Of a DNA stretch of 64,000 bases, positions 1 to 64,000 are shown in pieces (the stretch's first letter is position 1; each line of letters starts with the position of its first letter). The notes below the pieces were generated by a model, which was given only the letters and a program-made list of their open reading frames with translations, searched no databases and was not told the origin of the DNA. The stretch is from NCBI GenBank assembly GCA_903848645.1, contig CAINGU010000118.1, positions 1 to 64,000 of the forward strand, in the 5' to 3' direction. Origin of the DNA: an uncultured cyanobacterium (GTDB lineage Bacteria > Cyanobacteriota > Cyanobacteriia > Cyanobacteriales > Nostocaceae). The position numbers and the translations under genes are program-made.

Positions 1-165
1 CGTCAAGCCCGTGAACGACGTGAACGTCAAGCCCGTGAACAACGCGAACGTCAAGCCCGTGAACAACGCGAACGTCAAGCCCGTGAACAACGCGAACGTC
101 AAGCCCGTGAACAACGCGAACGTCAAGCCCGTGAACAACGCGAACGTCAAGCCCGTGAACGTCAA
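1..165. repeat. 24-bp tandem repeat (about six copies)
   Basis: The unit is about CGTCAAGCCCGTGAACAACG plus CGAA. Copies are nearly identical and the length is a multiple of three, so copy-number change keeps the reading frame. The block may continue upstream of the window. Confidence 0.9.
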
Positions 166-240
166 AATCATAACCAACGTAATCATGACCAACGCAATCA
201 TGACCAACGTAATCATGAGCAAAACGAGCATGATCACTAA
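1..240 (+). CDS. 3' end of an unidentified gene with a charged octapeptide repeat tail (partial)
   Basis: Frame 1 is open from the window edge to a TAA at 238-240. It reads as a tandem octapeptide RQAREQRE (24-bp DNA unit, about six copies), then a His/Asn/Gln-rich tail with units like NHDQR. The overlapping frame from position 11 reads ANVKPVNN and is also open, but frame 1 needs no internal start, and its Arg/Gln/Glu codons fit this AT-rich genome better than the GTG/GTC/CCC codons of the other frame. The gene sits 96 bp upstream of an RND pump, where cyanobacteria often have the periplasmic adaptor (MFP) subunit, so an adaptor C-terminus is possible. That is inference, because no diagnostic domain lies inside the window. 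Confidence 0.5.
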   Translation, partial: RQARERRERQAREQRERQAREQRERQAREQRERQAREQRERQAREQRERQARERQNHNQRNHDQRNHDQRNHEQNEHDH

Positions 241-277
241 GTTTTAAATTTCCACTTTTATAATAGCTAAAATAACC

Positions 278-310
278 AGATCCCCAACTTCTTTAAAAAG
301 TCGGGGATCT
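278..310. repeat. dispersed hairpin, AGATCCCC...GGGGATCT
   Basis: A 33-bp imperfect palindrome lies between the repeat-tailed gene and the RND pump. The arms pair through AGATCCCC/GGGGATCT and an inner AACTT/AAGT stretch. Related hairpins occur at 3508-3538 and 14250-14282. It could stop or stabilise transcripts, but there is no clear run of T after it. Confidence 0.7.
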
Positions 311-336
311 ATTTCTAGTTAATCATCCATTTCTCT

Positions 337-3300
337 ATGAACCTTTCAGAAATTTTTATCCGTCGTCCAGTCATGACTACCTTAATAATGATAGGTATTA
401 TGATTTTTGGTGTCATGAGTTATGTTTTATTACCTATCAGCCCTCTACCTAACGTTGAATATCCCTTTATTAGTGTTTCCGCAAGTCTCCCCGGTGCAAC
501 ACCGGAAACAATGGCTTCATCTGTAGCTGCACCCCTAGAACGACAATTTACGGAAATTGCTGGACTTAATTCCTTTAATTCCACCAGTTCCACAGGATCA
601 TCGAATATTTCCTTACAATTCGATTTTAGCCGTAGTGTAGCGAGCGCCGCTAAGGACGTACAAGCTGCTATTTCCGCTGCGGCCGGACAATTACCCACAG
701 GGATGCCGAAACCGCCTACCTACCGCAAACTTAACCCCTCTGTTTCCTCAATTCTTTATTTATACCTTTATTCAGAAACTCTCCCTATTTCTACTGTAGA
801 CGAATACGCAGAGGTGACAATTAGCCAGCCGATTTCTTCTCTTGATGGTGTAGCGCAAGTACAGGTATTTGGACAAAAACAATATGCGGTGCGTGTGCAA
901 CTAGACCCAAAAGAGGTAAAAGCACGAGGAATTGGACTTGATCAAGTTAGGAGTGCGATCGCTTCGGGAAATGTTAATCTACCTACAGGCAGTCTTTCTG
1001 GTAAATATAAAAGTTATTTAATTTCCACAGATGGTCAACTTAATGATGCGGCTGCTTATCAAAAACTAATTGTTACTAATGATAATGGCGCAGTCGTCCG
1101 ACTAGAAGATTTAGGACAGGTAATTGATGATGTCCAAAATAATAAAGTTTCTAACCGTTATAGTGATAAAAAAGTTTCTAACCGTCCCGCAATAGTTCTG
1201 GCTGTCCAACCTCAACCCGGTGCGAATACGGTAGAAATTGTTGATGCTGTTAAAAAGCTTTTACCTGCACTGCGAAAACAAGTTCCCAACTCTATTGAAA
1301 TGGGGATATTTTATGATCGTTCTCAATCTATTCGTGCTTCTATTGCTGATGTAAAATTTACTCTGGTGCTATCAGTTTGTTTGGTAGTTTTAGTCATTTT
1401 CTTATTTTTACGTGACCTGTGGGCGACAATAATTCCTAGTTTAGCTTTACCTGTGGCAATTATTGGCACTTTTGCCGCCATGTACATTTTTGGCTATTCT
1501 TTAAACAATCTTTCTTTAATGGCACTAACATTATCTGTCGGCTTTGTTGTAGATGATGCGATTGTCGTTTTAGAAAATATTGTTCGTCATCGAGAAATGG
1601 GAGAAAGTCCTGAAGATGCAGCTTTCAAAGGCTCTCAAGAAGTCAGTTTCACAATTTTATCAATGACACTTTCTTTGGTAGCTGTATTTATTCCCATCCT
1701 ATTTATGGGTGGATTAATTGGTAAGCTATTTCATGAATTTGCCATGACTATTAGTGTGGCAATTTTAATTTCTGGATTTGTTTCTCTCAGTCTGACTCCG
1801 ATGTTATGCAGTCGTTTTTTACGTTCAGGACATCAACAACGGCAAAATTTATTTTATCGAATTTCAGAAGGGGGATTTAATTTCTTATTGCAGGGTTATA
1901 AATGGACACTTAAACCTGTTTTAAAATATCGGTTAATTACTCTCGTTTTTTCTGGTTTATTACTCATATCTACATTTTATTTATTCACCATTGTTCCTAA
2001 AGGTTTTATTCCCACAGAAGACACGGGACAATTAATGGCTAATACCAAAGCAGCCCAGGATATTTCCTTTGATGAAATGTTGCGTCACCAACAAAAGATA
2101 GTTAATATTATTCGCAAAGATCCGAATGTAGCCGCAGTTAATTCCACAGTTGGTGCGGCTGGACCAAATCCCTCAACCAATAGCGGCAGGATTACAATTC
2201 GTTTAAAACCCCGTGAAGAACGCCAACTGACAGCCGAACAAATCATTACGGAACTCACACCCAAATTAAGAGGAATACCAGGAATACAAGCCTTTATTCG
2301 CGCCCCTGCGGCTATTCCCATTGGTGGACAACAAACTAATTCTCAATATCAATTTACATTACAAAGTTTAAATCTAGAAGAATTACGTGAATATTTACCG
2401 AAGTTACTAAATAGAATTAAGGCAATACCTGGTTTGCGAGGTGTTGATAGTGATTTACAACTTAGCACTCCGCAAATACAAGTTCAAGTTGATCATGGGA
2501 AAGCTGCTACTTTAGGTATTACAGCCGCACAAGTGCAGAAAACGCTAAGTTATGCCTATGGTTCTAGTCAAGTTTCCACTATTTATAGTCCCAATAATCA
2601 ATTTTATGTGATTTTGGAATTGCAGCCAGAATACCAACGTGATCCAAATGCTTTAGCGATGCTTTATGTGCGTTCAAGTAATGGTAAATTAGTTCCTTTG
2701 AGTGCCATAGCTAATATTACCCAAACTGTTGCACCTTTGACAGTTAACCACCTCGCTCAATTACCTTCAGCTACGATATCCTTTGATACTTTACCAGAAG
2801 TTTCTTTAAGTCAAGCCACAGAAGCTATTCAGAAACTTGCCGAGGAAATTCTACCAGCTACAATTACAACTAATTTTCAAGGTTCAGCTCAGGTTTTTAA
2901 TCAGTCCTTTGGAAATTTAGGTTGGTTATTACTAATATCTATTGTGGTAATTTATCTAATTCTTGGTATTCTTTATGAAGATTTTATTCACCCGATTACC
3001 ATTCTTTCTGGTTTACCTTCTGCGGGTTTTGGTGCATTATTAACGCTGTATATTTTTCAAGTGGAATTAAATCTTTACTCGTTTATTGGCATGATTTTAT
3101 TAGTCGGTATTGTCAAGAAAAATGGGATTATGTTGGTAGATTTTGCCATTGAGTCCCAACGTCAAGACGGAAAAAGTCCCACAATGGCAATTTATCAAGC
3201 TTGTTTAGTGCGTTTTCGTCCGATTATGATGACAACAATGGCAGCATTAATTGGAACTTTACCAATTGCTTTAGGAACAGGAACAGGTTCAGAAGCCCGT

Positions 3301-3459
3301 CGTCCGTTAGGAATTGCCATTGTTGGGGGTTTGTTGTTTTCGCAAATTTTGACTTTGTATTTAACGCCTGTGTTTTATACTTATATGGAAGAATTGAGAA
3401 AAAATCTGAGTAAATCAAAGAGAAAAAATCAGATTCAAAACTTAGAGATTTCCAAATAA
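337..3459 (+). CDS. RND-family efflux pump, inner-membrane permease (AcrB/MdtB type)
   Basis: A 1040-residue protein, normal for a hydrophobe/amphiphile efflux RND transporter (HAE1). It begins with the usual short N-terminus (MNLSEIFIRRPVMTT) and first membrane helix. It has the proton-relay acidic pair in GFVVDDAIVVLEN (D406, D407) and the matching lysines in GIVKKNGIMLVDFA (K927/K928). Such pumps trade inward proton flow for export of drugs, lipids or other amphiphiles, with a periplasmic adaptor and an outer-membrane channel. No channel gene follows. An adaptor may be the truncated gene upstream. The substrate cannot be read from sequence. Confidence 0.93.
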   Translation: MNLSEIFIRRPVMTTLIMIGIMIFGVMSYVLLPISPLPNVEYPFISVSASLPGATPETMASSVAAPLERQFTEIAGLNSFNSTSSTGSSNISLQFDFSRSVASAAKDVQAAISAAAGQLPTGMPKPPTYRKLNPSVSSILYLYLYSETLPISTVDEYAEVTISQPISSLDGVAQVQVFGQKQYAVRVQLDPKEVKARGIGLDQVRSAIASGNVNLPTGSLSGKYKSYLISTDGQLNDAAAYQKLIVTNDNGAVVRLEDLGQVIDDVQNNKVSNRYSDKKVSNRPAIVLAVQPQPGANTVEIVDAVKKLLPALRKQVPNSIEMGIFYDRSQSIRASIADVKFTLVLSVCLVVLVIFLFLRDLWATIIPSLALPVAIIGTFAAMYIFGYSLNNLSLMALTLSVGFVVDDAIVVLENIVRHREMGESPEDAAFKGSQEVSFTILSMTLSLVAVFIPILFMGGLIGKLFHEFAMTISVAILISGFVSLSLTPMLCSRFLRSGHQQRQNLFYRISEGGFNFLLQGYKWTLKPVLKYRLITLVFSGLLLISTFYLFTIVPKGFIPTEDTGQLMANTKAAQDISFDEMLRHQQKIVNIIRKDPNVAAVNSTVGAAGPNPSTNSGRITIRLKPREERQLTAEQIITELTPKLRGIPGIQAFIRAPAAIPIGGQQTNSQYQFTLQSLNLEELREYLPKLLNRIKAIPGLRGVDSDLQLSTPQIQVQVDHGKAATLGITAAQVQKTLSYAYGSSQVSTIYSPNNQFYVILELQPEYQRDPNALAMLYVRSSNGKLVPLSAIANITQTVAPLTVNHLAQLPSATISFDTLPEVSLSQATEAIQKLAEEILPATITTNFQGSAQVFNQSFGNLGWLLLISIVVIYLILGILYEDFIHPITILSGLPSAGFGALLTLYIFQVELNLYSFIGMILLVGIVKKNGIMLVDFAIESQRQDGKSPTMAIYQACLVRFRPIMMTTMAALIGTLPIALGTGTGSEARRPLGIAIVGGLLFSQILTLYLTPVFYTYMEELRKNLSKSKRKNQIQNLEISK

Positions 3460-3507
3460 TCAATGATCTAAAAATGATTAATTAAACAACTTAAAGATAA
3501 ATAACAA

Positions 3508-3538
3508 AATCCTGAATTTCTTCAAAAAGTCGGGAATC
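3508..3538. repeat. dispersed hairpin after the RND gene
   Basis: An imperfect palindrome (AATCCTGAATTTCTT...AGTCGGGAATCT) about 50 bp past the RND stop. It is related to the hairpins at 278-310 and 14250-14282, so the pump gene has one on each side. Confidence 0.55.
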
Positions 3539-3565
3539 TGAGTTTTTATATTTTTACAAATCAGA

Positions 3566-3658
3566 TACAGCAGATTTCGCTCTAATGAGGTACAAACTCT
3601 TGTAGTGCGGGCATCTTGCTCGCTGGATATATACCTCATAACACCGGAAAGTGCTGTA
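3566..3658. mobile_element. MITE-like element, copy 1 of 3
   Basis: About 93 bp with imperfect terminal inverted repeats of about 28 bp (left TACAGCAGATTTCGCTC, right ending in CCGGAAAGTGCTGTA) and a small inner palindrome around GCGGGCATCTTGC. Related copies lie at 8220-8326 and 39902-40006. It has no coding capacity and sits about 40 bp before the carotenoid oxygenase start. Confidence 0.75.
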
Positions 3659-3697
3659 ATATTGTTATATTAATATTATTCAAATGATAAATTATAT

Positions 3698-5131
3698 ATG
3701 CAAACAATTGATAAAAAGTCAACTAAAAAAGCATGGTTTCGGGCAATATCTCAACCTGCAACGGAATTTTCTGCCACTAAATTACCGATTCTCGCAGGTA
3801 AAATCCCCAATGGTTTGCGGGGTACACTGTACCGAAATGGACCAGCAAGACTAGAACTGAATGGTGTTGGGGTGGGACATTGGTTTGATGGAGATGGGGC
3901 AATTCTGGCTGTTAATTTTACCAATGTCGAAGCAGTTGGGGTTTATCGTTATGTGCAAACTACTGGTTATCAAGAAGAAACTGCTGCGGGTAAATTGCTT
4001 TATGGTAATTATGGCATGACTGCACCAGGAATTATCTGGAATCAATGGATAAAACCCGTGAAAAATGCGGCTAATACTTCCGTTTTGGCATTACCTAATA
4101 AACTTTTGGCATTGTGGGAAGGTGGTAAACCTTATGCTTTAGATTTGCAAACTTTAGAAACTTGTGGTGAAGATGATTTAGGCAGTTTAACTAAGGAATT
4201 AAGTTATTCTGCCCATTATAAGCAGGACAAAAATACAGGGGAGATTTTTAATTTTGGTGTCACTCCTGGATTAAATGCCACACTTAATATTTATAAAAGT
4301 GACTCGACTGGTAAAATTATCCAAACAGCAACACATCAATTAGAAGGAGTACCACTAATCCATGATTTTGTTTTAGCGGGACAGTATCTTGTCTTTTTTA
4401 TTTCCCCAGTGCGGTTAAATCTTTGGCCTGTGTTGGTAGGGATAAGGAGTTATAGTGATTCCCTAGAATGGCATCCTGAATTGGGAACTAAAATTATAAT
4501 CCTAGATAGAGAAAGTTTATCTTTAGTTAGTCAGGGAGAGACTGAATCTTGGTTTCAGTGGCATTTTGCTAATGGTTATGTAGATGCTAGTGGTGCGGTA
4601 ATTGTGGATATTGCCCGTTATGAAGATTTTCAAACTAATGAATATCTTCGAGAAGTAGTTACCGGGGAAATTCAGACAAATTCCCAGGGGACATTTTCAC
4701 AAGTTCAACTGAATCCTCAAACTGGAAAGGTAATTAAAATTGAACAACTTTCAAATCAACATTGTGAATTTCCTAGTGTTCCTCCCCAAAATGTAGGTCA
4801 ATTTTCTCGCTATACCTATATGTCAGGATTTCAACCAGGAACAGATGCTAGTAAGGAACTTTTAAATAGTATTGCTCGTTTTGATCACAAAACTGGAACT
4901 TTAACCCAAGCAAACATAGGAGAAAATCGCTATCCTTCCGAACCTATTTATGTGCAAAATCCGCAAAACTCTGAACAAGGTTGGGTGTTAACTGTGGTTT
5001 ATGATGGTCATACTCATAGTAGTGAAGTTTGGGTATTTGCGAGCGATAGGTTAAATGAAGAACCTGTTTGTAAATTGGGATTACCCAGCGTCATACCTCA
5101 CAGTTTCCACGGTACATGGAAACCTGCTTAA
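3698..5131 (+). CDS. carotenoid (apocarotenoid) cleavage oxygenase, RPE65/CCD family
   Basis: A 477-residue member of the iron-dependent carotenoid oxygenase family, which splits carotenoid or apocarotenal double bonds with O2 to give retinal-like aldehydes. The four iron-binding histidines are all visible: H173 (SAHYK), H222 (LIHDF), H289 (WQWHF-like context, QWHFAN) and H471 in the C-terminal FHGTW. N-terminal family signature IPNGLRGTLYRNGPA is present. The seven-bladed propeller length is normal. It stands alone, followed by a strong hairpin terminator, so it is probably monocistronic. Whether it acts on full-length carotenoids or apocarotenals cannot be told from sequence. Confidence 0.92.
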   Translation: MQTIDKKSTKKAWFRAISQPATEFSATKLPILAGKIPNGLRGTLYRNGPARLELNGVGVGHWFDGDGAILAVNFTNVEAVGVYRYVQTTGYQEETAAGKLLYGNYGMTAPGIIWNQWIKPVKNAANTSVLALPNKLLALWEGGKPYALDLQTLETCGEDDLGSLTKELSYSAHYKQDKNTGEIFNFGVTPGLNATLNIYKSDSTGKIIQTATHQLEGVPLIHDFVLAGQYLVFFISPVRLNLWPVLVGIRSYSDSLEWHPELGTKIIILDRESLSLVSQGETESWFQWHFANGYVDASGAVIVDIARYEDFQTNEYLREVVTGEIQTNSQGTFSQVQLNPQTGKVIKIEQLSNQHCEFPSVPPQNVGQFSRYTYMSGFQPGTDASKELLNSIARFDHKTGTLTQANIGENRYPSEPIYVQNPQNSEQGWVLTVVYDGHTHSSEVWVFASDRLNEEPVCKLGLPSVIPHSFHGTWKPA

Positions 5132-5156
5132 ACAATCCCATAATTAATTAATGTAG

Positions 5157-5180
5157 GGGTGGGGTTTTCCCCACCCTTTA
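5157..5180 (+). terminator. rho-independent-like terminator
   Basis: A perfect GC-rich stem GGGTGGGG/CCCCACCC around a TTTT loop, followed by TTTACC. It lies 26 bp past the carotenoid oxygenase stop. Confidence 0.7.
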
Positions 5181-5234
5181 CCTTTAATGTTTTCGGGAAT
5201 TGTAAATTAAAAGTAAATTGTAATTATTTGACTA

Positions 5235-6386
5235 ATGACTAATCAACACCGCATTGGCATCATTTTAGGGACTCGTCCCGAAGCGATTAAACTAGCGCCA
5301 GTAATTCAGGTTTTTCAAAGTTCTCCAGATTTTGAATTGCAGGTAATTCTCACAGGACAACATCGAGAAATGGTTGAACAAGTGATGAAATTGTTCAAAC
5401 TTAAAGCCGATTGGAATTTAGAGATTATGCAGCGTCAACAATCTCTTAATGATATTACCTGTCGCAGTTTACAAGGTTTAGAAGCATTATTTCAAACACA
5501 AAAGTTAGATTTTGTGATTGTTCAGGGAGATACGACAACAGCTTTTGCAGCAACTTTGGCAGCTTTTTATCAAAAAATCCCTATAGGTCATGTAGAAGCA
5601 GGTTTAAGGACAGATGATTTATTTAATCCTTTTCCCGAAGAAGCTAATAGAAGATTAATTTCCCAACTTACACAATTGCATTTTGCTCCGACTACTTTAG
5701 CGGTGGAAAACTTACAACATTCCGGGGTATTAGGAGAAATTCACCTCACAGGAAATACCGTAATTGATGCGTTATTAAATGTGGCGGCAAAAAAACCAGC
5801 TTGTGATATACCAGGTTTAGATTGGCATAAATATAGGACAATATTAGCAACAGTTCATAGACGGGAAAATTGGGGAGAACCTCTGCAAGATATCGCTCAA
5901 AGTTTTTTACAAATTTTAGATCAATTTCCTGATACAGCCTTATTGCTGCCATTACACAAAAATCCCACAGTGAGAGAACCATTACAAGAGTTGTTAGGAA
6001 AACATTCCCGAATTTTCTTAACAGAACCCTTAGACTATGCTGAATTAGTAGGTGCTATCGAGCGATCACATTTAATCTTAACCGATTCTGGTGGCTTACA
6101 AGAAGAAGCCCCCAGTTTGGGTAAACCAGTGTTAGTTCTCAGAGATACCACCGAAAGACCAGAAGCTGTTACCGCAGGGACAGCAAAACTTGTAGGTACA
6201 CAAACCGCAAATATTGTTACAGCCGCTAGTGAACTACTCAGCAACCCAGCCGCTTACACCAAAATGGCCACCGCCATAAATCCCTTTGGCGATGGCCATG
6301 CAGCAGAACGCATTCTGCAAATTGTCAAAAATTACCTGCAACAGGGAACAGGGAACGGGGAACAGGGAACAGAAAAACAACTTTAG
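5235..6386 (+). CDS. wecB: UDP-N-acetylglucosamine 2-epimerase (non-hydrolysing)
   Basis: 383 residues with the family's N-terminal GTRPEAIKLAPVI motif, the VQGDTTTAFAA and HVEAGLRT motifs, and the C-terminal DSGGLQEEAPSLGKPVLVLR nucleotide-binding segment. It converts UDP-GlcNAc to UDP-ManNAc in the cytoplasm, for surface polysaccharide or wall-linked glycans. The last about 14 residues (QQGTGNGEQGT...) come from a heptamer repeat (AACAGGG-like) that runs into the 3' end, so the natural C-terminus has probably been changed. The ATG lies at the end of a TGACTAATGACTAA repeat. Confidence 0.95.
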   Translation: MTNQHRIGIILGTRPEAIKLAPVIQVFQSSPDFELQVILTGQHREMVEQVMKLFKLKADWNLEIMQRQQSLNDITCRSLQGLEALFQTQKLDFVIVQGDTTTAFAATLAAFYQKIPIGHVEAGLRTDDLFNPFPEEANRRLISQLTQLHFAPTTLAVENLQHSGVLGEIHLTGNTVIDALLNVAAKKPACDIPGLDWHKYRTILATVHRRENWGEPLQDIAQSFLQILDQFPDTALLLPLHKNPTVREPLQELLGKHSRIFLTEPLDYAELVGAIERSHLILTDSGGLQEEAPSLGKPVLVLRDTTERPEAVTAGTAKLVGTQTANIVTAASELLSNPAAYTKMATAINPFGDGHAAERILQIVKNYLQQGTGNGEQGTEKQL

Positions 6387-6442
6387 TTATGTTTTTAAAC
6401 ATGGGTAACTATTGCCATCTTGCCTGTTCCCTTTCAATTAAG

Positions 6443-7054
6443 CTAAATACCTAAAGCTCTCCGAGTTTGATAACCAACAACGCCATCTACACGCAGTCCG
6501 TTACGTCTTTGGAAGTGACGAATTGCGTTAATGGTTCGTGAACCGTAAACGCCATCAACTCTAATACCTAAAGCTCTTTGGATTTCTCTGACTCGTTCAC
6601 CTCTTGAGCCATATCCTACCGTGATTCTACCACCAACACCGTATCCAGAACGATATCTGCGGGAAGAATGGCCAGGGGTGTTACCAATCCATCTTTCAGC
6701 AGCATAGTATCCTCGGTAACGTCCCGAAGAAATTCTCGCAAATCCATTTCTGACACTACCAGTTTCACCAACGTATGCACCATTTTGGACACAAGCTACA
6801 GATGAATTTTCCGTGCTAGGTCCTGTGCGAATATAAAGACAATTACCATTAGTGCTAACATATTCTGCGGAAGCAAACTGCATTTGAGTAACTGTAGCTA
6901 GTAATATACTCACACCAGCTAAGGTTAACCACGCAGAAGATTTAAAAAAATTCCGCCAATTAAATGACGATTTGGGAAAATTTAATGCAAAATTTTCATT
7001 TGTTTTTTCATCTTCTATATACATATAGGAATAAGCCAAATATTCCATAATCAC
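6443..7054 (-). CDS. SH3-like plus peptidoglycan-binding domain protein, exported or membrane-anchored
   Basis: 203 residues. A charged N-terminus is followed by one hydrophobic segment (about 37-58, signal anchor or signal peptide). Next is an SH3b-like domain (about 70-120, CLYIRTGPSTENSSV) with two cysteines, then a C-terminal PG_binding_1 domain (about 143-203) with the family signature GSRGERVREIQRALG...DGVYGSRT. It should bind cell-wall peptidoglycan. No catalytic domain is present. It lies upstream of nothing in operon sense, and an M23 peptidase gene is 162 bp away on the same strand, so the two may act together on the wall. Confidence 0.82.
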   Translation of the reverse strand: MIMEYLAYSYMYIEDEKTNENFALNFPKSSFNWRNFFKSSAWLTLAGVSILLATVTQMQFASAEYVSTNGNCLYIRTGPSTENSSVACVQNGAYVGETGSVRNGFARISSGRYRGYYAAERWIGNTPGHSSRRYRSGYGVGGRITVGYGSRGERVREIQRALGIRVDGVYGSRTINAIRHFQRRNGLRVDGVVGYQTRRALGI

Positions 7055-7216
7055 CTGCTCCTTTATCTGAACTTTTGCGATACTTTTGTCTAGTTTTAAT
7101 CTTCATTGATTTTATACTTCTTCACTAAGATAAGTTGGCTGCTATATTCCGCCATTTGAACTGTCACATCAGGTATTTGTAATGAAATCATCAATTACTC
7201 ATGGTCGTTAGTAGTT

Positions 7217-8065
7217 TTAGTTCCCCAAACCATGGGAAGTGAGAAAACTATCGGCACGAATCGGACTACCATTGCGCCAAATTTCTATTTTTTCGGGGCT
7301 AATTAAGTAGGAAAAACTGCCATTATCTGCCTTATATCTGTTGTTATTAAGTTTCCAAGCCCGAATTTTTAAAACTTGACTGGGTTCTTGTTTTAATTTC
7401 CCGATATAAAATAACTGACTATTTTCCTCGCAAACTTTTATACTGACTGTTGCTGTCTCCCCTGTCAGAACTGTAGTCCCATTACATTCAGTATTATTAC
7501 TCACAGTTAAAACTGGCTGTAGGGTAGGGGAAACTGGTTGATTTACTGGTGTTTTCGCAATGGTGGCAGACGGTAATACACTGAGAGGATTACTAGCTAA
7601 ACGACCATCTGCATAAAATTCAAAATGCAAATGAGGAGCGGTGCTATTGCCTGTTGAACCCATTTCGGCAATAATTTGACCTTGTTTGACCTGTTGACCT
7701 TTACTGACCAATAAACGGCTATTATGTCCATAAACCGTTACATTGCCATTAAGATGTTTAATTTCAATAAAATTACCTAATCCCCAATTATCCCAACCAG
7801 CTTTCACGACTGTACCAGCAGCAGCAGCCAAAATCGGAGTCCCTTTTGCACCAGCAATATCAATTCCCTCATGTTGATATTTACGGAAACCTTGGGAAAG
7901 CACACCCTGAGTAGGCCAAATTAAGTTAGTAGTAGGTGCGGCTGTGGGGTTAATTAGAGAAACTGTTTGAGTTAAAGCTGGAGGCATCTGACTCAATACC
8001 AGATTGCAAGACATTAAACTCATTAAAGCGTAATTACAAAAGCGGTAGATATTAACTTTTTTCAT
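7217..8065 (-). CDS. M23-family metallopeptidase (LytM-like endopeptidase)
   Basis: 282 residues with an N-terminal signal sequence (about 1-33). The peptidase domain (about 48-170) has the zinc ligands in HEGIDIA (first His about residue 65, Asp about 69) and HLHFE (about 145-149), and the conserved YGHNS. All catalytic positions are present, so it is likely an active peptidoglycan endopeptidase outside the cytoplasmic membrane. The C-terminal about 90 residues (with CNGT and CEEN cysteines) do not match a domain I recognise. The promoter lies in the 8066-8392 spacer shared with a divergent ABC permease gene. Confidence 0.9.
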   Translation of the reverse strand: MKKVNIYRFCNYALMSLMSCNLVLSQMPPALTQTVSLINPTAAPTTNLIWPTQGVLSQGFRKYQHEGIDIAGAKGTPILAAAAGTVVKAGWDNWGLGNFIEIKHLNGNVTVYGHNSRLLVSKGQQVKQGQIIAEMGSTGNSTAPHLHFEFYADGRLASNPLSVLPSATIAKTPVNQPVSPTLQPVLTVSNNTECNGTTVLTGETATVSIKVCEENSQLFYIGKLKQEPSQVLKIRAWKLNNNRYKADNGSFSYLISPEKIEIWRNGSPIRADSFLTSHGLGN

Positions 8066-8392
8066 CAGTTTCTAGCCTCATAGTTGCTATAGCAGCGAAA
8101 AGGAAGTCAAAGCGGACTGCTGTAAATGGAGAAATGCTATAGTTACTTGCTATTTCAGTCTCAAATGTGTCACATCAGGACAATTTGCTGGTTAAATTTA
8201 CAACTCGTGCAAACTTACTTACAGCAAATTTCGCTCTAATGAGGTACAAACTTGAATTATGAAACTCTTGTATTGCGGGCATCTTGTCCGCTACATATGT
8301 ACCTCATAACACCGGAAAGTGCTGTATAGTTGATTCAAAATATAGACTTGTAAATAAGATACGATAATTGCCAAAACCTTATTCTTACATAT
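8066..8392. promoter_or_regulatory. divergent intergenic region holding a MITE-like element
   Basis: 327 bp without a convincing gene, between the minus-strand M23 peptidase and the plus-strand ABC permease. It must carry both promoters. It holds the MITE-like copy at 8220-8326 and, nearer the peptidase, a short inverted pair around GCTATAGCAG and CTGCTGTA/GCTATAG. Confidence 0.5.
8220..8326. mobile_element. MITE-like element, copy 2 of 3
   Basis: About 107 bp, with ends TACAGCAAATTTCGCTC and CCGGAAAGTGCTGTA as inverted repeats. It shares TGAGGTAC and GCGGGCATCTTG with copies at 3566-3658 and 39902-40006. It lies 66 bp before the ABC permease start and could affect its promoter. Confidence 0.75.
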
Positions 8393-9313
8393 ATGTCTCA
8401 ACTAACATCAAAACAGTGGATTTTAATTCAACAGAAAATTACACCCTATCTATTTTTATTACCTGCCTTAATTCTGTTAACATTCACTGTTTTTTGGCCA
8501 GCAATTCAAGCCTTTTATCTCAGCTTTACTAGCTACGAAAATATAGGAGATCCTCCCCAGTGGATCGGCTTAAAAAACTTTCTGCGTTTATCGAAAGACC
8601 CAGTTTTTTGGCAAACTCTACAAAACACATTTCTTTATTTGATTGGTGTTGTCCCAATTTTAGTATTTTTTCCCTTAGTTTTAGCAATTTTAGTCAATCA
8701 AAAACTGCGGGGAATGAATTGGTTCAGAACAGCATATTATACACCAGTTGTAATTTCCATGGTAGTAGCGGGGATAGCCTGGAAATGGTTATATGCAGAA
8801 AACGGATTACTCAACCAAATTCTCAAAGTTTTAGGCATTTTTCCCAACGGAATACCTTGGCTAACAAGTCCAGATAAAATATTCGGAATTGTTCCCATTT
8901 CCCTAGCCAGTATTATGGCTGTAACTATTTGGAAAGGCTTAGGCTATTACATGATAATTTATTTAGCTGGATTACAATCTATTCCCGCGGATATCTACGA
9001 AGCTGCTGCTATTGATGGTTCAGATAATATTCGTAAACATTGGGATATTACCCTTCCATTAATGAAACCTTATTTAGCTTTAGTAGCCGTAATTTCTGCC
9101 ATTGCAGCTACTAAAGTTTTTGAAGAAGTTTATATTATGACTCAAGGTGGACCACTCAACAGTTCTAAGACAATTGTTTATTATTTGTATGAGCAAGCAT
9201 TTGGTAATTTAGAAATTAGCTATGCTTGTACAATTGGTTTGGTGCTATTTTTAATGATCTTAGGTTTATCAATTTTGCGATTAGTTGTAAATCAGCAAGA
9301 TGGTAATTGGTAA
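8393..9313 (+). CDS. sugar ABC transporter permease (MalF/UgpA type)
   Basis: 306 residues with about six membrane helices and the EAA loop motif EAAAIDGSDNIRKHWDITLP (about residues 203-222), which docks the ATPase subunit. This family brings sugars or glycerol phosphates through the inner membrane, with a binding protein, a second permease and an ATPase. None of these lies next to it, so it is an orphan subunit here, as is common for scattered cyanobacterial ABC genes. The stop runs straight into a TAATTGGT/CATTGGT repeat. The substrate is not readable. Confidence 0.88.
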   Translation: MSQLTSKQWILIQQKITPYLFLLPALILLTFTVFWPAIQAFYLSFTSYENIGDPPQWIGLKNFLRLSKDPVFWQTLQNTFLYLIGVVPILVFFPLVLAILVNQKLRGMNWFRTAYYTPVVISMVVAGIAWKWLYAENGLLNQILKVLGIFPNGIPWLTSPDKIFGIVPISLASIMAVTIWKGLGYYMIIYLAGLQSIPADIYEAAAIDGSDNIRKHWDITLPLMKPYLALVAVISAIAATKVFEEVYIMTQGGPLNSSKTIVYYLYEQAFGNLEISYACTIGLVLFLMILGLSILRLVVNQQDGNW

Positions 9314-9330
9314 TTGGTCATTGGTCATTG

Positions 9331-9822
9331 TCACAACTGAAATGAAGCCGTTAACGCCACCGCTAAAGCATCTGCCGCATCATCTGGCCGAGGAATTTCA
9401 TCTAAATCCAACTCCCGCATCACAGCCTCTTGCACTTCTGCCTTATCTGCCTTACCATAATTCGTTAAAGCTTGCTTAATTTGGGGAGGTGCAAATTCCA
9501 CATAAGGCAGCTTATGCTGTCCTAAAACTAACATTAGTACACCTCTAGCCTGTGCGACAATAATAGTATTTGCCATCCGATAAAAAAATAACTTTTCAAT
9601 TGCCACCAAATCCGGTTGCAACTCCTCTATCACAGTGTGTAAATCGTCAAATAAAGTACATAGTCGTTGACTCATTTCCATATCAGCATTCGTGCGAATC
9701 ACCCCAAAATCTACCATCTGTACCGTGGTCTCTTGTCCTTTAGTTTCACTTTGTTGCCAGGTAATTGCCCCAAATCCAACTGTTGCCAGTCCTGGATCTA
9801 TTCCTAAAATTCGCTTTTCCAT
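9331..9822 (-). CDS. ruvC: Holliday junction resolvase RuvC
   Basis: 163 residues, the usual size. The four acidic catalytic residues are present: D9 in GIDPGLA, E76 in AIEKLFF, and D148/D151 in [10 protein letters not shown]. The lysine-rich motif TNYGKADK is also intact. It cuts four-way junctions in recombination repair, acting on RuvAB-bound junctions. It is divergent from yvcK, and the spacer between them holds a GC palindrome at 9880-9898. Confidence 0.96.
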
Positions 9823-9879
9823 GAAATTATTTGTAACTGGGGTAATTGGTAATATTTGCTTCTGACGGGCGTGACTTCT

Positions 9880-9898
9880 GGGCGGGGAAACCCCGCCC
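9880..9898. repeat. GC palindrome GGGCGGGGAAACCCCGCCC
   Basis: A perfect inverted repeat (arms of 8 bp, AAA loop) in the promoter spacer between ruvC and yvcK. It belongs to the short GC palindromes that recur in this window. In this place it could fold in either transcript leader. Confidence 0.7.
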
Positions 9899-10016
9899 CT
9901 ACTGACTCCCCGAAATATGAAGGAATGAATAAATCTTCTGGTTTATCTCTAGTCTTGAAAGCAAGTGATGTAAAGTTTCTGTTAAATATTGTTTGTACCA
10001 ACGTTCCCTATTAGGT

Positions 10017-11390
10017 ATGTTCATCGGTTTTCTGAAACAAGCCATTAATTCGCTACAACTACAATCCCACAGTCGCACCTCTCATCGGGTTAACCAATGG
10101 TTCAAATGGCTATCCCCTGGATTAGCTGTCAAACGCTGGTTACTTATCAGTGTTGGGGGTGTTGTATTGGCCAGTTTGGGGTTAGCTATTTGGGTAAAGT
10201 TAACCCCAATTTTTTGGATACTAGAGTTGCTAAAAGGTCTTTTGGGATTCCTTGCGGATATTTTACCCAACTATATCAGCGGTCCATTACTCCTTATATG
10301 TGGTGTTCTGTTGGTGCTGTGGGGACAATCCCGCACTGTCGGTTCAATTACAGAAGTCCTAAGACCTGGAGTTAATGAAGAGGAATTAATAGATGTCCTC
10401 TTAACCCACCGTCGCTTATACCGGGGTCCCAAAATCGTAGTCGTTGGTGGTGGGACTGGACTTTCAACTTTGCTGAGAGGCTTAAAAACCTACAGTGCTA
10501 ATATTACCGCTATTGTCACCGTAGCAGATGATGGCGGTTCTTCTGGCAGGTTGCGCGAAGAATTTGGCGTTTTACCACCTGGAGATATCCGCAATTGTTT
10601 AGCAGCACTAGCAGATGAAGAAAAATTACTGACAGAATTATTTCAATATCGCTTTCGGGCAGGAGATGGATTAACAGGCCACAGTTTTGGTAATTTGTTT
10701 TTAACTGCCATGACTGATATTACTGGAGATTTGGAACAAGCGATCGCTGCTAGTTCTAAGGTATTAGCCGTGAGAGGACAAGTTTTACCTGCTACCCTCA
10801 GCGATGTCCGTCTCTGGGCAGAATTGACCGATGGCCGCCGCATTGAGGGTGAGTCAAATATTCCCAAAGCCGGCGGGAAAATTGTCAAAATTGGCTGCAT
10901 TCCTGAAAATCCTCCAGCATTGCCGGCAGCTATTAAGGCCATTAAGGAAGCTGATTACATTATTATTGGTCCGGGTAGTCTTTATACAAGCTTAATTCCT
11001 AATTTGTTAGTTGGAGAAATTGCCGATGCGATCGCCGCAACCAATGTACCCCGCATTTATATCTGCAATATCATGACCCAGCCAGGAGAAACTGATGGAT
11101 ATAGCGTTGCTGAACATATTCAAGCCATAGATCACGCTTGCGGTAACAGAAGGTTATTTGATGCCGTATTAGTTCATAAAAAAACACCCTCAGCCCAAGC
11201 CCTGATCCGTTATGCCCAACAAAATGCCCATCCAGTTTTTTTGGACAGAGAAGCTGTCACTCAATTAGGACGGCGATTAGTTCCTGCTAATATTCTCTTT
11301 GAAGATGAAAATGGTGCTGTTCGCCATGACCCGCAGAAACTAGCCAAAGTTTTATTAAAGTGGTACAGTGGAGCGCATAACGGGAAGTAA
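10017..11390 (+). CDS. yvcK: YvcK/CofD-like protein (gluconeogenesis factor family)
   Basis: 457 residues from the ATG at 10017; a TTG 24 bp earlier is in frame but less likely. The N-terminal about 115 residues hold two hydrophobic segments, so the protein is membrane-linked. The C-terminal two thirds is the CofD-like domain: [52 protein letters not shown] and [14 protein letters not shown]. YvcK proteins bind UDP-sugars and affect carbon flux and cell-wall precursor balance in Bacillus; the role in cyanobacteria is unproven. The membrane extension distinguishes it from the short Bacillus form. Confidence 0.9.
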
Positions 11391-11412
11391 GGACTGGGGA
11401 CTGGGGACTGGG
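11389..11412. repeat. heptamer tandem repeat GGGGACT
   Basis: About three copies of GGGGACT lie just after the yvcK stop and before tsaE. They are one of many short tandem repeats of seven bases seen here. Confidence 0.8.
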
Positions 11413-11439
11413 TTGAATTTTACCAATGACAACTGACCA

Positions 11440-11892
11440 ATGACTAAAATTTTCCTTCCTGATATGGAAGCAACACAGCAATTAGGTATTACTTTGGGCC
11501 AAACTTTGACTGCTGGCAGTGTCATTTTATTAGAAGGTGATTTAGGTGCTGGTAAAACTACTTTAGTCCAAGGTATTGGTAAAGGTTTGGGGATAATTGA
11601 CTCTATTGTCAGTCCTACTTTTACTCTCATTAATGAGTACAGAGAAGGACGTATCCCCCTTTACCACTTAGATTTATACCGTCTAGAACCTCAAGAAGTT
11701 ACAGGTTTGAATCTCGAAAGTTACTGGGAAGGCATAGAAGTAATACCAGGCATTGTGGCCATTGAGTGGGCAGAAAGAATGCCATATCTACCAGATAGTT
11801 ATTTAAAGATACGTTTAAACTATGGTGAAAATGGCAATCGCCAAGCCGAAATTATTACTGTAAATTGTGAACTATCAACAACTGACAACTGA
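11440..11892 (+). CDS. tsaE: tRNA threonylcarbamoyladenosine biosynthesis ATPase TsaE
   Basis: 150 residues with the Walker A motif EGDLGAGKTTLVQGI (about residues 31-45), the SPTFTLINEY signature and EWAERMP near the C-terminus. TsaE works with TsaB and TsaD to add the t6A modification at A37 of ANN-decoding tRNAs. The ATG lies in a CCAATGACTAA repeat. The last residues (ELSTTDN) are encoded by the ACTGACA heptamer repeat that follows, so the C-terminus is repeat-derived. Confidence 0.94.
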   Translation: MTKIFLPDMEATQQLGITLGQTLTAGSVILLEGDLGAGKTTLVQGIGKGLGIIDSIVSPTFTLINEYREGRIPLYHLDLYRLEPQEVTGLNLESYWEGIEVIPGIVAIEWAERMPYLPDSYLKIRLNYGENGNRQAEIITVNCELSTTDN

Positions 11893-11907
11893 CAACTGAC
11901 AACTAAC
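11876..11907. repeat. heptamer tandem repeat CAACTGA
   Basis: About four copies of CAACTGA overlap the 3' end of tsaE and fill the convergent spacer to the dihydroorotase gene. Confidence 0.8.
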
Positions 11908-13226
11908 TACGAAAAAGTTAAAGCTTGTCCGCGAACTTGCGTATTTAGCTGACCTTGATTATAAGCAATTTCACCGCCGACAATTGTTGTTACCGGCCAA
12001 CCCGTTAAATTCCAACCTTCAAAAGAACTCCAACCACACTTGCTGATAACTTCTTCCCGTTTAACTTCACGGTAATTTTTTAAATCTACCAAGACTAAAT
12101 CAGCATCGTAACCGGGGGTAATTTCTCCCTTATTGGCAATACCATAAGCTACAGCGACGGCTTTAGACATCCATTGGACAACTTGGGCAACAGTACATTT
12201 TCCATCCATTGCAGCGGTTAACATTAAAGGTAAAGAAGTTTCTACACCGGGCATTCCTGAAGGGGTGTTGGGGTAGGTTTGGGCTTTTTCCTCTAGGGTG
12301 TGGGGGGCGTGGTCAGTGGCAATAAAGTCAATGATCCCATCCCGTAAAGCTTGCCAGAGAACCTCATTATCATGGGGCAATCGCAAAGGTGGATTCATTT
12401 GCGCTAAAGTACCAATAGTTTCATAAGCACTAGTATTTAAAAGTAAATGCTGGGGTGTTACCTCCGCTGTCACCCAACTCGGTTTATCCTCACGCAGTAA
12501 ATCCGCTTCCTGGGCTGTGGACATATGGAGAATATGTAACCGGCGTTGGTATTTTTTAGAAAGTTTTAATGCCAATTGGGTAGCTAATAAAGCCGCTTGA
12601 TTATCTTGAATTTGGGAATGAACAGCCAGATTTGTAATACCCGCAAACTCCTGTTTTCGTTGATTAATTCTGGCTTGGTCTTCCGCATGAACAGCAATTA
12701 AACGGCTTCCTTGGGCAAAAATCGCCTCTAGTGCCTCTTCCTGGCTCACCAACAACTGTCCGTGCATTGACCCCATAAAAACCTTAATTCCTGGTGTCGG
12801 CTGGGCAGAAAGTAAATCTGGTAGATTATCGGCCGTAGCTCCCATAAAAAAGCCATAATTAACTAAGCACTTTTGGGCAGCCCGTTGTAACTTGTCATCT
12901 AAAGCAGATTGGCTAATGGTTAAAGGTCTTGTATTGGGCATTTCTAGAAAGGAAGTAACTCCCCCCTTAGCGCAAGCACAACTAGCAGTAAACAAATCTT
13001 CCTTGTATTCTAGTCCTGGTTCACGGAAATGCACCTGGGGGTCAATTACGCCAGGCAACAAAGTTAACCCTTCTGCGTCAATCTCACGGGTGGGTGTGCC
13101 ATGAGTAATTTCTTGTCCTACTTGGGTTATGTGCCTTCCTTCTATCAGCACATCCCCAATCATTGACTCACCATTGGGTAAAATAATTTCAGCGTGGCGA
13201 ATCAGTAAACTTTGTGGAGTTGACAT
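11907..13226 (-). CDS. pyrC: dihydroorotase, class I
   Basis: 439 residues. It closes carbamoyl-aspartate to dihydroorotate in pyrimidine synthesis. Family motifs in order: GVIDPQVHFREPG (about 59-71), EMPNTRP (about 96-102), IAVHAED, LHILHMSTA and FIATDHAPHT (about 299-308). The first metal ligand motif, usually D-x-H-x-H, reads DPQVH here, with Gln in place of the first His. I know this form from some dihydroorotase subfamilies, so it may still be active. The neighbours are unrelated, and no other pyr gene is in the window. Confidence 0.92.
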   Translation of the reverse strand: MSTPQSLLIRHAEIILPNGESMIGDVLIEGRHITQVGQEITHGTPTREIDAEGLTLLPGVIDPQVHFREPGLEYKEDLFTASCACAKGGVTSFLEMPNTRPLTISQSALDDKLQRAAQKCLVNYGFFMGATADNLPDLLSAQPTPGIKVFMGSMHGQLLVSQEEALEAIFAQGSRLIAVHAEDQARINQRKQEFAGITNLAVHSQIQDNQAALLATQLALKLSKKYQRRLHILHMSTAQEADLLREDKPSWVTAEVTPQHLLLNTSAYETIGTLAQMNPPLRLPHDNEVLWQALRDGIIDFIATDHAPHTLEEKAQTYPNTPSGMPGVETSLPLMLTAAMDGKCTVAQVVQWMSKAVAVAYGIANKGEITPGYDADLVLVDLKNYREVKREEVISKCGWSSFEGWNLTGWPVTTIVGGEIAYNQGQLNTQVRGQALTFS

Positions 13227-13508
13227 GGATTTAATATCTTTCAGAATAAAGGAACTATTTATGGATGATAGATAACTTTTTCTGTAAGGTAAACTTAATT
13301 GGCACGAAGAATCGGCGATTTTGGTTTTGTGTTAAAAAATGTTTATCATCAAGTAAGCTAAAAACCTTAGTATTTGTAGTTGATAAAAGGAAAAAACTAG
13401 ATTTTTTACTTTATTTACCTGTCATCTGCTCCATCTGGTTAAGATTAATAATATCAAGTCTATCTGTCTGAGTTCAATTCTAGTCTCTTAATATACTTCA
13501 ACAATTTC

Positions 13509-14165
13509 ATGCAAAATCAAGCGTCTGATAAAAACTCTAGCCAAGAACCCGATAATTCCTGGATGGTAGAGCTAGGTAAAACGATGATCTTGAGTATCTT
13601 TCTGGCTCTGGGAATTCGTACCTTTGTCGCCGAAGCCCGTTGGATTCCCACTGGTTCTATGGAACCAACCCTACATGGTGTCAAAGACCAGTGGAAGGCG
13701 GACAAGATTATTGTTGATAAAGTAAAGTATAAATTTGCTAATCCTGAACGAGGAGATATAGTAGTATTTTTACCGCCACAAGAAATACAGAATAATCCTG
13801 AACGGGAAGCATTTATTAAAAGAGTAATTGGTTTACCTGGGGAAAAAGTCGAACTAAGAGAAGGCAAAGTATATATTAATAGCAAGCCCCTACAGGAAGA
13901 TGTTTATCTATCCTCTTCTGTGCGGACATTAGTTGAAGCTTGCAATAGCAGCGGACTTCAACCCCCTTTCTTAGCTCAACCGGAAATCATCCCGCCCAAT
14001 TCTTACTTAATGCTCGGTGATAATCGTCCTAACAGTTATGATGGACGTTGTTGGGGTGTTGTTCCTCGTGATAATATTATTGGTCGGGCTGTAGTTCGTT
14101 TCTGGCCACTCGATAGAATGGGTTCAATTGATAAATCTCCTGCCTATTCATCTCCAAAGCCATAA
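13509..14165 (+). CDS. lepB: signal peptidase I
   Basis: 218 residues. It removes signal peptides of exported proteins on the outer face of the cytoplasmic or thylakoid membrane. One N-terminal membrane helix (about 23-40) is followed by the catalytic serine S50 in PTGSMEPTL, the lysine base K104 in FIKRVIGLPGE and the box E motif GDNRPNSYDGRCWG. All catalytic parts are present. The upstream 13227-13508 spacer (282 bp) shows no gene that I can support. Confidence 0.95.
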   Translation: MQNQASDKNSSQEPDNSWMVELGKTMILSIFLALGIRTFVAEARWIPTGSMEPTLHGVKDQWKADKIIVDKVKYKFANPERGDIVVFLPPQEIQNNPEREAFIKRVIGLPGEKVELREGKVYINSKPLQEDVYLSSSVRTLVEACNSSGLQPPFLAQPEIIPPNSYLMLGDNRPNSYDGRCWGVVPRDNIIGRAVVRFWPLDRMGSIDKSPAYSSPKP

Positions 14166-14249
14166 AATGATGTCACGCGATTTTGGCTTTTCGGTTTATA
14201 TGGCTTACGCCACGCTATCACCAAGCCCTAAATAATTTTCGCATTTGGC

Positions 14250-14282
14250 AGATACTAGACTTCTTTAAGAAGTCAGGTATCT
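14250..14282. repeat. dispersed hairpin AGATACT...AGGTATCT
   Basis: A 33-bp near-perfect palindrome whose core GACTTCTT/AAGAAGTC matches the hairpins at 278-310 and 3508-3538. It lies between the convergent lepB and oxidoreductase genes and could act as a two-way terminator. Confidence 0.7.
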
Positions 14283-14306
14283 TGTTGTCTAAGAATATAG
14301 GAAAAT

Positions 14307-15476
14307 TTAAGGACGAGAATCTTGGGGTAAAATCATTTCCCGGATGGCTGTGGCTGTTGCAGGGGCAAGTAAAACACCATTGCGATAGTGTCCTGTAGCC
14401 AGAAGAACATTATTAAAACCTGGGAGTTTATCAATTACTGGTGCTGGTCGTCCTTCGGGACGGGGACGCAATCCTGACCAAGTGCGGAGAACTTTCGCGG
14501 CGGCTAAATCTGGAGTAAAGGCGATCGCCTGTTGTCTGACAGCATCCAATAATTCTTGACTGGGAGATATTTGATCTTCATCATCGGGAAATTCTACCGT
14601 TGCCCCTACCCAATAATCACCATTTCCCATTGGCACAATATGCACATCATTACCAGTAATCACCGGTTGAAAATCTGGATTTCCTAAACTCCGTCCTAAA
14701 CTTAGATATAAAGCTTGTCCCAGTACGGGACGGATATTCACCATTTGATCTAATTGTGCAGTTAAGGCCGTTGAACCTAAACCCGCAGACATAATAAACC
14801 AATCAGCGGTAACTTTGCCCTCGGTAGTTTCAATAAAATTACATTTGTGAGGTTCTCCCAATCCCTTTTTAATGTGTAAAGGTGTGGGGGGAGGAGGAGG
14901 TGGGGTTTCTGTTCCTGTGACAGATACACCAAATTTGAAATTTACCCCATTGCGTTGGGCTGCATCTACTAAGGCTAAAGTTAAAGCTGTGGCATTTAAT
15001 TGTAAGTCTTGGGGAGAATAGACAGCACCGATAATTTGCGGGTGACTAACTTGGGGACAATATTTTTGCAGTTGTTCTTGATCCCAAACTTGTAATTGCC
15101 AACCTTGAGATTGACGAATTTCTCGCAGTTGTTCCCATTCTGAGAGGACATCAACCCCACTTTCTAAAGGGCGTTCTAAATTCTCTGATAATAGCATCAC
15201 GATTCCTTGGCGGTTACAAGGGATTTTCCGCCCTGTAATGCCTTCTAATTCAGGAATCAAAGTTCCATAACGTTGGATGCTACTTTGTCGCATTCGCCAA
15301 GCAATACCCTTGGTTTTACTGCTAATTACGCCCATTAACACACCGAGAGCAGCGCTGGTAGAACCTTGTGCGGGTTGTTTTTGCTCGAAAACGGTGATGT
15401 TTAAACCTTTAACTTGGCTGAGTTCATAGGCGATCGCCGCCCCAACCACGCCACAGCCGATAATTACTACATTCAT
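14307..15476 (-). CDS. FAD-dependent oxidoreductase, DAO family (glycine oxidase/ThiO-like)
   Basis: 389 residues. The N-terminal Rossmann FAD motif is VVIIGCGVVGAAIAYELS. The C-terminus has the family's GLRPRPEGRPAPVID and ATGHYRNGVLLAP, as in glycine oxidase/ThiO proteins that make dehydroglycine for thiazole synthesis. A run of prolines (PPPPPPTPLH, about residues 191-200) sits in the middle of the substrate domain and looks like an expanded GGA/GGG tract in the DNA (14886-14905, plus strand). No thiamine gene is nearby, so the substrate stays open among D-amino acids and glycine. Confidence 0.82.
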   Translation of the reverse strand: MNVVIIGCGVVGAAIAYELSQVKGLNITVFEQKQPAQGSTSAALGVLMGVISSKTKGIAWRMRQSSIQRYGTLIPELEGITGRKIPCNRQGIVMLLSENLERPLESGVDVLSEWEQLREIRQSQGWQLQVWDQEQLQKYCPQVSHPQIIGAVYSPQDLQLNATALTLALVDAAQRNGVNFKFGVSVTGTETPPPPPPTPLHIKKGLGEPHKCNFIETTEGKVTADWFIMSAGLGSTALTAQLDQMVNIRPVLGQALYLSLGRSLGNPDFQPVITGNDVHIVPMGNGDYWVGATVEFPDDEDQISPSQELLDAVRQQAIAFTPDLAAAKVLRTWSGLRPRPEGRPAPVIDKLPGFNNVLLATGHYRNGVLLAPATATAIREMILPQDSRP

Positions 15477-15629
15477 GGTTTTTGCGCTTGAGTCAGGGGT
15501 GAAGAATCAAAAGTCTTCCTCTCCACCCTATCACTCCATCACCCTAGCATTTTGTGATTCAAGACTCGAAAGGAGGCAGGGGGCTTTCTCGCAGGGGGAG
15601 AAATTTCTTTCTTCTTCTTTCTCCTGACT

Positions 15630-15739
15630 CATGGGTTCATGGGTTCATGGGTTCATGGGTTCATGGGTTCATGGGTTCATGGGTTCATGGGTTCATGGGT
15701 TCATGGGTTCATGGGTTCATGGGTTCATGGGTTCATGGG
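15630..15739. repeat. octamer tandem repeat CATGGGTT, nearly 14 copies
   Basis: Thirteen perfect 8-bp copies plus six bases of a fourteenth. Because 8 is not a multiple of 3, it is open in several frames (MGSWVHGF units), but I see no sign of a real protein. It lies between the oxidoreductase and psbQ and should be highly variable between strains. Confidence 0.95.
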
Positions 15740-15756
15740 CGCAGGCCCTGCGCCCC
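15737..15756. repeat. palindrome GGGCGCAGGCCCTGCGCCCC, copy 1 of 3
   Basis: A near-perfect GC palindrome joined to the end of the octamer repeat. Copies lie at 62595-62615 and 63697-63717, the last inside rsgA. Confidence 0.85.
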
Positions 15757-15768
15757 TACGCTCCTCTT

Positions 15769-16221
15769 TTAGCTACTCTTTTCGGGAACGAGTTCTAAGA
15801 ATTTGTCAATATCTGCAAAAGCTTCTTTGTATTTACCTAAAGCTAGGCTAGTATTGCCCGCAGCAGCAGCTTGATCAATTCTTACTAAGTCATTCAACAA
15901 ATCTTTGCTAATTTGTCGGGCTTGAGTTTGGTTTTGCTTGGCTAGATTAGGAATGATATAAGTCATATTCAATCTAGCTTCTGTGATCGGTCCGTGGATA
16001 AAATTACCAACTTTAATCCATTCACCCTGAGAAATCAGGTTTTTCAGTTCTGAAGAGCGATCGCGCACCATCTGAATTCCCGGAACATATTCCTGAATTT
16101 TGGCAACTTCCGCTGCTGTATAAGATGGTGGTACAGTAGCAACACTGGGACTACCACAACTAATCAAAAATGTTGCTAATAATCCAAAAATCAGTGACAA
16201 AATAGAACGTTGACGCACCAT
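15769..16221 (-). CDS. psbQ: photosystem II lipoprotein PsbQ (CyanoQ)
   Basis: 150 residues. The signal peptide ends in a lipobox (FLISC, Cys22), so the mature protein is lipid-anchored on the thylakoid lumen side. The mature part is the four-helix PsbQ type, with family-like stretches EYVPGIQMVRDR, EWIKVGNFIHGP and a C-terminal KYKEAFADIDKFLELVP. PsbQ stabilises the manganese cluster and PSII dimers. It is a single gene, as usual in cyanobacteria. The upstream region up to 16359 should carry its promoter. Confidence 0.88.
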   Translation of the reverse strand: MVRQRSILSLIFGLLATFLISCGSPSVATVPPSYTAAEVAKIQEYVPGIQMVRDRSSELKNLISQGEWIKVGNFIHGPITEARLNMTYIIPNLAKQNQTQARQISKDLLNDLVRIDQAAAAGNTSLALGKYKEAFADIDKFLELVPEKSS

Positions 16222-16359
16222 AAATGGAAATTAATTTTTTGTTTGTTTACAGATTAACAGTGTTATTTTAGATCGCTATGTAATGAACCGTTACAATTAA
16301 CTCAGGTTTTTCTGTCTTGATCTTCCCCACAGACCAACCGAATATAGGAGTATTATTGA

Positions 16360-16782
16360 GTGAACGCAGCCGAACAAGCCACAAACCTAGAATTTGCCAG
16401 CAAAATTGCTACGGTAGTAAATTTATTTAAATATGAATTTCCTGATGTTAAATCCGATCTTAAACCTTGGCACAATGACCCAGAAACCAGAGAATTAGTA
16501 GATCCAGATTCCATAGACATTGGTTTTCACTTTCCTGGCATTAGCAAATCTTGGCGCTGTCGGAGTATTTTAATTCAAATCCGATTTTATCAAGATCCTA
16601 TCAATAATCACCGTCGCGCCATTGGTGTGGAAGCCGCTGGATTTGATCATACTGGGGAAGTTTGGCGACTTTCTACGGTGGAAACCTGGAGTTTTGTCGG
16701 TGATTCTGTACCCTCGGCTGTTGTTGGGGAAAAATTAAAACAGGTTTGTCGGCAAATTTTAGAGGTGTTTAATGGAAACTAA
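16360..16782 (+). CDS. conserved cyanobacterial protein of unknown function
   Basis: 140 residues, starting at a GTG with an AGGAG ribosome site 9 bp upstream (16346-16350). It is soluble, with no signal peptide or membrane segment. Acidic N-terminal helix, then a mixed alpha/beta part (DIGFHFPGISKSWRCRSILI, GVEAAGFDHTGEVWRLSTVE). I recognise it only as a protein kept in cyanobacteria, and no function is known to me. It converges on the ROK kinase gene with a 3-bp gap. Confidence 0.75.
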   Translation: MNAAEQATNLEFASKIATVVNLFKYEFPDVKSDLKPWHNDPETRELVDPDSIDIGFHFPGISKSWRCRSILIQIRFYQDPINNHRRAIGVEAAGFDHTGEVWRLSTVETWSFVGDSVPSAVVGEKLKQVCRQILEVFNGN

Positions 16783-16785
16783 GAA

Positions 16786-17676
16786 TTACCCATTACCTAG
16801 TTCTAATGCTAATTTAGCAGCACCTACCATTCCCGCTGTATTTCCTAATTCTGCTGCGAGAATTTGCAAACCTGCGCGAGATGTTGGTAATACTCTTTTT
16901 TCGATTTCTGCTTTTAGTGAAGGTAAGAAAAATTCAAAACTGGCACTTACACCACCACCAATAATAATTGCCTGGGGTGTCAGCACATAAAGTAAACTCG
17001 TTAAACCAATTCCTAAGTCTTTACCATATTCTTGCCAAAAAGTCAAGGCTTCTGGATCTCCAGCTTGAGCAAGTGCGCCTAATTCTGCTGGTTCTTTGCC
17101 TGTACGACGACGGATAGCAGAAATTGAAGTATGCTGTTCTAAAGAACCTTGATTCCCACTATTACACATTGGTCCATCAGGATTTAAGGTAATTAAACCT
17201 AATTCTGCTGCTGCACCTTGATGTCCCACAAATAATTTACCATCCAGAATAATTGCCCCACCAACCCCAGTTCCCAAAGTTAGTAAAATCAAATTGGGGA
17301 AATTGCGGCCTGCACCTAACCAAGCTTCTCCTAAACCAGCACAATTAGCATCATTAGCCAAAATTGTCGGTTTACCCGTTTTCGCTTCTAACCAATCGGC
17401 TAAGGGGACATCATGCCATCCTACTAAATTAATAGCAACTTTGGCAATGCGTCCCGCAGCGTCAGCAGGGCCAGGAGTACCTAAACCAATAGCTATACTT
17501 TCATTATTGGGGTCAATTTGGGCGATCGCATCTACTATTTGAGATAATACAGCCTCTGGTGTTGCAGGTTGGGGAGTATCCACAGACAAAGATTGCAAAC
17601 AATTACCATCTGCTGTAAACCGTCCCAACTTAATCGCAGTTCCCCCTAAATCAATCCCAATTACTTGTTTAGTCAT
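16786..17676 (-). CDS. ROK-family sugar kinase (glucokinase-like)
   Basis: 296 residues with the ATP site IGIDLGGTAIKLG, the ANDANCAGLGEAW sugar-binding motif and LGTGVGGAII. The usual zinc motif C-x-C-G-x-x-G-C-x-E is reduced to CNSGNQGSLE (Cys171 kept, two cysteines lost), though the Glu and spacing stay. Probably phosphorylates glucose or a related sugar. The start codon lies in a TGACTAATGACTAA repeat. A 54-residue ORF and a peptide-permease gene lie upstream on the same strand. Confidence 0.87.
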   Translation of the reverse strand: MTKQVIGIDLGGTAIKLGRFTADGNCLQSLSVDTPQPATPEAVLSQIVDAIAQIDPNNESIAIGLGTPGPADAAGRIAKVAINLVGWHDVPLADWLEAKTGKPTILANDANCAGLGEAWLGAGRNFPNLILLTLGTGVGGAIILDGKLFVGHQGAAAELGLITLNPDGPMCNSGNQGSLEQHTSISAIRRRTGKEPAELGALAQAGDPEALTFWQEYGKDLGIGLTSLLYVLTPQAIIIGGGVSASFEFFLPSLKAEIEKRVLPTSRAGLQILAAELGNTAGMVGAAKLALELGNG

Positions 17677-17679
17677 TAG

Positions 17680-17760
17680 TCAGTTGTCAGTTGTCAGTTG
17701 TCATTAGTCAGTTGTTTTCCCCAATTACCAATTACCTATTACCCATTACCCATTACCCTT
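17680..17760. repeat. heptamer repeats GTCAGTT and ATTACCC/ATTACCA
   Basis: Two runs of 7-bp repeats side by side between the ROK gene and the small ORF. The second run supplies the stop codon of the small ORF. Confidence 0.8.
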
Positions 17761-17910
17761 TCTAACAACTTGCACATTCGCAACTGGGTGTGAATTATGA
17801 TGTGCTTGTTGCCAATTTGTGATTGGCGCACCTTTTAAAATACCAGATAAAGCTACAGAAATCATAAATCCACCTGTAGCAGCCGCAATTAAAGTAATAT
17901 TATCGTTCAC
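17746..17910 (-). CDS. small one-helix membrane protein, 54 residues
   Basis: Starts at a GTG (17910) with a GAGAG ribosome site about 7 bp upstream. Residues 4-25 (NITLIAAATGGFMISVALSG) form a hydrophobic helix. The rest is polar with a His pair (QQAHHNSH). The stop (TAA at 17746) falls inside a TAATGGG repeat, so the C-terminus may vary. It lies 66 bp after the ABC permease gene and 69 bp before the ROK gene, same strand. I know no family for it. Codon use looks like a real gene, but only homologues would prove it. Confidence 0.5.
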   Translation of the reverse strand: MNDNITLIAAATGGFMISVALSGILKGAPITNWQQAHHNSHPVANVQVVRKGNG

Positions 17911-17976
17911 AAAACTCTCTCAGTAATAATTAAATTTTTGTTGGTTGACAACGGACAACGGACCACTGACCAATGA

Positions 17977-18867
17977 CTATTGCCTATTCTCTCTTCTGAG
18001 ACGAGGATTGACAAATTCATTCAACCCCTCACCAAGTAGTGATAACCCTACCACTAAGGTTGTCATTGCTAAACCGGGAAATAAGGTAGTCCACCAAATG
18101 CCTGTAGGTAGTGCTTCTAGAGCTTGTTTTAAATCATATCCCCATTCAGGGACTTCTTCAGGTAATCCTAACCCTAAAAATCCTAAACCACCTAAAACTA
18201 ATATGGCATCTGCGGCGTTGAGGGTAAAGAGGACGGGTACACTTTGAATCACATTGAAAAATAGATACCTTGATAAGACAACCCAGGTAGAAGCACCCAT
18301 TGCTTGTGCAGCTTCGATATATACTTCAGTTTTGACGCTGACGGTGTGGTTACGGACTACGCGATAATATTGGGGAATATAGGCTATACTAATAGCGATC
18401 GCTGCATTTAAGATTCCTCTTCCCACCACAAAAGCCAAGGTTACTGACAGTAGCAATCCTGGTAAAGTATAAATGCTATCCATCAGAAATAACAGAGCTT
18501 TATCTAATTTTCCCCCTAAATAACCGCTTACCATTCCCAAAGGCACACCGATGATCATACTCAGAGAAGTAGCTAAAGTTACAACTTGTAACGCCGCTTG
18601 CACACCAAACACACTGCGAGAAAAGACATCATAACCTAAACGACTTGTTCCAAACCAATGTTTAGCTGAAGGTGGTTCATGAATGGGGTTCGAGAGAAAT
18701 TCTCTAGGATTTTGTAACCACCCCCAACTTTGGAATACAGGTGCAAAAAAGGCTAAGAAGATGAAAAATAGAGTCATACCGATCCCAATTGCCATTAATC
18801 GCTGGGATAGGGTAGGATTTTTGCTAAATTTAAAGAAATTTGGTAATTGCTTTTTTGTAATTGTCAT
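17977..18867 (-). CDS. peptide/nickel-type ABC transporter permease (DppC/OppC)
   Basis: 296 residues with a cytoplasmic N-terminus, about six membrane helices, and the binding-protein-dependent permease loop EAAQAMGASTWVVLSRYLF (about 182-200). DppC/OppC proteins pair with DppB/OppB, a binding protein and two ATPases to import oligopeptides or nickel. None of these partners is adjacent. The start codon directly follows the stop of the Uma2 gene, so the two are probably transcribed together. Confidence 0.9.
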   Translation of the reverse strand: MTITKKQLPNFFKFSKNPTLSQRLMAIGIGMTLFFIFLAFFAPVFQSWGWLQNPREFLSNPIHEPPSAKHWFGTSRLGYDVFSRSVFGVQAALQVVTLATSLSMIIGVPLGMVSGYLGGKLDKALLFLMDSIYTLPGLLLSVTLAFVVGRGILNAAIAISIAYIPQYYRVVRNHTVSVKTEVYIEAAQAMGASTWVVLSRYLFFNVIQSVPVLFTLNAADAILVLGGLGFLGLGLPEEVPEWGYDLKQALEALPTGIWWTTLFPGLAMTTLVVGLSLLGEGLNEFVNPRLRRENRQ

Positions 18868-19488
18868 CTAAACACCGGCTTGAAAAATTTGATTAGCAGT
18901 TAAACTCAATTCTGGTAAACTTGGTGATATGATCAAATCATTATTTCTAAATTGACTAACTTGATATTCTTCATCTATAAGTTGGTAAATAGAGATAGTT
19001 GGTTGTTTCGGGTTGCCAATAAATGCTCTACCACCAAAAGCAGCATAATCAACAATCCAATATTCAACAATACCCATTTCCTCATAGTCAGCTAGTTTTT
19101 TGTGATAATCATCACGCCAATTTGTACTGACAATCTCCACCACTAGAGGAACAGACGCAGATTCACTAATAGTAGACTGTTTTTTCCATAAAGGTTCATT
19201 AACTAAATTAGACCGATTTAACAGCAGTATATCGGGTGAATATGCTGATTTGCTGTTTGGTGGTTTGATAAAAGCTGTTTTGGGAATGAAATAAGGAAGT
19301 TTTAGCCCTTTATATTCTGTAACTATTTCTTCAACTAAAAATCCTATAATTTCCTCATGATCTCCTACGGGTGGTGTCATTTCTATAATTACTCCATCAT
19401 GTAATTCATAGCGTATTCCTGTATTGGGATACCACTCTATAAACTCTTCAAAGCTGACTAATTTAGTTTGAGGTAAAGCTTGAACCAT
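18868..19488 (-). CDS. Uma2-family (DUF820) putative PD-(D/E)XK endonuclease
   Basis: 206 residues, typical length. The nuclease-like core shows YELHDGVIIEM, SPDILLL (Asp), PLVVEIVS (Glu) and the KLADYEEMGIVEYWIVD stretch. Uma2 proteins are very abundant in cyanobacteria and often next to mobile or repeat DNA; biochemical function is mostly unproven. It abuts the ABC permease start without a gap. Upstream is a run of GTCCCCA heptamers (19514-19547) separating it from NTRC. Confidence 0.85.
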   Translation of the reverse strand: MVQALPQTKLVSFEEFIEWYPNTGIRYELHDGVIIEMTPPVGDHEEIIGFLVEEIVTEYKGLKLPYFIPKTAFIKPPNSKSAYSPDILLLNRSNLVNEPLWKKQSTISESASVPLVVEIVSTNWRDDYHKKLADYEEMGIVEYWIVDYAAFGGRAFIGNPKQPTISIYQLIDEEYQVSQFRNNDLIISPSLPELSLTANQIFQAGV

Positions 19489-19513
19489 AAATTTACCTGC
19501 TTTCGTGAAAATT

Positions 19514-19547
19514 CTTCCCAGTCCCCAGTCCCCAGTCCCCAGTCCCT
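19514..19547. repeat. heptamer tandem repeat CCCAGTC
   Basis: About four to five copies of CCCAGTC between the NTRC stop and the Uma2 start. Confidence 0.8.
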
Positions 19548-20916
19548 ATAGATTACTCGCTATTAACTGCCGATATTCGCTTTTTTGCTTGACACCCCTA
19601 ACTTCTTTCACCAATTCCTGATCTTTAAATAACTGTACTGTTGGTGTACCAATAACTCCGGCGTTTTCTGCAATATCTCGATCTTTGTCAATGTCAATTT
19701 CAACAAAGTGGATTCTACCATCAAACTCATCAACGACTTTATTTAATATTGGTTTGAGAGTATGACAAGGACCACAACCGGGAGAAATGTATTTTACCAA
19801 CAGCAAGCGATCGCTCTCATGGAATAATTTTCTTAAAGCATAACCACCTTCATGGCGTGTTGTCTGCAAATTAAACTCTATCGCTATTTCTGTAATCTGC
19901 GTTTCTACCTGCGCTGCTTGTTCCTGACTTTGATGAAATTCCTGAATTAAACCCTTTGCAGATAACCACCGTTCCGCTAACATGGCCGCCATACAACCAG
20001 TTCCCGCTGCGGTAATAGCCTGACGAAATTCATGGTCTTGGACATCGCCGGCGGCAAATACACCGTCTACGCTCCCTTCCTGACTTCCTTCTTTAGTCCT
20101 TACGTATCCCATCTTGTCCAATTCTAATTGCCCCTGAAATAGCTCTGTATTGGGCTTGTGACCAATGGCGTAAAATAGTCCTTTGGCGGGAATTGTGCTT
20201 TCTTCCCCAGTTTGATTGTTGCGGACTTGTAACCCGGTCATATAATCTTCACCAACTACATCTACCGCTTCTGTATGCCAATGCACTTTAATTTTCGGGT
20301 GATGCAAAACTCGATCTTGCATAGTTTTAGAAGCCCGCATTTTCTGAGAACGTACTAATAGATGGACTTGAGAAGCATATTTAGTTAAAAAAATAGCTTC
20401 TTCCGCTGCGGAGTCACCCGCACCAATTACCACTAACTCCACACCGCGAAACATGGGGAGAACACCATCACAAATCGCACAAGCGGAAATTCCCCGATTC
20501 CAAAATTGATTTTCACTGGGTAAACCCAAGCGTTGGGCTGTTGCACCTGTAGCGATAATTAAACTATGTGCCTTTACTTCCCTTTCCTGGGAACGGATAA
20601 TCAAAGGACGCTGACTTAAATCCACAGCAATCACATCTTCAGTATATAGTTGCGCTCCCCACTTTCGCGCCTGTGCCTTCATATTATCCATCAATTGAGG
20701 ACCTGTTATCCCTTGGGGAAAACCGGGAAAGTTCTCAACTTCTGTAGTTGTCATGAGTTGTCCTCCCGGTAAACCTCCCGCTTGGAAACCTTCAAAAACC
20801 ACAGGTTTTAAATTCGCTCTTCCCGCATAGATAGCGGCTGTATAGCCAGCAGGACCAGAACCGATAATTACTAAGTTTTCGACTGTGGGGTTAGCCATAT
20901 CTTTATATATACTCAT
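19546..20916 (-). CDS. ntrC: NADPH-dependent thioredoxin reductase with fused thioredoxin (NTRC)
   Basis: 456 residues. The first about 320 are a thioredoxin reductase: FAD site [17 protein letters not shown], redox pair CAIC (C146, C149), NADPH site [12 protein letters not shown]. The C-terminal about 110 residues are a thioredoxin with active site CGPC (C381, C384). This fusion, found in plastids and cyanobacteria, uses NADPH to reduce 2-Cys peroxiredoxins and regulators of photosynthesis. A 2-Cys peroxiredoxin is encoded at 42913. The symbol means NTRC, not the nitrogen regulator. Met7 is an alternative start. Confidence 0.95.
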
Positions 20917-21056
20917 AATGACTACGCTTAGTTTAGCATAACCAGCAACCTACTTTTTGGATTTAGGGAAGAAATCAACTGAGATGAAATCCTTTATTTA
21001 TCAGTTATTTCAGCCATTATTTCTCTTTGAGAAAAAAGATTTTTTTTGGAGGTGAT

Positions 21057-21080
21057 ATGAATCAGATCGCAAGTGGGTAA
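21057..21080 (+). promoter_or_regulatory. possible 7-codon leader ORF with a perfect ribosome site
   Basis: GGAGGTGAT at 21048-21056 matches the 16S rRNA 3' end completely, and the next codons read MNQIASG then stop. It lies 50 bp before the pilin gene. It could be a leader peptide or a ribosome standby site. The 4-bp spacing to ATG is short. Confidence 0.35.
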
Positions 21081-21129
21081 GTTATTTGCATAGAGAAACA
21101 AACAACACAAACCAGCCAGGAAAACTACT

Positions 21130-21660
21130 ATGAAAACTGAACTGAAAGCTAAATTTATCCAACACCTCCTTGGTAAAAAGAAAGATAACGAAGGTTTCAC
21201 CCTGATTGAATTATTAGTTGTAATCATCATCATCGGTATTTTATCTGCTATCGCGCTACCTTCTTTCCTCAGCCAAGCTAACAAAGGTAAACAAGCTGAA
21301 TCTAAACAGTATACTGGTTCTATGAACCGCGCTCAACAAGCATATTACCTAGAAAATGCAGCTTTTGCAGATAGCATTACGAAGATGGGTATCGGTATCA
21401 AGGATTCAACAGAAAACTACTCATACGGTATTGCTTTGACAAATACTAATTCACAAGCTAATAACTTTGGATTATCTAAAAAACCAGCATTGAAATCTTA
21501 TGCAGGAACAACTTATCTGCAAACCATAGCCGATGCTAGTGGTGCGTCTACTCTCGCTATTTTGTGTGAAAGCACTGCTTCAGGTGTAATTGCAACTAAC
21601 CCAGGTGATGGTGGTCTTGGCTCATGTCCAAGTAACTTCACTGTTCTGTCAAGTAAGTAA
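21130..21660 (+). CDS. pilA: type IV pilin (PilA-like major pilin)
   Basis: 176 residues. A positively charged leader ends at G22, followed by FTLIELLVVIIIIG, the class III pilin helix with Glu5 of the mature protein (E27). Prepilin peptidase PilD should cut between G22 and F23 and methylate F23. The C-terminal part has two cysteines (CESTASG, CPSNF) that can close the D-loop. Such pilins form surface fibres for motility or DNA uptake. A terminator follows, and a GT41-type transferase gene is next. Confidence 0.92.
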   Translation: MKTELKAKFIQHLLGKKKDNEGFTLIELLVVIIIIGILSAIALPSFLSQANKGKQAESKQYTGSMNRAQQAYYLENAAFADSITKMGIGIKDSTENYSYGIALTNTNSQANNFGLSKKPALKSYAGTTYLQTIADASGASTLAILCESTASGVIATNPGDGGLGSCPSNFTVLSSK

Positions 21661-21712
21661 AAGTAATTAGTCCGCCTTTGAACCTTAATTTTTTGGCAAA
21701 AAACTATATGGA

Positions 21713-21740
21713 AAAATGGGTGGTTTAAACTACCCATTTT
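21713..21740 (+). terminator. hairpin after the pilin gene
   Basis: Inverted repeat AAAATGGGT/ACCCATTTT with a short loop, followed by CATTTTG. It lies 53 bp past the pilin stop and should end most pilin transcripts. Confidence 0.65.
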
Positions 21741-21787
21741 CATTTTGTATATAATCCAAGTAAGACTTTTACTAATAATATTTATTT

Positions 21788-23992
21788 ATGGAATCTGATA
21801 CTTTTATTACCAAATTAAAACAGCAAGCCCAGGAATATTTTATCAAAGGTAATTATCACCAAGCTGCTAGTTGCTATGAACAAGCCATTTCGGCTGACCC
21901 AGAGAATAGGTCTTACTATTGGCACTTAGGCTTAATGTTGCTATTGCAAGGACAAGAAGCAGAAGCACAGATGACTTGGTTACTAGGTATAGGAGATGAA
22001 GAAACTGAACAAATTGAACAGTTGACGGCGGAATTAATTCAGGTTCTCCAAACTGAAGCTGAACGCAGAGAGGAATTAATAGATTATTCAGTTGCTTGGT
22101 TAATTCGCCAGCATATTCGGGAGCTTAATCCCACAGATATTAACAATTTGTTGCATTTGATTGAGCTATCTATTCATCAAGAAAATTTTACTGGTGATGA
22201 ATTAGATTCTCTAGGGGTAACTGAGTTAATTCAATCAGAAACTATAGCGGATATTCCCTTATTATTACAGGTATTAGAAAATCTCCTCAATTACGCGCCT
22301 TTAGATCCATCCGTTTTTAAATTTGCTGAGGCTTGCCTAACTCAAGTTCAAGTTACTGATAGTAAGTCTTTCATTAATATTATCATACCAGCAACGGTAA
22401 AAATTACTTACTCGCTGCTACAAACAAAGGTAGCAATACCATTGTTGGAGTTATGTTTGCGTCTTGAACCTGAAAATATAGAGGTTTTGCGTCATCTAGC
22501 GGCTTTTTATCGCCGAGGTGGTGATTCTGAGCAAGGAATAGAGGTAGCGAAAAGATGTTATTCACTATCAAAAACATTAATTGAAAAAGTTTGTGCTAAC
22601 TATTTACTTCAGCAATGTTTAATAGAAACTCCTGGACATTGGGAAGAAGCTAATCAGGTATTTCTAGAAAATGAATTGACAATTAGATCTTTGATAGCGG
22701 AAAAACCTGAAGACTTGCCAGTGGCTTATGTAATGCGACTATTTAATAGTAACTATTTTGCACCTTATTTCCGAGATGAACCGCAACAAAATCGACAGCT
22801 TCAGAATCAAGTTTCCCAATTTTGCCAATTGAATGTAGAAAATTATGCGAGTGAGGAAGTTCAACTTTATAGAAAAGGTTACTCAAGTAGACGAACTAAG
22901 CTAAAAAAGATTGGCTATGTATCACATTGCTTATCTAAACATTCTGTTGGTTGGTTAGCTCGCTGGTTGATTCAATACCATGATCGGGAGAAATTTGATA
23001 TTTATGGCTATTTTGTCAATTATAAACAAGTAAATGATCCTTTACAAGAATGGTATGTTCAGCAATTCACAAAATCCCATAAATGCAGTATTTATGGTGA
23101 GGAAATTACGGAAAAAATATATGAAGATGGCATTGATATTTTAATTGATTTAGATAGCATTACTCTGGATACTACCTGTGAAATTATGGCACATAAACCT
23201 GCACCTGTGCAGGTAACTTGGTTGGGTTTAGATGCTTCAGGAGTTCCGACTATTGATTACTTTATTGCCGATCCTTATGTATTGCCTGAATCGGCTCAAG
23301 AATACTATACAGAAAAAATTTGGAGATTACCTCAAACCTATATAGCAGTGGATGGTTTTGAAGTAGGAGTACCAAATTTAAGACGTGATGATTTAGATAT
23401 TCCTAGTGATGCTATAGTCTACTTCTGTATTCAAAGAGGGTTTAAACGTCACCCGGAAACAGTAAGTTTGCAAATGAAAATTATCAAAGAAGTACCCAAT
23501 AGTTATTTGTTAATTAAAGGAATAGCGGACTCAGAAGTTGTGCAGCAATTCTTTATAGAGTTAGCCGCAGCAGAAGGTGTAGAATCTTCTCGATTGCGTT
23601 TTTTACCTATGACCTATTCTGAGGGTATCCATAGAGCTAATTTAACCATTGCTGATATTGTTTTAGATACTTATCCCTACAACGGAGCAACTACAACCCT
23701 AGAAACTCTGTGGATGGGTATTCCCTTGGTAACAAGGGTAGGAGAGCAATTTGCAGCCCGGAACAGCTATACTATGATGATCAATGCAGGTATTACAGAA
23801 GGGATAGCTTGGACTGATGAAGAGTATGTAGAGTGGGGTGTGCGTTTAGGTAAGGATAGTAATTTAAGACAGCAAGTAGCTTGGAAGTTGCGAGAGTCAA
23901 GACATACAGCACCGCTCTGGAATGCTAAACAGTTTACCCGTGATATGGAGAATGCTTATGAGCAGATGTGGCAGAGGTATCTTGATAGTTAA
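21788..23992 (+). CDS. TPR protein with GT41 (SPINDLY/OGT-like) glycosyltransferase domain
   Basis: 734 residues. TPR-like helices fill the N-terminal half (for example YHQAASCYEQAISADPENRS, about 21-40). The C-terminal about 370 residues are the GT41 catalytic region: KIGYVSHCLSKHSVGWL, PAPVQVTWLGLDASGVPTID, DTYPYNGATTTLETLWMGIP and a VTRVGEQFAARNSYTM stretch. GT41 enzymes move GlcNAc or related sugars to Ser/Thr of proteins. It lies just after the pilin gene, and pilins are often glycosylated, so pilin is a reasonable but unproven target. A weak start context is seen before ATG 21788. Confidence 0.88.
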   Translation: MESDTFITKLKQQAQEYFIKGNYHQAASCYEQAISADPENRSYYWHLGLMLLLQGQEAEAQMTWLLGIGDEETEQIEQLTAELIQVLQTEAERREELIDYSVAWLIRQHIRELNPTDINNLLHLIELSIHQENFTGDELDSLGVTELIQSETIADIPLLLQVLENLLNYAPLDPSVFKFAEACLTQVQVTDSKSFINIIIPATVKITYSLLQTKVAIPLLELCLRLEPENIEVLRHLAAFYRRGGDSEQGIEVAKRCYSLSKTLIEKVCANYLLQQCLIETPGHWEEANQVFLENELTIRSLIAEKPEDLPVAYVMRLFNSNYFAPYFRDEPQQNRQLQNQVSQFCQLNVENYASEEVQLYRKGYSSRRTKLKKIGYVSHCLSKHSVGWLARWLIQYHDREKFDIYGYFVNYKQVNDPLQEWYVQQFTKSHKCSIYGEEITEKIYEDGIDILIDLDSITLDTTCEIMAHKPAPVQVTWLGLDASGVPTIDYFIADPYVLPESAQEYYTEKIWRLPQTYIAVDGFEVGVPNLRRDDLDIPSDAIVYFCIQRGFKRHPETVSLQMKIIKEVPNSYLLIKGIADSEVVQQFFIELAAAEGVESSRLRFLPMTYSEGIHRANLTIADIVLDTYPYNGATTTLETLWMGIPLVTRVGEQFAARNSYTMMINAGITEGIAWTDEEYVEWGVRLGKDSNLRQQVAWKLRESRHTAPLWNAKQFTRDMENAYEQMWQRYLDS

Positions 23993-24079
23993 GGTTGCTG
24001 ACTTCTTAAATCTTTTCTACTGATGTCAATTGGTATTCACCTCTATACTATGAAGTTTATTAGCTAAAAAGAAAACAAA

Positions 24080-24238
24080 ATGAAAGTTGTGATTTTAGCT
24101 GGATGTTTAGGAACTCGTCTAGCGGAAGAAACAGAAATCAAACCAAAACCAATGGTAGAAATTGGTGGTCGCCAAAAGATGTGCTATGATCATCAAATAA
24201 TGTTTATTAAGAGAGGTAATGATATATGGAATCGCTAA
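24080..24238 (+). pseudogene. fragment of glucose-1-phosphate cytidylyltransferase (rfbF)
   Basis: 53 codons read [19 protein letters not shown], then [11 protein letters not shown], then drift ([11 protein letters not shown]) and stop. The first about 30 residues match the N-terminus of RfbF, which makes CDP-glucose. The usual GGLGTR now reads GCLGTR. The rest of the gene (about 220 residues) is missing. The end overlaps the start of the nucleotidyltransferase gene at 24226. Confidence 0.7.
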
Positions 24239-24549
24239 TAATAAATAAAATTTTAGAAAAAGTTAAAACATTTCTACAAACAACATATCACGATAATTTA
24301 GATAAAGTTATTTTGTTTGGTTCTCGTGCTAGAGGTGATTATCGTGCTGATTCTGATATAGATATTTTAATTGTTTTAAAAGAACCTTTTAACTATTCTC
24401 AAGAAGTTGAAAAGACTAGCATTTTTATTTCTGAAGTATCTTTGGAATTTGACTTAGTTATTTCTCGAGTTTTTGCTGAAGCTAAGGAGTTCAACTTGAA
24501 AAATACCCCTTTTTTTATGAATGTTAGAAAAGAGGGAATTACTTTATGA
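24226..24549 (+). CDS. MNT-domain nucleotidyltransferase (MntA-type antitoxin)
   Basis: 107 residues with the polymerase-beta motif [19 protein letters not shown] (about 32-50; G32-S33, D44, D46), which binds ATP and two metal ions. In MNT/HEPN toxin-antitoxin pairs such proteins AMPylate and silence the HEPN RNase toxin. Its stop codon overlaps the next start (ATGA), the usual layout of the pair, but that next gene is badly shortened (24546-24677). So this is probably an orphan antitoxin. Confidence 0.85.
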
Positions 24550-24677
24550 ATAATGAACAAAAATATTTATTAATTAAGCCAGAAAGGAGCTTAAATAAGG
24601 AAGATGCTGATAAATTGATTGTCCAAGCTGAAGAAATGTTAAATTTTACTAATCAATATTTAAATCAACAGACTTAG
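24546..24677 (+). pseudogene. HEPN toxin remnant with an internal deletion
   Basis: 43 codons: an HEPN-like N-terminus ([16 protein letters not shown]) runs straight into a typical C-terminal end (NKEDADKLIVQAEEMLNFTN). The central helices with the R-x4-6-H RNase motif are absent, so it cannot be an active toxin. The ATGA overlap with the MNT gene is kept. Confidence 0.6.
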
Positions 24678-24792
24678 ATTAACTTATGAGGATGAAGTTG
24701 CTAATTGAAGCATTAATAAATTATTAGAGTTTCATAAATGTTCAGCAACCGCATTTGAGACCATAGAAAAAATAGACCAATACCAAGTTTAA
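24676..24792 (+). pseudogene. degenerate coding remnant of unknown origin
   Basis: One frame reads RLTYEDEVAN, a TGA, then SINKLLEFHKCSATAFETIE and KIDQYQV before TAA. The composition looks like protein but no family is clear to me. It may be more debris of the same decayed locus. Confidence 0.3.
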
Positions 24793-24817
24793 TTATTTAT
24801 TACTAAAGGAAACAACC

Positions 24818-27800
24818 ATGAAAAAACATATCTTACTATATACAGATGATCCCGGATTAGGAGGAGTAGCTCAATATAATCATAGTTTACTCTGTGGATT
24901 AGTACAATTAGGTTATCAGATCACTTGTATTCAAAGTGAATATAATACACCCTTGATTGAAGTAAGAGAAAAACTAGGTATCAAACATATTTGGTTAGAT
25001 TTTGATACCCTCAATGATGAAGAACGAAAAATAACAGATACAGCTTCATCTCAAAGAATTTTATCAGAAATTAAACCTGATTTAATTATATTTAGTGATA
25101 GCTGGGCTTTAGCAAACTTGGGAGCAAAACAAGTAGCAATACAATATAATATTCCATTTATTGCCATAGTTGGTTTAGTGGGAGTTTATCCTGGTGGTCT
25201 TCCTAATGCTTCTTTAAAATTAATGTCCGAAGTTTATTATTATGCTAAAGCTGTAATAGCAGTTTCTGAAAATAACTTAAACTTATTACATCAAGGTTAT
25301 GGCTTACCTAAAAATAAAGGGGAAGTTATTTATTATGGCAGACCTAAAGAATATTTTACATTTCAAAATAAAACTACACAGAATAACTTACGTCAGCAGT
25401 TAGATATTCCCAAAGATGCTATCGTCTGTTTAACATTAGCACGCTATGACAAAATCAAAGGATATGATTTTCAATTAGCAGCTATTGAACAGTTAAAACT
25501 AACTAAAATTTGGGAAAAACTTTATTTTATTTGGTTAGGTTCAGGTTCATTAGAAACTGAATTAAAAGAGAAAATTAATCAGCAAAAACTAACAGATAAA
25601 ATTAAATTATTAGGTCAACGTTTTGATATTCCAGATTTATTAGATATTAGTGATATTTTTATATTGCCATCTTTATTAGAGGGAATGCCATTAGCAATAA
25701 TGGAAGCTATGGCAAAAGGATTACCAGTAATCGCTTCTGCTGTCAGTGGTATTCCTGAAGAATTAGGTAATACAGGTCAATTAATAGCAGATCCTAAAGT
25801 AGAACCAGAAACTGCAATTAATCAATTAGTGGAAACAATTAAATTGTGGGCAAGTAATGAGGATTTACGCCAAACTATAGGACAAAATTGCCAACAAAGA
25901 GCATCTGCATTATTTACCGAAGAAAGAATGATCAATCAAACTAAAGATGTGATTGAAAGAGCATTACTACCAGTCGGTGATTATGTGTCGCATAAGCTAC
26001 AATTTATCAAACCAGATGCAGCATTTCCTAATATGATTGTGGGGAATACTAATACTTGTGGATGGCAATATCTACGGAGGGAAATTCCCCATAATTGGTA
26101 TGTAGATAAAAGGCATCCCTATATAGGATTTCTATCAAGAGATGAAGCAAGTATTTTGTATAATAATGCCTTACAATTTGCAGGTAAAAGAGCCTTAGAA
26201 ATAGGTTGTTGGTTAGGATGGTCAGCCTGTCATTTAGCTTTAGCAGGAGTAGAATTAGATGTTATCGATCCAGTTCTAGAAAATCCTGATTTCTATACAA
26301 GTGTAAGCAATTCTCTGCAAGATGCAGGAGTTATTGATCATGTAAATTTAATACCTGGATATAGTCCCGATAAAGTCCACGAAATCGTACAAGAAAATCA
26401 ACGTAAATGGTCATTGATTTTTATTGATGGTAATCATGATGCACCCTATCCTTTAAATGATGCAATCACCTGTGAACCTTATGCTGAAGAAGATGCAATG
26501 ATTTTATTTCATGATTTAAGTTCTCCTGATGTAGCAGAAGGTTTAAATTATTTCAGATCAAAAGGATGGAATACTCTAATTTATCAAACTATGCAAATTA
26601 TGGGAGTAGCTTGGAGGGGTAATGTTCAACCAATCACTCACATACCTGATCCCAATATTAATTGGCAATTGCCCTCATATTTGCATAGTTATCAAGTTAG
26701 TGGTTTACCAAATGATCACAACAAAAAAGCTTTAATTTTCTTCCCTCATAATCCTTATCCTGCAAAAACAGGAGCGCATCAGCGTTGCTTATCTTTAATT
26801 AAAGCTTTACAAGCTTGGGGTTATAATATCACTTTGTGTGGTTGGAATATAATTACGGATCATCATTATCCTCAAGATACAGCAGCCTTAAAAGCCATAG
26901 AATCTGCATTAAATGTAAAAGTTTTGGTTTACCAAGGAACTGCTGAAGATTATCAATTTATACAAACCATACAATTACAAAATAATAGTGATCCTTTTGC
27001 AATTTATACACCACCAGGATTAAAACAATTTTTTGAACAGATATTTGATCAAATCTCACCACAGTTGGTAGTTATTAATTATGCTTTATGGGGAGAATTG
27101 ATAAATAATAAAAAATTTAAAAAAGCAGTAACAGTATTAGAGGCTCATGATTTATTCACTCTCAATACTCAAATGCAAAATAGTTTGCAAAATTATTTAT
27201 CATCTCCTCCCTATCATCCTGATCACATTGACTTAGAATTAGTTAAAGAGAATTTTTACTCAAAACAAAATTTACAGCCTGCATTGAGAGAATATCAAAT
27301 ATTTGACCAATATGATTATACATTGGTGATGTCACCTCAAGAAGCGTCACAAATTGCCAATCATACTCAAAACACACAGATAATTTATCTTCCCATGACT
27401 TATGCTCCTGTGAATGTGAGCAATACTTATCAAGAAAAACCTATTTTTGCTGTAGGACCAAATCGTTTTAATATCCAAGGATATTTATATTTTACTAAGC
27501 AAGTTTTACCAAAAATATTGGCTATTATTCCTGATTTTAAATTAGAAGTAATCGGGATGATTTGTGAGGAGTTAGCAGCAGTTAACGGAATACAGTTATC
27601 TGGGTTTGTCCCTGATTTAACTACTATTTATACCCATAGCTCTTTTGCTATTTGTCCTTTAATTGGTGGCACAGGTCAACAAGTTAAAATAGTAGAAGCA
27701 ATGGCTCATGGCTTGCCTGTGATTGCTCTGCGAAATGTAGCTGAAACTTCTCCCATTGAGCATGGAGTAAATGGATTTATTGCCAATAATGCTGATGAAT

Positions 27801-29437
27801 TTGCCGAATATACAATCCAATTATGGCAAGATAGAGAATTATGTGAAAGATTAGGTATAGCTGCTAGAAAAACTATTGCTGATAAATTTTCACCTCAAGT
27901 AATTAAAGATAAATTAGCAATTGTTATTAATGCGTCTGATTTAAAAAGCTCAATCCTACTTCAATTACCATCTCGTTGTCAACCACAAATCATCATTGAT
28001 GCTGTATTTTTCCAACTCTATAAAACCGGAATTGCTAGAGTTTGGAAATCCCTTTTAGAGCAATGGGCAAATACCGAATTTGCTAATCATATTATAGTTT
28101 TAGATCGGGCAAATACTGCACCAAAAATTAACGGGATTCGCTATCGAACTATTCCTTTTTACAATGTTCATAACCTCGAAGAAGATCGGCAAATGTTGCA
28201 AGAAATATGCAATGAAGAAGGAGCAGATTTATTAATTTCTACTTACTATACAATTCCTATAAATACTCCTTCAGTTTTGATGGTTCATGATATGATTCCA
28301 GAGATATTTGAAGCTGACTTGAATCATCCTAATTGGAGAGGAAAAACAGAAGCTATTAATTATGCTTCCCACTATATTTGTGTATCTGAAAATAGTGCCA
28401 AAGATTTACAAAAATTCTATCCTCAAATCCTCAATTCAAATATTACAATTGCCCATAACGGAGTATCAGACTGTTTTCAAACAGCTACTATTGCGGAAAT
28501 TCAACAATTTCAGTATTCCTATGGCATCAATAAACCCTATTTCCTCTTAGGTGGATTAGGAGGCTATAAAAACGCAATTCTCTTTTTGCAAGCATTCGCT
28601 CAACTAAGCAACAAGCACAGTTTTGATATAGTCGCTACAGGTGCCGGTAATCAATTACCTTCCGAATGGCGACAATATACTGCTGGGTGTACTTTTCACG
28701 GATTACAATTAAGTGATGCAGAATTAAGATTAGCTTATGCTGGAGCAGTGGCATTAGTTTATCCCTCTCAATATGAAGGTTTTGGAATGCCAGTAGCAGA
28801 AGCAATGGCTTGTGGATGTCCTGTAATTACTACTCCTAATGCCTCTTTACCCGAAGTTGGAGGAGAAGCAGTAATCTATGTTAAAGATGATGATATTGAA
28901 GGTATGGCTAATGCTTTATGTGAGGTACAAAAACCCAGCTTAAGACGTAATTTAATTTCAGCAGGATTAACCCAAGCTCAAAAGTTTTCTTGGTCTAAAA
29001 TGGCTGATATTATCAGTGAGGTTTTAATTAATCAAACTCTGGAATCCTTACCTTTCAATCTCCGAGAAATTAATTTAATCATGTTTCCTGATTGGACGCA
29101 ATCAGAAGATGACTTGTATGGGCAATTAGGAGAAATAATCAAAGCAATAGCTACTGATTCTCATGCTGATAAAACTACCTTACTCATAGATGTTAGTAAT
29201 ACCGATGCGGAAACTGCTGATTTAATTTTATCTAGTATTGCTATGAATTTAATGATGGAAGATGAAATAGATATTACTGAAAGAATGCAAATTTCTCTAA
29301 TAGAAGAAATCAGCGAAAAACAGTTGCAAAAACTATTACCACATTTGCATAGTAGAATTGTATTAGCAGTAGAAAACCAACAAGCTATCACCAGATTTCA
29401 AGCAGAAAAATTACCTGCTTTGGAAATAGGAGATTAG
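24818..29437 (+). CDS. giant multi-domain glycosyltransferase/methyltransferase
   Basis: 1539 residues with an AAAGGAAAC ribosome site. Modules in order: GT4 glycosyltransferase (about 1-390; SLLEGMPLAIMEAMAKGLPV near 285-304); SAM methyltransferase-like domain (about 413-610; RALEIGCWLGWSACHLAL near 456, LIFIDGNHDAPYP); second GT-B transferase (about 637-1040; GAHQRCLSL, QVKIVEAMAHGLPVIAL near 945); third GT4 (about 1057-1405; YEGFGMPVAEAMACGCPVIT near 1315). The last about 130 residues are unassigned. It probably builds a decorated glycan in one chain of steps. It is cytoplasmic, with no membrane segment seen. Confidence 0.85.
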   Translation: MKKHILLYTDDPGLGGVAQYNHSLLCGLVQLGYQITCIQSEYNTPLIEVREKLGIKHIWLDFDTLNDEERKITDTASSQRILSEIKPDLIIFSDSWALANLGAKQVAIQYNIPFIAIVGLVGVYPGGLPNASLKLMSEVYYYAKAVIAVSENNLNLLHQGYGLPKNKGEVIYYGRPKEYFTFQNKTTQNNLRQQLDIPKDAIVCLTLARYDKIKGYDFQLAAIEQLKLTKIWEKLYFIWLGSGSLETELKEKINQQKLTDKIKLLGQRFDIPDLLDISDIFILPSLLEGMPLAIMEAMAKGLPVIASAVSGIPEELGNTGQLIADPKVEPETAINQLVETIKLWASNEDLRQTIGQNCQQRASALFTEERMINQTKDVIERALLPVGDYVSHKLQFIKPDAAFPNMIVGNTNTCGWQYLRREIPHNWYVDKRHPYIGFLSRDEASILYNNALQFAGKRALEIGCWLGWSACHLALAGVELDVIDPVLENPDFYTSVSNSLQDAGVIDHVNLIPGYSPDKVHEIVQENQRKWSLIFIDGNHDAPYPLNDAITCEPYAEEDAMILFHDLSSPDVAEGLNYFRSKGWNTLIYQTMQIMGVAWRGNVQPITHIPDPNINWQLPSYLHSYQVSGLPNDHNKKALIFFPHNPYPAKTGAHQRCLSLIKALQAWGYNITLCGWNIITDHHYPQDTAALKAIESALNVKVLVYQGTAEDYQFIQTIQLQNNSDPFAIYTPPGLKQFFEQIFDQISPQLVVINYALWGELINNKKFKKAVTVLEAHDLFTLNTQMQNSLQNYLSSPPYHPDHIDLELVKENFYSKQNLQPALREYQIFDQYDYTLVMSPQEASQIANHTQNTQIIYLPMTYAPVNVSNTYQEKPIFAVGPNRFNIQGYLYFTKQVLPKILAIIPDFKLEVIGMICEELAAVNGIQLSGFVPDLTTIYTHSSFAICPLIGGTGQQVKIVEAMAHGLPVIALRNVAETSPIEHGVNGFIANNADEFAEYTIQLWQDRELCERLGIAARKTIADKFSPQVIKDKLAIVINASDLKSSILLQLPSRCQPQIIIDAVFFQLYKTGIARVWKSLLEQWANTEFANHIIVLDRANTAPKINGIRYRTIPFYNVHNLEEDRQMLQEICNEEGADLLISTYYTIPINTPSVLMVHDMIPEIFEADLNHPNWRGKTEAINYASHYICVSENSAKDLQKFYPQILNSNITIAHNGVSDCFQTATIAEIQQFQYSYGINKPYFLLGGLGGYKNAILFLQAFAQLSNKHSFDIVATGAGNQLPSEWRQYTAGCTFHGLQLSDAELRLAYAGAVALVYPSQYEGFGMPVAEAMACGCPVITTPNASLPEVGGEAVIYVKDDDIEGMANALCEVQKPSLRRNLISAGLTQAQKFSWSKMADIISEVLINQTLESLPFNLREINLIMFPDWTQSEDDLYGQLGEIIKAIATDSHADKTTLLIDVSNTDAETADLILSSIAMNLMMEDEIDITERMQISLIEEISEKQLQKLLPHLHSRIVLAVENQQAITRFQAEKLPALEIGD

Positions 29438-29868
29438 GACTTATGCACTATCCAAATTAATCATGGTATGCTTTCACCAAAATAGGTCGTTTCCGGCTTT
29501 TATCCACAATTATTTTGATTGTAAATAAACCAGTATTGTAGGGGTTTAGCAATGCTCATAAGTGTCAACTTAACGTAAAACCCATAGCCCGCCTGGGAAT
29601 GAATTCCCAGTCTCATAGCGAAAGTCATCTAAAGATGACTAAATAACCAGAAGATTTTTTAAATTGTTTAGTTTACTTTAGTAAACTTTAACTATTAGCC
29701 TGGAACTGAAGTTCCAGGCGGGTGTGGAAGCAAACAGATAAGCCATTTTTAACTTAAGTTGACACCAATGAGCAATGCTAAACCCCTACGGAAGATATGG
29801 TTTTTACTCCTAATCTGTTGTGCTGTGTCCGAACCTAGAGCTTGATAATGGGCATTTTTTTGTACACG
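29438..29868. other. intergenic region with a nested inverted-repeat element
   Basis: 431 bp with no gene that I can support. Most of it is the element at 29538-29789. The remaining flanks show nothing recognisable. Confidence 0.7.
29538..29789. mobile_element. nested inverted-repeat (MITE-like) element, about 252 bp
   Basis: Outer arms of about 35 bp start GTAGGGGTTTAGCAATGCTC and end GAGCAATGCTAAACCCCTAC. Within are two arms around GCCCGCCTGGGAATG and TTCCAGGCGGGT, and two perfect small palindromes, AGTCATCT/AGATGACT and AGTTTACT/AGTAAACT. No ORF. It looks like one palindromic element inside another. Confidence 0.75.
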
Positions 29869-30270
29869 TTATTTCTGGTGATTCTGACTCGCTCTTTTTT
29901 TAATTTCTGCTAAAGCAGTTTTATACTCTTGACGATTAGGATTCTGTTGTGCTAACTTTTCCATTAATGCGATCGCTCCCTGCTTATCCCCCAACTTTAA
30001 CCGCACTATAGATAACTTCTCCATAGCACTTTGGTTATTTGGTTCTTTTTGCAACACCAACTCATAACCCTGAGACTGTTTCTGTAATTCACTTTCAGCC
30101 GATAGAACTACCACGGGTTGGTGAGATTGTTGCCAAGCTTGTTTGACAAAATTTAGTCCCCCAAACAATATTGAACCACCGAAGGACGCGACGGAAATAT
30201 ATGTAACAATTCTTTTCCTCCGCTCAATCTGCTTAGTGCGCTGAATGAAGTAATCATTGGAATTAGCCAT
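29869..30270 (-). CDS. TPR-like membrane-anchored protein, unknown function
   Basis: 133 residues. A basic N-terminus (QRTKQIERRKR) comes before one membrane helix (about 22-42, VTYISVASFGGSILFGGLNF). A soluble TPR-like domain follows (about 61-128, YELVLQKEPNNQSAMEKLSI, GAIALMEKLAQQNPN). It is likely a scaffold facing the cytoplasm or periplasm; the positive-inside rule favours an inside N-terminus. Similar small TPR proteins are common in cyanobacteria, and I know no specific role. It is divergent from smc. Confidence 0.75.
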   Translation of the reverse strand: MANSNDYFIQRTKQIERRKRIVTYISVASFGGSILFGGLNFVKQAWQQSHQPVVVLSAESELQKQSQGYELVLQKEPNNQSAMEKLSIVRLKLGDKQGAIALMEKLAQQNPNRQEYKTALAEIKKRASQNHQK

Positions 30271-30657
30271 GGATTAAAAATTGCTGTTGTCGAAATTGCA
30301 GCACCTCTCCTAGTCATTAAACTACCCACAACGCTCGAAAAAATATCACCAATAAATATTTTCTCACCCTTGCGATCATTGCATAAGGATAAGATGAATC
30401 TGCATAGAATTTCAAGAATAATTGAACGCAGATAAACGCAGATAAACGAATGGATTTTATAATTCTGTGCAGCTTTAGATATAATTGGTATCCGGTCTAA
30501 ATGCTAAAAATATGGACAAATGAAGCAGAAATATCTGATATTATGCAAGATTTTATTGCCAGTAAACCAAAAAGTTTTTCCCTCCTTCCCAGTCACGAAA
30601 CGATAAATAATTGGTACAATTGTTTACTTAACCAAGTTTCCAGTTAACCAGTGCCTC
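30271..30657. other. smc upstream region with a 48-codon ORF and a dispersed repeat
   Basis: 387 bp between divergent genes. It holds a repeated AACGCAGATAAACGCAGATA stretch near 30425 and a possible small ORF at 30501-30647 that ends 10 bp before smc. Nothing else is clear. Confidence 0.5.
30501..30647 (+). CDS. possible small ORF of 48 residues before smc
   Basis: Reads [18 protein letters not shown], then [13 protein letters not shown] and a C-terminal [13 protein letters not shown] see no ribosome site before the ATG and no family. It could be a remnant or a real short gene; only homologues would tell. Confidence 0.25.
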
Positions 30658-33600
30658 ATGGTATACGTCAAGCGCGTTGAACTTACCAATTTTAAATCCT
30701 TCGGTGGGACTACTTCTGTCCCTTTGCTACCGGGGTGTACTGTCATATCTGGGCCTAATGGTTCTGGAAAGTCAAATATTCTGGATGCTTTGCTGTTTTG
30801 TTTAGGACTGGCTAGTTCTAAGGGTATGCGAGCAGAACGTTTACCGGATTTGGTCAATAATGCTCAAAAACATAAGGGACGTTCGGCGCTAGAAGCTAGT
30901 GTAACTGTAACTTTTGATATTTCCGATGTCTCTCGCAAAAGCGCAGAGGTGCAGAGGGAAGAAGTAGGGGAAGTAGGGGAAGTAGGGGAAGTAGGGGAGG
31001 TCGGGGAAAATCCAAAATCCAAAATCCAAAATCCTCTGACTGGAGTGTAACTAGACGGTTGCGGGTATCTCAGCAAGGGGGGTATACATCGAATTATTAC
31101 ATTAATGGTGTGGCTTCCACTCTGACTGAGTTACATGAGCAGTTGGAGGAGTTACGAATTTATCCTGAAGGGTATAATGTGGTGTTACAGGGTGATGTAA
31201 CTAGCATTATCTCGATGAATGCGCGGGAACGTCGGGAAATTATTGATGAATTGGCCGGGGTGGCAACTTATGATCGGAAAATAGTCCAAGCTAAGTCTAC
31301 TTTGGATGAGGTTAAAGATAAAGAAGATAGTTGTCGGATTATTCAAACTGAGTTAAGTGTACAATGCGATCGCCTGTCTCAAGATAAGGCTAAGGCGGAA
31401 AAGTATCAATTATTGCGAATTGAATTTATCCAGAAACAATCTTGGGAAGCGGTGTTATCTTGGCGTTCTCTCCAAACACAGCAAGAAAAGCTAGTTGCAC
31501 AAGTTCAAGAGGGAGATCGCAGTTTCAGTGATTTTACTAACGAATTACTAACAACTAATTCTCAAATCAATCAGAAAACTACTGAACTAGATCAACTCAA
31601 TCTCCGAGTTAAGGCTTTGGGTGAGGAGGAACTTCTTTCTGTTCAGTCTAATCTCGCTACCCAAGAAGCAGAACGGAAACAACTCCAGCGACAACAACGG
31701 GAATTAGAAGCATCTATTCAAGAATCTACAAAGCGATTAAATCAAACTTGTCAAGAAATTCAACAATATCAACTTGCTTTAGAGGAAGCTAAGAAAAAAC
31801 AAAATGTAGAAACGGTAAATGCAACGTCTCTACAATCAGAACGTGACAACGCTCAACAAAATCTAGAATCTTCTCGTCAAGCTGCTGCGGAAATTGCCAC
31901 CGCTTCGGAAGCTTGGGTACAACAACAAACGGCATTAAATCGGCAAATTGAATCTTTATTACATATTCTCGAACCCCAACGCACTGAACAAGCACAATTA
32001 CAAGAACGCAATACTCAATTACAACAATTTATTTCTGAACAATCTCAGTTAATTGCAACTTTAGAACCGGAATTAGCTCAAAAACAAGTTGAATGTGTGA
32101 GTTTGGAAACGGAATTTAATGCTTCTACCCAACCCATTCAGAATTTAGCGGAAAATCTGGCTGCTACAGAACAAGAGTTACAAATTCAACAAGATACCCA
32201 AAAACGACTTTTACAAGAACAACGGGACAAACAACGTCAATTAGATAAATTAGAAGCACAAACCCAAGCTCAACAGGAAATACAAGGAACACAAGCTAGT
32301 AAAGTAATTTTACAGTCAGAAATGCCCGGTTTGTGCGGTTTGGTGGTGCAGTTGGGTAAGGTTGAACCTAAACATCAATTAGCGTTGGAAATGGCTGCTG
32401 GTGGACGTTTAGGGCATATTGTTGTTGAAGATGATAGTGTAGCATCTGCGGGCATTGAACTGTTAAAACAAAAACGGGCAGGGAGGGCAACTTTTTTACC
32501 TTTAAATAAGATTAAAGTCCCTAGATTTACTCAAGATGCAACTCTGCGTTTAGCTGATGGTTTTGTCAGTTATGCGGTAGATTTGGTAGAATGCGATCGC
32601 CGTTATCATGATGTATTTGCCTATGTTTTTGGCGCAACGGTAGTATTTGCCACTCTTGCCCAAGCAAGGAAAAACATGGGATTATATCGTATTGTCACTT
32701 TACAAGGGGAATTATTAGAAACTAGCGGGGCAATGACTGGAGGTAGTAGTAGTCAACGTTCATCTTTACGCTTTGATAGCGGTGAAGCCGGAGAATCTCA
32801 GGAAGTCGCTAATTTAAAAACTCGCTTAATAGATATTGATCGCATTTTAGACCGTTGTGGAGAAGCAATTTCTAATTTAGGAACTCGCACTAAAACATTA
32901 ACTTTAGAATTAACGGAAGCGCGTCAAGGACGGAGAGAACAACAATTATATTTAGAACAGTTAAAGAAAGAGATTAAGAGTTTAACAACGCAGTTAGAAA
33001 ATACTCGTTCTCAACTTTCCCAAAATACCCAAAAATTTACATCTGCACAATCCCGTTTAGAAATTTTAAATCGGGAATTACCAGAACAAGAAACTCAGTT
33101 ACAACAATTGAGACATACTTTAGCTGAGTTGGAATCTTCCCAAACCCCCAGCGAATGGCAACAAATCCAAGCTATCATTAAAACCCAAGAACAGGAATTA
33201 CAACAACGAGAAACTGCGTTAAGAGATGTTCAACAACAATTAAAAAATCTTGAAAATCAGCAAGAGCGGTTACAAGAAAAAATAGAAGAATCCCAAGCGC
33301 GAGTTATTCAATATCAACAAGAAGAAACAACTGGAAAACAGCAACAAGCAACAGTTAATAGTCAAGTTGAGGAATTGAATCATTTAATTACTGCAATGCA
33401 AGCTAATTTGCGGAAATTAGAAGAAAATTTAGGAGAAGAAAAGAAAAATCGGGATACAGCAGAAACGGAATTGCGATCGCTCTTATTGCGTCAACAACAA
33501 TTACAATGGGAAATTGAGAAACTCCAAGAAACTCAACAAAAACGCCGGGAAGACTTAACAGCACTACAAACGCAATTGCGAGATTTAGGTGCAGAATTAC

Positions 33601-34286
33601 CCAGTCCCCTCCCAGAAGTTCCCAATAAAGTTGATTTAGAAGACTTACAAAAAGAATTGCGGAGTTTAGGTAAACGTTTACAGGCAATGGAACCTGTGAA
33701 TATGTTAGCTTTGGAAGAATTTGATAAAGTCCAAGGTCGTCTCCAAGAACTTACCGAAAAACTAGAGACTTTGGAAGGGGAACGGACAGAATTATTATTA
33801 AGAATTGAAAACTTTACCACCCTCCGTCAAAAAGCATTTAAAGAAGCTTTCGACGCAGTAAATGAGAATTTCCAATCTATTTTTGCTATTCTTTCCGATG
33901 GTGACGGTTATTTACAACTAGATAATCCCGAAGATCCTTTTAACAGTGGCTTAAACCTAGTCGCACACCCCAAAGGAAAACCTGTTCAACGGCTTGCTTC
34001 TATGTCAGGGGGAGAGAAATCCTTAACTGCATTAAGTTTTATCTTTTCCCTGCAACGTTATCGTCCATCTCCATTTTACGCCTTTGACGAAGTAGATATG
34101 TTTCTAGACGGGTCAAATGTGGAACGATTAGCGAGAATGATTAAACAACAGGCAGAACAAGCGCAGTTTATTGTAGTGAGTTTGCGCCGTCCGATGATAG
34201 AATCAGCACAGCGGACAATTGGTGTAACTCAAGCTAGAGGTGCTTATACTCAAGTTTTAGGTATTAAGTTGCAATCGTCTAATTGA
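30658..34286 (+). pseudogene. smc: chromosome segregation ATPase SMC, frameshifted by a heptamer repeat
   Basis: The N-terminal part (30658-31050) has the SMC start and Walker A GPNGSGKS (32-39). The rest continues in another frame, from [20 protein letters not shown] (codons from 31044) to 34286, with long coiled coils, the hinge (about 32290-32760), the signature SMSGGEKSLTAL and Walker B FYAFDEVDMFLDG. Together they make about 1200 residues, normal for SMC. The shift lies at EVG repeats (9-bp, 30961-31005) followed by four AAAATCC heptamers (31007-31034). All other parts look intact, so the break is recent, reversible or a sequencing error. SMC compacts and separates chromosomes. Confidence 0.85.
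30961..31034. repeat. 9-bp GAAGTAGGG and 7-bp AAAATCC tandem repeats inside smc
   Basis: Five 9-bp units (30961-31005, the last imperfect) keep the frame. The four 7-bp units (31007-31034) do not. One more heptamer, or two fewer, would join the two smc frames. Confidence 0.9.
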
Positions 34287-34425
34287 TAGGTAAGAGCTAA
34301 GAAGTGAAAAAAATTTATCTTTTCAATTACCCATTACCAATTGTCAAGTTTCTCTTAAAATATAGTGATATACATAAACCGGATTCGAGATTGCCTACGG
34401 CACAGCGAACAGGACGTACCTGGTG
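34119..34425. repeat. flanking direct repeat A: smc 3' end plus spacer
   Basis: The last about 165 bp of smc and the spacer ending GATTCGAGATTGCCTACGGC are repeated, in degraded form, at 36890-37230. The two copies bracket the two-gene module at 34487-36720. Confidence 0.85.
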
Positions 34426-34486
34426 ATACAATACATTTAATTTTTATCAGTTATTCAAATGCCCAAGTTTAGATACAAATAACCCT

Positions 34487-35617
34487 ATGCAAGTAAAAAT
34501 CATTGGAAAAGCAAAAGATTTACGAACAAATACAGATATTCTTTATGCTCAATTATCTATACAAGACTATTTAGATTTAGTAGGTGATAACTTTGATGAT
34601 TATGAACCACAAAGAAAACGTGAGAAATATAAAGCATATGAACGCATGAAAATTGACATCATGGATGGTGCTCTGTTACCTTCCATAACTCTCGCAGTAA
34701 AACCAGAACTAGTGAGTGATATCTTACCCATTGTACAAAAAGATGACTGGCAAGAACTTGAAAGCGCATTAAGTAAACCAGGACAAGTAAATATTTTAGA
34801 TGGATTACAACGTACGTTTATTCTAAAGGACATAGCTAAGGAGGATTTTGACTTTAAGTCAGGACAAAAAGTTCTTGTGGAGTTCTGGCTTGAAGGTAAC
34901 ATCCGAAATCTTATTTACCGGATTATTGTCCTAAATGCAGGACAGAAACCTATGTCGATGAAACATCAGATCGGTCTTTTGTTCATTACTCTAAATGACA
35001 CACTTAAGGCCGAAATACCAGATATTGAAATTTTCAAAGAAAAAGAATCTGCACGCCGAACAAAGGCTAGGAAGTACCCTCTCGATAGAATTGCCACCGC
35101 ATATCAAAGTTTTATAACCAAAAGTCCAGAAACACAGAGACAAAATGTTGTCGCACAGAAATTAGTGGAAGAAGAAATTTTAGATTCTACAGAAGAACAA
35201 CTTGGAGATCAGTTTGATGCTTTCAAAAATTATCTAAGAATTTATGCTGATTTAGATGTTGAAGTATCTCGAATATATATAGGAAATGCTGATAAAGAAA
35301 TACCAAATGGTATAAAATGGTTTGGAGAAGAAAGTGTTATAAACTCTTTTTTTGCTGCCCTTGCCCTTGTATCTAGCAATAATTCAGAGCGAGTACAAAA
35401 GGCTTTAGATACTCTTTTAAAATTACTTAGAGATACAAAAGAAGATGATGATCCTCTCGCGTTAGGAAAATTACAGGAGTTAGAAAGTGGATTTAATGCG
35501 CGTAAGGTAAGTCTGGGCTTTGCAAAAAGGAAACTTCTGACAAATGGATTCAAAGAATACTTTCGTGAAGCAGGAAAAGAAAGTTTTGTTAATTGTTGGA
35601 TAACAGCAGCAGAGTAA
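34487..35617 (+). CDS. ParB/DndB-like (DGQHR-type) domain protein, first gene of an accessory pair
   Basis: 376 residues, no membrane segment. The N-terminal about 190 residues look like a DGQHR/ParB-sulfiredoxin fold: YERMKIDIMDGALLPSITLA (about 52-71), ILDGLQRTFIL (about 103-113, a variant of the DGQHR motif) and VLNAGQKPMSMKHQ (about 148-161). Such domains occur in DndB and related defence or DNA-modification proteins. The C-terminal half is helical and unassigned. It lies 2 bp before the second gene and both sit between duplicated smc ends, so they were probably acquired as a unit. Function is inferred only. Confidence 0.6.
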   Translation: MQVKIIGKAKDLRTNTDILYAQLSIQDYLDLVGDNFDDYEPQRKREKYKAYERMKIDIMDGALLPSITLAVKPELVSDILPIVQKDDWQELESALSKPGQVNILDGLQRTFILKDIAKEDFDFKSGQKVLVEFWLEGNIRNLIYRIIVLNAGQKPMSMKHQIGLLFITLNDTLKAEIPDIEIFKEKESARRTKARKYPLDRIATAYQSFITKSPETQRQNVVAQKLVEEEILDSTEEQLGDQFDAFKNYLRIYADLDVEVSRIYIGNADKEIPNGIKWFGEESVINSFFAALALVSSNNSERVQKALDTLLKLLRDTKEDDDPLALGKLQELESGFNARKVSLGFAKRKLLTNGFKEYFREAGKESFVNCWITAAE

Positions 35618-35619
35618 CT

Positions 35620-36720
35620 ATGAAATATGATGATTTAAAAGAACTTGATGATACTGATCTTCCCTATGATATAACTCACTTCTCTGAGCATGATGGTATC
35701 TGCACTCTGAACGGAATGATACCGATATCAGTAGATGCGGTATCCTTTTCTTACGAAAGTGATGAAGACATTGAAATTTATGATGAGCGTGATAATTTTT
35801 TGGGTGTTCTCTGTATATGTAAATCTATTACTGATATAAATATTGTAAGTCTAACAGAGGCAAGATATATTGCTTATATTCATGAAGTTGATAAAAATAC
35901 GTTTAAGCAAGGGCTTCCCTACAAATTCACTAAAAACTACTTGGTGATTGATGTATGTGAATATGACGATTATAAAAATAAATATATGGATTCTGCACCT
36001 ATTTGGGGAGGATTTTTTCATTCAAATGCAGAATCTAGCTTACCAGAAGCATATCGTTTTCAGCCTTCTAAATTGATTGCTAGACCTAGAATTATACTTC
36101 CAACTGACTATCATAAAGAAAGTTGCATTCGTTCGGTAGTCCAGCCCTATGCTTTTGAAAGATTTTTAAAGCTTTATCACCTTCTGGAACTGATTTTTGA
36201 CTGGAACTTAGTTCAGGAAATAAAAACTTTAAATGATGATTTACAAGGAATAGCACGGTTACTCAATGAATATAGCGGCAATAACGAACTTGAACGGTTA
36301 AAAGTTTTACTGAAAAGAAAATGTGATGATAATAAAAAACTTGATAAAATTGCAGATTGTCTAAATAAAATTAACTCTCCAGATTATTTAGATAAGGGAA
36401 TGAAGATTTTTTTCGATTATAGTAAAAGCGGCAATCCTTACAAAATCAGTAATATTACTCCATTTTCGGATCTAATGTCACAAGGAGGATTTAAGCGAAC
36501 TAACACTAAAGAAAACAATCCAAACATTAAAGGCATAGCAAACAACACTTATGATAATTTAGTGATTGAGCTTTCAGCCTATTTTATATATCGTGTGAGA
36601 TGTTGTATTGCTCACAATCGCATAGGTGAGTACGTTATGTCCAATGATGACGAAGGATTCGTTGTTGAATTTGCTGAACCCTTGCTTCGTGAGGTACTAT
36701 GTCAAATATTTAGTCAGTGA
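35620..36720 (+). CDS. protein with C-terminal HEPN-like R-x4-H motif, second gene of the accessory pair
   Basis: 366 residues from the ATG at 35620, two bases after the first gene's stop; a TTG 27 bp earlier is in frame but would overlap that gene. The N-terminal half is acidic and unassigned. The C-terminal about 180 residues are helical and include RVRCCIAHNRIGEY, giving R327-x4-H332, the spacing of HEPN ribonuclease motifs. HEPN proteins in defence and toxin systems cut RNA. With its partner it may form an RNase-based defence or toxin system. I know no named family that joins these two proteins. Confidence 0.55.
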   Translation: MKYDDLKELDDTDLPYDITHFSEHDGICTLNGMIPISVDAVSFSYESDEDIEIYDERDNFLGVLCICKSITDINIVSLTEARYIAYIHEVDKNTFKQGLPYKFTKNYLVIDVCEYDDYKNKYMDSAPIWGGFFHSNAESSLPEAYRFQPSKLIARPRIILPTDYHKESCIRSVVQPYAFERFLKLYHLLELIFDWNLVQEIKTLNDDLQGIARLLNEYSGNNELERLKVLLKRKCDDNKKLDKIADCLNKINSPDYLDKGMKIFFDYSKSGNPYKISNITPFSDLMSQGGFKRTNTKENNPNIKGIANNTYDNLVIELSAYFIYRVRCCIAHNRIGEYVMSNDDEGFVVEFAEPLLREVLCQIFSQ

Positions 36721-36752
36721 ATATTCAGAAACATAGAGCAAGTTTATTTCCA

Positions 36753-36893
36753 ATGGTTAGCCTAGCATTTGCCTGGACACAAGCAACCGATGTACCTTTG
36801 ATTTTGGGACAGGCTAATTTCTTCTTTGAGTTTGATGTCTGTTTCTTTCGTGCGCGTTCTGAATTTGAAATCTGCCCCAAAAAGGTTAGATAA
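36753..36893 (+). pseudogene. C-terminal fragment of a retropepsin-like aspartyl protease gene
   Basis: 47 codons read ATDVPLILGQANFFFEFDVC, FFRARSEFEI, CPKKVR and stop. The PLILGQxNFF...FDVCFFR pattern resembles the end of small bacterial retropepsin-like proteins. No N-terminal DTG active site is present. It lies between the two-gene module and repeat copy B. Confidence 0.5.
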
Positions 36894-37230
36894 AGTAGAA
36901 CAATTAGCTAGAATGATCAAACAACAGGCAGAACAGGCAGAACAGGCACAGTTTACAGTTGTGAGTTTGCGCCGTCTGATGATAGAATCAGCACAGCACA
37001 GCACAGCACAGCATAGCACAGCATAGCACATAGTTAGTGTAACTCATAGCTAAAAGTGCATACAGTCAAGTTTTGGGGATTAAGCTACAATCATCTGATT
37101 AGGGAACAGGGAATAGGAAAGAAGTTTACCAATGACAACTGACAACTGACAACTGACAAATTTCTGTTAAAAATAGACATATACATAAACCAGATTCGAG
37201 ATTGCCTACGGCACGCTACGCGAACAGGAA
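36890..37230 (+). pseudogene. direct repeat B: degraded second copy of the smc 3' end
   Basis: The frame reads VEQLARMIKQQAEQAEQ and VVSLRRLMIESAQ, clearly the last helix region of SMC, then breaks in CAGCACAGCA repeats. It resumes as CAAGTTTTGGGGATTAAGC (VLGIKLQ) and the same spacer as after smc. The copy is diverged and carries a CAACTGA heptamer run (37126-37158). Confidence 0.85.
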
Positions 37231-37240
37231 GACCTATAGA

Positions 37241-38227
37241 ATGACCTCAGAACAAGTAATTAGACGTTCCGATATATTAAACACTCAGGTAATCACCCGC
37301 GACAACGGTAAGCGGTTAGGTATCGTGAGTCAAATCTGGGTTGATGTTGATCAAAGAGAAGTTGTGGCGCTTAGTTTGCGAGACAGCCTGATCTCTATAT
37401 CTAGTCTGCCTCGCAATATGTATCTCAACACCATCAACCAAATCGGTGATGTTATCTTAGTTGATAACGAGGATGTCATCGAAGATGTGGAAGTAGAGAT
37501 TCTCAGCAACCTGATGAACTGGGAAGTTATTACGGAAACAGGTGAAGTATTAGGCAAGGTACGGGGCTTTAAATTTAATGGCGAAACGGGTAAAATATAC
37601 TCCATAGTCATTGCCTCCTTGGGATTACCGCAAATTCCCGACCAGTTTTTGAGTACATACGAACTATCCATAGACGAAGTTGTCAGCACCGGTCCAAGTC
37701 GCTTAATTGTGTTTGAAGGTGCTGAAGAAAGAGTAAACCAATTAACCGTAGGTGTTTTAGAACGGCTAGGTATTGGCAAAGCCCCTTGGGAAAGAGACGC
37801 AGAAGAGGAATTTGGCTATACTGCCCCCCGCACAGTTGCACCCAGCAATCAATTACCTAGCGGTGTTCCTCTTGAACCACCCCGGCCAAGAGTCCGCATT
37901 CCTGAACCTATAGCCCAGGAAGAGGAATGGACTGAAGACTATGTAGAAGAAGAAAGACCCCAGCGTCAAGTCATGAAAGCCCGTTCCTACGAGTCAATTC
38001 AGTACGAAGAAGACGAAGAAGATAACTGGAGTGATGAAACAGTAAGAGATAGTTATCAGGAAGCACCAAGATACGAAGTCAAGCCTGCTAAAAAGACCTA
38101 TGCCGATCAGTATGATGACTATGATGACGATCTAGAAGCTGATGCTTGGGATGATGCACCAAAGCCTGTGAATATCCCCAAAAAGGTCAAGGAAAGACAA
38201 GTGGAATACGAAGAAGAAGGATATTAA
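37241..38227 (+). CDS. PRC-barrel domain protein
   Basis: 328 residues from the ATG at 37241; an in-frame TTG at 37202 falls inside the duplicated spacer and is less likely. Two PRC-barrel-like units: about 5-75 (IRRSDILNTQVITRD, GIVSQIWVDVDQREVVAL) and about 90-165 (ETGEVLGKVRGFKFNGETGK). The C-terminal 130 residues are acidic and disordered. PRC barrels bind RNA-processing or photosystem partners; the role here is unknown. In the undisturbed order this gene would follow smc directly. Confidence 0.85.
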   Translation: MTSEQVIRRSDILNTQVITRDNGKRLGIVSQIWVDVDQREVVALSLRDSLISISSLPRNMYLNTINQIGDVILVDNEDVIEDVEVEILSNLMNWEVITETGEVLGKVRGFKFNGETGKIYSIVIASLGLPQIPDQFLSTYELSIDEVVSTGPSRLIVFEGAEERVNQLTVGVLERLGIGKAPWERDAEEEFGYTAPRTVAPSNQLPSGVPLEPPRPRVRIPEPIAQEEEWTEDYVEEERPQRQVMKARSYESIQYEEDEEDNWSDETVRDSYQEAPRYEVKPAKKTYADQYDDYDDDLEADAWDDAPKPVNIPKKVKERQVEYEEEGY

Positions 38228-38235
38228 GTTTTATA

Positions 38236-38275
38236 AACCCCCTCTTACTACAAGTATGAGGGGGTTATTTTTTGG
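38236..38275 (+). terminator. rho-independent terminator after the PRC-barrel gene
   Basis: Stem AACCCCCTC/GAGGGGGTT with a 13-base loop, followed by ATTTTTT. A classic strong terminator 9 bp past the stop. Confidence 0.9.
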
Positions 38276-38440
38276 CAAGGGTTATACAAATTCTCGATGA
38301 AGTAATTTTGACGACACAAGCATCTAGTACACTGAGGCGTAAGTTAATAGACTATTCTCAATCGTTCAAAAGCTGATTTCATATTACTTTTGACTTTTGA
38401 TTTTTGACTTTTGACTTCCGCCCTGCGGTACTAGCCTTAT

Positions 38441-39196
38441 TTACTGACAGCCCACTGCTGAAGCAGAATTAACCTTGCTCAAATCTCCTGTAAATACGGC
38501 TGTGTATTTATAAGGTGATGAACCAGTGCAAGTCATGGAATTTTTATTAGCAAGACGGGGAGACCACCAGGAATCTGCTTTTACAGTCAGATTTGAGCCA
38601 TTCCATGATAATCCTGTGACAACTAAAGAATTTGTTTTCCCATCGGTAGGTCTGATCGCAGATAAAAATGTAGCATAATTCACATTCCCATTTGTAGGAT
38701 CAATGCTGGCTAGAACTGCTACTTTTGGACCACCCCCGCTACCGTAACTAGGTAGCCAACGTCCAGTAGCAAAGCGCCGAAAATCATTGCCAGTTTGGCT
38801 ACCAGTAGAGGAGAAAACGCCATATAAAACTCCTTTACCATCCCACAGCAATCCATAGCCTGTACCATCGTCATTTGTAGTTTCATAGTCACTACGACAC
38901 CATGTTTGGACACCATTATCAAAACGGACAATCCGGGGATCTTTGTTACTAGATGATACTTGCTGATAACCAATGTAGATATTTGTTGTACCAAAGGTTA
39001 CTTTTGGTCCATTTTTACCTTTAATTGTAGCTTCAGTGTCCTTACAGGTAAATGTCACACCACTACCCACAGATGATACAGGAGTAGTTTGGGCAAAAGC
39101 TTGAGGAGCTAAAGATGTCAGTCCTAGATTAGCTCCTAATATTACTGATAAAGTAGAGACTTTCAGGGACTTTCCTCTGCTAAGGTTATTAATCAT
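38441..39196 (-). CDS. exported protein of unknown function
   Basis: 251 residues with a clear signal peptide (about 1-35; cut after QAFA). The mature part has six cysteines (for example FTCKDTEATIKG, TWCRSDYE, MTCTGSS) and Gly/Ser/Thr-rich loops (GRWLPSYGSGGGPK), as in small secreted beta-rich proteins. No family that I recognise. Another exported protein and a TonB-like gene lie next to it on the same strand. Confidence 0.7.
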   Translation of the reverse strand: MINNLSRGKSLKVSTLSVILGANLGLTSLAPQAFAQTTPVSSVGSGVTFTCKDTEATIKGKNGPKVTFGTTNIYIGYQQVSSSNKDPRIVRFDNGVQTWCRSDYETTNDDGTGYGLLWDGKGVLYGVFSSTGSQTGNDFRRFATGRWLPSYGSGGGPKVAVLASIDPTNGNVNYATFLSAIRPTDGKTNSLVVTGLSWNGSNLTVKADSWWSPRLANKNSMTCTGSSPYKYTAVFTGDLSKVNSASAVGCQ

Positions 39197-39266
39197 TTTC
39201 TTACCTTTTCAAGTTATTGATCTTGTGTACATACATAGTCATTTTATACATAAGTTGTACTCTTGA

Positions 39267-39836
39267 CTAGAGTTTAATTACTGATTTCGCCATTTTTGTT
39301 AAAGAATTGAGATCCCCAGCTTTCAATCCAATTGTATACTGCACACCCTGTTGTTTCCACGTTAATGTTGCATCTGAGCAATTAGCACCACAACGAAAAT
39401 CCACAAAATAGCCAGTAATACCCTTAGCTAACAATACGGCTTTACCAGAGAGACGAGGCATTTTAGGTGTTATGGCTTCTGCTGTAATTATACCGAGACG
39501 GCAGGCAGTACCTCCAGTACAATCTGGTGTAAATCCTAGTAATATTTCGTACTTATTTTTTGTAGCAGTTTCAATAATAGCATAAACTGGATTTTCTCCA
39601 TCTGATTCAGAAATATACTGAGGTAATAATATCTTAATCTGGGTTTTCTGCTTTAATTCGGCGATAATTGGCTTGAAAACCGAGTGTGGTTGGGAATTTT
39701 TCCCTTGTACCTGTTGTTTAACTATCAACTGGGGCTGATTTTTAATAGATGCTATAACTGTATCCTGAAAGCTGCCAAGACAAGTTAAAAAAATCAAGCC
39801 ACATAGAGTATTGATATTTCCAAAATTACCCGTCAT
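39267..39836 (-). CDS. exported or lipid-free periplasmic protein of unknown function
   Basis: 189 residues. The N-terminus has one hydrophobic stretch (about 9-25, probable signal peptide). The mature part includes KIKILLPQYISE-like beta strands and two cysteine pairs (CTGGTAC and CGANC) that may form disulfides. Length and cysteine layout suggest a small periplasmic domain. I do not recognise it. It is 70 bp upstream of the other exported protein on the same strand, so they may share an operon. Confidence 0.65.
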   Translation of the reverse strand: MTGNFGNINTLCGLIFLTCLGSFQDTVIASIKNQPQLIVKQQVQGKNSQPHSVFKPIIAELKQKTQIKILLPQYISESDGENPVYAIIETATKNKYEILLGFTPDCTGGTACRLGIITAEAITPKMPRLSGKAVLLAKGITGYFVDFRCGANCSDATLTWKQQGVQYTIGLKAGDLNSLTKMAKSVIKL

Positions 39837-39901
39837 TTTGATAAGTCTAGTTCACTAAAATATTCTCAATTTTACCAAAAAAGGGCACAAATAAGAAACT
39901 T

Positions 39902-40006
39902 TACAGCAGATTTCGGAGAAATGAGGTACAAGCTTGAATAATCAAACTCTTGTGGTGCGGGCATCTTGCCCGCTATGTGTACCTGATAACAGCAGGAATT
40001 GCTGTA
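39902..40006. mobile_element. MITE-like element, copy 3 of 3
   Basis: About 105 bp with ends TACAGCAGATTTCGG and GGAATTGCTGTA and the inner GCGGGCATCTTGCCCGC palindrome. It lies between the TonB-like gene and the secreted-protein pair. Confidence 0.75.
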
Positions 40007-40022
40007 TTAGTCCTATAAATGA

Positions 40023-41501
40023 TTACTGAGGATTTTTTGTTTCTTCCTTGATTTGGCGTAACTTTTGGATGAGTTGTTGATTAGACTCAGTAGATACCGC
40101 AGAGGAATCATTGCTCTTTGTTGGTGAAGATACAGAATTAGGAGTATTTACGGTTGGAGTCTCAGGGAGATTTTTAGTATTTTGGGGTACAGATTCTTTT
40201 TGAGAATTTGGAGTTTCGGAAGGTTGGATTTGGGGTGCAGATACCTTTTGAGGATTTGGAGTTTCGGAAAGATTCTTAGTATTCTGGGGTGCAGATACTT
40301 TTTGAGAATTTGGAGTTTCGGTAGGTTGGATTTGGGGTACAGATAGTTTTTGAGAATTTGGAGTTTCGGCAGGTTGGATTTTAGAACTCACTCCCGAAGC
40401 AGTTGGATTATTTCGGAACTTCAGTTGGAAAGGATAAGAACTAGTTAGCTGCTTATCTGCTTGAGGTGGATTAGCCTTAAAATATTCTCGGACTTTAGAT
40501 TGCAACTTTGGTGATAGAGTTCCTTCTTGAAACTTAATATCTAAAACCTTTCCATCTGAATCTAGAACTAATGTACCTAAAACTGTACCTTCCATCTCTG
40601 GTGTATCTGTAGAGATGGTTTCACGAATTACCCCTTTCTCTTTGACATTCGGATATTCTTGCCGAATATTTTGTCTGAGCGTGTTGTATGAGTTCAGTTT
40701 AGCCAGCAATTGATCAGTTTTTTTACCTGTTGATTCAGACTGATTTGTGAGGATTTCTGGTGACTTTCTACTGGAATTGTCTGAAAAAGCTAATTTTTCC
40801 CCACCTTGAGCAATTTTAACTGCATTATTTTCCGATTCCACTGTTTGTGGTGGTGAAATTCCGGCTGCTGTTGTACTGCCAATATCAATAGGTTCAGCAG
40901 ATGGATTATTGAGTGGTTCTCCAGGTATTTCATTATTCTGCCGAACTTCTGGCAACCTATTAATATTTAGAGATTCGGTTTCTCGGATGTTTCTATCTAA
41001 ACCATTGACAAAAGGAGAGGCTGAAGCAGTATATGTACTTCTAGCTGGTAATCTAGATATTTCTGTTTGTAAATTGCTGCGAGTCAATCTCTGAATAGAT
41101 TGTCTGCTAGGCAAATAAGAGAGATTATAATTACTTGGTGAGCTAGGAATAACTGGTAATACTGGCTGACTAGATAATTCTGGTTGTATAGGAGGATAGA
41201 TAGTTGATGGGTTTCCCAAAGTACCACTTGGGAGTGTTTGCTGTAGCGGTAATTGGGGTTGCTGTAACGCTACCTGGGATGTATTGGGAGCTTGGGGTAA
41301 TCGGCTTTGATCCGCTGCACTTAATTCCATGATTCCCACTGGTTTGGCTGCATCAATCTTTGAAGATGCATTAGAATTAACTGGCATTAATGGCACAATT
41401 AAGGCAATAGCACCGTGGATACCAAGAGAAGCTATAGCGGCTATTCCTGTTGGTTGGCTTAATATTTCTGGGATGTTTTTCAGGAGAGATACGTAAGACA
41501 T
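40023..41501 (-). CDS. TonB-like energy-transducer protein with a long variable tail
   Basis: 492 residues. One N-terminal membrane helix (about 17-42, GIAAIASLGIHGAIALIVPL) precedes a Pro/Gln/Ser-rich spacer (about 60-280). A TonB-C-like fold follows (about 305-355, GTVLGTLVLDSDGKVLDIKF). The C-terminal about 120 residues repeat ETPNSQKVSAPQ-like units and are low complexity. TonB proteins pass proton-motive force to outer-membrane receptors. No ExbB/ExbD gene adjoins. The DNA repeat behind the tail (about 40180-40375) is likely variable in length. Confidence 0.7.
   Translation of the reverse strand: MSYVSLLKNIPEILSQPTGIAAIASLGIHGAIALIVPLMPVNSNASSKIDAAKPVGIMELSAADQSRLPQAPNTSQVALQQPQLPLQQTLPSGTLGNPSTIYPPIQPELSSQPVLPVIPSSPSNYNLSYLPSRQSIQRLTRSNLQTEISRLPARSTYTASASPFVNGLDRNIRETESLNINRLPEVRQNNEIPGEPLNNPSAEPIDIGSTTAAGISPPQTVESENNAVKIAQGGEKLAFSDNSSRKSPEILTNQSESTGKKTDQLLAKLNSYNTLRQNIRQEYPNVKEKGVIRETISTDTPEMEGTVLGTLVLDSDGKVLDIKFQEGTLSPKLQSKVREYFKANPPQADKQLTSSYPFQLKFRNNPTASGVSSKIQPAETPNSQKLSVPQIQPTETPNSQKVSAPQNTKNLSETPNPQKVSAPQIQPSETPNSQKESVPQNTKNLPETPTVNTPNSVSSPTKSNDSSAVSTESNQQLIQKLRQIKEETKNPQ
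40180..40375. repeat. in-frame minisatellite in the TonB-like gene
   Basis: Units around TTTGAGAATTTGGAGTTTCGG recur five times, at spacings of about 60-75 bp, with alternating longer pieces. They encode PNSQK/SAPQ/IQP tails. Confidence 0.75.
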
Positions 41502-42213
41502 AATGTTATCGTTTACTAGAATCGGTTAAAGTTGAATAGAAATTTTATCAACAAAGAATTCAGGATGCGTCTCCAGGATGAAATGTGAATTATCAATAAT
41601 GAAGTTAATATTCCACAGTACCACCAACTTTGGGAACGGGAATAATCACGATCAAGCCAAAATAGATTAACTCCTGAATTTGTGTCTTTTGATTATTTTT
41701 ATCTTTTAGGTTATTTTGCTATTTCTGAGATATACGTTATTCTCATACATAATAACTTCCTCAGAGGATGATTTCAACAGGAAAATTAATGATATAGAAC
41801 TCACTCCTATTTTATTTTTGAACTATACATAGGGTGGGTATCAATCAGTATAAACGAGCTTTGTTAGGCATACTCCTACCTACACTACTTAATATTTTTC
41901 AGGACTTATTTAGAATTTATTAAATATGACGAATAACTTCAGCAACAAATTAAGCTTGATCGATAGCGTTCGCGTAGCGTCTCGAAGAGATAGCACGACC
42001 TAGGAATCGCACCTCTGGAAGATGGGGTGCATCACTATCGAAAATTTCTGAAACTGAGCCTAGACAAGCACTCTCCTAACTGTGGCTAAAAATATTTGTC
42101 AGTTTTTTGGATTGTTACGTCTTAATTTTAGCGGAAGTATTGTTGTGAGAAGTGAAACTAATGGAAACTGATAAGATAATAAATCAAGCAATTTGATACT
42201 TAGGAGCATTAAA
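41502..42213. other. 712-bp intergenic region without a supported gene
   Basis: AT-rich. It holds a dispersed GC motif (GCGTTCGCGTAGCGTCTCG, 41969-41987), common in Nostocales, and the upstream region of the 42214 gene. One minus-strand stretch near 41610-41670 reads like a short protein end (IIPVPKVGGTVEY), perhaps a relic. Nothing else is clear. Confidence 0.5.
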
Positions 42214-42651
42214 ATGGGACTGAGCGACGAACTATTAAATCCTGACAATAGGGCATCAATTGTAGAAGAATGCTGCACCATGATAGAATTACAACTGAAA
42301 TCTAAGTCAGGTGTGAGCGGCATTGCACTCAAAGCTGCTTTTAGTACCCTTAAAGGAGTCCAACCGGGGTATATCCCAGTTGTCGTTGAGTCACTCCTAC
42401 CTACCTGCTTTAAAGCACTTGATCCCATCTGGAGTGAAGGAGTGCAACAGGGTGAACCAGTGGAATACTTGACAGAAAATAGCTCTCGAACTGCGGACGC
42501 GCTGCTAGGCGTTACTGATGCCAGGATTAAGAATACGAAGCGGCAAATTGTGCGAGGAACTTATGACAAATTCCGTAATTCTGCCAAAAAACACGTAGAA
42601 GAGGCAATACCGGACTTAGCTAAGATAATTGGTAAGTATGCTCAGAACTAG
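42214..42651 (+). CDS. conserved protein of unknown function (DUF6918-like)
   Basis: 145 residues. The ATG at 42214 has a good AGGAG site 8 bp upstream; the in-frame TTG 21 bp earlier lies before that site. Mostly helical and soluble: a LLNPDNRASIVEECCTMIEL helix, then SKSGVSGIALKAAFSTLKGV and a lysine-rich C-terminus. This pattern matches a family that I recall as DUF6918, found in cyanobacteria and actinobacteria, with no known function. It is followed by the ACCGCAGGGCGG repeat and AT-rich heptamers. Confidence 0.65.
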   Translation: MGLSDELLNPDNRASIVEECCTMIELQLKSKSGVSGIALKAAFSTLKGVQPGYIPVVVESLLPTCFKALDPIWSEGVQQGEPVEYLTENSSRTADALLGVTDARIKNTKRQIVRGTYDKFRNSAKKHVEEAIPDLAKIIGKYAQN

Positions 42652-42912
42652 TACCGCAGGGCGGAATTAAAAATTAAAAATTAAAAAAGCAGATTGTATC
42701 AGCTTTTTAGGGATTTTTAATGGTTGGTTGATTTACGCCGTTGTGTACTAGCTTGAAAATAGGGACTGGGAACAGACTCTAAGGCGTTACTTTTAGTCTG
42801 TAACTTTTCAGATTCACTCCCATGCTCTGTGTGGGATCTCTTATCCCCGGAAGCTCTGGTTTGTAGATAATTCGTTCATGAATAAGTATGAAATTAAAGG
42901 AGAATTAGGTTA
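42652..42912. other. intergenic region with repeats upstream of the peroxiredoxin
   Basis: Holds a GTACCGCAGGGCGGAATTA dispersed motif (also, inverted, at about 38416-38432 and, weaker, at 57157) and ATTAAAA heptamers. A segment from about 42765 to 42860 has short self-pairing parts (for example CCCATGCTCTGTGTGGG) and could be a leader or small RNA. No firm call. Confidence 0.35.
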
Positions 42913-43524
42913 ATGACACTCACCTATGGAACAGAAGGATGGCTGCGTGTTGGTCAACAGGCTCCCGATTTTACAGCAACAGCCGTATTAGATCAGGAGT
43001 TTAAGTCAATTAAATTGTCTGATTATCGCGGTAAATATGTTGTTCTGTTTTTCTATCCCTTAGATTTTACCTTTGTTTGTCCAACTGAAGTGACAGCATT
43101 TAGCGATCGCTACGAAGAATTCAGCAAGCTAAATACAGAAGTTTTCGGTATTTCCGTTGATAGTGAATTTTCTCACCTCGCTTGGATTCAAACAGATCGT
43201 AAATCCGGTGGTGTGGGTGACTTAAATTATCCCCTAGTTTCTGATATTAAAAAAGAAATTAGTGCCGCTTACAATGTTCTCGACCCCGCAGCCGGTATTG
43301 CTTTACGTGGGTTGTTTATCATTGATAAAGATGGCATCCTCCAATACGCTACTATTAATAATCTAGGCTTTGGTCGTAGTGTTGATGAAACTCTACGAAC
43401 ATTACAAGCAATTCAGTATGTTCAATCTCACCCTGATGAAGTTTGTCCTGCGGATTGGCAACCTGGTGACAAGACTATGAATCCTGATCCTGTGAAGTCT
43501 AAAGTTTATTTCTCTGCCATTTAG
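42913..43524 (+). CDS. 2-Cys peroxiredoxin
   Basis: 203 residues. Peroxidatic cysteine C56 in FVCPTE and resolving cysteine C178 in DEVCPADW, so typical 2-Cys Prx. It reduces H2O2 and organic peroxides and takes electrons from NTRC or thioredoxins; an NTRC gene is in this window. The C-terminal tail carries the YF pair (KSKVYFSAI) of sensitive, overoxidisable forms. An AAAGGAGAA ribosome site precedes the start. Confidence 0.95.
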
Positions 43525-43533
43525 GGAATTGGG

Positions 43534-43604
43534 GATTGGTAATTGGTAATTGGTAATTGGTGATTGGTGATTGGTGATTGGTGATTGGTGATTGGTGATT
43601 GGTG
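43534..43604. repeat. heptamer tandem repeat TTGGTGA/TTGGTAA
   Basis: About ten 7-bp units in the spacer between the two peroxiredoxin genes; the unit changes from GGTAATT to GGTGATT along the run. Confidence 0.9.
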
Positions 43605-43656
43605 AGAATTTTAGGAGTAGCGTTTCGTAGGCTCTATTTTGAATTTTGAATTATTT

Positions 43657-44205
43657 ATGCTGACTTCAACTGATTTTACTGGCCTATTTAATGAGCGATT
43701 TTTTCATAATTTTTTACCTATACCCGCGTTAGATAATTTTAGATTGGGTGTAGGCACACCGGATTTTAAATTATCGGATATTACTAATAATACTGTAGTC
43801 AAGCTCTCTGATTTTCGGGGTAAACAACCTGTATTACTGGCTTTTACCAGAATTTTTACCGAAAAGCAATATTGCCCATTTTGTTATCCCCATATTCAAG
43901 CTTTAAATGAGAACTATGAACAATTTAAAAATAGAGGAATTGAAGTTTTATTAATTACTAGTACCGATAAAAAGCAAAGTCAAATAATCGTGCAAGATTT
44001 GGCTTTGAAAATGCCATTATTGAGTGATTCTAGTTGTCATACATTTCGCATTTATCAAACTGGACAAGCTCTAGGAGCGCCTTTACCAGCGCAGTTTGTG
44101 TTAGATAAAGATGGTAAATTGATCTACAGGCATTTATTTTCTTTCTTGGATCATAATGCCAGTGTAGATAATTTGTTAGAAAAATTTAATGAAACAGGAG
44201 TATAG
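43657..44205 (+). CDS. peroxiredoxin-like (AhpC/TSA) protein
   Basis: 182 residues from the ATG at 43657; an earlier in-frame TTG is less likely. Thioredoxin fold with KLSDFRGKQPVLLAF and the redox motif CPFC (C73, C76), in place of the usual P-x3-T-x2-C. Later parts IEVLLITSTDKKQS and FVLDKDGKLIYRH fit the Prx/TlpA family. It may be a peroxide reductase or a thiol-disulfide oxidoreductase. It follows the 2-Cys Prx gene on the same strand. Confidence 0.8.
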   Translation: MLTSTDFTGLFNERFFHNFLPIPALDNFRLGVGTPDFKLSDITNNTVVKLSDFRGKQPVLLAFTRIFTEKQYCPFCYPHIQALNENYEQFKNRGIEVLLITSTDKKQSQIIVQDLALKMPLLSDSSCHTFRIYQTGQALGAPLPAQFVLDKDGKLIYRHLFSFLDHNASVDNLLEKFNETGV

Positions 44206-44310
44206 ATAAAAGATAAAAGTTTATATAGCAATTGCTAAGGTGAGAAATCCGCGATGTAGGGGAGCAGGGGAGAAACTTGTTTCTACCTTCTGATTCTTTC
44301 TTCTTCTCTC

Positions 44311-44353
44311 ACTCCTGACTCCTGACTCCTGACTCCTAACTCCTAACTCCTAA
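44311..44353. repeat. heptamer tandem repeat ACTCCTG/ACTCCTA
   Basis: About six 7-bp units between the convergent peroxiredoxin-like and DnaJ-type genes. Confidence 0.9.
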
Positions 44354-44355
44354 CA

Positions 44356-45336
44356 TTACAATTTAAGTTGTGCCAAATGACTGCGGGGGTTGTAGGTACG
44401 GATAGAGCGGATTTTTTCATAGTATTCCCGTTCTTCAGGAGTGAGGTCTTTTGGAGGGGCGATCGCCACTTTCACAAATTGATCACCACGTCCACCTTTA
44501 GCTAGAGGCCAACCCTTACCACGTAAGCGCAGAGATTGACCAGAACGGACTCCCGCAGGTAATTTAACATTAACATGACCGTCGGGTGTAGGAACATCAA
44601 TGGCTGCGCCTAATGTCGCTTCATCAGGGGTAATTAACACTTCGCAAACGAGATTATCACCTTCAATTTGAAAAAAAGTATGGGGTTGTAATTCCACCTT
44701 CAAATATAAATCTCCCCGTTGTTGACTCATGGGGTTAATTTGGCCTTTTCCCTTCACCCGTAACCGAGTACCAGCTTTAGCACCACCAGGAATACGAACC
44801 TCAATAGTTTCGTTGCCTATACTAAACCGTTTTTGCACACCAGAAAATGCTTCTGCGAAAGTTAAAGTAATCACAGCTTCTGTATCTTGTGTGCCACCAG
44901 CACCAGCATCTTGAAAACCAAAATCGTTAAAACCGCTACCTGGTCTAGCAGTAGAAGTGCGATAAGAGTAACTTTGTCGTCCACTGCGGGGGCCTGCACC
45001 ACCAAATAATTCATTTAAAAAGTCATTAAAACTGCCGTATTGACCGAAATCAACCCCACCCATATCCACACCAGTACCACCGGATGGGAAACCTTGACCT
45101 GCTTGTTTCCAATATTGACCAAATTGATCGTATTTTTTGCGTTTATCTGGGTCAAATAGAACCTCATAAGCCTCATTAACTTCTTTAAATTTGGCTTCGG
45201 CCTGTTTGTTATTGGGGTTAACATCAGGATGATATTTACGGGCTAGTTTCCGAAAAGCTTGTTTAATTTCTTCTGAAGTGGCAGTTTTACTAATTCCTAA
45301 AATTGCATAATAGTCTTTGAAGTCGGTTGCAGCCAT
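44356..45336 (-). CDS. dnaJ: DnaJ-class co-chaperone without zinc finger (CbpA-like)
   Basis: 326 residues. J domain at about 7-72 with HPD (H36-P37-D38). A Gly/Phe-rich linker runs to about 165. The C-terminal two-barrel substrate domain follows directly (VRIPGGAKAGTRLRVKGKG, LPAGVRSGQSLRLRGKGWP) with no CxxCxGxG repeats, so it is the type II/CbpA form. It stimulates DnaK ATPase and delivers unfolded proteins. Cyanobacteria carry several DnaJ genes, so the symbol means family only. Confidence 0.9.
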   Translation of the reverse strand: MAATDFKDYYAILGISKTATSEEIKQAFRKLARKYHPDVNPNNKQAEAKFKEVNEAYEVLFDPDKRKKYDQFGQYWKQAGQGFPSGGTGVDMGGVDFGQYGSFNDFLNELFGGAGPRSGRQSYSYRTSTARPGSGFNDFGFQDAGAGGTQDTEAVITLTFAEAFSGVQKRFSIGNETIEVRIPGGAKAGTRLRVKGKGQINPMSQQRGDLYLKVELQPHTFFQIEGDNLVCEVLITPDEATLGAAIDVPTPDGHVNVKLPAGVRSGQSLRLRGKGWPLAKGGRGDQFVKVAIAPPKDLTPEEREYYEKIRSIRTYNPRSHLAQLKL

Positions 45337-45527
45337 CTACCAGCCTCCTGTAAAAATTTACGTTATGTTTTTTTCTAAGATATAGCAGTTACCAGATAGG
45401 TGAGGACAGACAATGATGATAAGAGTTAAACACCATTCATAACTTTCAACCCTATTCCCTGTTCCCTGCTATATAAGATTTACCATTTACTTGGTCTAAT
45501 GCCAGGCAAAAAGATCCTAATGTTAAA

Positions 45528-45599
45528 TTAACAAATAATCGTCAAAATCAAGTGTGGTTCTTGCTCAATGTCCCAGCGCAATTCCCGTACTCCTGCCAT
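45528..45599 (-). CDS. possible micro-ORF of 23 residues
   Basis: Begins two bases after the stop of the P-loop kinase gene and reads MAGVRELRWDIEQEPHLILT then IIC. Tight spacing suggests translation coupling, but it may be chance or a remnant. Confidence 0.2.
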   Translation of the reverse strand: MAGVRELRWDIEQEPHLILTIIC

Positions 45600-45601
45600 T
45601 A

Positions 45602-46057
45602 TCAAAAGGATATAAGCTCATCTATTCCTTCTTCTAAGCTGGGGGGAGCATCCCGGATTTGGCGGTGCATTCGGAGAATTATTTCTTCGGGAACTTGACG
45701 AATCCGTTTTTGATTTCGTGCCAAACATAGCCAAACTGGAGTTTTCACCCAAACTCCCATAATATAACTAAAGCCACAATCACGGGCTAGGGTAATCACT
45801 TCTCGGCGATTTTTCCTTTGGGCATTGGTAGCATCAAAAATTACTGCTTTATCTTCGATGATGGCTTGTTGCAATTGTCGTGCCAATTCCTGCCAAATCA
45901 GCAACCAAGACCCTTGAATTGCTTCAGAACCAAAAAGTTGCCCCCGGATGGCATCTGTGGAAATTAGCTGCATCTGAGGGCATTCTATGAGTAATTGTTT
46001 TGCTAAAGTTGATTTACCGCTACCAGGAAGACCAATCAGCAAAATTAATTTAGTCAT
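45602..46057 (-). CDS. P-loop kinase-like ATP-binding protein (zeta/polynucleotide kinase type)
   Basis: 151 residues. Walker A is GLPGSGKST (8-16), and a Walker B-like VIFDATNAQRKNRRE lies at about 72-86, as in AAA_33/T4 polynucleotide kinase-like ATPases. The ending EEGIDELISF is typical of small kinases that phosphorylate nucleosides or RNA 5' ends, but the substrate is open. The ATG falls at the end of a GGTAATA repeat. A heptamer-rich spacer follows upstream. Confidence 0.8.
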   Translation of the reverse strand: MTKLILLIGLPGSGKSTLAKQLLIECPQMQLISTDAIRGQLFGSEAIQGSWLLIWQELARQLQQAIIEDKAVIFDATNAQRKNRREVITLARDCGFSYIMGVWVKTPVWLCLARNQKRIRQVPEEIILRMHRQIRDAPPSLEEGIDELISF

Positions 46058-46223
46058 AGGTAATAGGTAATAGGTGACAGGTGACAGGTGATAGGTGACA
46101 GTTAAGAGGTAATAGGGAATAGAGAATAATTAGTTACCAATTACCAATTACCAATTACCAATTACCAATTACCAATTACCAATTACCAATTACCAATTAC
46201 CAATTACCAATTACCAATTACCA
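46058..46223. repeat. two adjoining heptamer arrays, TAGGTAA-like and TTACCAA
   Basis: The second part (46134-46223) is about 12 near-perfect TTACCAA units. It separates glgC from the P-loop gene and is the longest heptamer run in the window. Confidence 0.95.
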
Positions 46224-46227
46224 CTAA

Positions 46228-47517
46228 CTAAATGATTGTACCGTTGGGAATTGTAGCATTTTTGAGAACAACGACAATACCGCTACGGATGTAAAAGCCT
46301 TGCTTTTCCCGTTCTGCTTCTTGGATGTTGTCTTTATTGATAATTTTCACATTGTGACCAATGCGGGCATTTTTATCAATGATGGCACGGCGAATAATGG
46401 TGTCTGTACCAATACCGACGGGAATATCATTTTCTTCTAAGTTGCATTGTCTTTCAACAGATGGTTGGTAATAGTCAGCGCCCATGATTAGGGTTTCTTC
46501 AATCACAGATCCTGATTCTATCCGCGATCGCACTCCCAAAACCGAATGTTGAATGCGGCAATCTTTCAAAATACAACCGTCACCAATCATAGATTCTGTG
46601 ATTTGGCAATTCAGCAATTTAGAAGGTGGTAAGTAACGAGCGCGGGTATAAATTGGTGCTGCTTCATCGTGGAAGCTAAAGGGAGGGAGGGGTTGCTTAG
46701 TCAGGGCTAAATTGGCTTCATAAAAAGATTCAATTGTCCCAATATCTTCCCAATAGTCATCAAACAAGAAGGCTTGAACATTGTGATCCTTAGCAGCTTC
46801 GGGAATAATCTCTTTGCCAAAATCAGTTTGTTCTAAAGATTGTTTCAACAACTTGATTAAAACATCTTTTTTAAAGACATAAATCCCCATAGAGGCGATA
46901 TATGGCTGTAATGCGGCTTGTTCTTTTGTCAATCCCAAAATAGTGGTATCAACACGCATTTGCGCTAAAGCTTCACCCTTGGGTTTTTCGCTAAAGTCAA
47001 TTACCCTACCTGATTCATTGATTTTCATCAAGCCAAAATCTGAAGCGCGACGATCATCCATAGGAATTACAGAAAGTGTAATATCCGCATTTGTGTCTCT
47101 GTGCCGCTGGATAAACTGACGGTAATCCATACGGTACAGATGATCACCGGAAAGAATCAGAAATTCCTCTACATCCCAATCCTGTAACATCCAGATGTAC
47201 TGACGCACAGCATCAGCCGTACCTTGAAACCAGTTGGGGTTTTCTGGAGTTTGTTGTGCTGCTAACACTTCTACAAACCCATCACTGAACCCACTGAAGT
47301 TGTAAGCACGGGCAATGTGACGATTCAGAGAGGCTGAGTTAAATTGAGTAAGGACGTAGATTTTGAATATTTCGGAATTGATACAGTTGCTAACAGGGAT
47401 ATCTATTAAGCGATACTTCCCAGCCACTGGTACTGCTGGTTTGGCTCGGAGTTTGGTTAACGGATAAAGCCGAGTTCCCGCACCCCCACCCAGAATAATT
47501 GCTAAAACTTTTTTCAC
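46228..47517 (-). CDS. glgC: glucose-1-phosphate adenylyltransferase (ADP-glucose pyrophosphorylase)
   Basis: 429 residues, normal length. N-terminal [13 protein letters not shown], the [13 protein letters not shown] regulatory region and GDHLYRMDY are present, as is the C-terminal left-handed helix part ending [16 protein letters not shown]. It makes ADP-glucose, the first committed step of glycogen synthesis; the cyanobacterial form is activated by 3-phosphoglycerate. A GH57 branching enzyme gene is at 60872. Transcription comes from 47518-47833. Confidence 0.97.
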
Positions 47518-47833
47518 AGAATTTCTCCCGACTGCCTTTCAACTCTCATCTACAGTTTAGGACTCTATGTAGCAACTGATAAAGGGAATCAAATAATCTT
47601 AGGGATGAATTTTTGCCCACAAATATAGCATAAGGCAAGAGACAAGAGGCCAGAGGCAACAGTAAAAACCTTGTCATCACTGACTTTGAAATTTTAAGAA
47701 TGTCTAACCTCCTTGTTCATTGCCATAAAACAGAACATTTGTATTCATGGGAATTTGCTGAAAAAGTTTTTTGGGAAGAGTGAGGATTTGAGATTTTCGA
47801 CTGAAGATTCAAAATCCGAAATTGAGTGGAAAA
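47518..47833. other. glgC upstream region, 316 bp
   Basis: No ORF or family that I can support. It must hold the glgC promoter. A short AGAGACAAGAGGCCAGAGGC repeat at about 47638 is the only other feature. Confidence 0.5.
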
Positions 47834-48697
47834 TTACAAACTAATTGGTAACACACCATAGCTACCAAATATTTTCAGGATTTCTGTATAATTTTGTAAC
47901 TCTCCTAAAGCAGATTTCATCATCTGTGCATTCACATCTGCTTCTATGTCCAAATAAAATAAATATTCCCCCAAAGAACGTTTTGTGGGACGCGACTCGA
48001 TGCGACTGAGATTAATACCCAAATGAGCAAATACTTGCAATGCTTTCATCAATGCGCCGGGTATATTAGCTGGTACGCTGAAAGCCAAAGATGTATGAGT
48101 ACAATCCATGGGATTATTTTCCTCCGTGCTAACTACCCAAAACCGAGTACAGTTTTCTGGATAATCATTAATTCCCCTGGCAAGAATAGGTAAATTATAC
48201 AGTTGCGCCGCCCGACTAGAAGATATCGCCGCTGTTGTTACTTCCTGTTCTAATCCCTGTAGTGCTTCCGTAGTTGAATTACTAGGAATTAAGTTGACAT
48301 TTGGGAGAAACTGTGATATCCATCCTTGACATTGAGCTAAAGCCTGGGGATGAGAATAGATATTTTTAATAGTATCTAAGCTATTTGCATAGGAAATTAA
48401 TGTATGTTGAATTGGTAAAACTAAAGCTAATTGAATTTTTAAATTATCTAAGCTCCATAAGCTATCTAGTGTCATGTTAACACTACCTTCAATAGAATTC
48501 TCCACAGGAACAACAGCTATTTTTGCTTCTTTGTCTATTACAGCTTGTAGTGATTTAGCTATGGTAGGATAGGGACATAGTTCAAACCTTTTTTGGGAAG
48601 TAATGCTCTGATGGGTGTTTAACCAGTTGAGATAGGAAAAAGCTGCTTGTTCAGCATAAGTTCCCGGTGGACCTAAATGGGCGATTTTCAGATTCAT
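47834..48697 (-). CDS. pheA: prephenate dehydratase
   Basis: 287 residues. The catalytic domain (about 1-180) has the N-terminal LGPPGTYAEQAA and the NCTRFWVVS threonine motif. The C-terminal ACT domain (about 200-280) has ESRPTKRSLGEYLFYLDIEA, which senses phenylalanine. It converts prephenate to phenylpyruvate. No chorismate mutase domain is fused, as is typical for cyanobacteria. Confidence 0.95.
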   Translation of the reverse strand: MNLKIAHLGPPGTYAEQAAFSYLNWLNTHQSITSQKRFELCPYPTIAKSLQAVIDKEAKIAVVPVENSIEGSVNMTLDSLWSLDNLKIQLALVLPIQHTLISYANSLDTIKNIYSHPQALAQCQGWISQFLPNVNLIPSNSTTEALQGLEQEVTTAAISSSRAAQLYNLPILARGINDYPENCTRFWVVSTEENNPMDCTHTSLAFSVPANIPGALMKALQVFAHLGINLSRIESRPTKRSLGEYLFYLDIEADVNAQMMKSALGELQNYTEILKIFGSYGVLPISL

Positions 48698-48805
48698 GCT
48701 TTTGAATTTGACGAATTTGATTAATAATAAATAAATAGTTTGATTTTTGGCAATTTAAATTGTTAAAAAATATTACAATAAAAAAACAAATGGTTTAATT
48801 TGCTC

Positions 48806-49417
48806 ATGGTTACTAAGTTTATTGCCTCTCAGTCGGTGGAAATTTCCGTTCCTAAGCAATCTATTCCTATTCAACACTACTTGCGTCAGCCTCAACGTTT
48901 GGTGAATGCCTTAGCTGACAATACAAGAATTCAACAGTTGTCTGAGGAAGTTTTTCGGTTAAAAATGCGTCCTTTGTCTTTTATGTCACTGAGTATTCAG
49001 CCAACTGTAGATATGAGAGTTTGGGCAGATGCTGGTGGTACAATTTATTTGCGATCGCTCGGTTGTGAAATACTGGGTTTTGAGTATATTAACGAAAGGT
49101 TTGCGCTGAATTTAAAAGGCTATTTGTCACCAATTCAAGTCAGTGGTGAAACTCATCTACAAGGGAAAGCTGATTTGGAAGTTTTAGTAGACATACCACA
49201 ACCATTTTCCTTTACACCTAAGTCAATTTTAGAAACTACAGGAAATGGATTACTCAAAAGTGTATTACTCACAATTAAGCAAAGATTGTTATATCACCTC
49301 TTAGCAGATTATCGCCATTGGGTAATTTCGCAAACTCAAAATAACGAGATTGATCATAACATTCCTGATAGTGGTAGAGTGACACAAGCCATATTACCAA
49401 CTTTGAATTTTGAGTAA
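48806..49417 (+). CDS. DUF1997-family protein
   Basis: 203 residues from the ATG at 48806; a TTG 6 bp earlier is also in frame. Soluble, with strands MSLSIQPTVDMRVW and GYLSPIQVSGETHLQGKADL. DUF1997 proteins occur in cyanobacteria and plastids; their role is unknown to me. It is divergent from pheA. Confidence 0.78.
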   Translation: MVTKFIASQSVEISVPKQSIPIQHYLRQPQRLVNALADNTRIQQLSEEVFRLKMRPLSFMSLSIQPTVDMRVWADAGGTIYLRSLGCEILGFEYINERFALNLKGYLSPIQVSGETHLQGKADLEVLVDIPQPFSFTPKSILETTGNGLLKSVLLTIKQRLLYHLLADYRHWVISQTQNNEIDHNIPDSGRVTQAILPTLNFE

Positions 49418-49482
49418 TTTGAAAATTATTCAACATTTTGAGATGGCATTGACTGAATTTGGGATTGTACTCAACAACTGGG

Positions 49483-49513
49483 AATCTAAAATCTAAAATC
49501 TAAAATCTAAAAT
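49483..49513. repeat. heptamer tandem repeat AAAATCT
   Basis: About four AAAATCT units run into the 3' end of rnhB, in the convergent spacer. Confidence 0.8.
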
Positions 49514-50149
49514 TGTTTGACAAGGACGAAAAGAGCGACGATGTAAAGGTGAAAGTCCGTATTTTTGGAGGGCCAGTAAATGATGCTGGCTACCGTAACC
49601 TTTATTATTTGCTAGATCATAGAGAGGATATTTTAATGCTAACCGCTGCACCAAATCATCACGCCAAACTTTAGCCATAATACTAGCTGCGGCAATATTC
49701 AGCGATATTTCATCACCCTTGACAATTGTTGCTTGAGGTATTGGTAGATTCTTCACCAACTGATTACCATCAATTAAACACAGTTCAGGCTTTACCTTCA
49801 ACTTCAAAACAGCCCGCTTCATCGCTAATAAGGTTGCCTGTAAAATATTCAACTCATCTATTTCCGCAGTTGTCGCATAACCAATTCTCCAGTCTAAAGC
49901 CAGAGTTGTAATTTTTTCAGCCAGTTTAGTTCTGCGAGAACTAGACAACTTTTTGCTGTCCTTAATATTATCGGACATCAGAATTGATAAAGCCTCTACT
50001 GGTAATATAACTGCCGCTGCAACCACAGGACCAAATAAAGCGCCTCGTCCTACCTCATCTACACCCCCAACTGCACCCTGCATATTTGAGTAGCTAGAAA
50101 ACTCTAACCAACTCGAATTATCCCAAGGTGCAGGTTTAATTTCTCTCAT
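49493..50149 (-). CDS. rnhB: ribonuclease HII
   Basis: 218 residues. Catalytic D31-E32 in GGVDEVGRGALFGPVV, and LCLIDGNQL (Asp near 126) and the ASIMAKVWRDDLV helix. It removes RNA from RNA-DNA hybrids and single ribonucleotides from DNA. It follows rne on the same strand, the usual cyanobacterial order, with a 164-bp spacer. The C-terminus (RPCQTILDFRF) ends in the AAAATCT repeat. Confidence 0.95.
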   Translation of the reverse strand: MREIKPAPWDNSSWLEFSSYSNMQGAVGGVDEVGRGALFGPVVAAAVILPVEALSILMSDNIKDSKKLSSSRRTKLAEKITTLALDWRIGYATTAEIDELNILQATLLAMKRAVLKLKVKPELCLIDGNQLVKNLPIPQATIVKGDEISLNIAAASIMAKVWRDDLVQRLALKYPLYDLANNKGYGSQHHLLALQKYGLSPLHRRSFRPCQTILDFRF

Positions 50150-50230
50150 GTCTTAACTGTGATTTGTTTGATTTGTTTGATTCAGATGATTAGTCGTAAC
50201 TATGATTTATGTAATTGATTTGATTTACCT

Positions 50231-50310
50231 GATTGATTCATTCATTAATTAATCACACAAATCATAGTTCAGACTTTGATTGATTCATTAATTAATCACA
50301 CAAATCATGA
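50231..50310. repeat. two direct repeats in the rne-rnhB spacer
   Basis: Copies at 50231-50266 and 50278-50310 share GATTGATTCATTAATTAATC followed by ACACAAATCAT. They could fold or act as an RNase E site between the two cistrons. Confidence 0.7.
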
Positions 50311-50313
50311 AAA

Positions 50314-52458
50314 TCATAGTCCAAACCCATCTGTATCTAAGGCTGATGAACGACGACGACGACGACGATTAGGAATAGAGCTATTATTAATTTCAGCTTC
50401 TATTTCTATTTCTCTTTCTATTTCAGTTTTAGTTTTTCCTTCAGTTTCCGGTTCTCTTTTTTCGGGAATTATTGTCAATTCTGGGACTATTGCTAATGGT
50501 GGGGAAGAAGATTCTGGTTCTTGTTCAAATGTTGGTGTCGGTAGTTTAATGGTGATAACTTCAGGAGTTGTTTTTTCAGTAACAATTGGTTCAGGGATAA
50601 ATTCAGTTTCCTCCGTAGGGAATTCTCCTGGTTGAACAACATTAATAATTACTGATCTTGTATTTTTTCCTTCCCGATCTAACTTAAGTAAAGGAGAAAT
50701 TCCCATTTCAGCAAATGTATCTTGTTCCTTTGCTGACATTTCCACAGTAATCACCTCTGGAGGTTCTACCTTAATGGGTTCTAGTTTGACTTTTACCCGT
50801 TCTGGCCTTTCTGTCCAACCTGATTTATTAATAGTAGGTGGAGAGATTTCTGGGATTGGTATTTCAGGTTCTTCCAAGTCTAAATCTAAATCATTAACAA
50901 AACCTAGAGGATTGTTAACCAAGCGGGGTTCATCTTTACCATTAGAGCCATTCACTCCAATGCGACTACGACGGGTACGGGTACGGCGCTTATCATTTAA
51001 TTCTTGGTAGCTAGGATGATTGATCAGATGCAGAGAACTAAATTCCGGTTCAGTTTCAAAACCATCTCCAAAACCATCATAGGTATCCCGTGGTGTGGCT
51101 TGCGCTACGCTACCAATATCAGGGATGCGGGTAGTGGGTGCAGGTGTCCGAGATTCCCTTTGTGGCATAGGTACAAACCGCTCTGGGATGTCCGCAGCCG
51201 GGATGGGTAAGCGGTTTTCTGGTTCTCCTGGTAATCTGACAGTATGTCCTAAACCGCCACAAGTCGGACAAGGTTCGCCAAACAATTCATAAATGTTTTG
51301 GCCTTGACGCTTGCGGGTAAGTTCAACTAAACCTAGTTCAGTCAGTTGGGCAATTTGGGGACGAGCTTTATCAGCTTTTAGAGCTTTGTTAAAGTGTTCT
51401 AACACTTGCATTTGATCGCGTCGAGATTCCATGTCAATGAAATCAACCACAATCACCCCAGCAATGTTCCGCAAACGTAACTGACGAGCAATTTCCGCCG
51501 CAGCTTCACAATTTGTCCACAATACTGTTTCTCTAGCAGTTGCGGAACGGGTGAAAGAACCAGAGTTAACATCTATGACGGTTAAAGCTTCTGTCGGTTG
51601 GATGATGACATAACCACCTGATGGTAAGTCTACTCTCGGTCTGAGAGCTTCGCGGACAGCCGCATTGATGCGGAAATATTCTAAGATGGGAGAGCGATCG
51701 CGGTGATGATCAATTAACAATCCTTGGGGTGTTTGTCCACCACTCCAGTTTTGTAAATACTGCTTCACCCGTTTTAAGCCTGTGCTGGAATCAACAACAA
51801 TGCGATTCACATCACTACCATACATATCTCTAAGAACGCGCTGAATAAAGTCATCATCACGATTCAGTAGAGCCGGCGCACGGGAGGTTACTGCTTCTTG
51901 TTGAACAATTTCCCACTGCTTTTGCAGCACTTCTAAATCTTCAATAATGGCTTCTTCTGGCTTGCCTTCTGCTTCTGTGCGTACCAGCAACCCCATGCCG
52001 GCTGGTTTCACCAAAATTGCCAAGGCTCTCAGACGATTACGCTCACTTTCGCTCTTAATCCGTCTCGATAAATTTACTCCCCGCCCGTAGGGCATCAACA
52101 CGACATAACGACCGGGTAAGGTGATGTTACCTGTTAACCTTGGACCTTTTGATCCCGTTGGTTCTTTCATCACCTGCACTAAGGTTTTTTGCTGTGGTGT
52201 CAACAGTTCTGTAATCGCTGCTGCACTACGTTTTAGCCTTAATGGACCTAAATCAGTGACGTGAATAAAACCGTTGCGTTCTGGGTCGCCGATATTGACA
52301 AAAGCCGCATCTATCCCAGGTAAGACATTTTCTACTACACCTAAATAGATATCACCAATTTGGTGATGACCCGTAGCTACAACGAGTTCTTGTATTTGAT
52401 CTTCCGAAAATACAGCAGCGATTTGATGCTGCTCCGCGATGATAATTTGTTTTGGCAT
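50314..52458 (-). CDS. rne: ribonuclease E/G
   Basis: 714 residues. Catalytic part (about 1-430): S1 domain with IGDIYLGVVENVLPGIDAAF, magnesium site in VIDVNSGSF and VVDFIDM, and zinc link CPTCGG (about 400). The rest is a disordered Glu/Pro-rich tail. It ends in NRRRRRRSSALDTDGFGL, which contains the arginine-rich peptide reported to bind PNPase in cyanobacteria. It is the main endonuclease for mRNA decay and rRNA processing. A GAGG ribosome site precedes the start. Confidence 0.96.
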   Translation of the reverse strand: MPKQIIIAEQHQIAAVFSEDQIQELVVATGHHQIGDIYLGVVENVLPGIDAAFVNIGDPERNGFIHVTDLGPLRLKRSAAAITELLTPQQKTLVQVMKEPTGSKGPRLTGNITLPGRYVVLMPYGRGVNLSRRIKSESERNRLRALAILVKPAGMGLLVRTEAEGKPEEAIIEDLEVLQKQWEIVQQEAVTSRAPALLNRDDDFIQRVLRDMYGSDVNRIVVDSSTGLKRVKQYLQNWSGGQTPQGLLIDHHRDRSPILEYFRINAAVREALRPRVDLPSGGYVIIQPTEALTVIDVNSGSFTRSATARETVLWTNCEAAAEIARQLRLRNIAGVIVVDFIDMESRRDQMQVLEHFNKALKADKARPQIAQLTELGLVELTRKRQGQNIYELFGEPCPTCGGLGHTVRLPGEPENRLPIPAADIPERFVPMPQRESRTPAPTTRIPDIGSVAQATPRDTYDGFGDGFETEPEFSSLHLINHPSYQELNDKRRTRTRRSRIGVNGSNGKDEPRLVNNPLGFVNDLDLDLEEPEIPIPEISPPTINKSGWTERPERVKVKLEPIKVEPPEVITVEMSAKEQDTFAEMGISPLLKLDREGKNTRSVIINVVQPGEFPTEETEFIPEPIVTEKTTPEVITIKLPTPTFEQEPESSSPPLAIVPELTIIPEKREPETEGKTKTEIEREIEIEAEINNSSIPNRRRRRRSSALDTDGFGL

Positions 52459-53418
52459 TCAATTTCCTCAAAAATTGGCAGTACCGCTGGGAATTACAAG
52501 GAAGTTCTCTGTTATCCCGCTTGTCCTGACGGTCGCTGCTACAAGACGCTACTAGTAATAAAAATTCGCAATTTGAGTAGCTCTGCAAAGTTATGAAGAG
52601 CTAACTAATGATACTTTGGGTGCGTTTACACGCCGGATTATTCCTGAATAGCTGCATATATTTTACGGACTTCAATCAACCGTCTTTGGCCGATTTTCCA
52701 TACTATACGCTGCTATCTAAACTTTGGGTATCCGTAGATATTTGTTTCAAAGTTAACATTTTATCAAGTAAAGTTGACTATGCCTAAATAGCACATAATC
52801 TCTGGAAAACCTCCGCGTCTAGACACGGTTTCTTTTTGGGTTTACCATCTGCTGACGGAGGGAAATCTGCCTTTTGCACTGGATTCACTATCCGTGTTTT
52901 TACTAGAAAATCTAGCTAGGTGCAGATAACTCACTGAGTCATCTTTACAAGAATTTTGGCAGGGTTCTCATCTCTGTCAATACTTACGTGGTATTTTTTA
53001 CAATTAAACACACTTGCATTTGTAGCAATTGCATAAAAGCCCGCAATCAAAGCAAGTCTTATTTAAGGGATAGAATGTATCAGTCAATGGAGAAGTTGAC
53101 GAAAGCCATTGCTAGTGATTGATTCACAAGGTAGCTATAGAGAGAGTGGTTTGTAATCAGCAGCAGAGTTGGTCTGGGATACAATCTTCAAAGTTGCACT
53201 CTTATATCTTTGCCTTCGCCCCTGTAAGTATCACAGGTAGTGAATCAAGTCATTCAATGCAGCACCAGAAAATTTCTCTTGATTATCATTCTAACGCAAC
53301 CTTGCGAAAAATCAATTGGTAATAGGTAATTGGTCATGGGTAATTGGTAATGGGTAAGAAATATTCCTCCTCCCTGCTCCCTAATCCCTGCCTATTGCTT
53401 TGTGATTCGGGTTTAATA
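52459..53418. promoter_or_regulatory. long region upstream of rne (960 bp)
   Basis: No gene that I can support. It lies on the minus strand between the radical-SAM gene and rne and probably holds the rne promoter and a long 5' leader; cyanobacterial rne leaders are reported to be autoregulated. A CCTCCG/CGGAGG pair at 52809-52861 could form a stem. Heptamer-like TAATTGG units lie at about 53318-53350. Confidence 0.45.
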
Positions 53419-56022
53419 TTATCCGATAACTAGACGCTTGCGGTGGATATGCAAGAGGTGAAATTCTAGATTAGCCACTGTTTCTAGCATAGACAGTATT
53501 TGCTCAGGACGCAAGATCACACCGTCAGGACGACAGACACCCAAATAACGTAATACTGCTATTGAGTCTGATTCTCGGTGAGATGTTGATACTAATTCTA
53601 TTTCCCACAAGCGATCGCGCAGATTTATTAATTGCTGCTTACCGGATTTGGTTGTATGTGCCGATAAAATCTCCTCTTGATTTTTAATAGTTTCAATCCA
53701 ACCTTGCCATTGTGCCAGTTGTACCTCGCTTTGGGGTATAAACACTGTTAGTAAATACTCGGCTGCTTCTAGAGATTGGGTAGCAGAGGGAGACTTGATA
53801 TCTACTTCTAGCACATTATATATAGGGATGTCAGTAGGTAGCTGCTTAACCAATTGGGCATGGAAAGTTGCAACATCAATAGGTTCAGTCAACTCAAAAT
53901 CAACAATCTCTCCTTCACTGGTAGCACCTAAAGTCAAAGCACTGGCTAGACAAATCCTCGGACCAGGATGAAAACCACCTGTGAATGTAATTGGTAAACT
54001 GGCACGGCGCATAACTCGATCAAATAGGCGCATTAAATCCAAGTGACTGACCAAAGCCATATCCCCTTGTTTGCCAAAGCATACTCGCAATCGTTGGGCT
54101 TTGGTGGTGTTGGGAACAAAATCACCAGCAAAGTTGGGAATAGGTGGTGCAGTCATAACCACATTATGACCGAAATCTGTGCCACAGACTCCACAATGAG
54201 AACAACCTTCAAAAGAGCAGTCAGGGACAATTGCCGCTTCTAGAGCGCGTTGCAGGTCTTCTTGCAGCCACTTTTTATCAATGCCAGTATCAATATGATC
54301 CCAAGGTAAGGGAGTATCCAAAGGTGATTGGGTTTCTTGTTCTTTGTTGTCGGTAGCAAACAGATTCCATTCGCCATTTTCAACTTGACGGTATTTCCAG
54401 TCTAGACCGGCTTCGGTAATGGCTGTTTCCCAAGCTGTAAATGCTTTATCTACATTATCATACCAAGAATCCATCCCTGCACCCAGTTCCCAAGCCCGCC
54501 GTAACACTTTCCCCAAAGTGCGATCGCCTCTACCAATAAAGTCTTCCATAGCGGAGATGCGAAAATCCGTGAAATTTACTTTCACATTCTTCATTCCGCG
54601 AAACTCTTGTCGCAGGAGATTTTGCTTTCTCACAAATTCCGTTGTGGAGACTGAATGCCATTGAAAAGGTGTATGGGGTTTGGGGGTAAAGTTAGAAATG
54701 GTCAAAGTAAAGTTTAGCGATCTTCTGCCCTTTTCCCAACATTCTTGTTTTAACCATCTGACCGTTTCCACAATGCCGATTACATCCGCATCTGTTTCAC
54801 CAGGTAAACCAATCATAAAATACAGCTTGATTTTATCCCAACCTTGTGACCAAGCTGTTTTTACACCCCGTAGTAATTCTTCATTTGTCAAACCCTTATT
54901 AACAATATCCCGCATCCGTTGCGTACCTGCTTCTGGGGCAAAGGTTAATCCACCTTGACGCGTACCTCCCAGGATATTGGCAATATTCTCATCAAACCTA
55001 TCTACTCTTTGACTAGGTAGGGTTAAGGAAATATTATCATTTTTTAAACGATTTTTAATTTCCATCCCCACCGCTGGTAGGGCTAAATAATCGGAACAAC
55101 TCAAAGACAACAGGGAAAACTCATTGTAACCAGTTTCCCGCATTCCCTTTTCTATAGCTTCTACCACTTTTTCCGGTTCGACATCCCTCGCAGGTCTAGT
55201 TAGCATTCCGGGTTGACAGAAGCGACAACCACGGGTACAACCGCGACGAATTTCAATGGTGAGGCGATCATGAACTGTTTCTACATAAGGCACTAAGCCA
55301 ATAGAATAGGCGGGAATGGGTGTAGCTACTCTTCTGAGAATTCTTTTGGGTACATCTGGACGCAGGGGATATACAGCCCCACCTGCACCCATTTCATAGA
55401 ACTGAGGCACATATACACCGGGAATCTGTGCCAAGTCTAATAATAGTTCTTGACGATTCAATCCTGATGTTTTCCCTTCTTCTAAAACCAAGCCAATTTC
55501 AGGAAGTAGTTCTTCACCATCTCCCAAAACAATAAAATCAAAGAAATCTGTATAGGGTTCGGGGTTAGATGTTGCTGTTTGTCCACCGGCAAAAATCAGC
55601 GGGTAATTTCCCTGTAACCGTTCTGCTCTAGTGACGGGGATTCCTGCTAAATCTAACATTTCTAAAATGTTAGTTGCGCCTAATTCGTAACTGAGACTAA
55701 AGCCTAAAATATCAAAGTCCGTTAACCATCGCTTAGATTCCACTGCAAACAGGGGTGTCTGCGTAGTGCGGAGTTTTGCGGCTAAATCTGCTCCGGGTAA
55801 GTACGCGCGATCGCATAATTGGCGAGGCTGGGCATTTAAAATATTGTATAATATAATATGCCCTAAATTGGATGCTCCCACCTCATATACTTCTGGATAG
55901 GTCAAAACCCAGCGGATTGTTGCCGTATCCCAAGGTTTATGGACTGCTAAACGCTCGTTACCCAGGTAACGGGCAGGTTTTAAAATATCCGATGTTATTA
56001 ATTGTTCAAGTAAAACAGCCAC
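53419..56022 (-). CDS. B12-binding/radical-SAM protein (TIGR03960) fused to DUF2344
   Basis: 867 residues. A B12-binding-like domain comes first. The radical SAM part has the cluster motif CTRGCRFCQPG (about 262-272), with all three cysteines. The C-terminal about 220 residues (DMALVSHLDLMRLFDRVMRR and after) match DUF2344/TIGR03936, which is often encoded next to RNase E/G. A second Cys cluster (CSHCGVCG, about 625) may bind metal. Reaction unknown; it might act in RNA or tRNA modification. Its position before rne is conserved in many bacteria. Confidence 0.9.
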   Translation of the reverse strand: MAVLLEQLITSDILKPARYLGNERLAVHKPWDTATIRWVLTYPEVYEVGASNLGHIILYNILNAQPRQLCDRAYLPGADLAAKLRTTQTPLFAVESKRWLTDFDILGFSLSYELGATNILEMLDLAGIPVTRAERLQGNYPLIFAGGQTATSNPEPYTDFFDFIVLGDGEELLPEIGLVLEEGKTSGLNRQELLLDLAQIPGVYVPQFYEMGAGGAVYPLRPDVPKRILRRVATPIPAYSIGLVPYVETVHDRLTIEIRRGCTRGCRFCQPGMLTRPARDVEPEKVVEAIEKGMRETGYNEFSLLSLSCSDYLALPAVGMEIKNRLKNDNISLTLPSQRVDRFDENIANILGGTRQGGLTFAPEAGTQRMRDIVNKGLTNEELLRGVKTAWSQGWDKIKLYFMIGLPGETDADVIGIVETVRWLKQECWEKGRRSLNFTLTISNFTPKPHTPFQWHSVSTTEFVRKQNLLRQEFRGMKNVKVNFTDFRISAMEDFIGRGDRTLGKVLRRAWELGAGMDSWYDNVDKAFTAWETAITEAGLDWKYRQVENGEWNLFATDNKEQETQSPLDTPLPWDHIDTGIDKKWLQEDLQRALEAAIVPDCSFEGCSHCGVCGTDFGHNVVMTAPPIPNFAGDFVPNTTKAQRLRVCFGKQGDMALVSHLDLMRLFDRVMRRASLPITFTGGFHPGPRICLASALTLGATSEGEIVDFELTEPIDVATFHAQLVKQLPTDIPIYNVLEVDIKSPSATQSLEAAEYLLTVFIPQSEVQLAQWQGWIETIKNQEEILSAHTTKSGKQQLINLRDRLWEIELVSTSHRESDSIAVLRYLGVCRPDGVILRPEQILSMLETVANLEFHLLHIHRKRLVIG

Positions 56023-56074
56023 TTTGCTATCTTCTAGCTACCCTAAATTACAGCTAACCACCTCCAACATTAGC

Positions 56075-56120
56075 ATTAATTAGAGATTTTGGATTTTAGA
56101 TTTTAGATTTTGGATTGAAA
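56075..56120. repeat. heptamer tandem repeat GATTTTA/GATTTTG
   Basis: About five 7-bp units between the radical-SAM and STAS genes. Confidence 0.85.
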
Positions 56121-56169
56121 ATTCCCCATCTAAAAATTCCCAGATAGTGATAAATTGGAACTTCAATGA

Positions 56170-56484
56170 TTAAATTTCCGGTTCACATATCTTCAGAACC
56201 CCATCTAGTTGAGTTAATTCCAGAATAATTTTCACGCTGGGAGAAACTGAGCAAATTTGAAAATTGCGTTCTAACTTATTAGCTAGTTTCAGCGCAGATA
56301 CTAAGGACATTAATCCATAACTGTCTATGGATTCTACTAATTCTAAATTTACTAATAACGTTGTATCTGTTTCCTGTGTCAAAGCGGAGATCATATCTCT
56401 TTCAAATTCAGATGCTTTTGTGTCCTTTAAGTGTCCTTGAGGACGAATTACAGTAATTTTGGGAGAAGTTAATGTTGTTAACAT
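56170..56484 (-). CDS. STAS-domain protein (anti-sigma factor antagonist type)
   Basis: 104 residues, a single STAS domain. The phosphorylation-site motif is IDSYGLMSL with S55 after D54. Such proteins are switched by serine kinases and PP2C phosphatases and bind anti-sigma factors or other partners. No kinase gene is adjacent. It is divergent from the small gene at 56955. Confidence 0.88.
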   Translation of the reverse strand: MLTTLTSPKITVIRPQGHLKDTKASEFERDMISALTQETDTTLLVNLELVESIDSYGLMSLVSALKLANKLERNFQICSVSPSVKIILELTQLDGVLKICEPEI

Positions 56485-56954
56485 AGTTACATCCTGATCA
56501 AAGCTTTAAAACGTATAAATTTGCCCTTTGCTTGAACATAAACTTTTTTTTCTCAATTGGCTACAACTTTGATCTCTCTTTGCTAAATCTTTATAGCTTG
56601 ACTACCTTTGTGTAAAGATTGTCATAAGTTCATGGATAAATGTATTTATATATACATTTTTTTTTTGGCAGTTAAAAAACAATCTACATATACATCTTGA
56701 ATGCAGATTAATCATCTGTAGCTATAGCAGTTACCTGTGCTGATGCTATGAATAGAGATAGTTTTGCCAAAATTTATCTGTAGTTGTCATCCCTTGTTTT
56801 TACCCCTGCTGTTGACAAAAAACAGAGTTATTGACTAACCAATCCTATTTATTTAGTAGTGATCTAAATCACAGAGGTAGAGAGCTATAGATCACCTTTT
56901 ATACCAAACATTATCTAAGATAATGACTAGTAACTACAAATTGGTTTATTGCTT
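56485..56954. promoter_or_regulatory. 470-bp divergent regulatory region with a CRP-like site
   Basis: AT-rich, no ORF. It contains the palindrome at 56858-56873 described below, and it must carry the promoters of the STAS gene and the small gene at 56955. Confidence 0.5.
56858..56873. promoter_or_regulatory. CRP/FNR-type operator candidate AGTGATCTAAATCACA
   Basis: A GTGAT-N4-ATCAC palindrome, 14 of 16 bases as in the classic CRP site. It lies 81 bp upstream of the small gene start at 56955. Cyanobacteria have cAMP-binding CRP proteins (SyCRP1/AnCrpA). Confidence 0.5.
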
Positions 56955-57152
56955 ATGAAAACTCAATACGTGATTCGTCACTTGGTAGAAAAAGCCCTAC
57001 ATATCCGTAAATTAACCCCAGAAATAGAAAATGAGATTAACTCAGAACTCACAAAGCTGGGTCATATTTCTGATGTTGACTATGAAGCCTTAGAATTATT
57101 AATGGCAGAGATGGACGCTGGAAGAGTGCAGTTAGTTCCTACTTGGGGATAA
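56955..57152 (+). CDS. small conserved protein, 65 residues
   Basis: ATG at 56955 chosen over the in-frame TTG 6 bp earlier. Reads as two or three soluble helices (IRHLVEKALHIRKLTPEIEN, DYEALELLMAEMDAGRVQLV). No signal or membrane part. I recognise it only as a short protein common in cyanobacteria. A CRP-like site upstream hints at cAMP-linked control. Confidence 0.6.
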   Translation: MKTQYVIRHLVEKALHIRKLTPEIENEINSELTKLGHISDVDYEALELLMAEMDAGRVQLVPTWG

Positions 57153-57314
57153 TTCTTATACCGCAAGGAGGAATTAACAATTGAAAATTAAAAATGAATC
57201 CAGGGTGAGATTGGGAATGAGTAGTTTATTCCTGCCGATGATTACCATATTCACTAACTTTGAGCAATACATAAATAATTGATTTTGTTAATAAACATCA
57301 TCATTTCTCATCAA

Positions 57315-57683
57315 TCAATGCGGCTTACTCACATCATGTTGTTGCTGATATGCTTGCCACAGTTGATGAATAAATAAATTAAATTGTTGTTTAGTCACTG
57401 TATCCGGTTCAAATTTGAGTTCTTTTGGGAAAATTTGCCCTAAAAAACCAATAACTTCTGTATCTAGAGCCGCTCTAAACAAGTCCAGTGGCCATAACAA
57501 ATCAGATACATCTCGTAAATCAATCACAAGTGGTAATTCTAGGGTAGAGTTCACCAATAGTAAAGGCCGCACCCAGCACAATTGACGGGAAACCACTATT
57601 TCAATAACTTCTGCATAAAGATTCTGATTGCTATAATCTAAGGACACAATTTGTCCTGGTTGAAATTTTGGGCTGATATCCAT
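57315..57683 (-). CDS. conserved cyanobacterial protein of unknown function
   Basis: 122 residues. Starts with an SH3-like strand set (FQPGQIVSLDYSNQNLYAEV), followed by PLVIDLRDVSDLLWP and a helical C-terminus (FNLFIHQLWQAYQQQ). Soluble, no signal. I know no function for it; it is kept in cyanobacterial genomes. Divergent from clpS, with 270 bp between. Confidence 0.65.
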   Translation of the reverse strand: MDISPKFQPGQIVSLDYSNQNLYAEVIEIVVSRQLCWVRPLLLVNSTLELPLVIDLRDVSDLLWPLDLFRAALDTEVIGFLGQIFPKELKFEPDTVTKQQFNLFIHQLWQAYQQQHDVSKPH

Positions 57684-57953
57684 AACTATCTAAGGTAGTG
57701 ACTGTGTTGCAGTTTCCTTAATTTTAATAACTCTAGTTGTTAGTGAGGGGATAGAAAGCAAAGAAGAATTTTTCTGTCCTATGATCAATCACTAATTCCC
57801 TTTGTTTGTGTTATAATACTTTAGGAAAAAACTTATAGGCAATGCCAAAAGTATTTCCAGATGAAAATACGGCATGAAAAAGTAAATAACTGTTAAGCAA
57901 ATGCTCAACAGCAACCGTATTCTAGTAAATCAACGATAAAAGAGCAAAGAATC

Positions 57954-58235
57954 GTGTCAGTCGAAACCATTGAGAAGCGTTCTACATCCCGCAAGCTTGC
58001 GCCTCAGTATCGTGTCTTGCTCCATAATGATGATCACAACCCGATGGAGTATGTCGTACAAGTGCTAATGACTACCGTTAATAGCATTACCCAACCGCAG
58101 GCTGTTAGTATCATGATGGAAGCTCACCATAACGGGTTAGCTTTAGTTATTACTTGCGCTCAAGAACACGCAGAATTTTATTGTGAAACCCTCAAGAGTC
58201 ATGGTTTAAGAAGTACCATTGAACCTGATGAATAG
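57954..58235 (+). CDS. clpS: ATP-dependent Clp protease adaptor ClpS
   Basis: 93 residues, GTG start. Core motif HNDDHNPMEYVVQVL (about 24-38) and the AHHNGLALVITCAQEHAEFY end. It hands N-end-rule proteins to ClpA/ClpC. Cyanobacteria often have two ClpS; this fits the usual ClpS1 form by sequence. A CATTGGT repeat follows the stop. Confidence 0.93.
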   Translation: MSVETIEKRSTSRKLAPQYRVLLHNDDHNPMEYVVQVLMTTVNSITQPQAVSIMMEAHHNGLALVITCAQEHAEFYCETLKSHGLRSTIEPDE

Positions 58236-58260
58236 TCATTGGTCATTGGTCATTGGTCAA
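58232..58260. repeat. heptamer tandem repeat CATTGGT
   Basis: About four units directly after the clpS stop. Confidence 0.85.
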
Positions 58261-58297
58261 TAGAGTATAGTTTTGACTGATGATAATTGACTAATTT

Positions 58298-59140
58298 ATG
58301 AAAATTAATCTCACACAACTTACCCAATATCCTGTTTATGTGAGGCTGGTTTGTTTTATACTGGCCTTACTATTATTATGGCTACCCCTAGTTGCACCAA
58401 TTTATTGGCTAGTCGAAGATACTAATTTAGAAAGTATCTTGACTCTGATTATATTATATGTAGAGTTTATTTTTCTGCTCAATATTTGGGGTAAACAAGT
58501 CTACCAGCAACCCAGAATATTCAGCTATTATGGGTTAGAATTTACGCGCCTTAATGGTGTGAATCTTTTACAGGGCTTGGCTATTGGATTAACCAGTGTT
58601 TTAGTTTTATTTGGTTTAGAGGGTTTGCTAGGTTGGTTGGTATGGCAACAACCGCAAGTATTTTTAGGGAAAATAATTTTAGAAGGTTTATTAGTTAGTT
58701 TGGGTGTAGGGTTTGCAGAAGAATTATTATTTCGCGGTTGGTTATTAGATGAGTTGCAACGAGATTATAAATTAAATATCGCTATGAGGATAGATGCAGT
58801 TTTATTTGCTGTAGCCCATTTTATTAAACCTTTAGAGGCAATTATTCACACTTTACCCCAGTTTCCGGCTTTGGTGCTGTTGGGGTTAACGCAGGTATGG
58901 GGAAAACGCTGGAGACGGGGGCGTTTGGGTTTACCTATTGGTTTACATGGTGGCTTGGTTTGGGGTTATTACATGATTAATGTCGGGAAATTAACGCAGT
59001 ATTCGGGACAAGTTCCTGACTGGGTGACTGGTGTGAATAATAATCCTTTGCAGGGAATTATGGGGGTATTATTTATGGCTGGGTTGGCTTGGTGGATAGG
59101 TAGTCAGCAATTAAAAATGAATAAAGATTACAGAAAATAG
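58298..59140 (+). CDS. CPBP-family intramembrane metalloprotease
   Basis: 280 residues with about seven membrane helices. The glutamate pair and arginine of the family are in EELLFRGWLLDE (E141, E142, R146), with H174 in AVAHFIK and a second His in GLHGGLVWG. These form the metal site of Rce1/CPBP proteases. The substrate is unknown. The stop abuts the stop of the convergent DUF4079 gene. Confidence 0.88.
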   Translation: MKINLTQLTQYPVYVRLVCFILALLLLWLPLVAPIYWLVEDTNLESILTLIILYVEFIFLLNIWGKQVYQQPRIFSYYGLEFTRLNGVNLLQGLAIGLTSVLVLFGLEGLLGWLVWQQPQVFLGKIILEGLLVSLGVGFAEELLFRGWLLDELQRDYKLNIAMRIDAVLFAVAHFIKPLEAIIHTLPQFPALVLLGLTQVWGKRWRRGRLGLPIGLHGGLVWGYYMINVGKLTQYSGQVPDWVTGVNNNPLQGIMGVLFMAGLAWWIGSQQLKMNKDYRK

Positions 59141-59602
59141 TTAAGGTAAATACTTTTGTACCACAGTCCAACCACTGAGAGATACCCAAGCAAATCCTAA
59201 TAATAAACAGAGATTACAACCAAGATGTAAAGGTCTAGCCCAAGGTTTTTTGGTACTAATTTGGGTGGCACTAAAAGCGGATACTAAAACTAATATAACT
59301 ACTACTAACCCAGCCCCTAAATGCGGTGAGTGTCCTAATGACCCAAAGTGTCCCAATGTACCCACAATCCCAACGGCTAGGAGTAATAATACTAGGCTCA
59401 CCATAGTTATGCCAATTATATAATGTAGGAATCGCATTTCACTACGATTCCCAGGTAGTACAATCCCTAACGGTGCTTCTGAGGTAGTTCTTACCCGTAA
59501 CATCCAAATACCAGTTATGGCTAACAATACATAAGCTAGTAAAGATAAACCCATTGACCAAGCGGCTATTTTCCATAACCATAAAAAGGACGGTAGGTGC
59601 AT
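59141..59602 (-). CDS. DUF4079-like membrane protein
   Basis: 153 residues with four membrane helices. Histidines in the helices (RFLHYIIG, LGHFGSLGHSPHLG, RPLHLGCN) suggest heme or quinone binding as in cytochrome-b561-like folds, an inference. DUF4079 is common in cyanobacteria and plants, and its role is not known to me. Convergent with the CPBP gene. Confidence 0.75.
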   Translation of the reverse strand: MHLPSFLWLWKIAAWSMGLSLLAYVLLAITGIWMLRVRTTSEAPLGIVLPGNRSEMRFLHYIIGITMVSLVLLLLAVGIVGTLGHFGSLGHSPHLGAGLVVVILVLVSAFSATQISTKKPWARPLHLGCNLCLLLGFAWVSLSGWTVVQKYLP

Positions 59603-59687
59603 AAAATAGTTCAGTTCAGGAAAGTTACCTATTGAGCTTAACAGGACTTGAGCTTTTTTGTTAATGCTCCTAATTCAGATGCTAAAA

Positions 59688-60401
59688 TTACCTGACACTT
59701 CTCACCAAAAAATCTGCTTGTCCACAACTTTTGCGAGAACGTTTTAAAATATCTTCACTACAAATACCTGCTTTTCCATCCCTAGCATAGCAGAAAAATA
59801 CCTCTTGTAAAAATCTCCCAGAATCAGAACAATAAGGGGCTATGCCATTAGCAGTAAACTCACTATTTGCACTGATAAATGTACTTTTCAAACCTTGAAC
59901 TGTAGTCCGAAAAGGTTTAGCAGGACGATTATAAGCCGGGGGAATAGCCACAGAATCTTTTAATTTTTTACTTAATGCTAAATATCCTTGAGGAGTTTTT
60001 CCTGAACAAGTTCCATGTTTTTGCCATTCATGATTATAAAGGTTCGCGCTGGGATACAAACCTGGAAACTTTTGTTTAGTTGCTGGAGTTAATTTCTCTG
60101 TTGAACAACTAGCAGGATAGCCTTTTTGATATTGTGGCCATAAACCATGTAAGACAAAACCCAGTTTTTTGCCAGCATTACACTGATTTGGGTCAGGTTT
60201 CTGATTTGTCGCACAATAGTCAGGAGACCAGGAAAGAGTAAGGACGTAAAAATCAAACTTACCTGGAGTCCCCCGATTTTGAGCAATTGCACTATTAGAT
60301 ATAATTAAGCTAGTTATTAATAAAGAAGATGTAATTAAAACTGTCCTAATCTGCATATTACAAAGAATTAGAAAAATATACCCACACAATTTTCTCACCA
60401 T
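59688..60401 (-). CDS. ribonuclease T2 family, secreted
   Basis: 237 residues with an N-terminal signal sequence; Met17 (MQIRTVLITSS) is an alternative start and gives a more typical signal peptide ending NSAIAQ. Both catalytic segments are present: FVLHGLWPQ (CAS I) and HEWQKHGTC (CAS II). Eight or more cysteines suggest disulfides, as in eukaryotic members. It cuts RNA outside the cytoplasm and may help phosphate scavenging. Divergent from the Psb35-like gene. Confidence 0.93.
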   Translation of the reverse strand: MVRKLCGYIFLILCNMQIRTVLITSSLLITSLIISNSAIAQNRGTPGKFDFYVLTLSWSPDYCATNQKPDPNQCNAGKKLGFVLHGLWPQYQKGYPASCSTEKLTPATKQKFPGLYPSANLYNHEWQKHGTCSGKTPQGYLALSKKLKDSVAIPPAYNRPAKPFRTTVQGLKSTFISANSEFTANGIAPYCSDSGRFLQEVFFCYARDGKAGICSEDILKRSRKSCGQADFLVRSVR

Positions 60402-60558
60402 TTTCTGTATTGGTGCGTTTTGTTACGAAATTATTACAGTGAGGAATACCTCACCTCTTTGAGGGGCATACACACCAGAAAATAATTTGCAACCTCTGTT
60501 AACAATCTGTTATATTTATTTACATGAAGTTACAAAAACTAAAAAACGAGGTTCTCAA

Positions 60559-60786
60559 ATGGCTATTTTAATTTCTCTATTGGTTGTTGGTTGGGTAGCA
60601 GTTTCCGTTATCGGTTCTCTCGCTTACTTCATGGGTGAACAAAGTAAGCCCATTCACGAACGCAATTGGGCTTCTGATAAATTTGCAGCTTTGGCTAAAT
60701 CTATTACTGGCGTAGATATGGACTATACCCAACGCACCCCAGCCTATGCTATTGATGCTTATAACAGCCGCAACTTACCCAGATAG
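60559..60786 (+). CDS. psb35: small thylakoid protein, probably Psb35 (photosystem II assembly)
   Basis: 75 residues from the ATG at 60559 with a GAGG site 8 bp upstream. One membrane helix (about 3-24, ILISLLVVGWVAVSVIGSLA) is followed by a conserved-looking KPIHERNWASDKF and an AYAIDAYNSRNLP end. I recognise this as the Psb35 type, reported to protect the CP47 assembly module and HliP proteins. The exact name should be confirmed by alignment. A strong terminator follows. Confidence 0.62.
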   Translation: MAILISLLVVGWVAVSVIGSLAYFMGEQSKPIHERNWASDKFAALAKSITGVDMDYTQRTPAYAIDAYNSRNLPR

Positions 60787-60822
60787 TAGTTACTGGCAAT
60801 TTGACAAGATGTATATAAAAAT

Positions 60823-60857
60823 AACCCCCAGGATTGTAACTGGGGGTTTTGCTTTCT
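60823..60857 (+). terminator. rho-independent terminator
   Basis: Stem AACCCCCAG/CTGGGGGTT with an 8-base loop, followed by TTGCTTTCTT, 37 bp after the Psb35-like stop and next to the convergent GH57 gene. Confidence 0.85.
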
Positions 60858-60871
60858 TTCCTGTTCCCTAA

Positions 60872-62464
60872 TTAAAATGCTGGACGATAAACGCGATAGT
60901 TAATATTGGGGAAAATATTATCCATTGACTCGACTTTTTCCAACCAACCACTATCAACCTTACCCACTTTCACATCTTCATACAGTTTATTAAACCGCAT
61001 TAAGTGCGATCGCGTTCTTCTCACCGCATAGGGAACCATTGTTCCTGTCCGCATAATAAACGCCCAGTCAGAAGATTGTGCTAATAACAATTCTCTTGCA
61101 GCTTGGTTGAGTGCTTTTAACTGTAACTCGTCTTCAGCTTCGATTTGGGAAATTTCAATCATCCGTTCCGCAGCTTTGTGTAAATGTGGATAAACCCAAG
61201 CATTAGTATCATTCAACCAGTATTCATGAAAACCCTTAAAGCCCCAACTCGACTGAGCAGGACGACATACTTGTTGATTAGGATTAGCCCGTAAATAATC
61301 GGCTAAATGGGTCATTTCATAGGTTTTTTGGTCATACCATGACTTACGGAACAGGTAATCAATGAACCAAGGACCCTCATACCACCAATGACCAAATAAC
61401 TCCGCATCATAGGGAGATACAATAATTGGCGGCCGACCCATAATATCGTGTAAATGCCCGGCTTGCTGTTCACGATTATACATGAAGTTAGCAGCGTGTT
61501 CTGCCGCTTTTTCCCTTGCCCAGTAAGGATCATACAGGGCTTTATCGGAAAGACCTAAACCTCGTCCAGTAATTTTATGATACTTAATACCCGTATTTTT
61601 GCGCTGACCATTGGGCATAATGTAGGGCTTAATATATTCATATTCGGCTTCCCAGCCCAAATCTTTATAAAATTCCCGATATTCGGCTGCACCAGGATAA
61701 CCCACCTCAGAAGACCATACTTGCTGGGAAGATTCATGATCTCGACCAAAAGCCGCTACACCGGGTTCTGTAAAAATCGGCGCATAGCTACCGAAGCGAG
61801 GCCGGGGACGGGCGTATAAAATGCCATGTCCATCAGTGAGGAAATAACGTAAACCAGCATCAGCCAGCATTCGCTCCACACCTTCATAATAGGCACATTC
61901 TGGCAACCAAATGCCTCTAGGAGCTTGGCCAAAAGTTTCCTCGTAATGTTCACAAGCTACCTGAATTTGCGCCCACACAGCTTGGGGGTACATTTTCATT
62001 AGTGGTAAGTAGCCGTGAGTCGCACCACAGGTGATAATTTCCAAGTTATTACTATCTTGGAACTGTTTAAATGCTGTAACTAAATCACCTTGATAACGTT
62101 CCCATAACTCCCGCGCTTCATTAAATTCAGTTGCATAATGTTCTGCTAAATACCGAACATGACCATTATGAATATTGCGCTCGGCTTCTAGTTCTATAAG
62201 CTCTTCTAATTGTGATAAGTGAGCATCATAGCGTTCTTGCAATAAAGGATCACGAAGCATAGAAATCAAAGGCGGAGTCATACTCATGGTGAGTTTGAAA
62301 TCAATACCGTCTCGCTTTAAGCCTTCAAATACTTTTAATAAAGGAATGTAAGTTTCAGTAATCGCTTCATACAGCCATTCTTCTTCTAGCACATAGTCAC
62401 TTCCTGGGTGACGAACGAAGGGCAGATGTGCATGAAGTACAAGCGCGACGTAGCCTATAGCCAT
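60872..62464 (-). CDS. GH57 1,4-alpha-glucan branching enzyme
   Basis: 530 residues. GH57 start motif LHAHLPFVRHPG, the catalytic Glu region GIWLPECAYYEG (about 185-196) and the Asp region VSPYDAELFGHWWYEG (about 349-364), plus a C-terminal DUF1957-like bundle. It makes alpha-1,6 branches in glycogen. It complements glgC in the window and is the form common in cyanobacteria next to the GH13 enzyme. The flexible loop region near the active site looks complete. Confidence 0.9.
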   Translation of the reverse strand: MAIGYVALVLHAHLPFVRHPGSDYVLEEEWLYEAITETYIPLLKVFEGLKRDGIDFKLTMSMTPPLISMLRDPLLQERYDAHLSQLEELIELEAERNIHNGHVRYLAEHYATEFNEARELWERYQGDLVTAFKQFQDSNNLEIITCGATHGYLPLMKMYPQAVWAQIQVACEHYEETFGQAPRGIWLPECAYYEGVERMLADAGLRYFLTDGHGILYARPRPRFGSYAPIFTEPGVAAFGRDHESSQQVWSSEVGYPGAAEYREFYKDLGWEAEYEYIKPYIMPNGQRKNTGIKYHKITGRGLGLSDKALYDPYWAREKAAEHAANFMYNREQQAGHLHDIMGRPPIIVSPYDAELFGHWWYEGPWFIDYLFRKSWYDQKTYEMTHLADYLRANPNQQVCRPAQSSWGFKGFHEYWLNDTNAWVYPHLHKAAERMIEISQIEAEDELQLKALNQAARELLLAQSSDWAFIMRTGTMVPYAVRRTRSHLMRFNKLYEDVKVGKVDSGWLEKVESMDNIFPNINYRVYRPAF

Positions 62465-62594
62465 AATATTTTTTATGTGTGGTACTTGGAGGTTGCAGAC
62501 AAAAAAGTCTGTGTGGGGAAATTAAGAATATTTTAAGACTATATGGATCATTGGTCATGAATCCTCAGTTAATACTTATTGGGAGTCAGCAGGT

Positions 62595-62615
62595 AGGGGC
62601 GCAGGGCCTGCGCCC
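62595..62615. repeat. palindrome GGGGCGCAGGGCCTGCGCCC, copy 2 of 3
   Basis: Lies between the GH57 and rsgA genes; GTA precedes it, as in other copies. Confidence 0.85.
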
Positions 62616-62653
62616 ATTCAGGATTCATAAGGAGGAAAGAATAACTGACGGAT

Positions 62654-63823
62654 TTATTCTTCTTCACTGTCTTTATACAAGTTCTGTAAGTCCTGTAATT
62701 GGGTTTTTCGAGAAATTCGGCGATATTTTTTACTTTCTAGTTTTGGTTCGTACTGACTCTGACCTTTACCTTTAGATATTAATTTCAGACTTGATTCGGG
62801 GTCAGCTTGTTGGTTAAGATGAGTTTGATGAGCGATCGCATCATCCAAAAATTCTAAATAATGCTGATATCGTTCCCAATCGCCGCTGACAGCACAGTTT
62901 GGCTCATCTTTATGGATACAATCACTAAAGCGACAATGAGCCGCAGCTAGGCGTTCTCTGGCTTCTGGGAAATAGTGAATTAGTTCTTCGGGACTACAAT
63001 CTAAATCCGGCTGATTAAAGCCAGGAGTATCTGCTAATAACCCACCTGTAGGCATTTCAAATAATTCTACATGACGGGTGGTATGGCGACCACGGGCTAA
63101 TTTACCGGAAACTTCCCCCACTCGCAGGTTGATATCGGGAATCAAACTATTAATCAAGCTGGATTTTCCCACACCAGAAGGACCAGCAATGACAGTAATT
63201 TTATCCTGCAAATATTCTGCTATTTGGTCAATATTAATGTTGTTTTGAACGCTAATAAATAAAGGTTGATAGCCCCAGGCTAGTAAGCGATCGCTAATTT
63301 GCTGTTTTTCTTCTAGAGAAACTAAATCACATTTATTCAAACATAACAGCACATCAACGCCTGTAGACTCAGCCTTAATTAAAAATCTACTTAATTGAAT
63401 AGGTTCTAAAGGCGGGTCAGCAACCGCAAAAACCAGAAGAATTTGATTGACATTAGCGATCGCGGGGCGATTTAATTGACTATGACGGGGTAAAACCTCA
63501 CCTACAGCCCCTCTTCCCCCAGCCCAATCGGGTTCTTCCACAATCACGCGATCGCCCACCATCACCTGTTGACCAATCTTTTTCAGGCGTGTCCTCCGCG
63601 TACAGAGGAGGATGGGGGCAGGGGGCAGGGAGGAGGGGGCAGGGGCGAAATTTATTTCTGATTTCTGATTTCTGGTTTTTTCTGAACTCCTGACTGGGCG
63701 CAGGCCCTGCGCCCCTACCTCCTGAGTCCTTTCTACCTCATCCATCTGCACGCGATAAAAATTGGCCTGTACAGCTAACACTGTACCCAATAACTGTCCA
63801 TTAGCAACATTTTCCCCTGTCAT
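62654..63823 (-). CDS. rsgA: ribosome small-subunit maturation GTPase RsgA, with a repeat insertion
   Basis: 389 residues. Permuted GTPase order is clear: G4 LNKCD, G1 GPSGVGKSS, G3 DTPGFNQ, then the zinc site CRFSDCIHKDEPNC. The OB-fold N-terminus is split by about 40 residues (about 33-72, VGAQGLRPVRSS...PPAP). These come from the GC palindrome plus GATTTCT and GGGGCAG repeats at about 63610-63720; the insertion keeps the frame. RsgA tests maturing 30S subunits. Its start overlaps the TusA-family stop by 4 bp (ATGA). Confidence 0.93.
   Translation of the reverse strand: MTGENVANGQLLGTVLAVQANFYRVQMDEVERTQEVGAQGLRPVRSSEKTRNQKSEINFAPAPSSLPPAPILLCTRRTRLKKIGQQVMVGDRVIVEEPDWAGGRGAVGEVLPRHSQLNRPAIANVNQILLVFAVADPPLEPIQLSRFLIKAESTGVDVLLCLNKCDLVSLEEKQQISDRLLAWGYQPLFISVQNNINIDQIAEYLQDKITVIAGPSGVGKSSLINSLIPDINLRVGEVSGKLARGRHTTRHVELFEMPTGGLLADTPGFNQPDLDCSPEELIHYFPEARERLAAAHCRFSDCIHKDEPNCAVSGDWERYQHYLEFLDDAIAHQTHLNQQADPESSLKLISKGKGQSQYEPKLESKKYRRISRKTQLQDLQNLYKDSEEE
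63610..63720. repeat. palindrome copy 3 (63697-63717) and heptamer repeats inside rsgA
   Basis: The GGGCGCAGGCCCTGCGCCCC palindrome and nearby GATTTCT and GGGGCAG units make up the insertion. On the coding strand the palindrome reads GAQGLRP. Confidence 0.85.
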
Positions 63824-64000
63824 GCCGCAGTAACCGGACGGCGAATAACCAGGGAAAAATAGTCAGAACAATCTGTAATTTGTTCTACTTGATAACCAGC
63901 CATTGTCAGACTATCAGGAACTTGTTCTATCGGTTCACCTGGATCTAACCAGACTTCCAATAAACTTCCTAGGGGCATTTTTTCCAAATATAGTTTTGTC
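63820..64000 (-). CDS. TusA-family sulfurtransferase, C-terminal part (5' end outside)
   Basis: The last about 59 residues are seen (KMPLGSLLEVWLDPGEPIEQ, then VPDSLTMAGYQVEQI). This matches the C-terminal half of the small TusA/SirA fold, which carries sulfur on a Cys in a CPxP motif; that motif would lie upstream of the window. The stop overlaps the rsgA start as ATGA, so the two are translationally coupled. Confidence 0.75.
   Translation of the reverse strand, partial: TKLYLEKMPLGSLLEVWLDPGEPIEQVPDSLTMAGYQVEQITDCSDYFSLVIRRPVTAA

Follow-up and report, generated by a model that had tools for sequence, protein, structure and literature searches.

An AAAATCC array breaks the assembled smc reading frame of a bloom-type cyanobacterium within a head loop that its relatives fill with repeats and keep in frame

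Introduction

In one assembled genome of a bloom-type cyanobacterium the smc gene (30658-34286) consists of two cleanly open halves that, by the sequence and its open reading frames (ORFs), lie in different frames and are split at four consecutive AAAATCC heptamers. The question raised by this locus is how a gene for a core chromosome-organising protein came to be presented in this form. The gene lies on contig C118, of which a stretch of 64,000 nucleotides (the window) was analysed, and which is part of a 5.41-Mb genome of 119 contigs (G000; 99.99% complete). The named loci nearest in sequence, among the best 80 of 280 matches, belong to strains of Anabaena, Dolichospermum and Aphanizomenon. 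Pure repeat arrays are prone to slippage, and earlier studies have dealt with the small dispersed repeats of Nostoc and with variation of heptamers in the tRNA-Leu intron. An original prediction, made on the window alone, held that slippage of the heptamers could turn SMC on and off, or else that a sequencing or assembly error had struck the repeat.

Results

The two pieces of smc

The features of a condensin-type SMC protein, namely a Walker A head, a hinge and a C-terminal head piece, are present across the two pieces, with Pfam SMC_N found on both and SMC_hinge on the tail (Table 1). The 5' piece encodes 130 aa, including the Walker A sequence GPNGSGKSN, and terminates in an out-of-frame NPLTGV followed by a stop. 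The tail frame is open from about 30918 (1122 aa), is homologous to SMC from about 31035, and runs to 34286; its earliest ATG, GTG or TTG is the TTG at 31059, and (31059-30658) mod 3 = 2. A single continuous smc reading frame is absent from the window's assembly. The original prediction was therefore correct that smc is intact on either side of the repeat with its parts in different frames, and that the neighbouring 9-bp units preserve the frame, both points being confirmed by the sequence and the ORFs. Its arithmetic, by which one additional heptamer or two fewer would restore the frame, is right and agrees with the unit counts across the genus. A second intact smc, which that prediction had named as evidence against itself, was not found by a search of the window's own genome, where the sole other smc match was a leftover piece, 35 aa long, from the gene's 3' end (36892-37005).

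Table 1. Features of the smc locus and other repeat arrays in the window.
Feature	Position	Strand	Description
smc 5' piece	30658..31050	+	N-lobe of SMC ATPase head with Walker A; SMC_N E 1.3e-26
Variable linker	30916..31040	+	After VTVTF, before WSVTRRLRV; 125 nt
GCGCAGAG-type repeat segment	30941..30959	+	19-base form inside linker
9-bp array GAAGTAGGG	30961..31008	+	EVG codons; TRF 5.3 copies, 92% matches; frame neutral
AAAATCC x4 heptamers (STRR type)	31007..31034	+	TRF 100% matches; count puts the smc parts out of frame
smc tail, second frame	31035..34286	+	Remaining N-lobe, coiled coils, hinge, C-lobe; no further lesion
Candidate phage defence pair	34487..36720		PADLOC DzbA (E 6.5e-116) and DzbB (E 2.2e-77)
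Decayed copy of smc 3' end and downstream DNA	36892..37229		Copy of 34116-34414; 70% identity
CAGCA pentamer array	36989..37030		8.4 copies, 89% matches; within the decayed smc 3' copy
TCATGGGT array	15629..15739		Long array, 13.9 copies
ATTGGTG array	43528..43605		Long array, 11.1 copies
TTACCAA array	46134..46223		Long array, 12.9 copies

Directly after smc lie two genes that match DzbA and DzbB, a candidate Dazbog defence pair. A 2.4-kb stretch at one named locus (L127, in genome G002) has 87% identity to this part of the window. The smc 3' end and the DNA downstream of it are duplicated, in decayed form, beyond the candidate defence pair, as if an island had inserted at that end, carrying a copy with it or displacing one; locus L097 (genome G012) has a second copy of the smc 3' region as well.

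The linker in relatives

The linker was compared across 121 smc regions, comprising 40 places in survey genomes, 80 named loci and the window, with some assemblies present twice. A complete linker from VTVTF to WSVTRRLRV was obtained from 112 of these. In the other nine, the region was cut in or near the linker (L094, L120, L128 and L137), cut at the start of a circular contig (L119), or escaped the start pattern (L187, L188, L204 and L205), the linker being open in all four of the last group when checked. Removal of duplicates left 95 distinct linkers of 45-291 nt, and 94 of these were multiples of three; the window's 125-nt linker was the sole exception. These figures compare species, each represented by one genome, and leave strains within one species uncompared. 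The named loci are biased towards intact genes because they were picked as the best 80 of 280 matches, a bias that the survey of family genomes does not share. In that survey an SMC match was present in 215 of 217 genomes, and a frame of at least 1188 aa was present in 142 of 150 listed (the 150 best-scoring of the 215).

The eight listed genomes with smc frames below 1100 aa include the window's. The short frames of G009, G022 and G138 stop at contig ends, and the match in G177 stops near the end of its contig. Three assemblies of 1 to 5 contigs each (G005, G135 and G185) have smc frame changes outside the linker: in G005 just past it, at a run of six G; in G185 at a run of seven A; and in G135 with no run of five or more nearby. 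Breaks of the assembly in or near the loop were seen in G009, G022 and the contigs of L128 and L137, that is, in three or four relatives, as G009 and L128 may be one strain.

Where the flanks were similar to those in the window, the AAAATCC-type runs, with degenerate units counted, had two units (G003) or five (for example G002, G008, G010 and G011). Four heptamer units were found in G092 and G093, which are nevertheless in frame and have a different flank. In many species, such as G006, G004, G014 and G063, the array is missing, has degenerated or has given way to another filling, and the same place varies in length in 20 genomes from other families too.

Selection on smc

The window's smc tail comprises 1081 codons with no stop and no other lesion. 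For the six relatives with the smallest dS from the window (0.28-0.36), counting by the Nei-Gojobori method with our own script gave tail dN/dS values of 0.085 (G014), 0.075 (G010), 0.064 (G013), 0.059 (G008), 0.066 (G004) and 0.072 (G002); for the other 13 relatives the values were 0.089-0.138, and nearest-neighbour pairs gave 0.053-0.172. The tail is under purifying selection. Since 94 of 95 linkers are in frame, tail dN/dS is low and there is no other lesion, SMC has been selected to stay in frame. The gene was constrained until very recently, or is still constrained, and the frame break is either very recent or not real. The low dN/dS and the lack of further lesions speak against a pseudogene.

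What fills the SMC head loop

The linkers are rich in short repeats when set against 950 same-length stretches of smc tail. A 7-nt periodicity was detected in 54 of 95 linkers versus 15/950 tail stretches, a 9-nt periodicity in 26/95 versus 1/950, and a GCGCAGAG-type motif in 64/95 versus 5/950. At least one kind of repeat was present in 79 linkers, and none in 16. The loops of relatives contain heptamers of several families, 9-bp arrays and the dispersed GCGCAGAG-type repeat; by linker, the heptamer families were AAAATCC (29), ACTCAGC (7), ACTCCCC (5) and AGTCCCC (3), plus others. The sequence CGCAGAGGCGCAGAGG occurs in all 16 genus genomes, from one copy (G002, G003) to 47 (G014), with five copies in G000 and none of the reversed control in any of them. 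Outside the genus it is patchy (in total, 25 of the 41 genomes searched inside and outside the genus have it), and G016 and G019 match its reversed control as well (9 and 2). Within G000, the 19-base GCGCAGAG-type form and the 9-bp array were found in smc only, with one mismatch allowed, and therefore not every part of the loop is a genome-wide repeat in this genome.

The protein resembles the SMC family (Pfam SMC_N, SMC_hinge) in its head, coiled coil and hinge, and differs in that the variable loop joining two strands of the head is longer. Solved SMC heads from archaea and bacteria can be aligned with the first 250 aa of one relative (L129), and we infer that the linker is a surface loop because the same place in the Pyrococcus furiosus SMC (1xew) is a short turn of few residues near position 90. 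An AlphaFold model of the L127 N-terminus (mean pLDDT 58.8) is uninformative about the loop, since the linker (93-121) scores below 50, but so do segments 15-41 (Walker A), 51-58 and 166-183.

AAAATCC arrays elsewhere in the genome

Three tandem AAAATCC units gave 24 matches in G000, with overlaps counted, versus none for the reversed control, and were present in 16 of 16 genus genomes, again with no control match in any. There are 19 arrays of at least three units in G000: one in smc, six in ORFs longer than 1000 nt, and 12 without a covering ORF longer than 291 nt. The same repeat thus occurs both in conserved proteins, where it is in frame, and outside genes, as judged by ORFs alone. Opposite-strand ORFs of 85 and 97 aa span two of the 12, and no same-strand ORF of at least 80 aa runs into any of the 12 in the way that the smc 5' piece runs into its array. 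The in-frame state of the arrays in long ORFs follows from how these were picked, and a check of the flanks was used instead. Because none of the other 18 arrays shows a break similar to that in smc, in a check based on ORFs alone, there appears to be no general miscounting of AAAATCC arrays in this assembly.

NCBIfam names five of the six long-ORF hosts, as LL-diaminopimelate aminotransferase, GpsA, PurL, CarB and MnmE, and gave no match for the sixth; the GpsA array lies just before the matched domain, where the true gpsA start is uncertain. A search of 31 genomes gave 30 purL loci; the loop could be read in 29 of them and was a multiple of three in all 29. Most genus members fill it with AAAATCC-like units, whereas G009 has CCCAGTC-type units there and G016 a GGGGAGCAG-type repeat. 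The CarB loop was a multiple of three in each of the 22 loci (from 30) in which it was read, eight having escaped the pattern; AAAATCC-like units were found in G000, G008, G003 and G011, and a short plain loop in most others.

A further 26 distinct arrays were sampled from other genus genomes, with at most two matches per genome. Half of them (13) fall within open frames that are 900 nt or longer, and all 13 are sense-oriented and encode KSKIQNP, which is hydrophilic; two (L231, L249) seem to be placed just before a gene start, and one is the smc of G002. All six long-ORF arrays of G000 are sense-oriented too. This strand bias of coding arrays is suggestive only, because the same genes recur. 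The filling of housekeeping-protein loops by repeats is a more interesting result than the frame break.

Discussion

We give a probability of about one half (0.5) to the explanation that the frame break is a recent accidental replication slip within a repeat-acquiring loop whose length usually preserves the frame. Under this explanation smc would normally be intact, and the SMC head would bear a permissive loop that, in heterocystous cyanobacteria, became a sink for short repeats, these being retained if together they add up to a length divisible by three. A recent replication slip in the sequenced strain, in an array that is slippage-prone because it is pure, would then have left four pure AAAATCC units and smc out of frame. 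The DNA of the cells would truly have four units, and the slip would be accidental, with no switch selected; the slipped allele may survive as a variant within the culture or on a part of the chromosome copies, polyploidy presumably acting as a buffer.

The error put forward in the original prediction, in which the contig misstates a unit count that is in frame in the strain itself, fits, as does a chance slip, and we regard the error as a real possibility, though less probable than the slip. It is consistent with an smc free of signs of decay, with the three or four relatives whose assemblies break in or near the same loop, and with the smc frame changes elsewhere in G005, G135 and G185, which may themselves be errors. 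Caution is also advised by the related Anabaena sp. WA102, in which a tandem repeat longer than this one was reportedly resolved wrongly when short reads were assembled (PMC4907049). Arrays of 28-35 bp are, however, shorter than ordinary reads, and the ORF check found no other AAAATCC array of the genome that looks miscounted. Either a chance slip or an assembly error is more likely than a deliberate on/off switch. Adaptive phase variation, by which gain or loss of heptamers would turn SMC on and off, has in its favour the feature of a contingency locus, a pure array inside an ORF with a unit that is not a multiple of three and is one unit out of frame, so that arithmetically one-third of counts are on. 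A kept switch, however, needs a conserved array and frequent off states, and here, with one genome per species, an off state was seen in one of 95 distinct linkers, while the repeat family changes or is missing between species. The target is moreover a core gene hit in mid-domain and under strong purifying selection, and the proposed switch is therefore unsupported and unlikely.

It is very improbable that SMC has been lost for good in this strain and that the organism tolerates this by coping without the protein. No match to the SMC N-terminus was obtained at 1e-25 in one member of the family (G223; 99% complete), but smc is intact in 142 of the 150 listed family genomes, and a fixed loss would be a surprise in this setting. 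Any loss must be very recent, given 1081 codons with no other lesion and a low dN/dS. We consider it highly improbable that recoding rescues the gene, whether the ribosome shifts by -1 where the two frames overlap or translation restarts at TTG 31059, so that SMC would be made as two pieces divided near the loop. The two frames are jointly open over about 30918-31050 and the TTG sits 8 nt past the stop, but the overlap holds no strict X_XXY_YYZ slippery site for the ribosomal slippage that the original prediction asked about. Weaker sites, which were ranked, are possible. The product of reinitiation, from the earliest start in the tail frame, would lack WSVTR, which is invariant in 25 aligned relatives. 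A broader idea, that slippage-prone repeats in the loops of core proteins (SMC, PurL, CarB, MnmE) turn the genes of polyploid filamentous cyanobacteria into reversible mosaics, with off alleles in some chromosome copies or cells, buffered by the others, and an SMC dosage that drifts within a filament, is a speculation that we think improbable.

The AAAATCC arrays resemble the STRR heptanucleotide repeats of heterocystous cyanobacteria in being tandem heptamers at many genome places. As far as the accessible text of PMC4692102 goes, the GGGGA(T/C)T heptamers of Nostoc PCC 7120 vary in unit number and are over-represented in non-coding and under-represented in coding DNA, whereas the arrays described here lie in frame inside conserved genes, and the AAAATCC unit is not named in that text. 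The Rickettsia palindromic elements are likewise an intergenic repeat family found also in frame in conserved proteins; they are 105-146 bp palindromic elements by the available account (PMC2229807), whereas those here are short tandem or dispersed repeats without such a palindromic element, and several families replace one another at one loop. In the accessible part of a study of Borgs, repeats in ORFs are virtually all divisible by three in length and most yield disordered regions (PMC9879509). Borgs are archaeal extrachromosomal elements, whereas the present repeats occupy loops of bacterial core genes and have 7-bp units that are framed by total length only. The likeness to phase-variable contingency loci lies in a pure repeat in an ORF whose unit count sets the frame, and the difference lies in the rarity of off states, the unconserved array and the housekeeping target. 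A search of titles and the openings of abstracts, with subscription literature mostly beyond reach, found neither heptamers in loops of cyanobacterial housekeeping proteins nor a cyanobacterial smc mutant.

Frameshift calls in such loops require read support. Should the assembled number of units be genuine, a gene at the core of chromosome organisation can house a 7-bp repeat and now and then be broken by it. More weight attaches to the general pattern: across this bacterial family repeats enter, expand and swap in the same loops of SMC, PurL and CarB, and in the repeat-bearing loops almost only multiples of three are observed, a natural experiment in the birth of protein loops from DNA repeats.
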